NCBI GenBank assembly: GCA_937944055.1
Contig: CALDZJ010000047.1
Location: 1-38,185 of the forward strand
Reading direction: 5' to 3'
DNA: 38,185 nucleotides
DNA from: an uncultured Verrucomicrobiales bacterium
Lineage (GTDB): Bacteria > Verrucomicrobiota > Verrucomicrobiia > Verrucomicrobiales > Akkermansiaceae
This document shows positions 1 to 38,185 of this stretch, piece after piece (the stretch's first letter is position 1; each line of letters opens with the position of its first letter). The translations under genes were made by a program, and so were the position numbers. The notes under the pieces are model-generated. The model made no database searches and had not been told where the DNA came from. It saw only the letters and a program-made list of their open reading frames with translations.

Positions 1-132
1 CTCCCCCAGCTCCAACAAGCGATGTCAGACTGCCTCGATGCCGACAAGGCCCTCGTCACCTCCAGTCAAGACCCCCGCATGGTCCTCCATAAGCTCATTA
101 TCAAGCTTTGCGATGGCCAGCGCGCCGCTTAG
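1..132 (+). CDS. holA: DNA polymerase III delta subunit, C-terminal end (partial)
   Basis: An open frame enters from the left edge in frame 1 and stops at the TAG at 130-132, giving 43 residues. The tail contains LQQAMSDCLDADKAL followed by DPRMVLHKLIIKLC. That pattern (a helix with an ALxxxDxxLK-like core, a DPR, then a leucine-rich helix ending in Cys) resembles the C-terminal oligomerisation domain of HolA, the clamp-loader delta subunit. The codons look like real coding sequence and the frame has no start in the window. The gene converges on the minus-strand CotH gene, whose stop lies 12 bp away. Only the tail is visible, so the family call is tentative. Confidence 0.55.
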   Translation, partial: LPQLQQAMSDCLDADKALVTSSQDPRMVLHKLIIKLCDGQRAA

Positions 133-143
133 AAGAAAGCACC

Positions 144-3100
144 CTACTGCTCCACCACCCTGAGACGGAGGTATTGCTCATCTTCTGATTCACCCACTGG
201 GAGAGGATGGCGGAAGCGAGCCGTGATGCTCCCATCCGGATGAGTCACCTCTGGCAAAACCGGCACTCCACCTGCTCCCCACGATCGTAAATCATCACTC
301 AGCTCAGCAGAGAAATTCACAGCTCGGAGCCCCGCCGTGCGAGTATAACTCAGCGTCAGATAATTCTGTCCGTTCAAGTTCTCCACCTTTCCCGTGATTG
401 CGAGAGGCATGCTCCCACGGTCCCTCGGGAGTGAACCCAGCGCGAATTCGATAAAGTTCGTCCACCCATCGCCATCTGGATCCGCATCTGGGCCGGAGAT
501 TGAAGCATCAGCCAGCTCAGCCGCATTGAAGAACGAGTTCTGCCATCCCGCAAAATTCGCGATTCCGCCCGGCGTCCCTCCGACCAAGGCTGAAGCCACC
601 CAATTCGCCCCCACACCATGGTCGTCTTCCGAGTTATTGAGCACAATCGAGTGCCCATCAAGTTCATCTAAAACCGGCCAAGGTGCATTATTATCAAATT
701 CAAATTCATGAATAATGGCGTTTTCCTCCCCGATAATTCTTAGTGCCTCCCCCCCATCAGAGAGTCGGCCCTGATATTCGCCAGCAATCAAGGCATCGAA
801 GGATGACCCGTAACGGAAGCGGAAAGCCTCCAGATTCCCCACCAATATTACCACTCCTCCCGGAGGTAAAACTCGGATCGGCGACATCGCGAAATCGAAG
901 CTAATTCCATCCGTAAATCTCACCGCAGTGAGATCGACATTTGTCTGGCTGTAGTTCTCTAAACGGAGGAACTCAAAGAGATCCCCATCATCGAACCCTG
1001 CCAGCATCTCATCTACCGTAGAAGCTGAAGGATCGTATAGAAACTCCGCAATCGCGAGGTTCTCACTCGTGGCAGGCACGGAATCCACCGTGAACTCCGC
1101 CTCGGTCAGAGCACTCCATTCCCCCTCATTAAAACTACGCGCCCGGATCGTGACCGGCTCTGTAATCATGATCGGCAAATTAGCGGGGTCCACTTGGAGG
1201 CCAGAAAGCTGAAGATCCATCACCATATCACTGCTGCCAGGGTTATTATGCAACTCCACCGCAATCAGGTTCGTCCCACTTACCAAGAGTGCCGGGTCAA
1301 TCTCAAAGGTGGTATAATCCCCCTCATTCCCATCACTACTATCAGAAGTCGGGAAGGTGTCATAGACCGCATCATCAGGCACATTGGACTCTCGTAAAAC
1401 CTCCACCCCATTCAGATAAACCACCATTCCCGCATCAGATAAAATGGTCACATTAAGGCCCAGAAACGAATCTGGACTATCGATTTCGAATCTTCTCCGG
1501 AAATAAGTTGTCGGCTGGCGAGGAGCTTCCTGATTCACCAGAGTGGCAATGGGAATGAGGCTTTGCCCATCTCGGATCGTGCCGAAGCCTAAGGGAGCAG
1601 GCCCAGACCCCCACGCCAAATCGTCAAATCCGAGCAAGCGCCAAGCCGTCCCTAAATCACCATCCACCGCATTATGCCGCCAGACTGACTCCAACGGAAT
1701 CTGAGTCACCTCCATCAAGGAACCCGGCTGAGAAATCGCGTTCGGATTCGGCGCCCCCCCCAGCAGACGAGGGTCAGAACCATCCGTCGTGTAATAAACT
1801 AAACCCTCCTCATTAGTGACTAAAAGAGGGTGATTTTCTGGCACCACTCCGCCGAATTCGCTGAGCTCAGGCGGCGTGATATCTGGCCAAAGATCATTAT
1901 CTGCGAAGTCCTCACGCACCGGTCCTAGAAGATAGCGGCGACGCCCGCTCGAGGGACTAACCCACGCGGCCACCTTAGAAGTCTGCACCGCTTGGTTTCC
2001 AATCACCCGGAGAAGGTCTGAGAACTCACCCACCAAGCCATCAAAACGCCGGCGAAGATGAGAATCATTTCCCCCACGGTCATCTAAGACCCCACCGTTA
2101 AAAAGGTGCTTATGGATCCGGTCCGCAAAGATCAGGCGGAACTCTTCCCAACGGTTCAGCCCTCTCCAAAGATCACGCATCTCCCCCTCGCGGCCGGTCC
2201 GGCCAGAGTTTCCGCTCACCGTGCCGATGATATACGTCCGGATCATCTCCTGAGAAACGGGGCGATCTCCCCGGTTATTCAGAGCTCCCTCAGCATCCCA
2301 AACGTAAAGACGGTATTTCCCCTGCTCACTCCGCTCGCGGGCGGCCACCCAATTATTATGAGGCCAGTCCCAAGTCGCAGAATAAATATTAAGGAGATAA
2401 TAGTCCGCCATATTTTCAACATCAGCGACTTCTAACACCCGCTCCCAGTTCGCACTCGTGACCGTGGCATTCAAGCGGTTGATCATATCATCCCAAGCGA
2501 CCATGTCTCCCTCAGCCACGTTATCCGCACCCTCGAATTGTAAAACATCCCACTGCGCATCGTCATCCTCACTATGGAGGGAGCGGAAAAAAGGCTCACG
2601 CAAGCGCTCCACCATATTATAGTAGCCCTTCAGTTCCGCATTTACGTAAAGGCTATTGATCACGCCAAGACTTGCGGGGTTCCCCATGTCATGACTTAAG
2701 CGGCGAATCAGCTCATCCACCACGAAGGGGTTATTAATATCATTTTTTCCTGCTCGGATCCGGAAGCGCTCATAACGGCTAAAATTGCGCTCCGGCCCAT
2801 TCAGCGGGAGGTCCGCAGAAGGGTTTCCGTAGTCATCGCGGAAGTAGAGATTAAAAGAGGGCTTCTCTACTGATGAGCTCCTCCACGGAGAAAGCTGAGT
2901 CTGCGTGAGCTCCATCCGCGGGCGCGAGAAACTGCTCGCCGCCACCCTGATTCCTACATCACTGCGGAAACCCACGCTCCCATCAGGAAAATAAAACTCA
3001 GCATGAATCGGCCGCTCATAGGCTCGGCCTCGGTTGATCACATTATTGTAATCGCCAAAGCCAGTAGCGGTCCACGCATTGTTCACGTATTGCCCACCAT

Positions 3101-4547
3101 CCAGAGCCATCACTCCGAAGGGATCATAAAGCGAGCGCTCAGGATCACCTGCATAAATGAGCGTAGGGCTCGTCCGGAGGCGGGAATCTTGGCCAATCAG
3201 GAAAGTGTGTGTCCTCGTCCGTGATGGCAGCGCCCCCTCTAGGAATGCGCGCGCGCGGATGACGTGGCCTTTGATCGTCGAGACCCGCGCCAACTGCAGC
3301 GGGCCGGTGTATTCACTCCCATTTTCAAGAGTCGGCTCCGTCCCATCAGTCGTGATGCGGATCATCGCCCCCGGGGTCTGTGAGCTGATACTTACCGTGA
3401 GGGCACTGTCATAGAAGCCTCCTTTTTGATCAAAGTCTGGGCGATCCACTCGATCAACCAAGCTCTCAGCATCATTCGCTCGGCCCGGAGTCGGAATGGC
3501 AAAATACCTCTCCTCTCCTGACTCATCAAACCCATAACTAAAGCCCACATACTGAGTCGGGTATTCCGGAGTAAAACCAGACACCATCGTCCCCGAGGAA
3601 TCAAAAAGAGCGAGGTAATCTCCGCTTCCAGAGAGCCTGAAATTCGCATGGAGATAGGTCGCTCCCGTGATCGCCTCATCCGGATTATCCGCCAAAATTA
3701 CTAAAAACCCACCCGCCGGAATGCTCGTCCCGCTGGGCAAGGGCCACTTCGAAAGCACCGTAGGATCATCGCTCAAAGTCCAGCCCGTTAAGTCCACCGC
3801 CTCACTCCCCGAATTATGCAGCTCGATCCAATCTGAAGGATCTTCTGCCGGAAGACTCGGCTCCACGAGGCCTGCCGTGATTTCTCGCAAGCCCGGGAGA
3901 TAAGAGAGTGATGACCCCGCGCCGAAAAGCACCGGATCAGCTCCCGTTGGCCGATCGATCCGTAAGGACATATCGAGACGCATCGACCCATTCAGAGTGC
4001 TATTATTAACCTGCACTGCCAGAACATTAACGCCTTCACTCAGGATGGAAGATGCCAGCCCCAGAGTGACTTGTTCCGTTGCCGTGCCCAAGGGACTAGT
4101 CCGGTAAGCGAGTTGGTCATGGTAGATGTGAGCCTTAGCCTCACCCATGTTTCGGCGAGCCACCTCGACTCCATTTAACCACGCGATAAACCCATCATTG
4201 TAATTAATCGTTAAAACCAAAGGAGCACTACTCCCAGCCTCACTCCCGCTCGCCTCGAAGGTCTTACGCGTATAAAAAGAGGGCGAGACATTACTCAGCT
4301 CCGGCCCGAGATTCGTAGAGATCGAACCAAGCGAGAAGCCGATGGGCATCCGCCCCGCTCTCCAAGCACTCTCATCAAAACCCAATGACCACCAAGCCGG
4401 CCCAGCACCCGCAAAGGCTTGATCATTCGCATCCCAGCGTAGGGTGCGCGGCGCATGCGTCGTGGAAATCTCATTAATGACCACCTCAGCTGCTAAAATC
4501 ACAGGGAAAATTGCCCCACAAAAAATGCCGATTTTGAAATTCATCAT
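144..4547 (-). CDS. Secreted lamin-tail / CotH-family surface protein
   Basis: A predicted exported protein of about 1467 residues. I start it at the ATG-ATG pair at 4542-4547, because a signal peptide (MNFKIGIFCGAIFPVILAAE) follows at once; the longer upstream frame is not signal-like. Domains in order: a galactose-binding-like beta-sandwich (about 30-200), a lamin-tail domain (about 235-345, with DWIELHNSG and a TGWTLSDD strand), a chitobiase-C/Fn3-like module (about 375-450, with TTDGTEPT), a CotH-like domain (about 520-800, with NLYFRDDYGN and YNMVERLREPF), a second chitobiase-C-like stretch (YYTTDGSDPR), a second copy of the galactose-binding module, a second lamin-tail domain, a DPDGDGWTNFIEFALG linker and a terminal beta domain ending LRLRVVEQ. 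CotH domains are atypical protein kinases in spore-coat biology; their role in secreted Verrucomicrobia proteins is unknown. Likely cell-surface or extracellular. It has the same architecture as the protein at 27733-31563. Confidence 0.88.
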   Translation of the reverse strand: MMNFKIGIFCGAIFPVILAAEVVINEISTTHAPRTLRWDANDQAFAGAGPAWWSLGFDESAWRAGRMPIGFSLGSISTNLGPELSNVSPSFYTRKTFEASGSEAGSSAPLVLTINYNDGFIAWLNGVEVARRNMGEAKAHIYHDQLAYRTSPLGTATEQVTLGLASSILSEGVNVLAVQVNNSTLNGSMRLDMSLRIDRPTGADPVLFGAGSSLSYLPGLREITAGLVEPSLPAEDPSDWIELHNSGSEAVDLTGWTLSDDPTVLSKWPLPSGTSIPAGGFLVILADNPDEAITGATYLHANFRLSGSGDYLALFDSSGTMVSGFTPEYPTQYVGFSYGFDESGEERYFAIPTPGRANDAESLVDRVDRPDFDQKGGFYDSALTVSISSQTPGAMIRITTDGTEPTLENGSEYTGPLQLARVSTIKGHVIRARAFLEGALPSRTRTHTFLIGQDSRLRTSPTLIYAGDPERSLYDPFGVMALDGGQYVNNAWTATGFGDYNNVINRGRAYERPIHAEFYFPDGSVGFRSDVGIRVAASSFSRPRMELTQTQLSPWRSSSVEKPSFNLYFRDDYGNPSADLPLNGPERNFSRYERFRIRAGKNDINNPFVVDELIRRLSHDMGNPASLGVINSLYVNAELKGYYNMVERLREPFFRSLHSEDDDAQWDVLQFEGADNVAEGDMVAWDDMINRLNATVTSANWERVLEVADVENMADYYLLNIYSATWDWPHNNWVAARERSEQGKYRLYVWDAEGALNNRGDRPVSQEMIRTYIIGTVSGNSGRTGREGEMRDLWRGLNRWEEFRLIFADRIHKHLFNGGVLDDRGGNDSHLRRRFDGLVGEFSDLLRVIGNQAVQTSKVAAWVSPSSGRRRYLLGPVREDFADNDLWPDITPPELSEFGGVVPENHPLLVTNEEGLVYYTTDGSDPRLLGGAPNPNAISQPGSLMEVTQIPLESVWRHNAVDGDLGTAWRLLGFDDLAWGSGPAPLGFGTIRDGQSLIPIATLVNQEAPRQPTTYFRRRFEIDSPDSFLGLNVTILSDAGMVVYLNGVEVLRESNVPDDAVYDTFPTSDSSDGNEGDYTTFEIDPALLVSGTNLIAVELHNNPGSSDMVMDLQLSGLQVDPANLPIMITEPVTIRARSFNEGEWSALTEAEFTVDSVPATSENLAIAEFLYDPSASTVDEMLAGFDDGDLFEFLRLENYSQTNVDLTAVRFTDGISFDFAMSPIRVLPPGGVVILVGNLEAFRFRYGSSFDALIAGEYQGRLSDGGEALRIIGEENAIIHEFEFDNNAPWPVLDELDGHSIVLNNSEDDHGVGANWVASALVGGTPGGIANFAGWQNSFFNAAELADASISGPDADPDGDGWTNFIEFALGSLPRDRGSMPLAITGKVENLNGQNYLTLSYTRTAGLRAVNFSAELSDDLRSWGAGGVPVLPEVTHPDGSITARFRHPLPVGESEDEQYLRLRVVEQ

Positions 4548-4622
4548 ACAACTATGGCGCAGATCGGAAGCCCCTGCACACAAAAAATCCGTGATCTTTC
4601 ACACGTTTCTTCAGAAAACCCC

Positions 4623-4646
4623 AAAAAAAGACAGGGAGCTTCTCCC
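4623..4646 (-). terminator. Probable rho-independent terminator
   Basis: On the minus strand a GGGAG-AAG-CTCCC hairpin (plus-strand 4634-4646) is followed by TGTC and seven T residues (plus-strand A run at 4623-4629). It lies about 90 nt past the stop of the lipoprotein gene at 4733-5821 and upstream of the CotH gene. It would separate the two transcripts. The stem is only five pairs, so strength is uncertain. Confidence 0.5.
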
Positions 4647-4732
4647 GCCCACCCCATAGTAAGCACCCCCTGATCAAACGCAGCCTGCTCGCGAACTCGC
4701 CCAGAAAAAAACCACGCCCCACGCCCCACACC

Positions 4733-5821
4733 TTACTCAGACCGCGAACCCTGATTTTGGTAGGCCATTTTTTGGCGAATGATGCTCTCCACCTTAGCCC
4801 GCTGCTCAAGATCATGGATCACTCCCGTAGCCTCCAGAGCATCATCAGGATATTTGTCAGAAAGTGCATAAATAAACTCCATCACCACCTTATCGTAGCG
4901 ATATTCCTGCTGCCTTTTCAGCATCTCCATCATGTATTGCGCATTCGGACCACCCTCCGCCATGATTTGCTCGGAATTACGCCGCTCAGTTTCTGAAGGT
5001 TTCGCCAGTAACTCAAAGGTCCCCTCCTCCGAGAGCCACTGCGTGCCCACCTCAGGATTCGCCCGTCCCAGCTCCGCAAAGGCCCTCTCCACAAGTGAAT
5101 TTGCATACAAGCCAGACGGCATCTCCTCAATAACCATTCGTAGCGTCTCAGTATCACGCTTTGCAAGCACCTCGCCAAAAACAGGGAGGAATTTCTGAAA
5201 ATCTTCATCGCTCAGGCGCTCCGTGAACGCCGCCCTTAATCGAGTGAAATCCTCTTCCCCCATTCGATGCTCCTGCAAAGCGAGCGCCTCTAAGCTTTGC
5301 CCTACGATTTCTGGATCCGTAAAAGTCGCCACGAAGTCTAGCCTTAGCGCTGCTCCCTTAGAATCCTTCGGGAATTCCATCGCCGCCCTCACCAGATGGT
5401 GCAGGTAAGGACCTTTACCCTCCTCAGCGCTGAACTCCAGCAGCGCCTCACGCAAAAGATCAGGACTCTCCATGAACCACTTGCCCGCCATCTCATTGAG
5501 CACCTCTTGCGCGTAGCTCTGAAAACTGACCGCATCCACCAAAAAACGCACAGCCAAGCCCAGATCCTCTTCAGCTAAGTCCAGCGCGCGTGCACGCAGC
5601 TCGTTCTTCACGTCCTCTCGAGCCAGGCCCGCCAGCCGCTCCAGATCCAAAGAGAAATTTTTCAACCGCTCCTCCCCAGAAATCACAACTCTCGAGGACG
5701 CCCCTCCCCTGCGTTCACTCTGCGCAGAATGAGGCGGCTTTTGTGACTCCGAGTCATCCCCCTTACAAGCCACTAGAAACAGCGTGAGCGCTAAGCTCGC
5801 TCGAAGCAGATTTTTTTGCAT
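4733..5821 (-). CDS. Helical-repeat lipoprotein, function unknown
   Basis: 362 residues. The N-terminus is a lipoprotein signal peptide with lipobox LVAC at residues 16-19 (acylated Cys19), followed by a charged Ser-rich linker to about residue 45. The rest is almost entirely alpha-helical and acidic, with repeated A/L-rich helix pairs such as ARALDLAEEDLGLAVRFLVD and FAELGRANPEVGTQWLSEEG. This suggests a HEAT/TPR-like solenoid, though no named repeat is clear. Its ATG overlaps the stop of the upstream gene in a TAATG arrangement, so the two are probably translationally coupled. Probably a membrane-tethered periplasmic protein-binding scaffold; that is inference. Confidence 0.85.
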   Translation of the reverse strand: MQKNLLRASLALTLFLVACKGDDSESQKPPHSAQSERRGGASSRVVISGEERLKNFSLDLERLAGLAREDVKNELRARALDLAEEDLGLAVRFLVDAVSFQSYAQEVLNEMAGKWFMESPDLLREALLEFSAEEGKGPYLHHLVRAAMEFPKDSKGAALRLDFVATFTDPEIVGQSLEALALQEHRMGEEDFTRLRAAFTERLSDEDFQKFLPVFGEVLAKRDTETLRMVIEEMPSGLYANSLVERAFAELGRANPEVGTQWLSEEGTFELLAKPSETERRNSEQIMAEGGPNAQYMMEMLKRQQEYRYDKVVMEFIYALSDKYPDDALEATGVIHDLEQRAKVESIIRQKMAYQNQGSRSE

Positions 5822-6567
5822 TACTCAGGCTGTGCTCCATGGTTTGCGTGATTCCCGCTTGATCCCTCTAAGCGACAATGAGCACAAGGTAAGGCACGGC
5901 TTTGAGCACCCGCATCATAATCCTTCACGATCACCCTTCCCTCACCCCAGCCTTCATACTGCACCGCGAAATTTTGCTTAGGAAAACTGATCAACCCACT
6001 ATCGGCATCCCGATAGTAACTCACCACCGCAAAGGCCTCAGGGTGGCCCTCGATCGAGCCATGAATCGCCCCACTATTCTCAGAGAGAATCGTAGTCTGA
6101 TCATGATTAATGAGGAAAGTCGCCGTCTCGCCATCGAACAATGGCACCTCGAAGCTCTCGACCAAATCACCTCCCATGATTCGCTTCGCAACATCTCGGA
6201 AAGACTGCTCCCGCTCCACAATCTCACGGCGCTTCACCCACTGATTCTCCTCAATGAGACGACGAGTCTCAAAGGGATGACGTGAAATAATATCAATTAA
6301 GGCCGCCGTACCCTCCGCATCTTCACGCTTTGACTTTGTCAAAGTAGGCATCTCAGCCGGCGCCTCCTTCACTGGAGTATCGATATGTTTGTCGTAAAAT
6401 TCCAGATCCCTCTGCGTAGCCTCAGAAACCTTGGCGGGAGCCTTGCTAAGCTCGGCAGAAGATAACGTAGAAACCTCCGCGCTCTCCTCTTTATTGCTTC
6501 GCGTGGCAATCGTCACGATCGCAATGAGGATTAAAATACTTAGAACAAATGGAATTTTTTTTCTCAT
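5821..6567 (-). CDS. Membrane-anchored propeptide-like protein, function unknown
   Basis: 248 residues. Residues 1-22 (MRKKIPFVLSILILIAIVTI) form one hydrophobic segment, either an uncleaved anchor or a signal peptide. A helical region follows (about 40-140). The C-terminal half is a beta-rich module with FEVPLFDGETATF, GAIHGSIEGHPEAFAV and SYYRDADSGLISF. That pattern (a strand, a G-x2-G-x2-EGHP turn, then a glycine-rich strand) is reminiscent of the propeptide region of secreted zincin metallopeptidases in PVC bacteria, but no HExxH domain follows. The tail has PCAHC (CxxC) and ends in a His/Gly-rich stretch. The stop overlaps the next gene's ATG (TAATG). No Shine-Dalgarno sequence is evident. 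Function unknown; the propeptide comparison is from memory. Confidence 0.78.
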   Translation of the reverse strand: MRKKIPFVLSILILIAIVTIATRSNKEESAEVSTLSSAELSKAPAKVSEATQRDLEFYDKHIDTPVKEAPAEMPTLTKSKREDAEGTAALIDIISRHPFETRRLIEENQWVKRREIVEREQSFRDVAKRIMGGDLVESFEVPLFDGETATFLINHDQTTILSENSGAIHGSIEGHPEAFAVVSYYRDADSGLISFPKQNFAVQYEGWGEGRVIVKDYDAGAQSRALPCAHCRLEGSSGNHANHGAQPE

Positions 6568-6582
6568 GGAATGTTACTTTAA

Positions 6583-6598
6583 TGCTGATCAATCAGCA
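6583..6598. promoter_or_regulatory. Perfect palindrome upstream of 6567 gene (candidate operator)
   Basis: TGCTGATCAATCAGCA is a perfect 7-bp inverted repeat with a 2-bp spacer. It lies 16 bp upstream of the ATG of the gene at 5821-6567. Its symmetry, length and position fit a dimeric repressor site or a short leader hairpin. No matching regulator gene is nearby, so the role is inferred only from position. Confidence 0.4.
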
Positions 6599-6693
6599 GA
6601 ATCAAAGCACCACTCACACAGCACCAAAAAACCGCTAAACGTTCATCCAAGCATTTCATCCTCCCGTGTAAAGAAGCTTCTCCACCCGCCTAA

Positions 6694-6746
6694 CCTCTTC
6701 GCGCCCAATTCACCTCCTCTTCGCGCTCTCTCCGCGCCCTCTTCGC
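6694..6746. repeat. Short degenerate CCTCTTCGCG repeats
   Basis: CCTCTTCGC occurs three times in the gene-free strip between 6567 and 6823 (from 6694, 6716 and 6738), with related CTCTCCGCG between copies. The strip has no convincing gene. It looks like simple-sequence spacer. Confidence 0.45.
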
Positions 6747-6822
6747 CTCAAAGCCCCATCATTCCCTTAAACCACTCACAAACAAGCCCCCCCAAAATCT
6801 GAATGACAACTCTCAAAAAAAA

Positions 6823-8031
6823 TTACGCCAACAACAAACCAGCAAGCGCAGCACTCATGAGATTCGCCAAAGTCGCCGCGAACACCGCCCTCAACCCCAA
6901 GCGAGCAATCTCAGCACGCCGACTCGGCGCCATCACCCCTAAACCACCCAGCAAAATCGCAATCGAGGATAAATTCGCAAAGCCACAGAGAGCAAAAGTC
7001 ACAATGCCCCGCGTCTTCACACTCAGACCCTCCTTCAACTCACGAAACTCCCCAAAAGCCACGAACTCATTGAGAATTAATTTTTGCCCCACAAGCGAGC
7101 CCGCCGCTTGCACCTCAGCACCAGTGACCCCGATCAGATATGCCACCGGAGCAAAAACCCAACCCAGCACCTTCTGCAGACTAAAATCATCATCACCCCA
7201 CCAAGCCCCCAGCTCGCCAAGCAGCAAATTAGCCACCGCAATCAAACCAATAAAAGCTAACAACATCGCCCCCACATTCAGCGCTAATTTCAGACCACTC
7301 GCCGCACCTAAAGCAGCAGCATCGATCACATTCACCGGAGCCTCCTCCCCCTCCGCCAAACTCATCTTTACAGCCCCCATTTCCTCAGTCTCCGGCACCA
7401 GCAACTTAGCGAATAATAAGCCTCCCGGGGCCGCCATAAAACAAGCCGCGATCAAATGATCCATCCGCGCTCCCATCTGAGCATAACCCACCAAAACCGA
7501 CCCCGCAATACTCGCCAAACCTCCCACCATCACCGCAAAAAGCTCCGATCTCGTCATGCGAGGTAAATACGGACGAATCACCAAAGGAGCCTCCGTCTGA
7601 CCCACGAAAATATTCGCCGCCGCAGAAAAAGACTCCGCCTGACTCGTCCCCAGCACCCTCTGCAAAGCCCCCCCAACCACCCTGATGATCACCTGCATCA
7701 CCCGCAAATAATAAAGAACCGCAATCAAAGAAGAGAAAAAGATGATCACCGGCAAAACCCGAAAAGCAAAAATGAAACCCACCGAGGCACCAGGATTTGC
7801 AAGCTCACCAAACACAAAGTCAATCCCCTCATCCCCCGCATCTACCAACTTCTGCACGAGCTGCGTGAGAAACTCTAAGCCCCCCCTCCCCCAAGGAGTC
7901 GCCAGCACAATCACCGCAAAAACTAACTGAATCATAAAGGCCCCACCCACCGTCCGCCACGCAATCGCCTTACGATCCGTCGAACACAAATACCCCACAC
8001 CCAACAAAAGAATCACCCCGAATACTCCCAT
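6823..8031 (-). CDS. Concentrative nucleoside transporter (CNT/NupC family)
   Basis: 402 residues, a normal length for a bacterial CNT. The N-terminus ([20 protein letters not shown], then WRTVGG) matches the first helix and the conserved RKAIxWRTV loop of NupC. The centre has [16 protein letters not shown]-like sequence (seen as [12 protein letters not shown]), the CNT substrate-binding stretch. The signature G-x-K-x3-NEFVA is present as [12 protein letters not shown], and a glycine-rich segment follows ([17 protein letters not shown]). It should be an inner-membrane sodium- or proton-coupled nucleoside importer with about 8-10 membrane segments. It stands alone: the next gene on this strand starts 255 bp downstream and the prepilin gene upstream is divergent. 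Confidence 0.93.
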
Positions 8032-8539
8032 CCCAAAACCCTAAACAATTTTACAAAAAAGCGCTAGCCCCAGCTTTCTATGCCCCCCTCACCTCACCCT
8101 CCCAGCACGATTAAAAGAACGACTCGCTCAAATTCTCCTTCCACCATGACCAGCTTCATCTACCACATTTTAAAAGGCGGACGAGTTGCGCGAACCCTTA
8201 TAGGCACCGTGAATCTTCTTTCTTAAGCTTCGCGTTATGTCGCTATGTCGAGGGCCCTATTCGTGAGTTTCTACTCCAGAGATTGGGCACTTCGCCGAGG
8301 GGAGGAAATCGGATGCTTTGGCACTGATGATGAGTCTTTGGCATCGGTGTTCTTTGCCTTAAAGATGAGCCCCTTATGGCAGGGGTGCTGCTTTGCTGAT
8401 CTTATGGCCTCATACTGGGGTCCTTTTTGCTTGCGGGGGTCAAAGCAGAGATTAGAGTTGTGTGACAGGATGCGCTTCGGCTCTTCCTTTCCATATAAAA
8501 CCGGAGGAATTTGCGTTCCTCCAAACCATAAACAAAATA
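8032..8539. other. Divergent intergenic region, no supported gene
   Basis: This 508-bp strip separates the minus-strand nucleoside transporter from the plus-strand prepilin gene, so it must hold both promoters. I see a TATAAA box at 8495-8500 without a clear -35 partner, and a leader hairpin at 8503-8522. A 26-codon frame at 8146-8226 (MTSFIYHILKGGRVAR...) has no supporting signal. The longer frames on both strands between 8245 and 8559 have unconvincing composition and overlap each other, so I do not call them genes. Confidence 0.5.
8503..8522 (+). promoter_or_regulatory. Leader hairpin sequestering a GGAGGA motif
   Basis: GGAGGAA (8503-8509), loop TTTGCG and TTCCTCC (8516-8522) form a perfect 7-bp stem. 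It lies 18 bp before the ATG of the prepilin gene. The only Shine-Dalgarno-like sequence near the gene is on its 5' arm, too far away to act directly. It may be a leader stem that stabilises the mRNA or tunes translation. Confidence 0.4.
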
Positions 8540-9241
8540 ATGAAACAGACAAAAACTAAGAAAATGAAGGGCTTCACTTTGGTGGAGCTTCTCGTGGTGA
8601 TCGCGATCATCGCGGTTCTTGCCGGGATCGCGACTCCGCTCATCCTCAGGGCACAAAAGGCCGGAGCACGGACTGAGGCACTGAATAACGCCAAGGCGAT
8701 CGCCGGTGGTCTCTCGATCTTTAAGACCGATCGCGGTGCCTATCCTTGCGGTTACACGCGTGAGCAATTGGAGAGCGAGGGCTTTGATAACCTTCCTCCC
8801 GGAACCGATGCGAATGCTTATCTTGCTCAGCTCATTACCACTGAGATCATCGACTCGGAGACCTATTTCTTCGCCTCTGGGGTGAAGGGTGCGGTGAAGG
8901 GTGACGATATCACTGGAACTTCTGATAAGCTTTTGGCGCGTGGTGAGAATGGTTTCTCTTACATCATGACTGAAGATGAGGAGGCTCTCTCCGATGTGAA
9001 AACTATCACTCCCCTCGTCATCGCCCCGATTAAGAGAGTGGGCGATAATCCTACCTTTGACGGGAACCCTTATGCTGACCAGTTCGTCTACGGCGCGGTC
9101 GATGGCTCTGGAAAGCTGGGCAAGATCGGTAAAGAGGGCCAAGCCATGTCCAAAGGGCGTGACAGCCTTTTTCAGACTGGAACAGATTCACTCTTCGGTG
9201 ATGAAATCCCAGTTATCAAGGCTCCAACCGGGATCAATTAG
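8540..9241 (+). CDS. Type IV prepilin / type II secretion pseudopilin-like protein
   Basis: 233 residues from the ATG at 8540. A second ATG at 8564, just before the KGFTLVE motif, is possible. The leader ends KMKG|FTLVELLVVIAIIAVLA, with prepilin peptidase cleavage after Gly11 and the conserved Glu at +5 (residue 16), followed by the hydrophobic N-terminal helix. The next part (KAGARTEALNNAKAIAGGLS then FKTDRGAYP) is typical of GspG-like pseudopilins, and the rest is a globular domain of about 150 residues. Verrucomicrobia often carry many such orphan prepilins. No assembly ATPase, platform or peptidase gene is nearby, so whether it serves secretion, a pilus or the cell surface is open. Confidence 0.92.
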   Translation: MKQTKTKKMKGFTLVELLVVIAIIAVLAGIATPLILRAQKAGARTEALNNAKAIAGGLSIFKTDRGAYPCGYTREQLESEGFDNLPPGTDANAYLAQLITTEIIDSETYFFASGVKGAVKGDDITGTSDKLLARGENGFSYIMTEDEEALSDVKTITPLVIAPIKRVGDNPTFDGNPYADQFVYGAVDGSGKLGKIGKEGQAMSKGRDSLFQTGTDSLFGDEIPVIKAPTGIN

Positions 9242-9272
9242 ACTCGCAACGACTCAATCTTAAATTTCGAAC

Positions 9273-9305
9273 AAAGCGGACCTCTTGCGAGGTTCGCTTT
9301 TTTTT
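9273..9305 (+). terminator. Strong rho-independent terminator
   Basis: AAAGCGGACCTC (9273-9284), loop TTGC, and GAGGTTCGCTTT (9289-9300) form a 12-bp stem with one G-T pair. It runs into an unbroken T tract to 9305. It sits 32 bp past the prepilin stop and ends that transcript. Confidence 0.93.
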
Positions 9306-9723
9306 AGGGGGGCTCTTCGGCACCCATGCAGGAGCGCTTTGAGCAACAGTTCTCGTGTCTGGAGGGTGATTGAAAAAGGCCTCAAAAAAAATCGTCCATT
9401 CTAGCCTGAGCGGCTCTTGCTTTGTCTAGCATGCAGAGGCCATGGTGACCTCGGAAAGATCGACCTCCTCTCAGGATCTTAAGCAGAATCACATCATTTC
9501 CATTGATCAAAAGATGCTGGAGAATGCCCCCGATCACGCCGTCCTTGAGCCCACCCTTCAGTCTGCCAAGTGATCAGTTGCAACGGTGAAATCATCTTCT
9601 TACTTCGATCAGAATCGAATTTCTATTGATTCCGAGAACCTTATCACGGTATGGAGTGCCCACCTTGAGGGACATTTAGGCAATCTCCCCCCAAAACCAC
9701 TCTTCTTAGAAAGGAACCCACCC
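9306..9723. other. Intergenic region with one weak small ORF
   Basis: 418 bp without a supported gene. A 43-codon frame runs from the ATG at 9442 to the TGA at 9573 (MVTSERSTSSQDLKQNHIIS...). Its amino-acid composition is plausible, but nothing confirms it. From the GTG at 9586 a frame runs in phase into the small charged protein; I think the true start is the later ATG at 9724. No hairpin-plus-T terminator or clear -35/-10 pair was seen. Confidence 0.4.
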
Positions 9724-9969
9724 ATGGCATACACACCTAGCAAGGACTATAAGCGCCGCGAGCGAGAGCAAAAGAAGCTCGAAAAACGCATGGCCCGTGA
9801 CGCGGCTAAAGCAGAAAAAAAAGCTGAGCAAGAGGCGGCAGACCTCCTCGCGGAGGAAGAAGCGGCAGAGAAAGCCCGCTGGGATGCCCTGACTCCCGAG
9901 GAGCAAGAATTCGAGACTCTTCTCAAAGAGGAAGAGGCGGAAAAAGCCGCGAAAGAGGAAGAGGCTTAG
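9724..9969 (+). CDS. Small highly charged coiled-coil protein
   Basis: 81 residues from the ATG at 9724, with AGAAAGGAAC upstream as a plausible ribosome-binding site. It begins MAYTPSKDYKRREREQKKLE. It is then almost wholly Lys/Arg followed by Glu/Ala: a basic N-terminal half and an acidic C-terminal half ending EEEAEKAAKEEEA, predicted as one continuous helix. No cysteine, membrane segment or signal peptide. A longer version starting at the GTG at 9586 is possible but its extra 46 residues look like non-coding leader. I do not recognise the family. The charge split would suit a nucleic-acid- or ribosome-associated protein, but this is only inference. Confidence 0.65.
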   Translation: MAYTPSKDYKRREREQKKLEKRMARDAAKAEKKAEQEAADLLAEEEAAEKARWDALTPEEQEFETLLKEEEAEKAAKEEEA

Positions 9970-9982
9970 GAGCTTAGGCCGT

Positions 9983-10008
9983 CTTTCTGAGCTTCCTTTC
10001 TGAGCTTC
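9983..10008. repeat. 13-bp direct tandem repeat
   Basis: CTTTCTGAGCTTC occurs twice back to back (9983-9995 and 9996-10008), followed by the palindrome GCCTCGAGGC. It lies between the small charged protein and the glycosidase gene. Too short to assign a role. Confidence 0.5.
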
Positions 10009-10088
10009 GCCTCGAGGCTTCTCGGCTCATTCAGCAGCCGCGATTCATCAGCGGGTCACGGTCACAGCTGCCCGCTCGTATGCCGCGA

Positions 10089-10119
10089 TTGACCTCGGGC
10101 GCATGTTTTGCAATTTTAT
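10089..10119 (+). promoter_or_regulatory. Candidate sigma-70-type promoter for the glycosidase gene
   Basis: TTGACC at 10089-10094 is followed 17-19 bp later by an AT-rich box (AATTTTAT, 10112-10119). This would give a leader of about 25 nt before the ATG at 10150. The -10 box is poor, so this is a weak call. Confidence 0.3.
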
Positions 10120-10149
10120 GCACTGTCATCGCATATCTTGCCCTTTCTG

Positions 10150-11943
10150 ATGAAGCTTCTCCTAACTCTCGCCCACTCGCTGCTCACCCTCTCTTTACTC
10201 AGCACCCCCACCCCGCTCCTCGCTGGGAAGGTCACCATCGTGCAAGAGGGCCGCAGCGCCCATTTGCGAGTCGATGGTCAGCCCTATAAAATTCACGGAG
10301 TTGGAGGCGATGGAAATTTGGACCTCCTCAAGCAATACGGAGCGAACACGATCCGGACTTGGGGGATCGATGAAAACACCGAAGCGCTTCTCGACGAGGC
10401 CCATGCCAAGGGGCTGAAGGTCGCCCTAGGGTTCTGGCTCGGCCATGAGCGCCACGGTTTTTCCTACACCGACTGGGATTCTAATATCGCCCAAGCGGAA
10501 GAGCTCTTCGCTGCGGTGCGGAAGCATAAGGACCATCCCGCTCTCCTCCTCTGGGCCCTCGGAAACGAGATGGAGGGATTCAAAGCCTCCTCAAATCCCG
10601 CCATCTACACCCAGATCGAATACCTCGCCCGCTCCGTAAAGCAGCTCGATCCCGATCACCCCATCATGACGATTACCGCCGAGATTGGTAAAAAACAAAT
10701 CGAGGGTCTCAACCGCTTCTGTCCCTCCATCGACATCCACGGCATTAATTCCTACGGCGGCGGCCCCAGCATCCCCCAGCGCTACAAAGCTGGCGGAGGG
10801 ATCAAGCCCTACCTCATCACCGAGTTCGGCCCCGCAGGCACTTGGGAACGCCCTCCTAATCAGTGGGGCATGCCCGCGGAGGCCACCAGTCGCGAAAAGG
10901 CTGCCGACTATCAAAAATCCTTCGAGGCCTTCGCGGCGGATCCCCTTTGCCTAGGCAGCTTCGCCTTCATGTGGGGCAGCAAGCAAGAAGCCTCCGCCAC
11001 TTGGTTCGGCATGCTTCTCTCGACCGGAGAAAAAACCGCCGCAGTCGATGTTCTTAGCAAGCTCTGGACTGGCAAAGCACCGGATAACCTCTCGCCATTC
11101 ATCCAGTCCCTCACCCTCGCTCAGCCGAATGAAGAGCTCGCCCCCGGCTCCACCATCACCGTGCACCTCCGCGCCGCGGACCCTGAAGATGATCCCCTAA
11201 GCGTCCAGTGGATCCTCAGCGAGGACTGGAAAGAAATCGCCGAAGGAGGAGACCAGCGCGCCGCCCCACCGCAATTTCCAAAGGCCATTCTTCCCAGCTC
11301 CACCTCCAGCACCGCCCAGATCAAGCTTCCAGAAAGCGGAGGCACCTACCGCATCTACGCCTTCATCCGAGATGGCCAAGGCGGGGGCGCCACCGGAAAC
11401 ATCTCCATTAAAGTCAAGGGCGAACGCCAGACCATCCCCGCTAGAAAACTCAGCACGCCCGTCATCATCACCGGTGGCGCCACCCATGGGCCATGGGCCG
11501 CAAGCGGATGGATGGGCCACAGTACAAAACTCAAAATTGACGAAGCCTGCACGGAAAATCCCAAAATCGGGAACGAGTGCACGAAGATCACCTTCGCCAG
11601 TGACTCAGGCTGGGCCGGCATCGTCTGGCAACACCCCGCCGGAGACTGGGGAGATGCCCCCGGTGGATTTGATCTTAGCGGTGCCAGCAAGCTCAGCTTC
11701 TGGGCTCGCGGCACTGAAGGCGGCGAAAAGGTCACCATCGGCATCGGCAATATCACTCCCCCGAAAAGATACCACGATACCTTCAGCGCGAAAAAAGACC
11801 TCACCCTCACCAAAGACTGGCAGCAATTCCAAATCGACCTTCGCGGAAAAAACCTCACCCGCATCAAGTCCGCCCTCTACTTCACCACCCTCTCATCTGG
11901 CCAGAGCAGCTCCTTCTTCCTCGACGAGATTACCATTCAATAA
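10150..11943 (+). CDS. Secreted GH2-like TIM-barrel glycoside hydrolase with C-terminal carbohydrate-binding-like domain
   Basis: 597 residues. I start it at the ATG at 10150, because MKLLLTLAHSLLTLSLLSTP is a clear signal peptide and the 14 codons upstream are not. The barrel spans about 25-320. It shows GANTIRTWGID, HPALLLWALGNEMEG with the likely acid/base Glu140, and PYLITEFGPAG with the likely nucleophile Glu225, as expected for clan GH-A enzymes (GH2/GH5-like). A cadherin- or Fn3-like beta domain follows (about 330-430, DPEDDPLSVQWILSED). The last 150 residues form a jelly-roll resembling a CBM11/galactose-binding domain (FDLSGASKLSFWARG ... SSFFLDEITIQ). Probably a periplasmic or extracellular polysaccharide hydrolase; substrate not predictable. 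The DUF21 gene follows 84 bp later on the same strand. Confidence 0.88.
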   Translation: MKLLLTLAHSLLTLSLLSTPTPLLAGKVTIVQEGRSAHLRVDGQPYKIHGVGGDGNLDLLKQYGANTIRTWGIDENTEALLDEAHAKGLKVALGFWLGHERHGFSYTDWDSNIAQAEELFAAVRKHKDHPALLLWALGNEMEGFKASSNPAIYTQIEYLARSVKQLDPDHPIMTITAEIGKKQIEGLNRFCPSIDIHGINSYGGGPSIPQRYKAGGGIKPYLITEFGPAGTWERPPNQWGMPAEATSREKAADYQKSFEAFAADPLCLGSFAFMWGSKQEASATWFGMLLSTGEKTAAVDVLSKLWTGKAPDNLSPFIQSLTLAQPNEELAPGSTITVHLRAADPEDDPLSVQWILSEDWKEIAEGGDQRAAPPQFPKAILPSSTSSTAQIKLPESGGTYRIYAFIRDGQGGGATGNISIKVKGERQTIPARKLSTPVIITGGATHGPWAASGWMGHSTKLKIDEACTENPKIGNECTKITFASDSGWAGIVWQHPAGDWGDAPGGFDLSGASKLSFWARGTEGGEKVTIGIGNITPPKRYHDTFSAKKDLTLTKDWQQFQIDLRGKNLTRIKSALYFTTLSSGQSSSFFLDEITIQ

Positions 11944-12027
11944 TGGCCCTCCCTCGCTCGCCCAGCACCCTCTCAAATCATCACTTTTTTTCTTTTGTTT
12001 CCAGAGAACTAAAGTTCGATTCCTCCT

Positions 12028-13110
12028 GTGGATACCGTCCTTCTCGTCACCTATCTTCTCATCGCGCTTATCTTCTCCTTTCTCTGCTCGGTCTTTGAAG
12101 CGGTCCTCCTCAGCATCAGACGGCCCTACATTGAAACACAAAAAGAACCGAGGCCCGCGAACGCAAAGACCTGGGAGAAGCTCATTAATGACATCAATCG
12201 CCCCCTCTCAGCGATCCTCATTCTCAATACCGTGGCCCACACCGTGGGTGCCGCGGGCGTAGGCGCACAAGCCATGAAAATCTTTGGAGATGCTCCACTC
12301 ACCACGGGCCTCATCTCCGCCGTCCTCACCCTTCTCATCCTCATCCTCTCGGAAATTATCCCTAAGACGCTTGGGGCCGTCTTTTGGAAACAGCTCGCCC
12401 CGCTCACCGGGAAAATGCTCTCCACCCTCACCCGCATCATGTCCCCCCTCATCTGGATCACGGAGAAAATCACCAGCGGCATCTCTCGCGGAAAAAAGAA
12501 AGGAGCCTTCAGTCGCGCGGAATTCATCGCAATGGCGGACGTGGGTGAGAAAGAAGGCGCGATCGAGGAAGCTGAGGGCCGCATTGTCAAAAACCTCTTC
12601 GGCCTTCGTGACACCTTCGCAAGTAATGCCGCCACGCCACGCATCGTCGTTTTCTCCCTCCCCGCTCGCACCTCGGTGGGCCAGTTCATGGAACTCCATG
12701 GTGACATGCCCTTCTCCCGCATCCCCGTCTATGATGAATCCATCGAGGACGTCACCAGCTTTGTCCTCAAGGTGGAAATTCTTCAAGCCCACGCGCATGG
12801 CGAGCTGGACCTCCCACTCAGCAAGCTCAAGAGACCTCTGCACACCGTCCCCAGCTCTCAAAACCTCTCCGATCTCTTTAACACCATGATCGCAGATCGC
12901 ATCCATATCGCCGCCACCATTGATGAATTCGGCGCCTTCTCCGGCATCATCACCCTTGAGGACGTCATCGAGACCCTCCTCGGAACCGAAATCGTGGACG
13001 AAGTAGATGACACCGAAGACATGCAGAAAATGGCGCGTGACCTCTGGAAAAAGAGAGCTCAAAAAATGGGCATTGACCTCACCGCACCCAGCGATGAGCC
13101 CTCCTCCTAA
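12028..13110 (+). CDS. DUF21/CNNM-type membrane protein with CBS pair (HlyC/CorC relative)
   Basis: 360 residues starting at a GTG (12028). The N-terminal 150 residues carry about four membrane segments of the DUF21 (CNNM) type (VTYLLIALIFSFLCSVFEAV ... LILILSEIIPKTLGA), including the conserved EIIPKTxG loop. A cytosolic region with FSRAEFIAMADVGEKEGAIE precedes a CBS-domain pair (about 200-325, with IPVYDESIEDVTSFVLK and GAFSGIITLEDVIETLLG). The C-terminal CorC_HlyC domain is absent. Bacterial relatives act in magnesium efflux or homeostasis and bind ATP-Mg through the CBS pair. The family is clear; the substrate here is inferred. Confidence 0.9.
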   Translation: MDTVLLVTYLLIALIFSFLCSVFEAVLLSIRRPYIETQKEPRPANAKTWEKLINDINRPLSAILILNTVAHTVGAAGVGAQAMKIFGDAPLTTGLISAVLTLLILILSEIIPKTLGAVFWKQLAPLTGKMLSTLTRIMSPLIWITEKITSGISRGKKKGAFSRAEFIAMADVGEKEGAIEEAEGRIVKNLFGLRDTFASNAATPRIVVFSLPARTSVGQFMELHGDMPFSRIPVYDESIEDVTSFVLKVEILQAHAHGELDLPLSKLKRPLHTVPSSQNLSDLFNTMIADRIHIAATIDEFGAFSGIITLEDVIETLLGTEIVDEVDDTEDMQKMARDLWKKRAQKMGIDLTAPSDEPSS

Positions 13111-13200
13111 AACCTCACAGCGTGCCGCCCCCTCGTCCTTTTGGACACTTCACTTTTCCATTGCCCATCTCACAAGTCCGCGATATCCATTCCCCTCCAA

Positions 13201-13620
13201 GTGAAATTTTTTCACTCCATCTTCCTGCTTCTCGCTTGCCTTCACATTTCTGTGGGCTCCTTGAACTGTCTTCAAATCATTGCTTGGGCCAATATGATTC
13301 ATGATTACTCGGAAGATCATAGCCTAGAAAAAGCCACTGCCATGACCTTCAGCGGTGATCATCCCTGTGAGATGTGTCTCTGTATTGCCGCCGCCAAATC
13401 CGCAGAATCCGCGAAACAAGAAGATCAAAAAGCCCCTCTTCCCAGTGAAGATCGTCAAAGTTTCCGGGCCGAGTTTCAACAGCTCAGCAAGTCTGAGATC
13501 CCGAATGTCAAGCAGTGGCGGAAATCACGCACCAGCCCCCGCGCTGGCCAATCTCTGCTCACATCCTCCCGCGTCGAGGAGTCCATTCCGACTCCTCCGC
13601 CCCGGCACCTCAGCGCCTAG
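13201..13620 (+). CDS. Small exported HPCxxC-motif protein
   Basis: 139 residues from the GTG at 13201, which gives a signal peptide (VKFFHSIFLLLACLHISVGS). A TTG 60 bp upstream would add a non-signal-like extension. The mature part begins NCLQIIAWANMIHDYSED and contains FSGDHPCEMCLCIAAAKSAE (HPCEMC at 54-59). A Lys/Glu/Ser-rich helix and a Pro/Arg-rich tail follow. The LQxxAWxxM...HPCxxC pattern recalls small secreted proteins I associate with metal-related loci in Verrucomicrobia; that link is from memory and unverified. The cysteines could bind copper or zinc or form disulfides. It precedes the propeller-cytochrome cluster on the same strand, with a 230-bp gap. Confidence 0.72.
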   Translation: MKFFHSIFLLLACLHISVGSLNCLQIIAWANMIHDYSEDHSLEKATAMTFSGDHPCEMCLCIAAAKSAESAKQEDQKAPLPSEDRQSFRAEFQQLSKSEIPNVKQWRKSRTSPRAGQSLLTSSRVEESIPTPPPRHLSA

Positions 13621-13639
13621 GCTCCCCGCCGAGCCCCCG

Positions 13640-13695
13640 TTTCTTAAAAGGCTCAGATAAAAGCCTCTTAAAGAAATCCTGCCCTTCCGCAGGAT
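13640..13695. other. Two adjacent intergenic hairpins
   Basis: TTTCTTAAAAGGCT (from 13640) pairs with AGCCTCTTAAAGAAA (to 13676) around a short loop, with one or two mismatches. It abuts a second perfect stem, ATCCTGC-CCTTCC-GCAGGAT (13676-13695). They lie shortly after the HPCxxC gene, so they may end its transcript or protect its 3' end. No T tract follows. The remaining gap to 13850 contains an 11-bp tandem repeat (TCCACGCTGCC) and no gene. Confidence 0.45.
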
Positions 13696-13850
13696 CCTCC
13701 TCAATCGCTCAGTCTTGCCCTCGTGCAACTCTCGCTCTGATTTCACGCTGACTTCCACGCTGCCTCCACGCTGCCTCCGCGCCGCTCGCCCTCCTCCTCA
13801 CCACCTTTCACGGTGGACCATCCTACTTAGCTCTCACCCACCTGAGATTC

Positions 13851-16448
13851 ATGTTTTCTCTTAAAAAAATCCTCACCTTCATCGCCACCTTCCAGCCCCT
13901 CCTCGGGAGTGAGGAACATTTCTTCGCACGTCACGTGAACCCTCTCACCCTGACTCCAGATGCCTCACAACTCCTCGCAGTGAACTCGGCCGAGGGCCGC
14001 CTCTCGGTCTTCCGCATCGGCCCTCAAGCGACCGATCATCCCGTTCTCACTGCCGAGATTCCCGTAGGACTTCTCCCCGTTTCAGTCCGGATGAGAACTC
14101 CTGATGAAGCTTGGGTCATTAATGAACTCTCAGACTCCATCTCCATCGTCTCCCTCTCGCGCCGAGTCACGCTAGCCACCATCCCCACGGGTGACGAGCC
14201 AGCCGATGTCGCCTTCGCCGCAGGCAAAGCCTTCGTCACCTGCTCCCGTGATAACTCCATCGAGGTCTTCGATCCCCGCACCCGGACCAAGCTCGCCACC
14301 ATCCCCCTCCAGGGAATCTTTCCCCGCGCCATCATCGCCTCGGCAGACCGCACCCTCCTTCACACCATCTTCCTCCACACCAGCAATGGCACCACCATCC
14401 TGCCCCGTCATCAGGCCCCTCCGCAAAAGATCCCAGAAAGCTTTCGTCCAGAGCTCCCCCCGCCTCCGCGAGTTGGCCAAATCGTCCCCACTGATCACGA
14501 GTCCATCGCCTACGAGGTTCTAGATCATGATCTTGCCACCATTGATGCTCAGACCCACGCCGTCGTCACATATCAGGGAAAGCTCGGCACAAATATGCTA
14601 AGTCTCGCCAGCCTCCCAAATGGCGATCTACTCATCGGTAATAGTGAATCGCGGAACCTCATCGCGCTGGAGCCTGAGCTTAATGGCCGCTTCGCCTTCA
14701 CTCGCCTCGCACAGCTCTCGGGAGGAGAAGTGACCCAAAGCCACCTCAATCCGGACCCCGATCTCACCTTCCCAGAAATCACCCCGAATGACTCCGCGCT
14801 TTCGCAAATCTTCGCCATCCTCCCGGAGTCGAACTCGCAAGCTTGGCTCGCCTCCTTCGGCAGTGATCGCCTCGCCCGCTTTAATCTCAACACCCGAGAA
14901 GTGAGCGCCCTGATTGACCTCCGGCAGGGGGATCAGAGCGTCCGCGGTCCCCGAGGACTCGCAGCCCACCCTAGTCTCCCCCGCCTCTTCGTCCTGAACC
15001 GCCTCTCCCACACCCTCAGCAGCATTGACACCGAGAAGCTCACCCTCTTTTCAGAAATCTCCCTCTCCTCTCACTCGGATTTAGAACCCTCGCTTAAACG
15101 GGCGCGAGGCCACCTTTTTGATGCCCGCCTCTCGGGAAATGGCAGCGTTTCTTGCGCCTCCTGCCACATTGATTTAGAGCGCGATGGAATGGCTTGGGAC
15201 CTTGGTGACCCCGCCGGCTCCATGCTCAGCATCCCAGGTGCTCTCCTCTCCCTGCACTCGCCGGACTCCATCATAGAGCGCGCCATCCACCCGATGAAAG
15301 GCCCTATGATCACGCAGACCCTCATCGGACTAGCAGACCAGACTAAGCTGCACTGGCGTGGCGATAAACCTAGCATCCAGTCCTTTAATTCCACCTTCCC
15401 TAAGCTGCTGGCCGCCCCTCTGCTACCCGCAGATGAGATGGATCAAGTCGCCGCTTATCTCCTCAATCTCCGCCATCATCCTAATCCTCACCTCCAGCTA
15501 GACCGCAACCTTCCCGCAGAAGTGGCAGGTGGGAACCCTAGCGATGGCATCGCGGTCTTTACCCTCTTTGATAACCACTGCTCAGCCTGCCACCACCTCC
15601 CCTCCGGCACGAGTAATAATCTCGATATCCCCTCCACCTTCGGCTCCTCCCAACCCCTCAAAGACGCCCCACTCCGCACCACCTATCACCGGAATTTTTT
15701 CAACCCCACTCCCGGCCAGTCCTCGCTCAGTGGCTTCGGCCTCGGCTCGGATGGCTCCCACCATGAGCTCCCAATCTCCCATCCCTACTCTCTTCACATT
15801 CTCGATGATATCGACCGCCCCCTCGCCACCCGTGAGAAGGAGAAGCGTGATCTCACCGCCTTCATCCTCTCCTTCGATACCGGGACCGCCCCCGCCATCG
15901 GACACAGCATCACCATCACCGCCGAGGACGGCACTCCTCCTGACCTCCTCGCAGAACTTTTCACCCTGCAAGCGCAAGCGGAGCTCGAGGAGTTGAGCGG
16001 AGTCGGGCTCATCGCACGGGGCATCTATCAGGGCCAATCACGCTCATTCCAATACCTCCCTGCTACCCGCAGCTACCTTGCAGACCATTCGCAGGAGGCT
16101 AGTCTCAGCCCCTCCCAGCTCAGTATCTCCCAGCTCATCGATTCCCTTCTGCCGGGCGATGCTCTCACCTTCACCGGGGTCCCCTTTGGCATGACGCCTT
16201 ACTACTCGATCGACCGCAACCGCGATGGCACTCCTGATAATTCACTCGCTCCGCCATCTCTCTCACTGGGCCAAAATCGACTCCTCACTTGGCCCGCAAA
16301 CCGTAATGGCTGGCACCCCGAGGTCTCTACCGACTTCCAAGAATGGGCCCCCGTTCTCCGCCCTGCTGAAGAGGAAAATTCCCTCTTCAGACTATCACCT
16401 GAAGCCGACTCTCCGCAGAGCTTCTATCGCCTTCGCCGCACTTGGTAA
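13851..16448 (+). CDS. Secreted beta-propeller di-heme cytochrome c
   Basis: 865 residues with a signal peptide (MFSLKKILTFIATFQPLLGS). Residues about 25-400 form YVTN/SMP30-like propeller blades (AVNSAEGRLSVFRIG, WVINELSDSISIVSLSRR, AFVTCSRDNSIEVFDPRT, FVLNRLSHTLSSIDTEKL). A c-type cytochrome section follows with two heme sites, CASCH (435-439) and CSACH (577-581), in a MauG/cytochrome-peroxidase-like order with HPMKGPMITQTLIGL between them. The C-terminal 150 residues include DRNRDGTPDNS and a terminal beta domain ending SFYRLRRTW, shared with three other secreted proteins in this window. Likely periplasmic or cell-surface, binding or oxidising a substrate through the propeller. It opens a tight three-gene cluster: the next gene starts 48 bp on. 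It needs System II heme attachment, encoded convergently at 18067-21365. Confidence 0.88.
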   Translation: MFSLKKILTFIATFQPLLGSEEHFFARHVNPLTLTPDASQLLAVNSAEGRLSVFRIGPQATDHPVLTAEIPVGLLPVSVRMRTPDEAWVINELSDSISIVSLSRRVTLATIPTGDEPADVAFAAGKAFVTCSRDNSIEVFDPRTRTKLATIPLQGIFPRAIIASADRTLLHTIFLHTSNGTTILPRHQAPPQKIPESFRPELPPPPRVGQIVPTDHESIAYEVLDHDLATIDAQTHAVVTYQGKLGTNMLSLASLPNGDLLIGNSESRNLIALEPELNGRFAFTRLAQLSGGEVTQSHLNPDPDLTFPEITPNDSALSQIFAILPESNSQAWLASFGSDRLARFNLNTREVSALIDLRQGDQSVRGPRGLAAHPSLPRLFVLNRLSHTLSSIDTEKLTLFSEISLSSHSDLEPSLKRARGHLFDARLSGNGSVSCASCHIDLERDGMAWDLGDPAGSMLSIPGALLSLHSPDSIIERAIHPMKGPMITQTLIGLADQTKLHWRGDKPSIQSFNSTFPKLLAAPLLPADEMDQVAAYLLNLRHHPNPHLQLDRNLPAEVAGGNPSDGIAVFTLFDNHCSACHHLPSGTSNNLDIPSTFGSSQPLKDAPLRTTYHRNFFNPTPGQSSLSGFGLGSDGSHHELPISHPYSLHILDDIDRPLATREKEKRDLTAFILSFDTGTAPAIGHSITITAEDGTPPDLLAELFTLQAQAELEELSGVGLIARGIYQGQSRSFQYLPATRSYLADHSQEASLSPSQLSISQLIDSLLPGDALTFTGVPFGMTPYYSIDRNRDGTPDNSLAPPSLSLGQNRLLTWPANRNGWHPEVSTDFQEWAPVLRPAEEENSLFRLSPEADSPQSFYRLRRTW

Positions 16449-16496
16449 AAGAAACGCCCTCACTTTCCTTCAAATAAAACTCTCAGAAAAAACACG

Positions 16497-17150
16497 ATGA
16501 AAAATACCCATAAATTACTCCTCGCACTTAGTGCCACCGCGCCACTGCCCGCCGCCGTCATCACCGCCGCTAATGGCAGTGCCGCAGGCTCAGCTGGCTA
16601 CACTTGGAATGTTAGCTTAAACTCCGCCGACCGTGACAACACGACCTTTGTTGGCAGTGTCGGCTCCTGGGCATGGGAAGACCGTGACCTCAATGAAGAC
16701 CCCGCCCTTGGTGGAAATAATAACATTGGCTGGCGTCACCAATCAGACTGGATCGCCGTCACCCTCACGGAATCTAGCCGAGTCACGATCCAGATGGCGC
16801 GCTTTGACCCCAGCGCCGATCTCAAGCTCTTTCCCTCCTTCACGATCTATGAAAATCTCACCAGCATCACGAATCGGCATTTTTATGAAAACGACCGCGA
16901 TCTAAGCTGGGACCCCGCCCTCCTTTATCAGGGACATCTTGCCAATTCCACTTCTGGAACAGTGACGATGACGCTGGATCTCCCCGCCGGAGATTACAGT
17001 CTCGTCCTTGGTGGGAACTCCACCTCCGAGGCCAGCAGTGTCCCCGTGAACTACCGCAGCTCCATCAGCACCGCCCCGATTCCAGAGCCCTCCACGCCCC
17101 TCCTCACCCTTCTCGCCAGCCTTGCGCTTTTAAAGAGAAGGCAACGCTAA
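16497..17150 (+). CDS. PEP-CTERM sorted surface protein
   Basis: 217 residues. A signal peptide (HKLLLALSATAPLPAAVITA) leads into a beta-rich domain with VGSWAWEDRDLNEDP, SDWIAVTLTESSRVTIQMAR and LPAGDYSLVLGG. This resembles the pre-peptidase C-terminal-like / DVUA0089-type fold common in PEP-CTERM proteins. The C-terminus is a classical PEP-CTERM signal: IPEPSTP, a hydrophobic stretch, then KRRQR, for exosortase-dependent sorting. No exosortase is in the window. It sits 48 bp after the cytochrome gene and 6 bp before the His-rich barrel gene, so it is very likely co-transcribed. The repeated Asp/Glu/Asn loops (DRDLNEDPALGGNNN) might bind calcium, which is inference. Confidence 0.88.
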   Translation: MKNTHKLLLALSATAPLPAAVITAANGSAAGSAGYTWNVSLNSADRDNTTFVGSVGSWAWEDRDLNEDPALGGNNNIGWRHQSDWIAVTLTESSRVTIQMARFDPSADLKLFPSFTIYENLTSITNRHFYENDRDLSWDPALLYQGHLANSTSGTVTMTLDLPAGDYSLVLGGNSTSEASSVPVNYRSSISTAPIPEPSTPLLTLLASLALLKRRQR

Positions 17151-17156
17151 ACCGCG

Positions 17157-18005
17157 ATGAAAAAGTTCCTCCTAGTCCTCCTCACCCAGCCCGTCTTCGC
17201 CCATCACGGGCAAGACTTCTTGGTGACCTTAGACAGCAAAACGCTGGCTCCATGGCAGGCTCTCTCGGGCAGCGGCTTCGAGCACAGTCGCTACACAGAC
17301 TCTGAGGAACTTTCCTTCACGCAGACCTTTATTCTAGGTCTCCCAAATGATCTCTCCTTCGGGGCCACCTTCCGCTTTGCTGAAGAGGGTTCCGGAGGCT
17401 GGGATGATTTCTCCATCACGCCCTCTCTCCAATGGACCGCTCCCGCGCTCTCTCTCCCTGCGCTGGACTTCACCCTGCACCTCGCCATCGCAGCGGGTTG
17501 GGAAATCCCGATCAGCACTTCTTCTGCTCATGTCCACGGCGATAAAATCACCAAGCAAGACTGTCGCTCACTCATCGCCATTCCCTCGCTTTTCGCCGCT
17601 TGCCATCAGGCAAATGCCAGCTCTCAAAGCCACACTCATGACGAGGGCGGGCACTCCCACTCCGGCATCCATCGCCATGGCGAGAGCCACGGCTTCCTCC
17701 GCTTCATCGGAGAAATCTCACCCAGCTCGCGGGATCGCCTTGCGGTCAATCTCATCGCCGTTTTTCCAGAAGATGACTCGATCCAGACTGGATACGCCCT
17801 CGCTTATCGGCGGCAATTGAACGATTCATTCTCGCTCGGATTGGAGTTCACGGGGGATTTTGACGCACAGGGTGAGCACCTCGCCTACCTGACCTCCACT
17901 CTCTTTCTGAACCACCACCTGACTCTCACTCTTGGAGCCGCGGCAGGACTCAGCAGCGCCTCGCCAAGCCACTCTTTCCAAAGCCTCCTCGTGTGGAGAT
18001 TTTAG
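17157..18005 (+). CDS. Outer-membrane beta-barrel protein with His-rich loop
   Basis: 282 residues. It starts 6 bp after the PEP-CTERM stop, with a short signal peptide ending VFA|HHGQDF. The body is an alternating pattern typical of a small outer-membrane beta-barrel (DLSFGATFRFAEEGSGGW, LDFTLHLAIAAGWEIPI, SFSLGLEFTGDF, LTLTLGAAAGL) and ends with the terminal aromatic expected for BAM recognition (LLVWRF). A loop at about 159-179 reads HTHDEGGHSHSGIHRHGESH, with seven His, and the mature N-terminus is also His-His. Two Cys flank a segment before it (QDC...AACH). This strongly suggests binding of a transition metal such as zinc, copper or nickel. It closes the cytochrome/PEP-CTERM cluster and converges on ccsA. 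Confidence 0.83.
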   Translation: MKKFLLVLLTQPVFAHHGQDFLVTLDSKTLAPWQALSGSGFEHSRYTDSEELSFTQTFILGLPNDLSFGATFRFAEEGSGGWDDFSITPSLQWTAPALSLPALDFTLHLAIAAGWEIPISTSSAHVHGDKITKQDCRSLIAIPSLFAACHQANASSQSHTHDEGGHSHSGIHRHGESHGFLRFIGEISPSSRDRLAVNLIAVFPEDDSIQTGYALAYRRQLNDSFSLGLEFTGDFDAQGEHLAYLTSTLFLNHHLTLTLGAAAGLSSASPSHSFQSLLVWRF

Positions 18006-18066
18006 AAAGCGGCTTTTGAACAAGAGAACAAAAGACCCCGCGAGGGCCTCACTGAGAATGAGAAGC

Positions 18067-20133
18067 TTACTGGGCTGCTTTCTGAGCCCGCTCGATCGCC
18101 CAAGCGACCACCCCTACCAAGAAGGCCACCAAAGTCGCCCCATAGAAGTAGTAAACCGTGCTCGCTCCCTCGATAAATCCGTAGGAATGGAGGCCCACTT
18201 CCAACATGTTTACGCCCCACCAAGAAAAGACCACCACGGAGCCCCCCAGAATGCTCATCAGGTGGATTCCCCAGCCCTTCATCCAGCCCGCCAAGCGGCA
18301 ATGCAAGATGATCAAGCTCCAGAGGACGATCAAAAGAGCCCCGTTTTCCTTAGGGTCCCAGCCCCAGAAACGCCCCCAAGAATCATTGGCCCAAATCCCT
18401 CCGAGGACCGTTCCCACCAGCGAGAATAAAAGAGTGAAACAGGTGATCCCATAAGCGGTCCGCGTCATAAAGCGGTGGAAGGCTCTCGGATCTTTCATCA
18501 CGCCGGCCAGCGCTAGGAAGACGTAAGTCATGGAGAGAAAACAGGCGATCAGGCCGCCACTGTAACCGATCGTGATCGTGACAACATGAGTGGCGAGCCA
18601 GTAGTTCGAATCTAGGACGGCGCGCAAGGGGTCCATGTTATCCTTGGCGTCTCCTAGCTCAAAGCGGAAGGCGAAGAACAAGCCAATCACACCAATCGCC
18701 GAGGCGATGGAGAGAAGAATACGCCGCCTTGTCAAAAACTCGGCGATTCCTAGCACAAGAACCGCACCGGCGGTGATGAAAGGAATCGTATCGTAAAGAT
18801 TCGAGACTGGCGGACGCCCGGTGATGACAAATCGGTGAACGATCCCCGCCAAAACATAGGCAAGGGCCACGATGAAAATCACAGCCGTGACGCCCTGAAT
18901 GACGCGCCCTCCCTTGCCATCTCGCACGATCCATCCCAAGGCTGAAACGAGGAAGGCGAAGATGAACCAAGCGAGTCCATGGATGAAGTAATTCCGATTA
19001 TAGTAAGTCACTTCCGTATCGATCTTGGCCCCTTCTTCACGTAACTCAGCTCGATAGCTGAAGTCCTTTTTCCAAGAGGTGAGCTGGTCTAGAAATTCCG
19101 CCGAGTTAGGCTTCTTAGAAGCCTCGCCGAGGTCAGAGAGTTTTTTAAAGTCCTTAAAAAAGATGGTGGGATCTGCTAATTCCCCTCCCAGAAACTGCTC
19201 CACTCCGCCGCCTAAATTCACCCAGGTATCCTCTTCTAGCGACTGAGGCGGAAATAAAGTGGGCCCGTAGTTCGCAAAAGTAGCTTGCCGATTCAGCTCG
19301 AACTCAAATTGCCGAACTTCTGGCGTCTGCAAGGCTCTGGTCGATTTTAACAAGCTATCGAGAACGGGCAACCAATATAGAAAGCGGGTCGGCTGGCTCA
19401 CTTGATTCAGCATCTTAACCGTTTCTTGATCGATCAATGCGAGCTGGCTGGAATCAATTTCCGGCAGGCCTCCACGGATGATGTCTAGGGAATCTCGTAC
19501 TCCGGTGTAGTTCAGAACGAGTTGAGCAAATTCCACGGTTTTCTGCTCATTCTTGCTGAGAGACTCCTTCCCTTCTGATTCCTGCTTTTCTAGGAGCTCT
19601 CGCCCCCGAGCGAGCAATTGTTGAAAGCCATCTTCATCGGCACTTCCACCAGCCTGAATGTCATTAAAGCTGAGGCGGGCGCGGCGCTTCTTTGTCTCGA
19701 TGTTGAAGGGCTTAAGAATATCTGAGTCATCCAAGCGGAAGATGGGGAGATCATCGACCAAATCCGGGCGGAACATGCAATCTAAGAACCAATCGACAGG
19801 GCCGATCTTATGCACCACTCCAGCGGACTCCACCTTCATGGTGAGGGCTCCATGGAAGCTGAGCATCTTAAAGCGGGCGTATGTTGCCAGCGGCTTCACG
19901 CGGCCACCATCCTGCACCGGAATGGCCGAGGCGACCTCGATCACCTCATCACTCCATGGGGAATATCCCGGGACCTCGCGCAGCTCCGTCTCCGGAATGG
20001 CACCGCGGATTCCATAGCCCACGAGCCCAAAAAGGACGACCAAGAAGAAGAGGGCAAGACCCCAGCGGAGGCCACGATAGCTAGGCTGAGCTGACTGTAC
20101 TGACTGAGCGGAAGATGATTTTTTAGCACTCAC
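18067..20133 (-). CDS. ccsA: Cytochrome c biogenesis protein CcsA (System II heme handling), long form
   Basis: 688 residues from a GTG start that overlaps the resB stop by 4 nt (GTGA). After one N-terminal membrane segment (about 25-47) there is a large periplasmic region (about 60-370) beginning SAIPVQDGGRVKPLATYARF, then the multi-span CcsA core. The tryptophan-rich WWD heme-binding signature is at about 580-600 (SWGRFWGWDPKENGALLIV), with a conserved His in LEVGLHSYGF near the C-terminus. CcsA works with ResB/CcsB to carry heme across the membrane and attach it to CxxCH motifs. Classical CcsA is about half this length; the extended N-terminal region is known from PVC and Bacteroidetes homologues. 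Likely clients in this window are the cytochromes at 13851 and 23906. Confidence 0.93.
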   Translation of the reverse strand: MSAKKSSSAQSVQSAQPSYRGLRWGLALFFLVVLFGLVGYGIRGAIPETELREVPGYSPWSDEVIEVASAIPVQDGGRVKPLATYARFKMLSFHGALTMKVESAGVVHKIGPVDWFLDCMFRPDLVDDLPIFRLDDSDILKPFNIETKKRRARLSFNDIQAGGSADEDGFQQLLARGRELLEKQESEGKESLSKNEQKTVEFAQLVLNYTGVRDSLDIIRGGLPEIDSSQLALIDQETVKMLNQVSQPTRFLYWLPVLDSLLKSTRALQTPEVRQFEFELNRQATFANYGPTLFPPQSLEEDTWVNLGGGVEQFLGGELADPTIFFKDFKKLSDLGEASKKPNSAEFLDQLTSWKKDFSYRAELREEGAKIDTEVTYYNRNYFIHGLAWFIFAFLVSALGWIVRDGKGGRVIQGVTAVIFIVALAYVLAGIVHRFVITGRPPVSNLYDTIPFITAGAVLVLGIAEFLTRRRILLSIASAIGVIGLFFAFRFELGDAKDNMDPLRAVLDSNYWLATHVVTITIGYSGGLIACFLSMTYVFLALAGVMKDPRAFHRFMTRTAYGITCFTLLFSLVGTVLGGIWANDSWGRFWGWDPKENGALLIVLWSLIILHCRLAGWMKGWGIHLMSILGGSVVVFSWWGVNMLEVGLHSYGFIEGASTVYYFYGATLVAFLVGVVAWAIERAQKAAQ

Positions 20134-21365
20134 GAGGCAGAAGGTTCCGTGGTTTGATTTTTCTTAGAACGGCTGCTCCCCGCAAAACGGCCGAGCATCA
20201 TAAGAAAGTGAATCAGCAAGCCGATGGTGGAAGCGTAGAGCGCGTATTCCGGCCATTTATCGGAGGGGTTATTCACGATTGCGAAGGTCGAGGAGGGAGT
20301 CTCACCCTCCGCTGCGGCGGTATAACCTGCTTGATAAAGGGTGTATCCGTCATGCCGCGCGGGCTCGTTCATCACGATCTCATACTCCTCACGGACCTTG
20401 CCATCGACCTTCGTAATGTTGCTTTGAAACCAACTCGGAATGCTGGTCCCGGGGTGATACTCGCCGAGAGTTTTGTGCAGATCGACCACGAAGGGCATGG
20501 GCCAGATTTCCATCAGATAAGTGACACCATAGCGCTGCCCTTGATACGTGAAGCTCACCGGATAGGGATTGCCCGCCCAGAGAACGAGGCGTTGGATCAA
20601 GTTCCCCTCCGCATCCTTCACCGAGAGATAGCAGCCGGGCATATTGGCCTCCTCCTGCTTAATGTCTTTCTCGGTCTCTGTGATGAAAAATCCATCCACC
20701 ACCTCCACTCCATTAGGCGCTGGGTTGCTAGGCGAGTCTAAGGCAAGCAGCGAGACAGGGAGGTATTGATCCACCTCCACCGTGAAGTCGAATTTCTCAA
20801 AAGTGGCCTCTAGTTTATCATTCGGCCCGAGAGGCTTGATGTATTTTGAGCGGATGATGGCGGGGGCCTCACGATCGCCGTTTTCATCATACTGGAAGAT
20901 CTCGATGTCATGCTTGAAGAGTTTTTGAGCGTAGTCGGATTTCTCCCCCTGCAAGACGCGCATGTGACCCTCCTCCTTAGAAACGCTGGAAACCGCCCCC
21001 GCAATGAGCATGAAAAGAATGGAACAATGACTCAGTAAAACCCCGAACTTCTTCCACCCCTTACGCGCCCGAATAATGGCCCCGCAAAGCATGTTAATCC
21101 CCAGAACTACGATCACCCAATACGCTCCCGGCAGCGGCAAGAAAATCGCCTTACCATTCCCGAGGGTGGGTAAAACAATCAGCGAGCTGATGTCAAAATA
21201 CTTATGAATCGTAGCCCAGAGGCCGAACCATTTTTGCTCAATCGTGCCAAAGAACGTGAGCAAGAAAAGCAGACTGAGGCAGATCACCGCTATTTCATAT
21301 CCCGCTAAAATGCGAAAAATACGCGCCGCAAGCGAGGGCCGGGATTTTTGGGTAGAATCGCTCAT
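20130..21365 (-). CDS. resB: Cytochrome c biogenesis protein ResB/CcsB (System II)
   Basis: 411 residues. The N-terminal half has membrane segments with the ResB pattern (RIFRILAGYEIAVICLSLLF, GAYWVIVVLGINMLCG, FGVLLSHCSILFMLIAGAVS). A large periplasmic beta-rich domain (about 125-365) and a final C-terminal membrane helix (YALYASTIGLLIHFLMM) follow. ResB and CcsA form the System II cytochrome c synthetase. It begins 3 bp after the stop of the upstream lipoprotein gene and overlaps ccsA by 4 nt, so the three genes are an operon. The HC in LLSHCS may contribute to heme handling, by analogy with the family. Confidence 0.9.
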   Translation of the reverse strand: MSDSTQKSRPSLAARIFRILAGYEIAVICLSLLFLLTFFGTIEQKWFGLWATIHKYFDISSLIVLPTLGNGKAIFLPLPGAYWVIVVLGINMLCGAIIRARKGWKKFGVLLSHCSILFMLIAGAVSSVSKEEGHMRVLQGEKSDYAQKLFKHDIEIFQYDENGDREAPAIIRSKYIKPLGPNDKLEATFEKFDFTVEVDQYLPVSLLALDSPSNPAPNGVEVVDGFFITETEKDIKQEEANMPGCYLSVKDAEGNLIQRLVLWAGNPYPVSFTYQGQRYGVTYLMEIWPMPFVVDLHKTLGEYHPGTSIPSWFQSNITKVDGKVREEYEIVMNEPARHDGYTLYQAGYTAAAEGETPSSTFAIVNNPSDKWPEYALYASTIGLLIHFLMMLGRFAGSSRSKKNQTTEPSAS

Positions 21366-21368
21366 AGT

Positions 21369-21938
21369 CTAGGATCCGGTAGGTGGAGTGATGAAGTGGT
21401 CCTCGATCGGGACGAAGCTCCGCATGTATTCAAAAAAGCCCTCTCGCGATTTCTCAACCTCTTCGGCAGGTCCCGTCATTTTCAAGGTGATGATGTTCGT
21501 GCCCGACTGGCGGATCACCCCGATCATGGCATAATTTCCCTGAACCCCCTTACCCATCCCCGGGGTATAAGTCCCGCTACCTTCCACGATGTAAGCTTCT
21601 TTCCCGAGCATTGTCGTTTTTCCTAAGAAATCGAGCGACTGTAGCGGCGTCAGGCCGAATTGCCCGAGCCAACGATTGGCGTTCCCCAAAACCTCACCCT
21701 GAGACTCTCCCATCACGATCTCCACCGAATCATCCTTCCCCGTCACGTAGTTGATGAGGCGGAACTGCGTTCCGGGTAAGCGGCGCCAGCCCTGCGGAGG
21801 CTTATCTTGGAGATTTCCCGGGTAGTTACGGTCGTGCAGAGTCAGCTCCCGAGTCTCCGTCACGTGAATCGATTTTTCCGGCTGACCACACCCCGTGAGA
21901 AAGGTGGCAGCAGTCGCGAGAAGGACGAGGTGTCTCAT
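21369..21938 (-). CDS. Lipoprotein of a System II cytochrome c maturation operon
   Basis: 189 residues from the ATG at 21938; this start gives a lipoprotein signal (MRHLVLLATAATFLTGC, acylated Cys17), while the 15-codon extension upstream does not. The mature domain is beta-rich, with GWRRLPGTQFRLINYVTG, DSVEIVMGESQGEVLGNANR and NIITLKMTGPAEEVEKSREG. This resembles the small surface lipoproteins that accompany resB-ccsA in PVC bacteria. It is first in the operon, 3 bp from resB, and divergent from psd. A chaperone-like role in heme or apocytochrome delivery is inferred from location alone. Confidence 0.8.
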   Translation of the reverse strand: MRHLVLLATAATFLTGCGQPEKSIHVTETRELTLHDRNYPGNLQDKPPQGWRRLPGTQFRLINYVTGKDDSVEIVMGESQGEVLGNANRWLGQFGLTPLQSLDFLGKTTMLGKEAYIVEGSGTYTPGMGKGVQGNYAMIGVIRQSGTNIITLKMTGPAEEVEKSREGFFEYMRSFVPIEDHFITPPTGS

Positions 21939-22000
21939 GTCTGAAGAAGACGTAGCGGCAGGCGATGAAATTTCAAATTTCATTTTCCAGATTCGTAGCC

Positions 22001-22894
22001 ATGGTCTCTTCTGTGGAGCCGATCAAATATCTCAATCGCGAAACTGGACAGGTGGAAACCGAGCAAGTCTACGGAGAGGGCTTCCTCCGCTGGGCCTACG
22101 GAAACCCCCTCGGAAAGCTCGCCCTCCATAGCTTCGTGAAGCGTCCCTTCTTCTCTAAATGGTATGGCAAGCGCATGGATCAGCCGAAAACTACCGAAAA
22201 AATCGCTCCCTTCCTTGAAACTTACGGACTCTCCTCAGGGGATTTTGAAAAATCACCCAGCGAGTTCACCTCATTTAACGATTTTTTTTATCGGAAACTA
22301 AAACCGAGCGCTCGCCCCATCGCAGATGCCCCCATCGTCTTTCCCGCTGACGGGCGGCACCTCGGCTTCGAAAAAGCGAGTGAGATTTCCTCCGTCTTTA
22401 TCAAAGGGCAAAAATTCGACATTGCGGCGCTTCTGGGTGATCCCCAACTTGCGGAAAAATATCAAGACGGCCCACTCCTGCTCTCGCGCCTTTGCCCCGT
22501 GGACTACCATCGTTTTCATTTTCCCTGCAGCGGAATCCCGAGTGAAACCCGGCTCGTCAACGGGCCTCTTTTCTCCGTCTCCCCACTCGCCCTACGCCAG
22601 CGCCTCTCATACCTCTGGGAGAATAAACGCAGCATCACCGAGCTAGTCACCCAGCACCATGGCACCGTAATCTGCATGGAAATCGGAGCCACCTGCGTGG
22701 GCTCCATCCACCAAACTTTCACTCCCGGACAAGAGGTCCAAAAAGGAGACGAAAAGGGATACTTTGCCTTTGGCGGCTCCTCCACTCTCCTTATGTTCCA
22801 GCCCGGCACGGTGACTCTTTCAAATGACCTTCTCCAGACGAGCCAAAAAATCATGGAACTCTACGCCAAAGTAGGAAGCCCCGCAGGCTCCTAG
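22001..22894 (+). CDS. psd: Phosphatidylserine decarboxylase proenzyme
   Basis: 297 residues from the ATG at 22001; an in-frame ATG at 21965 would add 12 residues. The start MVSSVEPIKYLNRETGQ, then VYGEGFLRWAYGNPLGKLAL, is typical of the family. It has the catalytic-region motif LSRLCPVDYHRFHFP and the self-cleavage site GGSST (258-262), where processing between Gly259 and Ser260 makes the pyruvoyl group. It converts phosphatidylserine to phosphatidylethanolamine at the inner membrane. The GGSS version of the LGST box is a known variant. It is divergent from the System II operon and is followed 25 bp later by the EamA transporter gene. Confidence 0.95.
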   Translation: MVSSVEPIKYLNRETGQVETEQVYGEGFLRWAYGNPLGKLALHSFVKRPFFSKWYGKRMDQPKTTEKIAPFLETYGLSSGDFEKSPSEFTSFNDFFYRKLKPSARPIADAPIVFPADGRHLGFEKASEISSVFIKGQKFDIAALLGDPQLAEKYQDGPLLLSRLCPVDYHRFHFPCSGIPSETRLVNGPLFSVSPLALRQRLSYLWENKRSITELVTQHHGTVICMEIGATCVGSIHQTFTPGQEVQKGDEKGYFAFGGSSTLLMFQPGTVTLSNDLLQTSQKIMELYAKVGSPAGS

Positions 22895-22919
22895 GCAGAA
22901 ACCCAGGAAATCAGCACCC

Positions 22920-23777
22920 ATGTCGCGCGATCATCTTAAGCTCCAGATCGTCGTGATTCTTTGGGGATTTACCGCAGTCTTGGGGGAGCTCATCTCACTC
23001 TCGGCAGCGAGTCTTGTCCTTTACCGAACCGCTTTGGCTGCCCTCATCCTCCTAATCTGGCAAGGCCGCCGCGTCCAGGTCCCCCATCGTGATAAGATCG
23101 CCTTCACCCTAACAGGCTTCGTCATTGGAGCTCACTGGATCACCTTCTTCGAGGCCGTAAAAGTGGCCAACGTCTCCATCTGCATGGCAGGCATTGCCAC
23201 CCTCTCCCTCTGGACCGCCATCCTAGAACCCCTCATGGCCCGAGAGCGTAAATTCCGCAGCCTTGACCTCCTCTTTGGCTTAATCGTCGCCCTCGGAGTC
23301 ATCGTCATTTTTCAAAGCGAGCTCCGATTTGGCAAAGGCCTTCTCATTGCCCTCGCCTCCGCCATCCTCGCCGCCGTCTTCTCCGTCATTAATAGCTTCC
23401 ACGTTTCCAAAGCCAGCCACCACGTCATCACTTGTTATGAAATGTTCGGGGCGGCCCTCTTCACCGCCGCCTACCTCTTCATTTTCACCCCAGAGGCCAG
23501 CCTCACCTGGACTGCTTGGGATTGGCTGTGGCTTCCCGTTCTTGCCCTCTTCTGTACCGTCATCGCCTTTTCCCAATACGTCGAGCTCCTGAAACGCATG
23601 AGCGTTTTTACGATCAACTTTGCCAATAATTTAGAACCCATCTACGGCATCCTACTCGCCTCGCTCATCTTCCAAGACTACCGCGATCTCAATCAAGGAT
23701 TTTACCTCGGCGCCCTCATCATCATCACCTCAATTTGCGCCTACCCCTTCTTTCGGAGAACTTCGCCAAGCTCCTGA
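22920..23777 (+). CDS. EamA/DMT-family transporter
   Basis: 285 residues with ten predicted membrane helices in two EamA halves (LQIVVILWGFTAVLGELISL ... LRFGKGLLIALASAILAAVF ... FANNLEPIYGILLASLIFQD). The EPIYGxLLA and ExxG-type motifs are characteristic of drug/metabolite exporters. The substrate is not predictable. It follows psd by 25 bp, probably in the same transcript. A functional link with lipid synthesis is not established. Confidence 0.92.
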   Translation: MSRDHLKLQIVVILWGFTAVLGELISLSAASLVLYRTALAALILLIWQGRRVQVPHRDKIAFTLTGFVIGAHWITFFEAVKVANVSICMAGIATLSLWTAILEPLMARERKFRSLDLLFGLIVALGVIVIFQSELRFGKGLLIALASAILAAVFSVINSFHVSKASHHVITCYEMFGAALFTAAYLFIFTPEASLTWTAWDWLWLPVLALFCTVIAFSQYVELLKRMSVFTINFANNLEPIYGILLASLIFQDYRDLNQGFYLGALIIITSICAYPFFRRTSPSS

Positions 23778-23905
23778 CTTTTTAAAACCCTCATAAAGGC
23801 CTTAAACATGTCTTAAAAAGAGACTTTTACAACTTCCGTTTTTTCTCAAGTTCTGAAAGACAAAGTCGCACTTTGCGTAATATCTGTTACCCTCACCTCG
23901 TCGAA

Positions 23906-26188
23906 ATGAAAGCAATCTTACCAGCTCTCCTCTTCAGCTCCCTCTCTGCCGCTGAACTCTCTTTCAATCAAGATATCCGGCCCATTTTATCGGCAAAGTG
24001 CATTGCTTGTCATGGCCCGGATGACGGCGTCGATGTAAATGGCAAACCGAGCCGGAAAGCCGGCTTGCGTCTCGACACCCCAGAAGGAGCCTACGCTAAA
24101 AATAAAAAAGGAATCGCCTCTATCATTCCTCACAACGCAGAGGACTCACTCGCTTGGCAACGGATCATCGACAAAGACGACCCCATGCCCCCTCTCGATG
24201 GCCACTCAAAGTCCCTCACCGAAGAGGAAAAAGCCCTCCTTAAACAGTGGATTGAAGAAGGCGCAGAATACGAAGACTTCTGGGCTTTTGTCCCCGCTAA
24301 AACACAAAACCCTCCCGCGGTCAAAAACACCTCATGGCCCCAGTCAGAAATCGACCAGTTCATCCTCGCTAAAATTGAGGCTAAAGAAAAATCACCAAAA
24401 GAAAAAACCGACAAGCGCACCCTCGTCCGCCGCTTATCGCTCGACCTCACTGGCCTCCCTCCCACTCGTGAAGAGATTAAGGCCTTCTTAGAAGACGACT
24501 CTCCCGAGGCCACCCAAACCCTCGTTGATCGGCTCATGAACAGTCCCGCCTACGGAGAACACATGGCAAAATACTGGCTCGACCTCGTCCGCGTTGCCGA
24601 CACCAACGGAAACCACCACGACCACTTCCGTGATCACTCTCCCTACCGCGATTGGGTCATCTCCGCATTTAACAAGAACCTCCCTTATAACGAGTTTACA
24701 AAATATCAAATCGCCGGAGACCTCTACCCAGAGCCCACCCAAGAGCAACTCATCGCCTCTGGCTTCAACCGCCTCCACCTCATCATTGACGTCGGCACCG
24801 CCCTGCCAGAAGAGTCCCACTTTAAAAACGTCGTCGACCGCGTCTCAGCCGTCGGCACCGCCTTCATGGGCCTCACCCTACAATGCGCAGTCTGTCACGA
24901 CCACAAATACGACCCCATCACTCAGAAGGACTTCTTCCAAATGTATGCCTTCTTCAACAACTTCGACGGAACTCCAGAAACCGGCGGGCGCAACACCCCA
25001 GACTTCTACCGAGGTCTCCAAAAACCCTTCATTGACCTACCCACCGAAGAACAAAAAACCGTTCTTGCTGACTTCGACCAAAAAATCGCCGCAGCCAAGC
25101 AAGACCCAGCCAAGCAAGCGCAAGTCAAACAACTCCAACAACAGAAGAACAAATACCTCCACCAAGTCCGTGGAGCCATGATCATGCGCGAACGTAGCGA
25201 AGTGAAGCCTACCCATATCCGCATCCGTGGAAACTACGACCAACTTGGAGACCTCGTCACCCGTGACACCCCACACTTCCTCCCACCACTTAAAAAAGAA
25301 ACAGAAGTAGCCTCCCGCATGGACCTCGCCAACTGGCTGGTCGATCAAGAAAACCCACTCACCGCGAGAGTCGCCGTGAACCGCTTCTGGCAGCAATTCT
25401 TCGGCACCGGACTTGTCAAAACATCAGAAGACTTCGGCGCCCAAGGAATGTGGCCCAGCCACCCCAAGCTCCTCGATCACCTCACCCTGAAATTCATCGA
25501 ATCAGGATGGGATGTGAAGGCCCTCGTCAGAGAAATCGTCCTCACACAGACCTACCAACAATCCTCCTCAGGTAGCTCCGTGGACTTCGACACCGACCCA
25601 GAAAACCGCCTCCTTGCTCGCGGCTCACGCACCCGCTTGGACTCCGAAGTGATCCGTGACCAACTCCTCCACGTCACCGATGTCCTCAACCAAGAGATGG
25701 GCGGCCGTTCTGTCAAAACTCCCCAGCCCGATGGAATCTGGAAAATGGTCACCCTCCCTGGCTCATTCCCAAACACCTTTAAAGCAGACTCAGATGAAGC
25801 TGGCACTCGGCGCTCCATCTACACCTTCTGGAAGCGAGGCCTAGCCCCCCCTCAAATGACCATCTTCGACGCTCCCAGCCGAGATGCCTGCATCGCACGC
25901 CGTGAGCGCACTAATACCCCACTCCAAGCACTCCTCCTCATGAACGAGCCGGAGTACTTCAAAGCAGCCCAGCACAAAGCCCGCAAAATCATCGCAGAAG
26001 AAGGCAGCGAAGAAGAAAAAATCACCCGGCTTCACGAAAGCATCACCGCTCATACGCCAAGCTCACAAACCATGGCCCATTTAAAAGAAGCCCTCAAAGA
26101 CTTCCGCCAAGAAAAAGACGAGCAATTCGCCTGGACCATGATCGTCCACACCCTTCTTAACCAAGACACCTTCAAGAACAAACAATAG
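23906..26188 (+). CDS. PSCyt1-PSCyt2-PSD1 (DUF1549/DUF1553) cytochrome protein
   Basis: 760 residues from the ATG at 23906; the TTG-initiated extension upstream is not signal-like. After the signal peptide ([16 protein letters not shown]) comes a planctomycete cytochrome c domain with CIACH (32-36) and the Met-rich DPMPPLDGH segment. PSCyt2/DUF1549 follows ([20 protein letters not shown] and a second heme-type motif, [12 protein letters not shown]). PSD1/DUF1553 ends it ([19 protein letters not shown] ... [18 protein letters not shown]). The family is exported, abundant in Planctomycetes and Verrucomicrobia, and tied to polysaccharide or sulfated-glycan degradation; its reaction is unknown. 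It is paired with DUF1501, which starts 64 bp downstream. A TAATAT box at 23878-23883 may be its -10. Confidence 0.95.
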
Positions 26189-26252
26189 TAGAAGCCCCCA
26201 GCCTCTCACCTCCTCCCCGTAAAGACACCACCCCTCAAACCAGACTCTTACC

Positions 26253-27665
26253 ATGTTCGATCTCCAGACTCGCCGCCAATTCCTCAACACCACCTCCATG
26301 GGCCTCGGTGCTAGCGTCCTTGGCAACCTCACCGCCCAAGCAGCCTCCGCCGGCCCCGCACCGGAAGCAAAAGCGAAACGCGTCATCTTCCTCTTCATGG
26401 CCGGCGCACCCTCGCAGCTCGACCTCTTTGACTACAAGCCCGGCCTTGATAAGCGCTTCAAGGAAGTACTCCCAGAATCCGTCACCCAAGGCCAGCGCGT
26501 CACCGCCATGACCTTAGGGCAAGAAAAACTCGTCGCCCCCTCCATGTTCAAATTTAACCGTCATGGCCAAAGCGGCACCCAACTCTCCGAGCTCCTCCCC
26601 CATCTCGGCGGCGTCATTGATGACCTCGCCCTCATCAAATCCACCTCCACCACCGCCATCAACCACGATCCCGGAAAAACCCTCTTCTGCACCGGCACCG
26701 AGATCCCCGGAAAAGCCTCCATGGGCGCTTGGCTTTCATACGGCCTTGGCCGCATGAACCAAAACCTCCCAGACTTCATCGTCCTCAACTCCGCCTTCTG
26801 GTCCGGCGATAAACAAAATGTCCAAGGCCTCTACTCACGCCTCTGGGGCTCCGGATTCCTGCCCTCCAAACACCAAGGCGTTCCCTTCCAACCCTCCGGC
26901 GACCCCGTCCTCTTCCTCTCAAATCCAAAAGGCGTCACGCGCCAGCATCGTCACAAGATGCTCGACCTCGTCACAAAGCTCAACGCCGAGCAACTGGACA
27001 AAATCGGAGACCCCGAAATTCAAACCACCATTGCTCAACAAGAAATGGCCTTCCGCATGCAAGCCTCCGTCCCAGAGCTCACCGACCTCTCCGGCGAAAA
27101 CGAAATCATCAACGAGAAACTCTACGGCCCCGAAGTCAAAAAATCCGGCTCCTTCGCCCGGAACTGCCTCCTCGCCCGCCGCATGGCCGAGCGCGGCGTC
27201 CGCTTCATCCAACTTTTCCACCGTGGTTGGGACCACCACGTAGGCCTGCCCGATAAAGTTCGCGGACAAGCTTACGACGTCGACCAACCCTGCGCCGGCC
27301 TCATTAACGATCTAAAACAACGCGGCATGCTCGACGATACCCTCATCGTCTTTGCCGGCGAATTCGGCCGCACCACCTACTGCCAAGGAAAGCTCGCCCG
27401 TGATAACTACGGCCGCGATCACCACCCCAAGTGCTTCACCACCTGGATGGCCGGCGGAGGCATCAAAGGAGGCATCACCCATGGCGAAACTGACGACTAC
27501 TCATACAACGTCGTAAAAGACGAAGTCCGTGTCCGCGACTTCAATGCCACCATCCTCCACCAACTCGGCATCGATCATAACCGCCTCACCTTCCCCTTCC
27601 AAGGGCTGGAGCAAAGACTCACCGGCGTAAATCCCGCCTTCGTCGTCAAAGACATCATCGCCTAG
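26253..27665 (+). CDS. DUF1501 family Tat-exported protein
   Basis: 470 residues. The N-terminus carries a twin-arginine signal (TRRQFLNTTSMGLGASVLG, RR at 7-8). The body has family-typical features: VIFLFMAGAPSQLDLFDYKP, a short conserved stretch around SLxGENE-like LSGENEIINEKLYG, and FHRGWDHHVGLPDK and TLIVFAGEFGRTTY. DUF1501 proteins share the alkaline-phosphatase/sulfatase-like fold and the metal-site residues (D/H/E) are plausible here. They nearly always pair with PSCyt/DUF1553 genes; the two are inferred to act together on the outside of the cell. Activity undetermined. The gene converges on the CotH protein at 27733. Confidence 0.95.
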   Translation: MFDLQTRRQFLNTTSMGLGASVLGNLTAQAASAGPAPEAKAKRVIFLFMAGAPSQLDLFDYKPGLDKRFKEVLPESVTQGQRVTAMTLGQEKLVAPSMFKFNRHGQSGTQLSELLPHLGGVIDDLALIKSTSTTAINHDPGKTLFCTGTEIPGKASMGAWLSYGLGRMNQNLPDFIVLNSAFWSGDKQNVQGLYSRLWGSGFLPSKHQGVPFQPSGDPVLFLSNPKGVTRQHRHKMLDLVTKLNAEQLDKIGDPEIQTTIAQQEMAFRMQASVPELTDLSGENEIINEKLYGPEVKKSGSFARNCLLARRMAERGVRFIQLFHRGWDHHVGLPDKVRGQAYDVDQPCAGLINDLKQRGMLDDTLIVFAGEFGRTTYCQGKLARDNYGRDHHPKCFTTWMAGGGIKGGITHGETDDYSYNVVKDEVRVRDFNATILHQLGIDHNRLTFPFQGLEQRLTGVNPAFVVKDIIA

Positions 27666-27732
27666 AGTAGAGGAACAAAAACCACTAAAACGGCAGGCCC
27701 AGAGAGCCTTAGACCCCTAGACCACTAGGCCC

Positions 27733-30700
27733 CTAGCGCTCCTCCAAAGACATACGGAAGAACAAACGGTCAAATCCGCCCCCCTCTTGCAGTTCCCAGA
27801 CTTGACGTAATCCACCACTCTCAGTCGGCTCTTGCGAGACCAAGCTCACACCCTCCTCCGCCCAAGCTCGTAAATCAGTCGACCACTCAGGCCGCATGCT
27901 CACCCCCTCAACCCCTGGATTGATTACCACTTGAAAGCGGGCCAGAGACGCCACGCCCCCACTCACCAATTGCGCAGCAATCGCATACTCCACCAGGCTC
28001 CCCTCCCCGTCAAACGGCAGAGCATCACTCGTTCCCGGATTACCAGCCAGCGTCACACTCGGACGCCAAGCCTCCGGCTGATTTGCCTCCCCCCCCACAT
28101 AAACTAAACTTCTGCCAGCCCCATCCGCCCCAGCCGGCCAAGGCGCTGCATCCTCATAAGTCAGAGTCCAGAGAACATCCCCCTCCTCGTCCTCAAGAGA
28201 AAAGGAGTCTCCCCCATTGCCTAATCCTCCCGCATAATCACCCGCAAAAGTGACCCCTGGATAAGCTCCCGTAAATATCGCCGTATCTCTCACAAGGAGT
28301 AATCTCTCCCCCGGAGCAAGCTCCATCACACTCGCAGCACCAAAATCAAACTGAATCCCCCCCGTGATCCGTAAATCTCCCAATAAATGCGTCACAGATC
28401 CACGATTAGAAATCTCCACAAACTCCGCGCCACCCTCCGCCGGGTGATACATCAACTCCGAGACGAAGAGATCATCAGCGCGGCTCTCCACCACGAAGGT
28501 CGCCTCCGTCAAGGCAGACCACTCGCCGGCTTGTAAGACTCGCGCCATAATAGAAGCACCACCTGTGATCATGATCGGCGCTTGACTGCCCGAGTTAGGC
28601 ATAAAGACCTGCGCCGAGCCAGAAATCGCTCCCCCCTCCTCCCGAGGATCACTCCCATCCATACTGTAATAAATCGTTCCCGTCGTCGTCTCCGCATCCA
28701 GAGTCACCGGAGTGCCCGCCGCCACCTCCCCACCATGCTGCGGGGCAAACACCGGCGCCGCCACTCGAGGATAAAGACCATCGCTTCTAAATTGGCTCAA
28801 AACAGTCCCCACCCGTGGGCTCAAATAATTCTCACGAATGTTCGTAATTTCCGCCAGCCAATCACTCCGCTCATAAGGATTACTCGGGCGCAAAAGATCC
28901 CCCCATCGAGCAGACTCCGCAACGATCGCCTGATCCAGCGAGCTCGCATGGAAATCAAAAATGGCCTCAGTCTGCCCCGGCGTTAGCGCCCCATCATTAA
29001 AGAAATGACGCTGCACCCGGTCCCCAAAGAGACGGCGATACTCAGGGTGAGCCCGCAAAGCAAGATGGATCTCCATGCAGCTATCAGCCGCAGTCCGCTC
29101 ACTCACATCCACCGTCGTATTCAAGTAACTCTCCTCAGAGTCCCAGCAATAAAAGCGAAACTTCTCACCCGGCCCATTTCGCCGCATCGCATACACATTA
29201 TTATCCACCCAATCCACATTCCCCGCATAATGATTCAACGCGATATAATCGACGAAGTTCTCCAAATCTAACAACGATTGAATCTCCTCAAACGTCTCCG
29301 CCAAAAGAACATTCCCGCGGACCAGTTGAATCAAGCGATTCCACTCGAGATCATCACCCGCCGAAACGAGATGGCCGATCCCCCGGGACCACTTGATCAC
29401 ATCATACTCCTCATGATCACCACCAAAGCGCGACGCCGCAAAGTGCTCAGTCGGGCGCTCGACAGGATTATAAACCCCCCAATAATGCCCATTGATATAC
29501 AAATGCATGAAGGTCCCCGAGATCGAGGGTTGGCCCATTCTTCCTTGGAAATCCCTCACAATCTGATCCCGCATGTAAGTCACCCTTTCAAGCGAATTCC
29601 CGGACCCCGAAAGCGCGCGCCACGGACTCGACCACGCCTTCCCATTCCCAGAGCGCAAAATTAGCCGATCAAATTCCTGCACCTCCTCGCCCGGAAACAT
29701 CGGATATCTTAACTCAGAATCACCATAATCGGATCGGAAGTAGAGGCGGAAAGACTTCTTCAGCATCTCCCGGAAACGATTCCATCCCCCATGCGCTCGC
29801 AGACCGGCATTCACCTGCACGTTCGTCCCGCGACCAGGATCAATCACCTCGAAGGAGACCTCCCGCTCCCACGCCCGCCCACGCTGCCCCGCATTCTCAT
29901 ACAGACCCTCTTGCGGATCTAATAGAACATCAGCTCCGATCGCTAAAGAAATACTGGGAATAGAAGTCAGCGCCTCCACCAGCTCAAAGTCCTGCCCCGT
30001 CAGGTCCGTCAGCGGCAGTGATGACAGCACCCCCTGATTCATCCCGAAGTGAGACAGAGCCGGGACTGGAGCCCGTGTTCCCTCCAAGCTCCCCATCCAC
30101 TGCTGCGGGAAACCCTCAGGTGAACGAGATTGCCCAGCCACTTGATCAGCAAAAAGATAAGTCTGCGTATCCACATTAGTCGGCATCCACCCCGCGCGCA
30201 CTCCCATCGCTCGCAGCACCGTCGTCGTAGAAATTGTCAAAGGCCCCTCATAGATCGAGGCACTCGGATTCTCCGGCCCCGGCTCGCTCCCATCGCTCGT
30301 GATGAAAATAACCGCCTCCGGCGTGTCCGTCGTAATTTCAACCACCTGCGGCCCTGTGTAAAATCCACGATCCACTGAAAATCTCGTGTCCTCCACGAAG
30401 CCCTCAGTCGTCACCCCCCCATTGACGGCCCCCGGAGTAGCACCCACCGAGAAGCGCTCCTCTCCTTCTTCAAATTTCCCATAGCTCACATCCGGAAATT
30501 GTTCCGGATAAACGATGCTCTCAATCAACTCCAGATCTGGACCAGTAAAAATCAAAACCTCACCCGCCTTTCGGCTCAACGAGAAACCCGTCGCGACCAC
30601 CCCATCCACCGCAGCACTCGCCGCATCCACCACACGATAGGCTCCCGCCCCGATCTCTCCCTCAGAAAACACAAACTTGCGAGGATCTGCCGCCTCATCA

Positions 30701-31563
30701 CTGAGAGCATATCCACTCAGCGCTACACTCTCCGGATTCGGGTTCCATAGCTCAATCCAATCTGGAGTTGACCCATCACTGCGCTCTAAGGCCCCATCAT
30801 TAGAGGCCATGAACTCATTGATTCGAAGCGGCAAAAGCAAGCCATCGACAATCACTCCAAGATTCTCCCTCACCAGCCCCCGGCTATTGGACGCCTCAAT
30901 CTCATAGATCACACTCTCACTCGGATTCACCACCAAGGATCCGGCCGCCGCCACAACTTGCCCACCAGGGAAAAGCCTCGCCTCATCTGCATTCTCGATG
31001 TCCCAAGTCAAAGTCACCGCCTCCCCGGCAGACACATCCTGCGATGACGCCGTGAAAGACGTGATTTCTATCAAGGCCTGCTCCGGTGAAAACACCCGGA
31101 CTTCTGCCAAATGCACGAGCGCAATATCGAGCCCCGGATTCGTTCCTCCATTCTCAAAACCCACCCTGATCCGCTCCACATTCGTCCCTTCCGGAAGATC
31201 AAGAACCACCGTTCCTCCAATGCCGGGATCTTTGAGAGTCTCAGCGTAAACCGAGTCACCTTCAGCATCAAAGGCCCGCACGATCGCGCCCGTCATCCTC
31301 CCATCACAGCAATCACTGCGCATGTCTAACTCCATGCGAGAAAGCTCCAGCTCGCTCGCAAAGGTCAGCTCCCAAGCATTATTCGGAGTCGAGGCATCCG
31401 TATGAGAAAAAGTCCCCGGATCCCCGTCTACCGCATCCGCCGCAGGGAATAATCCTCCCCGCCACTCCGAGGTCTGGCTTGCCGTTCCTAGGCTCGTCAC
31501 TTCCACCAAATTGGCGGAAGTCAAACCCGTAGCGAGCCCCACAAACAGAGCTGACACCCTCAT
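27733..31563 (-). CDS. Second secreted lamin-tail / CotH-family surface protein
   Basis: 1276 residues from the ATG at 31563, where a signal peptide begins (MRVSALFVGLATGLTSA). Modules in order: an N-terminal F5/8-type C discoidin-like domain (about 25-165, with DAVDGDPGTFSHTD, NNAWELTFASELELSRMEL), an Ig-like domain (TLTWDIENADEARLFPGG), a lamin-tail domain (RINEFMASNDG, WIELWNPNP), a chitobiase-C-like module (VDRGFYTGPQVVEITTDT), a CotH domain (FRLYFRSDYGDSELRYPMFP, WGVYNPVERPTEHFAAS, KFRFYCWDSEESYLN), another chitobiase-C-like module (TIYYSMDGSDPREEGG), a second lamin-tail domain (ELMYHPAEGGAEFVEI) and a terminal beta domain ending FFRMSLEER. It resembles the protein at 144-4547 but has a different N-terminal domain. 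Immediately downstream of the TSP3 protein; probably co-transcribed. Confidence 0.9.
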   Translation of the reverse strand: MRVSALFVGLATGLTSANLVEVTSLGTASQTSEWRGGLFPAADAVDGDPGTFSHTDASTPNNAWELTFASELELSRMELDMRSDCCDGRMTGAIVRAFDAEGDSVYAETLKDPGIGGTVVLDLPEGTNVERIRVGFENGGTNPGLDIALVHLAEVRVFSPEQALIEITSFTASSQDVSAGEAVTLTWDIENADEARLFPGGQVVAAAGSLVVNPSESVIYEIEASNSRGLVRENLGVIVDGLLLPLRINEFMASNDGALERSDGSTPDWIELWNPNPESVALSGYALSDEAADPRKFVFSEGEIGAGAYRVVDAASAAVDGVVATGFSLSRKAGEVLIFTGPDLELIESIVYPEQFPDVSYGKFEEGEERFSVGATPGAVNGGVTTEGFVEDTRFSVDRGFYTGPQVVEITTDTPEAVIFITSDGSEPGPENPSASIYEGPLTISTTTVLRAMGVRAGWMPTNVDTQTYLFADQVAGQSRSPEGFPQQWMGSLEGTRAPVPALSHFGMNQGVLSSLPLTDLTGQDFELVEALTSIPSISLAIGADVLLDPQEGLYENAGQRGRAWEREVSFEVIDPGRGTNVQVNAGLRAHGGWNRFREMLKKSFRLYFRSDYGDSELRYPMFPGEEVQEFDRLILRSGNGKAWSSPWRALSGSGNSLERVTYMRDQIVRDFQGRMGQPSISGTFMHLYINGHYWGVYNPVERPTEHFAASRFGGDHEEYDVIKWSRGIGHLVSAGDDLEWNRLIQLVRGNVLLAETFEEIQSLLDLENFVDYIALNHYAGNVDWVDNNVYAMRRNGPGEKFRFYCWDSEESYLNTTVDVSERTAADSCMEIHLALRAHPEYRRLFGDRVQRHFFNDGALTPGQTEAIFDFHASSLDQAIVAESARWGDLLRPSNPYERSDWLAEITNIRENYLSPRVGTVLSQFRSDGLYPRVAAPVFAPQHGGEVAAGTPVTLDAETTTGTIYYSMDGSDPREEGGAISGSAQVFMPNSGSQAPIMITGGASIMARVLQAGEWSALTEATFVVESRADDLFVSELMYHPAEGGAEFVEISNRGSVTHLLGDLRITGGIQFDFGAASVMELAPGERLLLVRDTAIFTGAYPGVTFAGDYAGGLGNGGDSFSLEDEEGDVLWTLTYEDAAPWPAGADGAGRSLVYVGGEANQPEAWRPSVTLAGNPGTSDALPFDGEGSLVEYAIAAQLVSGGVASLARFQVVINPGVEGVSMRPEWSTDLRAWAEEGVSLVSQEPTESGGLRQVWELQEGGGFDRLFFRMSLEER

Positions 31564-31607
31564 CCAGCGCCGATGACCATCACAAAACATACTCTAAGAT
31601 AGCGTAA

Positions 31608-34600
31608 TTACTGACGCCGCACACGATAAAATGCACGTCCTCCGACCGGCGCATCAGGATCTTCCACCTGAGTCACCCCAGCCGGCAGATCCATTTCCGT
31701 CCCGATAGGAGTCCAAGGATCCATGAGATTAAAACTCCGCTCCAGAACATAAGTCCCGCTACTTGGCACCGAAAGATCCGCAGTGAGACTCCCACCACTT
31801 AAGGACAAATTACTCAAGGTGATCTCCGTGCCGTTCACAGGAGCCGTAGAGACAATCTGCACCCCGAAGATCCCCCCATTCCCATCCGCGCTCGTCGTAG
31901 TCACATCAAAGCTATTCGCGCTAAGCCCACGGAAGACCGCATAATTTGCCGCCGGGAAACTAGATAAAATATCTGTGGTTTCAATATAATCCAGAGACCC
32001 CGTCGCCGAGGTCGAGTAGGAAAAACTCTGACCAGCGACCTCGCTAGAAACCACCCCATTTCGACCATTCACATCCGCCCCGAAATAAACGTAAGCATCA
32101 TACTGCGCATACGGAATATTACCAATCGAGACCGTCGTCCCCATCTCTGGAGGACTAAACAGCCACGAATTAAAGAGCAAGCCAAAGGGAGTCCCCGTTT
32201 CACTATCCCCCGCAAAAGCTCCACCTTGCGACTCAAAATCAAGGAAGACCCCGCTCAGAGGATTCCCGAGACTATCCACCAAAGCACCTGCACGGGGACC
32301 TTGGATCTCCAGCTCGGTTCCGGTGAGTTGTTGACCAGTTGCAGCAAAGTCGATCGTCCGATTCCAGTTCCGCTGCTCCACCCCAGGTGCTCCAGCATAA
32401 ACCAGCTCGCCGAACTCTGCCTCGCGACCCGGTCCAGTACTCGCATTAAAGGCGATCGCAAAAGAGATTGGATCCATCCCATTCGGCGCCCCTGGGCTAT
32501 CTGCATCCGTCACGTCAGTTCCGGCTAAAATCTCGAGACTATCATTAAAACCATCTCCGTCCGTATCACCATCCCCCAGAGGATTCCCCCCTGCCATCAC
32601 CTCTAAACCATCCAGAAGCGAGTCCCCATCAGTATCTCCGATTAAAGGATCCGTTCCCGTATCAGTCGCAGAAGCAAAAACCCCCGTATCAGTCTCATGC
32701 TGATCTAAAAGACCGTCACCATCGCTATCCTCATCCGTAGGATTCGTTCCGCGGCCTTGCTCCGCCAAGTTGCTGATCCCGTCACCGTCATGATCCCCAT
32801 CCGCACCCTCACGTAACGCATCTGTCGAGCCATCATCCGCAGGATCAAGTCCCACCGAAGCCTCATAAAAATCCCCCATTCCATCACCATCGCTATCCAA
32901 ATCTTCCACCACTTGGATCGCCGCAAAGCCCGCATTATCCAGCACCCTCGTCAGCTCAAAAGTAGCCTCTGGCCCCGTGAGCCCGCGAAAAATAACATGC
33001 GTGGCGGCTGGAAAATTCTCACTTGAGCCATCCACCGCAAAACTCGGATCTGACGAAACCGCCCAGCCCTGCTCCTCTCCTGCTGCCACCGGATCCGTCA
33101 TCATCAAATTGAACTCTTGAGCCGGGTCAGCATTGACATTTCGGATCAAAGCCCGCCCATCCGCTAATTGGCTCGTCAGATAAATGACCACATCATAGCG
33201 CTCATAAGGGATACCCGAGAGAGCAAAAGTCCCCACCGGATTCGCAGGCGTCACATGAAGATAGCCCGAGATGAGCCCACCAGCCGGCTGGTCTGTCGTG
33301 AAAGGACGACTCCAAGTCGAAGTCACCGTGGCCTCAAATTCCATAGTCGTAAGCGCTCCAGAACTATCCACCAAGGCCCCACTCACCGGCTCCGCAATAT
33401 CCTCCTCAGTCACCAGACTGGTCGCCCCAAGAAGGCTGGAAATATTCCAATTCATCTGGGAAAATTCCGGCACCCCCGCAACCACTGAAGAACTTAAATT
33501 AACCCCCGGATTTACCCCCCGAGTCGAACCAAAAGTCACCCCGATTGACTCACGCCCCGCACTCACACCCGGCGTACTCGTAGCATCATTCGCATCAGTT
33601 CCCGAGACATTCACCTCAAAGCTATCACTGTATCCATCCCCATCCGTATCAGCCGCCGTCGGATCCGTCCCACCATCAAGCTCAAGACTGTCATTAAGCC
33701 CGTCTCCATCAGAATCAGCCGCCGTCGGGTCCGTCCCTGCCGCAAACTCCTGAGCATTGGTAAGATCATCCCCATCTGGATCAGATCCCGCATCGTGCAA
33801 AAGATGATCTCCGAAAAAATCAATCTCCCACTGATTATCGACCCCGTCCTCATCATCGACCGAGCTCACCGTCGTCTGACTTGTTGCCGTACCCACCCCG
33901 TTATCCAACGTGACTCGGTAGACCCCATCAGTCGCCAATCCCCCAATCAGAGAAAAAGTCTCCTCCGTCCCCACCTCGACAAAGCCTCCTCCGCTATCAA
34001 ATTCCCAGAGATAACTCGGATTCGGCAAAATTGAAGCATCGATCTCCACCGATAAAATAGTCTCAGCCCCCACCACCGCAATCGTATCGGCTGCAAGAGC
34101 TTCCGTAATCACCGGGGCCTCCTCCGTCAAATCATCCTCATAACTAAAGCCCACCATCGCCCACTGATAAGCCTCAGGTGGCCCCGCAAAAGTAAAAGTC
34201 AAAGTCCGCCCCTCAGATGCCGCAGGCCTTGCAAAATCGTAACTCACCACATTCCCTCCCGCCCAAGCCTGGCTCAGCGTCACCGTTCCACTGGCCTCAT
34301 CATAAGTCGCAGAGGCCCCGTCTGATCCCGCCGTCGTCACCACCGGATCAAAAGCAAACCCAGAAATCGCGACCGAGCCCACAGTCCACCTTGAAGGGAA
34401 TGCCAAGAGACCTGTTCCGCTCGAGAAGCTCAACGTCATCTGAACCCCATCTTGCGGATCAAAAGCGTTCGGATTCACACCCCCAAACGAACCACCAAAG
34501 GAAGCAGTCCCAGATCCTCCGAAGGAATAATCTCCCTCAGAGAAGAACATCTCCACGTTCCCATCCGCAGTTTGAAACGGGGTTTCCGAATAATTACCAA

Positions 34601-34691
34601 GCGGAATGTCCGAAGCTGAAATTGTCACCTCCGCCGCAGGTAAAAGCCCGGAGGCTAAGAAAGTTAAAGAGGATAAGCGAGACCAAGACAT
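31608..34691 (-). CDS. Secreted thrombospondin type 3 repeat protein with duplicated beta domain
   Basis: 1027 residues from the ATG at 34691, which gives a signal peptide (MSWSRLSSLTFLASGLLPAA); codons further upstream lie inside the promoter. After an N-terminal beta domain (about 20-195) and an Ig-like domain, calcium-binding TSP3 repeats (SDPDGDDLTN, ADSDGDGLNDSLELDGGTDP) occupy about 290-370. A long beta-sandwich follows, then more TSP3 repeats and a second, related beta-sandwich. The two sandwiches share IPYxxYDxxVY and FPAAxxxxFRGL. The C-terminus is LERSFNLMDPWTPIG ... RAFYRVRRQ, as in other secreted proteins here. Probably a large extracellular or surface protein stabilised by Ca2+. 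The CotH gene follows 44 bp downstream. Confidence 0.9.
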   Translation of the reverse strand: MSWSRLSSLTFLASGLLPAAEVTISASDIPLGNYSETPFQTADGNVEMFFSEGDYSFGGSGTASFGGSFGGVNPNAFDPQDGVQMTLSFSSGTGLLAFPSRWTVGSVAISGFAFDPVVTTAGSDGASATYDEASGTVTLSQAWAGGNVVSYDFARPAASEGRTLTFTFAGPPEAYQWAMVGFSYEDDLTEEAPVITEALAADTIAVVGAETILSVEIDASILPNPSYLWEFDSGGGFVEVGTEETFSLIGGLATDGVYRVTLDNGVGTATSQTTVSSVDDEDGVDNQWEIDFFGDHLLHDAGSDPDGDDLTNAQEFAAGTDPTAADSDGDGLNDSLELDGGTDPTAADTDGDGYSDSFEVNVSGTDANDATSTPGVSAGRESIGVTFGSTRGVNPGVNLSSSVVAGVPEFSQMNWNISSLLGATSLVTEEDIAEPVSGALVDSSGALTTMEFEATVTSTWSRPFTTDQPAGGLISGYLHVTPANPVGTFALSGIPYERYDVVIYLTSQLADGRALIRNVNADPAQEFNLMMTDPVAAGEEQGWAVSSDPSFAVDGSSENFPAATHVIFRGLTGPEATFELTRVLDNAGFAAIQVVEDLDSDGDGMGDFYEASVGLDPADDGSTDALREGADGDHDGDGISNLAEQGRGTNPTDEDSDGDGLLDQHETDTGVFASATDTGTDPLIGDTDGDSLLDGLEVMAGGNPLGDGDTDGDGFNDSLEILAGTDVTDADSPGAPNGMDPISFAIAFNASTGPGREAEFGELVYAGAPGVEQRNWNRTIDFAATGQQLTGTELEIQGPRAGALVDSLGNPLSGVFLDFESQGGAFAGDSETGTPFGLLFNSWLFSPPEMGTTVSIGNIPYAQYDAYVYFGADVNGRNGVVSSEVAGQSFSYSTSATGSLDYIETTDILSSFPAANYAVFRGLSANSFDVTTTSADGNGGIFGVQIVSTAPVNGTEITLSNLSLSGGSLTADLSVPSSGTYVLERSFNLMDPWTPIGTEMDLPAGVTQVEDPDAPVGGRAFYRVRRQ

Positions 34692-34738
34692 CTGAAGAAT
34701 ATGTTTAGAGATTAAAATTTTTGTGTAATACAACCCGT

Positions 34739-34766
34739 AAGATAAGCGATCGCCCCGCCCCGTCAA
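34739..34766 (-). promoter_or_regulatory. Sigma-70-type promoter for the TSP3 gene
   Basis: On the minus strand TTGACG (34761-34766) and TATCTT (34739-34744) are separated by 16 bp that include the palindrome GCGATCGC. The predicted start of transcription is about 40 nt upstream of the ATG at 34691, which supports that ATG over the longer upstream frame. Confidence 0.6.
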
Positions 34767-34899
34767 GCTACCAGATTTTCTCAGAGAGAAATCCCAAACA
34801 CGCTCAGTCCCATACTAGCCCCGCGCTCAAGGAAAAAACCGACCTCCCGTCACCGAAATAAAGCCCAAAAAAAGCGCCAAAACATCCCCTCCAGCCCCC

Positions 34900-35721
34900 C
34901 TACTCCACCACGATCTTGCTCGGATCCCACCTCACCCGTGGATACTCCAGCCCCATCTGATCCATCGCATGAGTCACAATCTGACTCACCACCAAATCAC
35001 GATACCACTTATGATCTGCCGGAACAATAAACCACGGAGCATCCTCCGTACTCGTCCTCTCAATCACATCCTCATAAGCCTCCTCAAACTCCTCCCAACG
35101 AGCCCGATCCGCCAAATCCTCCGGAAAAAACTTCCAATGCTTCTCCGGCCGATCCAAGCGCGACTGTAATCGCCGCTTCTGCTCATCCTTCGAGATATGA
35201 AGAAAAATCTTCAAAATCGTCGTCCCCTCATCCACCAACATCTGCTCGAAGTTCACAATATGCTCATACCGTTTTTCCCAAAGCTCCCTTGGAGCCAAAT
35301 CCTTCACCCGCACCGCCACAATATCCTCATAGTGACTCCGGTTAAACACCGCAATCTCCCCCTTCGCCGGCACCACCTGGTGCACTCGCCACAGAAAATC
35401 ATGCGAAAGCTCCCGCGCCGATGGAGCCTTAAAAGGCGTCACCCTCACCCCCTGCGGATCCACCCGTGAAAATAACTTCCGCACGCAACCATCCTTCCCC
35501 CCCGTATCCATCGCCTGCATCACAATCAGCAGCCTCTTCTCCCCCTGCGCATAAAGCACCCGCTGCTGAGCCGCCAACTTCCCCCGCAAATCCGCAAAAA
35601 GCGGCCTCGCCTCCTCCTCCGGCTTCCCCAAAATCCCCAAGGTCTTCGTCGTCAAATTACCCAACTGAACCCTCGTTCCCGGCTTCACCACACAACGCCT
35701 CGTAAAATCAGCTCCAAGCAT
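34900..35721 (-). CDS. ppk2: Polyphosphate kinase 2 family protein
   Basis: 273 residues, the normal size for one-domain PPK2. It has the Walker A motif MDTGGKDG (71-78), the Walker B-like FNRSHYED (126-133), the lid-region FLHISKDEQKRRLQSRLDRP, and a C-terminal WDPSKIVVE. PPK2 enzymes transfer phosphate between polyphosphate and nucleotides (ADP/GDP or AMP). The substrate class cannot be fixed by eye. Cytoplasmic, with no signal peptide. It lies 96 bp downstream of the DUF502 gene on the same strand. Confidence 0.95.
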   Translation of the reverse strand: MLGADFTRRCVVKPGTRVQLGNLTTKTLGILGKPEEEARPLFADLRGKLAAQQRVLYAQGEKRLLIVMQAMDTGGKDGCVRKLFSRVDPQGVRVTPFKAPSARELSHDFLWRVHQVVPAKGEIAVFNRSHYEDIVAVRVKDLAPRELWEKRYEHIVNFEQMLVDEGTTILKIFLHISKDEQKRRLQSRLDRPEKHWKFFPEDLADRARWEEFEEAYEDVIERTSTEDAPWFIVPADHKWYRDLVVSQIVTHAMDQMGLEYPRVRWDPSKIVVE

Positions 35722-35817
35722 TCCTAAATCAACCTAGCTCCACCCCCTCCTTGCAAGGAAAAGGTCATAATTTCCGCCAAATCATCCCCCCCCTACCGAA
35801 AGACCCCTCCCAAATCC

Positions 35818-36501
35818 CTAACTCCCCCCATCCGGCACCTCCATCGCACCCATCGCACCCATCGCACCCATCGCAGAAGCAGCCCCCTCCTTAACCACCT
35901 CATCATCCACCAAATTAGAAACACCCACCCCAAACATCGTCAGAGCCTCTATCGTATCGTGCATCGATGCCTTAATCGGAATCACTCGCTCTGCCGGAAT
36001 CACCTCCACCCTCCCCAAAGTCACCGCCGGAACCGACGGAAAAAACACCGCCACAAGCTCCTCCCCTAACTCCTCAATCTCAAAGCCAATCGTCAAAGCC
36101 CCACTCCCATGTTGATCCACCAACACAGGACGGAATCGCCTCTCCGTCTCATCCCCCAAATACTGATGCACCAAAGTCCTAATCATCCCATACCCCGGAA
36201 TTTTCTCCAAAATAGCACCCTCGAACCAAACTCGCATCCTCCTCCCCCACCGCGTCCTCACCGCCACCCCCGTCACATAACACATTAAAACAACCACCAC
36301 CAAAGCCCCCAGCACCATACCAAGCTCCGTCACCTCAGAAGCAAAATTAAGCCAATCCAAAACCGGCAACAGCAGAGCCCTCACCACCCTCACAATCTGC
36401 CAGAGCGAAAACCCGATAATCCCCACCGGCACCACCACCAACACCGCCCCCAAAAGACTCGTCTTAAAAAACCCCAGCTCCTTCTTCTCAATCGCCATCA
36501 C
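35818..36501 (-). CDS. DUF502 family membrane protein
   Basis: 227 residues starting at an ATG-ATG pair. Two membrane segments lie near the N-terminus (FKTSLLGAVLVVVPVGIIGF; ELGMVLGALVVVVLMCYVTG). A soluble domain follows, with ILEKIPGYGMIRTLVHQYLG, the canonical DUF502 signature, and a conserved VFFPSVPAVTLGRVEVI stretch. The C-terminus has the tandem peptide GAM-GAM-GAM, encoded by a 9-bp repeat. Function of DUF502 is not established; it is widely conserved and membrane-bound. No SD is obvious. Confidence 0.9.
   Translation of the reverse strand: MMAIEKKELGFFKTSLLGAVLVVVPVGIIGFSLWQIVRVVRALLLPVLDWLNFASEVTELGMVLGALVVVVLMCYVTGVAVRTRWGRRMRVWFEGAILEKIPGYGMIRTLVHQYLGDETERRFRPVLVDQHGSGALTIGFEIEELGEELVAVFFPSVPAVTLGRVEVIPAERVIPIKASMHDTIEALTMFGVGVSNLVDDEVVKEGAASAMGAMGAMGAMEVPDGGS
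35842..35875. repeat. 9-bp in-frame tandem repeat within the DUF502 gene
   Basis: CATCGCACC is repeated three times with a fourth partial copy. On the minus strand it codes for MGA units in the C-terminal tail. The period is a multiple of three, so copy-number changes would alter the tail length without a frameshift. Confidence 0.85.
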
Positions 36502-36573
36502 ACCATTCCACCAATTCTCCCCTCAAACTTCAACCCCAACCCGCCGCCAACCCGCCGCCAACCTCCGCCAACC

Positions 36574-36624
36574 AGTAGCCGAAAGCCCCCGAGGCTACTT
36601 TCTCTCTCTCCAGCGAAGGGAGAG
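36574..36624 (-). terminator. Two hairpins downstream of the OmpA-family pseudogene
   Basis: AGTAGCC (36574-36580) pairs with GGCTACT (36593-36599), and CTCTCC (36606-36611) with GGAGAG (36619-36624). They follow the stop at 36627 on the minus strand. Neither is followed by a T tract, so they may be a weak terminator or a 3' stabilising structure. The 36502-36573 strip beside them has an 11-bp tandem repeat (AACCCGCCGCC). Confidence 0.4.
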
Positions 36625-36626
36625 GA

Positions 36627-36962
36627 CTAAAAATCGAGGTAAATCTCAGTCCGGCGATTTGCGCGGCGGCCCGTCGGGTTATCCTCTCCATCTTCCGTGG
36701 AATTTGGCCGCCGGGACTTCGCCTCATCAAAGTTCTGCGCCAAGACGGCTAGGAGAAAGGAATCGGTCACCCCGAGTGAATCAGAAAAAAGAGCCGAGGA
36801 CGGCGTCGCCACTGGGCTCGCCACTTCGGGGATCTTGAGTTTTTCGACCGCCCATTTTCCGTTCTCATCGCGGAGAAGGTCGAAGTAGATGCGCGTGCCT
36901 TGTTCTCCTCCAGAAGAGTCATCAGCCTCGTCCCCCTGCGCTCCTTCCCTATTAGACCGCAC
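36627..36962 (-). pseudogene. OmpA-family protein, 5'-truncated with probable internal deletion
   Basis: 111 residues in frame from a GTG at 36962. The end (RRPNSTEDGEDNPTGRRANR, then RTEIYLDF) matches the last segment of OmpA/MotB-like peptidoglycan-binding domains, which end in a GRxxNRRxEI motif. The preceding part (IYFDLLRDENGKWAVEKLKI, then SFLLAVLAQNFDEAKSR) looks like the upstream region of a Verrucomicrobia OmpA protein that normally has about 200 residues, including the OmpA core with its SDxxG/HTD motif, before NRR. Here the two are joined directly at about 36718-36722, so the core is missing. The 5' end is cut at the repeat at 36957. Deletion and truncation are inferred from memory of the family. 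Confidence 0.6.
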
Positions 36963-37131
36963 CGTAATATCCCTGACATACTTTTCCTTTTTGTATGCCT
37001 GACATACTTTTTGCGGAGATGTCGGAAAGACTGGCCACTTCTTCTAAGGCCGCAATCACTTGGGCCTGTCGATTGCGTGGCATTCGATCAAGGTAACGAT
37101 CAGCCCTACGATGAAAAACGATTGCTCGCAT
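36952..37131 (-). pseudogene. RelE/ParE-type toxin, C-terminally truncated
   Basis: Starts at the ATG at 37131 (MRAIVFHRRADRYLDRMPRN, then RQAQVIAALEEVASLSDISA). This is the N-terminal half of a RelE/ParE-superfamily toxin, a ribosome-dependent mRNA interferase or gyrase inhibitor in the family. After DISA the frame reads through the repeat (KSMSGIQKG...) and stops at 36952, giving 59 residues instead of about 85-95. The C-terminal strands with the catalytic residues are lost, so it is probably inactive. The antitoxin gene is directly upstream. Confidence 0.7.
36957..37015 (+). repeat. Dyad repeat R1, double copy
   Basis: Two related units side by side. The first (36957-36987) has CCGCACCGTAATATCCCTGA then CATACTTTTCC. 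The second (36988-37015) is TTTTTGTATGCCTGACATAC then TTTTTGCG. The core of the second, GTATGCCTGACATAC (36993-37007), has a GTATG/CATAC dyad, and the outer CGCA/TGCG ends mirror each other. The toxin frame is cut at one edge and the OmpA remnant begins at the other. Confidence 0.85.
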
Positions 37132-37135
37132 CTTT

Positions 37136-37175
37136 AGAGGCCAAGACGTGCTTTCAGAGGCCAAGACGTGCTTTC
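37136..37175. repeat. 20-bp tandem duplication at the antitoxin/toxin junction
   Basis: AGAGGCCAAGACGTGCTTTC is repeated exactly (37136-37155 and 37156-37175). Without it the antitoxin would stop at a TAA two bases before the toxin ATG. With it the stop becomes TGA (37154-37156) and the spacer grows to 22 nt. Confidence 0.95.
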
Positions 37176-37372
37176 ACTTCAGCGAGTGGAATAAAGGCTT
37201 CAGTGTTCCCTTCGCGGCGATCGCGCTCGGCCTCCTGACAAGCTTCAATTTCCTCTTTCGTAGGCTCGTCGGATTCAATCAGCTCTCTAATTTGTTGAAA
37301 AACATCCCAAGGAATGACCGCAGCTTCTGGCTGCCCGTCTTCGTTAAGAAGTGTGCGGTGAGTTAAGGTCAT
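37154..37372 (-). CDS. Type II antitoxin (partner of truncated toxin)
   Basis: 72 residues from the ATG at 37372; an in-frame ATG at 37399 would give 81. The sequence TLLNEDGQPEAAVIPWDVFQ, then QIRELIE, matches the N-terminal DNA-binding part of small Phd/YefM-like antitoxins. The acidic C-terminal half (EIEACQEAERDRREGNTEAF) ending LAEVKARLGL is typical of the toxin-wrapping tail. The gene is intact. It overlaps the end of the recombinase fragment if the upstream ATG is used. The 20-bp duplication sits at its stop. It probably has no functional toxin partner here. Confidence 0.75.
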   Translation of the reverse strand: MTLTHRTLLNEDGQPEAAVIPWDVFQQIRELIESDEPTKEEIEACQEAERDRREGNTEAFIPLAEVKARLGL

Positions 37373-37376
37373 ACCT

Positions 37377-37601
37377 TCAAGATAGCTGCTTATCGTCATT
37401 TTGCGAGTCTGGTTTTTCTCCCGTTTCAGCGGGGTGGGTTTTGGCGTGAACCGCTTTCAGCTGCTCGATGCTCACTTGCGTGTAAATGCTCGTGGCTTCT
37501 AGCTTCTCGTGGCCGAGGAGTTGCTGGATGAAGCGGATGTCGACCCCGCCTTCTAACATGTGCGTGCCGGAGCTCTGTCTGACGGGAGGAATCGCCCGCA
37601 C
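37377..37601 (-). pseudogene. Tyrosine recombinase, C-terminal remnant
   Basis: 74 residues ending at 37377. The frame begins inside repeat R2 and reads [20 protein letters not shown], then [20 protein letters not shown]. It holds the second catalytic Arg (VRQ, where the usual next residue is His), the LLGH histidine and the nucleophile Tyr (IYTQ) of XerC/D-type recombinases. The N-terminal DNA-binding domain and the first catalytic Arg are missing. Resembles integrases found on plasmids and integrative elements, not IntI of integrons. Too short to be active. Confidence 0.72.
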
Positions 37602-37628
37602 CGTAATATGCCTGACTTACTTTTTGCG
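37596..37628 (+). repeat. Dyad repeat R2
   Basis: 33 bp: CCGCACCGTAATATGCCTGA, CTTAC, TTTTTGCG. It aligns with both halves of R1. The recombinase fragment is cut at its left edge (37595/37596). Confidence 0.85.
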
Positions 37629-37926
37629 CTAAACCAATCCCCCTGCCCTCAAATCCCCCAAATCTGCGCCCCCCAAAAGCACCCCATCCACCCCAAAACC
37701 ATTGAAAACAAATGACTCCAAGAGATTCTTTTTTTGTATGCCTGACATACTTTTTGCGAACTCGCCAAAATACTTTCCCGATGCGCGCTCTTCGCCGGGT
37801 TGCTGCTGGTGGGTTGGGCGCGAAGCGCGGGGTGCGGAGATGGGGCGCGGAGCTGCGGGCGGGCTGGCACGACTCCTGCAAGGAAGGCTTTTTGCGGAGG
37901 AAGCGTAGCGACCGACCTTGCCGACC
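37629..37926. other. Gene-free spacer between repeats and structured element
   Basis: 37629-37728 is C-rich on the plus strand and codes for nothing I can support. From 37759 the DNA becomes noticeably GC-rich, with motifs such as GCGCGAAGCGCGG. Overlapping frames on both strands here have low-complexity Arg/Ser/Pro composition and I do not consider them genes. Confidence 0.55.
37729..37758 (+). repeat. Dyad repeat R3
   Basis: A T run followed by GTATGCCTGACATACTTTTT and GCG. The GTATGCCTGACATAC core (37736-37750) is identical to that of R1b and lies in the same orientation. Confidence 0.85.
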
Positions 37927-38111
37927 GGCCATGACTTCACACAACACTCCGTAATCAATCGACGAAGGACTGGACTGACGAAGAGCGGACGAGCGCAGCG
38001 AGTGCAAGCGGTCAGGCAAGGACTGGTGCCCGGGTGGAAGGGGCCCCCTTTGGGGAAGGCCGTCCACCCGATCAGGCACGGCGACTGATTACGGATGTTG
38101 TGTGATGGCCA
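37927..38111. other. Structured element with long imperfect inverted arms
   Basis: Arm 1 (37927-37961, including CACACAACACTCCGTAATCA) and arm 2 (38083-38111, including TGATTACGGATGTTGTGTG) are complementary over about 27 bp with small bulges. Inside is a second stem (GTGCC 38026-38030 with GGCAC 38076-38080; GGGTGGA 38032-38038 with TCCACCC 38064-38070) capped by CCCC-TTT-GGGG. This would fold as a single-stranded DNA or RNA hairpin of about 185 nt. It could be a structured RNA, a non-autonomous mobile element or a recombination site. An open frame from 38106 to the window edge is not supported. Confidence 0.55.
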
Positions 38112-38185
38112 TGGAAAGCTGGAGGCGTGACAGCTTAGCCCGCTCTAACAATTCGACCGACCGAAGGGAGGCTGGTCTTGAACCA

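What the first reader, a model, noticed from the sequence alone, without database searches (positions are those of the whole stretch)
13201..18005. Candidate cell-surface redox/metal system: HPCxxC protein, propeller di-heme cytochrome, PEP-CTERM protein and His-rich outer-membrane barrel
Three genes (13851-18005) lie on one strand with gaps of 48 and 6 bp, and an exported HPCxxC protein lies 230 bp upstream. The set combines a propeller-fused di-heme cytochrome, a PEP-CTERM surface protein and an outer-membrane barrel with seven His in one loop. This suggests that a transition metal is bound at the outer membrane and oxidised or reduced by the cytochrome. I know of no described system with these four parts together. 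The parts are seen in the sequence; the joint function is inference.
Basis: partly seen in the sequence, partly recalled or inferred. Interest (0 to 1): 0.72.

Follow-up and report, generated by a model that had tools for sequence, protein, structure and literature searches.

The report
Verrucomicrobial CorA-like copper-capture gene cluster
These neighbouring genes look like a copper-capturing system of the cell surface, related to one known from methane-eating bacteria, in which a heme enzyme is thought to turn a tryptophan of a surface protein into a copper-holding group; here it travels with an outer-membrane channel in a different group of bacteria.

Summary
In detail: HPCxxC protein, propeller/di-heme cytochrome, PEP-CTERM protein and His-loop barrel lie as described, and the block is conserved: of 80 loci fetched with the cytochrome, 46 hold the PEP-CTERM gene, 23 in the order HPC-cytochrome-PEP-CTERM-barrel on one strand; in 97 related genomes all 21 with the PEP-CTERM domain have cytochrome and barrel. 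The triad holds in 75 of 77 complete domains; two multi-domain homologues pass Pfam's CorA cut-off, the window protein alone does not. CorA is paired with a MauG-like di-heme enzyme suspected of making the kynurenine (PMC3912023); here one cytochrome clade sits beside the CorA-like gene in 51 of 51 testable rows, its sister clade in 0 of 23. Best reading: copper(I) capture, a new variant of CorA/CorB. Copper binding, kynurenine, regulation and the roles of barrel and HPC protein are inferred.

The parts
13201..13620 (+). HPCxxC protein: hydrophobic N-terminus, W29, M32, HPC-x-x-C (C56, C59), C-terminal PPP tail; a family wider than this cluster
   Evidence: both Cys in 66 of 66 aligned rows and P133/P134 in 65 of 66 (84 hits, duplicates and rows under 90 aa dropped); found in 69 of 97 genomes; upstream of the cluster in 37 of 43 testable loci
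13851..16448 (+). Cytochrome: YVTN beta-propeller (N-terminal part) fused to a di-heme CCP/MauG-type domain (CxxCH at 435 and 577); proposed kynurenine-forming maturase
   Evidence: H644/Y646; tree
16497..17150 (+). CorA/MopE-like protein with PEP-CTERM tail; proposed Cu(I) site W79 (to become kynurenine), H81, H128
17157..18005 (+). Predicted 12-stranded outer-membrane barrel with a His-rich loop (about residues 121-177)

Best explanation
A copper-capture cluster of the CorA/CorB (MopE/SACCP) kind. The 217-aa PEP-CTERM protein is exported, processed by exosortase and held at the cell surface. The propeller/di-heme cytochrome, a MauG-like enzyme, oxidises its Trp79 to kynurenine; the kynurenine with His81 and His128 then holds one Cu(I) tightly. 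The 12-stranded barrel passes the copper (or a copper complex) through the outer membrane, its His-rich outer loop taking the metal over, and the HPCxxC protein handles it on the periplasmic side. Shown by computation: gene conservation, similarity to CorA/MopE, conservation of the three ligands, a cytochrome clade tied to the CorA-like gene, a predicted barrel. Inferred: copper rather than another metal, kynurenine formation, who makes it, uptake rather than defence, and the roles of barrel and HPC protein.
For: Profile of 30 rows against all PDB chains: CorA 4bz4 E 3.4e-6, MopE* 2vov E 6.6e-4, next hit E 0.18 (with 14 rows 1.7e-4 and 0.0046 and no other hit up to E 1). In the printed alignment CorA W62, H64 and H114 stand against the columns of W79, H81 and H128 (counted); the crystal structure has Kyn62, H64 and H114 at the copper (PMC3912023, section read). 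Triad kept in 75 of 77 complete domains; one paralogue (L190) has lost all three. Two of two multi-domain homologues scanned pass the Pfam Cu_bind_CorA cut-off (38.1 and 37.1 vs 27 bits). Foldseek: CorA and MopE have the highest TM-scores by model length (0.48, 0.46) among the 50 rows listed. Cytochrome tree: 59 rows beside the CorA-like gene in 51 of 51 testable cases, 26 rows of the sister group in 0 of 23 (SH-aLRT 100). H644 and Y646 in 60 of 60 rows of the first group (window included), in 0 and 2 of 26 of the second; Tyr ligation of the second heme marks MauG and BthA (PMC6405878, passages). Precedent: corA and corB co-transcribed at low copper, CorB MauG-like (PMC3912023).
Against: The window protein alone is below the Pfam CorA cut-off (17.0 vs 27 bits), phmmer with it alone found nothing in the PDB, and of 14 single-domain relatives only 6 matched the Pfam model at E 0.01, best E 0.0023. 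The TM-score to CorA is modest and smaller beta-sandwich domains reach equal E-values. In M. alcaliphilum a corB-homologue mutant grew faster on methane (PMC3912023), against an essential maturase; a corA mutant of M. buryatense grew normally on methane (PMC11784148, passages). No metal-regulator site was found: Zur-like consensus not above base shuffles in 70 stretches upstream of HPC genes, one of them (L158) misplaced. Barrel and HPC gene also occur as a pair without the other two in the stretches looked at (L131, L132), so they may serve another metal. Five of 46 loci have two cytochromes and no barrel found, though two of them end 0.5 kb past the cluster. The AMO/pMMO search was uninformative because its controls were silent.
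Confidence: 0.62

Rival explanations
1. Zinc acquisition: a PEP-CTERM exoprotein that works like ZepA of Anabaena and feeds zinc to an outer-membrane pore; the His-rich loop binds zinc.
For: ZepA is a PEP-CTERM exoprotein that mediates zinc uptake and has homologues in the PVC superphylum (PMC10957091, abstract and passages). HPC genes also lie beside other PEP-CTERM proteins (L133, L134), in L133 next to a protein with a weak choice-of-anchor M match. His-rich loops often bind zinc (general knowledge).
Against: The profile of the PEP-CTERM protein matches CorA and MopE. No Zur-like box enrichment upstream of HPC genes. None of its NCBIfam matches at E 0.1 was a ZepA-type model, but that the library holds such a model is only recalled. 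A tied di-heme enzyme has no obvious role in zinc binding.
Confidence: 0.12
2. Copper defence: surface protein and barrel bind and keep out or export excess Cu(I), and the cytochrome removes peroxide or oxidises Cu(I).
For: The same ligands would serve; di-heme peroxidases can remove peroxide (general knowledge).
Against: CorA, MopE and the M. alcaliphilum homologue are made at low copper (PMC3912023; PMC11784148 passages, although its abstract calls CorA copper-induced). No copper exporter or multicopper oxidase was recognised in the 16 window ORFs scanned; those from 23873 on were not scanned.
Confidence: 0.13
3. One reading: the cytochrome itself oxidises or reduces a transition metal at the outer membrane, with the barrel as conduit or metal site.
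For: Heme protein, barrel and surface protein encoded together; copper would have to be reduced for a Cu(I) site.
Against: A two-heme CCP/MauG-type domain, not a multiheme conduit; the cytochrome clade follows the CorA-like gene (51 of 51 testable rows) more closely than the barrel (32 of 40 testable loci).
Confidence: 0.1

Closest known systems
CorA-CorB of Methylomicrobium album BG8 and MopE-SACCP of Methylococcus capsulatus
   Same: Surface Cu(I)-binding protein with Trp/Kyn-x-His and a second His; gene beside a di-heme CCP/MauG-like cytochrome (PMC3912023).
   Different: Here a PEP-CTERM tail, a propeller fused to the di-heme domain, a His-loop barrel and an HPCxxC gene in the cluster, versions with several CorA-like domains in one protein, and Verrucomicrobiota hosts. 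Whether CorB or SACCP have a propeller could not be tested.
MbnP-MbnH of methanobactin operons
   Same: Also a partner protein with a MauG-like di-heme enzyme (PMC3621798, passages); the solved 'Di-heme enzyme' 6e1c (MbnH as I recall) is among the nearest hits of the heme-1 region.
   Different: The cytochrome scores 15.7 bits against the MbnH-family cut-off of 362.85; no MbnP model among the partner's NCBIfam matches at E 0.1.
ZepA (All3515) of Anabaena
   Same: PEP-CTERM exoprotein for uptake of a scarce metal (PMC10957091, abstract and passages).
   Different: Zinc and Zur control; no sign of either here.
Hydrazine synthase beta and gamma subunits
   Same: Propeller plus di-heme domain; gamma shares the stretch CASCH...WDLGD.
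   Different: 34.8 bits against a cut-off of 1250 for the beta-gamma fusion.
FapF and COG4313 outer-membrane channels
   Same: Similar barrel shape (TM by model length 0.51-0.61).
   Different: No sequence match in the PDB below E 0.1; a long His-rich loop.

Membership tests
CorA/MopE copper protein (PF18252) | Significant profile similarity to CorA/MopE | tested here: met
   30-row profile finds 4bz4 (3.4e-6) and 2vov (6.6e-4) first; homologues L165 and L194 over the Pfam cut-off. The window protein on its own stays below it (17.0 vs 27 bits).
CorA/MopE copper protein (PF18252) | Copper site Trp(Kyn)-x-His plus a second His about 50 residues on | tested here: met
   W79-R-H81 and H128 align with CorA 62, 64, 114; 75 of 77 complete domains (97 rows, 20 partial ones dropped)
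CorA/MopE copper protein (PF18252) | Fold | tested here: inconclusive
   AlphaFold pLDDT 84.4, pTM 0.80; CorA TM 0.48, rank 4 by E-value, smaller beta-sandwiches similar
CorA/MopE copper protein (PF18252) | Gene beside a di-heme CCP/MauG-like cytochrome | tested here: met
   51 of 51 testable cytochromes of the clade
CorA/MopE copper protein (PF18252) | Kynurenine present, Cu(I) bound, copper-repressed, surface-located | not testable with these tools
   needs the protein and the living strain; PEP-CTERM signal and exosortase matches fit surface sorting
bCCP/MauG superfamily (PF03150) | Two CxxCH and Pfam match | tested here: met
   29.1 vs 25.6 bits; both motifs invariant in 19 aligned rows
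bCCP/MauG superfamily (PF03150) | Trp between the hemes; Tyr on the second heme (MauG type) | tested here: inconclusive
   W502 in 86 of 86 rows; Y646 in 60 of 60 and H644 in 60 of 60 of the CorA-linked group, 2 and 0 of 26 in the other; no heme-bearing model was made
MbnH/MbnP pair | NCBIfam MbnH model and a partner of the MbnP model | tested here: not met
   15.7 vs 362.85 bits; no MbnP model among the partner's matches
ZepA zinc exoprotein | ZepA-type sequence and Zur box | tested here: inconclusive
   no ZepA-type model among the matches (presence of such a model in the library is recalled); Zur-like consensus not above shuffles

The most novel reading that the evidence does not exclude
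A complete copper-uptake cassette outside methanotrophs: a propeller-fused maturase installs kynurenine copper sites, three or four in tandem on one large surface protein in some relatives, and a dedicated His-loop barrel hands the copper through the outer membrane without a TonB receptor. It would supply the missing outer-membrane step of the CorA/MopE route.
Probability: 0.3. Interest if true: 0.8.

Novelty: new variant of a known kind. Interest (0 to 1): 0.62.

Why it matters
[quoted passage not shown] A conserved block that couples a CorA-like protein, a matching MauG-like enzyme and a barrel, present in named type strains such as Roseibacillus and Haloferula (that these are not methanotrophs is recalled), makes both questions testable and adds single proteins with several such sites.

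Tried and rejected
Chance neighbourhood: rejected. Cytochrome c biogenesis genes at 18067-21365 as part of the system: rejected; homologues at E 1e-10 in only 2 of 80 fetched loci (L141, L148; many loci are short). Zinc protein and Zur control: no support, not excluded. MbnH/MbnP: cut-off not met. Hydrazine synthase: far below the cut-off. Plasmids: CorA-like protein none, cytochrome one record at 30% identity. Partners of the sister cytochrome group: the CorA-like profile found none in its loci; a by-eye list of neighbours showed none either, but that output was cut. Possible counterexamples: the G004 cytochrome falls in the sister group; the G088 cytochrome falls with L186, where the CorA-like gene lies upstream, and the G088 contig ends there. 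PF18252 over 145 genomes of the phylum: no match, controls silent, uninformative. AMO/pMMO search in 21 genomes: controls silent, uninformative. Common upstream motif: none found. Original SACCP and CorB papers: not held. VIA-align library: not on the machine.

Full report
WHAT IS THERE. The window is a contig of a 2.59-Mb draft genome; the nearest named record by the cytochrome is a Verrucomicrobiales MAG (78% identity, L141). The cytochrome has a YVTN propeller and a CCP/MauG-type di-heme domain, the PEP-CTERM signal passes its cut-off, and the barrel models as 12 long strands with the His-rich loop between strands 5 and 6. With both ends in the periplasm, as is usual for such barrels, that loop is extracellular (inference).

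IT IS A UNIT. In 97 related genomes searched with each protein, 21 have the PEP-CTERM protein's domain (best E 1.2e-9 or lower; genomes matching in the PEP-CTERM tail alone were left out), 23 the cytochrome at 370 bits or more and 25 the barrel at E 0.001. All 21 have all three (Fisher 2.5e-19 with the cytochrome, 1.3e-17 with the barrel; cut-offs chosen after seeing the tables, genomes not independent). Two have the cytochrome without the CorA-like gene. That of G004 belongs to the sister group described below; that of G088 belongs with L186, where the CorA-like gene lies upstream, and the G088 contig ends inside the cytochrome on that side. Of 80 loci found with a cytochrome profile (at least 544 relatives existed, the best 80 were kept; several are the same genomes as above), 46 hold the PEP-CTERM domain at E 1e-15: the HPC gene is upstream in 37 of 43 testable, the barrel present in 32 of 40 testable; the order HPC-cytochrome-PEP-CTERM-barrel on one strand in 23. 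The HPC gene is more widespread (69 of 97 genomes).

WHAT THE PEP-CTERM PROTEIN IS. The first hint was a sub-threshold Pfam CorA match; of 14 single-domain relatives 6 match that model at E 0.01, none better than 0.0023. A 14-row profile found CorA and MopE alone in the PDB up to E 1; a 30-row profile raised CorA to 3.4e-6 and MopE to 6.6e-4, with the next hit at 0.18. Counted along the printed alignment, CorA W62, H64 and H114 stand against the columns of W79, H81 and H128. The paper names Kyn62, H64 and H114 as the copper site, the kynurenine as a second-sphere ligand (PMC3912023, section on the crystal structure). Among 97 aligned rows, 77 have letters in all three columns and 75 of these keep W, H, H; one has W, H, D; one paralogue in L190 has lost all three beside an intact copy. 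The 20 other rows are partial hits and were dropped. Large homologues in the same gene position carry several such domains (four matches in G071, three each in G078 and G081); the two scanned pass the Pfam cut-off. The predicted fold is compatible but does not decide.

THE CYTOCHROME IS TIED TO IT. A tree of 85 cytochromes from the 80 loci splits into 59 and 26 (SH-aLRT 100, quick method). Of the 59, 51 lie within 3 kb of a CorA-like gene and 8 are cut by a contig end; of the 26 (Pedosphaera-like, Planctomycetota, Acidobacteriota and others), 23 have none and 3 are cut. The profile could miss very distant partners in the second group, which is also sampled only in part. The first group with the window always has H644 and Y646 (60 of 60 each), the second has 0 and 2 of 26. 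They lie 63 and 65 residues after the second heme's His. MauG and BthA have a Tyr ligand on that heme, in BthA 92 residues after its His (His371, Tyr463; PMC6405878, passages). I take Y646 or H644 as the candidate ligand (inference). W502, in 86 of 86 rows, is the candidate for the Trp between the hemes (inference; motif recalled).

HOW IT LIKELY WORKS. By analogy with CorA/CorB: the enzyme oxidises W79 to kynurenine, the site takes Cu(I), the protein sits at the surface. In M. album corA and corB are co-transcribed at low copper, and the authors suggest that the MauG-like partner makes the kynurenine; a corB-homologue mutant that grew faster counts against this (PMC3912023: introduction, results and discussion read), and a corA mutant of M. 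buryatense grew normally on methane (PMC11784148, passages). The barrel's loop and an HPCxxC protein would carry copper on. Some stand-alone HPC genes lie beside TonB receptors (L127, L128, L135), which fits metal uptake but not a given metal. The genome has two matches to heme-copper oxidases, so it probably needs copper.

WHAT IS KNOWN AND WHAT IS NEW. In the listings and passages seen from seven paper searches, CorA/MopE appear with methanotrophs and no verrucomicrobial cluster was seen; most subscription papers are not held. The core is known; the host phylum, the PEP-CTERM tag, the propeller fusion as seen here, the barrel, the HPC gene and the tandem domains make the variant.

Noticed in passing
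L190:11291-13285: Two CorA-like genes in tandem: the second has lost all three copper-site residues (W, H, H to R, E, A).
   Followed up: partly
L147, L149, L152, L161, L171: Two different cytochromes of the family flank one CorA-like gene, and no barrel was found in these loci; L149 and L161 end 0.5 kb past the cluster.
   Followed up: partly
L155:7239-8141, L174:12452-13261, L182:12335-13234, L133:5482-6363, L134:4300-5250: Further PEP-CTERM-type proteins, matched only weakly by the CorA-like profile, beside the cluster or beside HPC genes; some similar hits carry a GDSH motif.
   Followed up: partly
L127, L128, L135: Stand-alone HPCxxC genes beside TonB-dependent receptors of siderophore or PqqU-like type.
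   Followed up: partly
L131:3398-4913, L132:3398-4794: HPC gene and His-loop barrel as a two-gene unit without cytochrome or CorA-like gene in the 8-kb stretch.
   Followed up: partly
window 13200-13216: Perfect inverted repeat (7-3-7) across the proposed GTG start of the HPC gene; not a common motif upstream of relatives.
   Followed up: partly
L192, L195-L211, L213-L220: Sister group of propeller/di-heme cytochromes in Planctomycetota, Acidobacteriota and Pedosphaera relatives with no CorA-like neighbour found; function unknown.
   Followed up: partly
window 144-4583: Large protein with CotH, lamin-tail and Fn3-associated domains.
   Followed up: no
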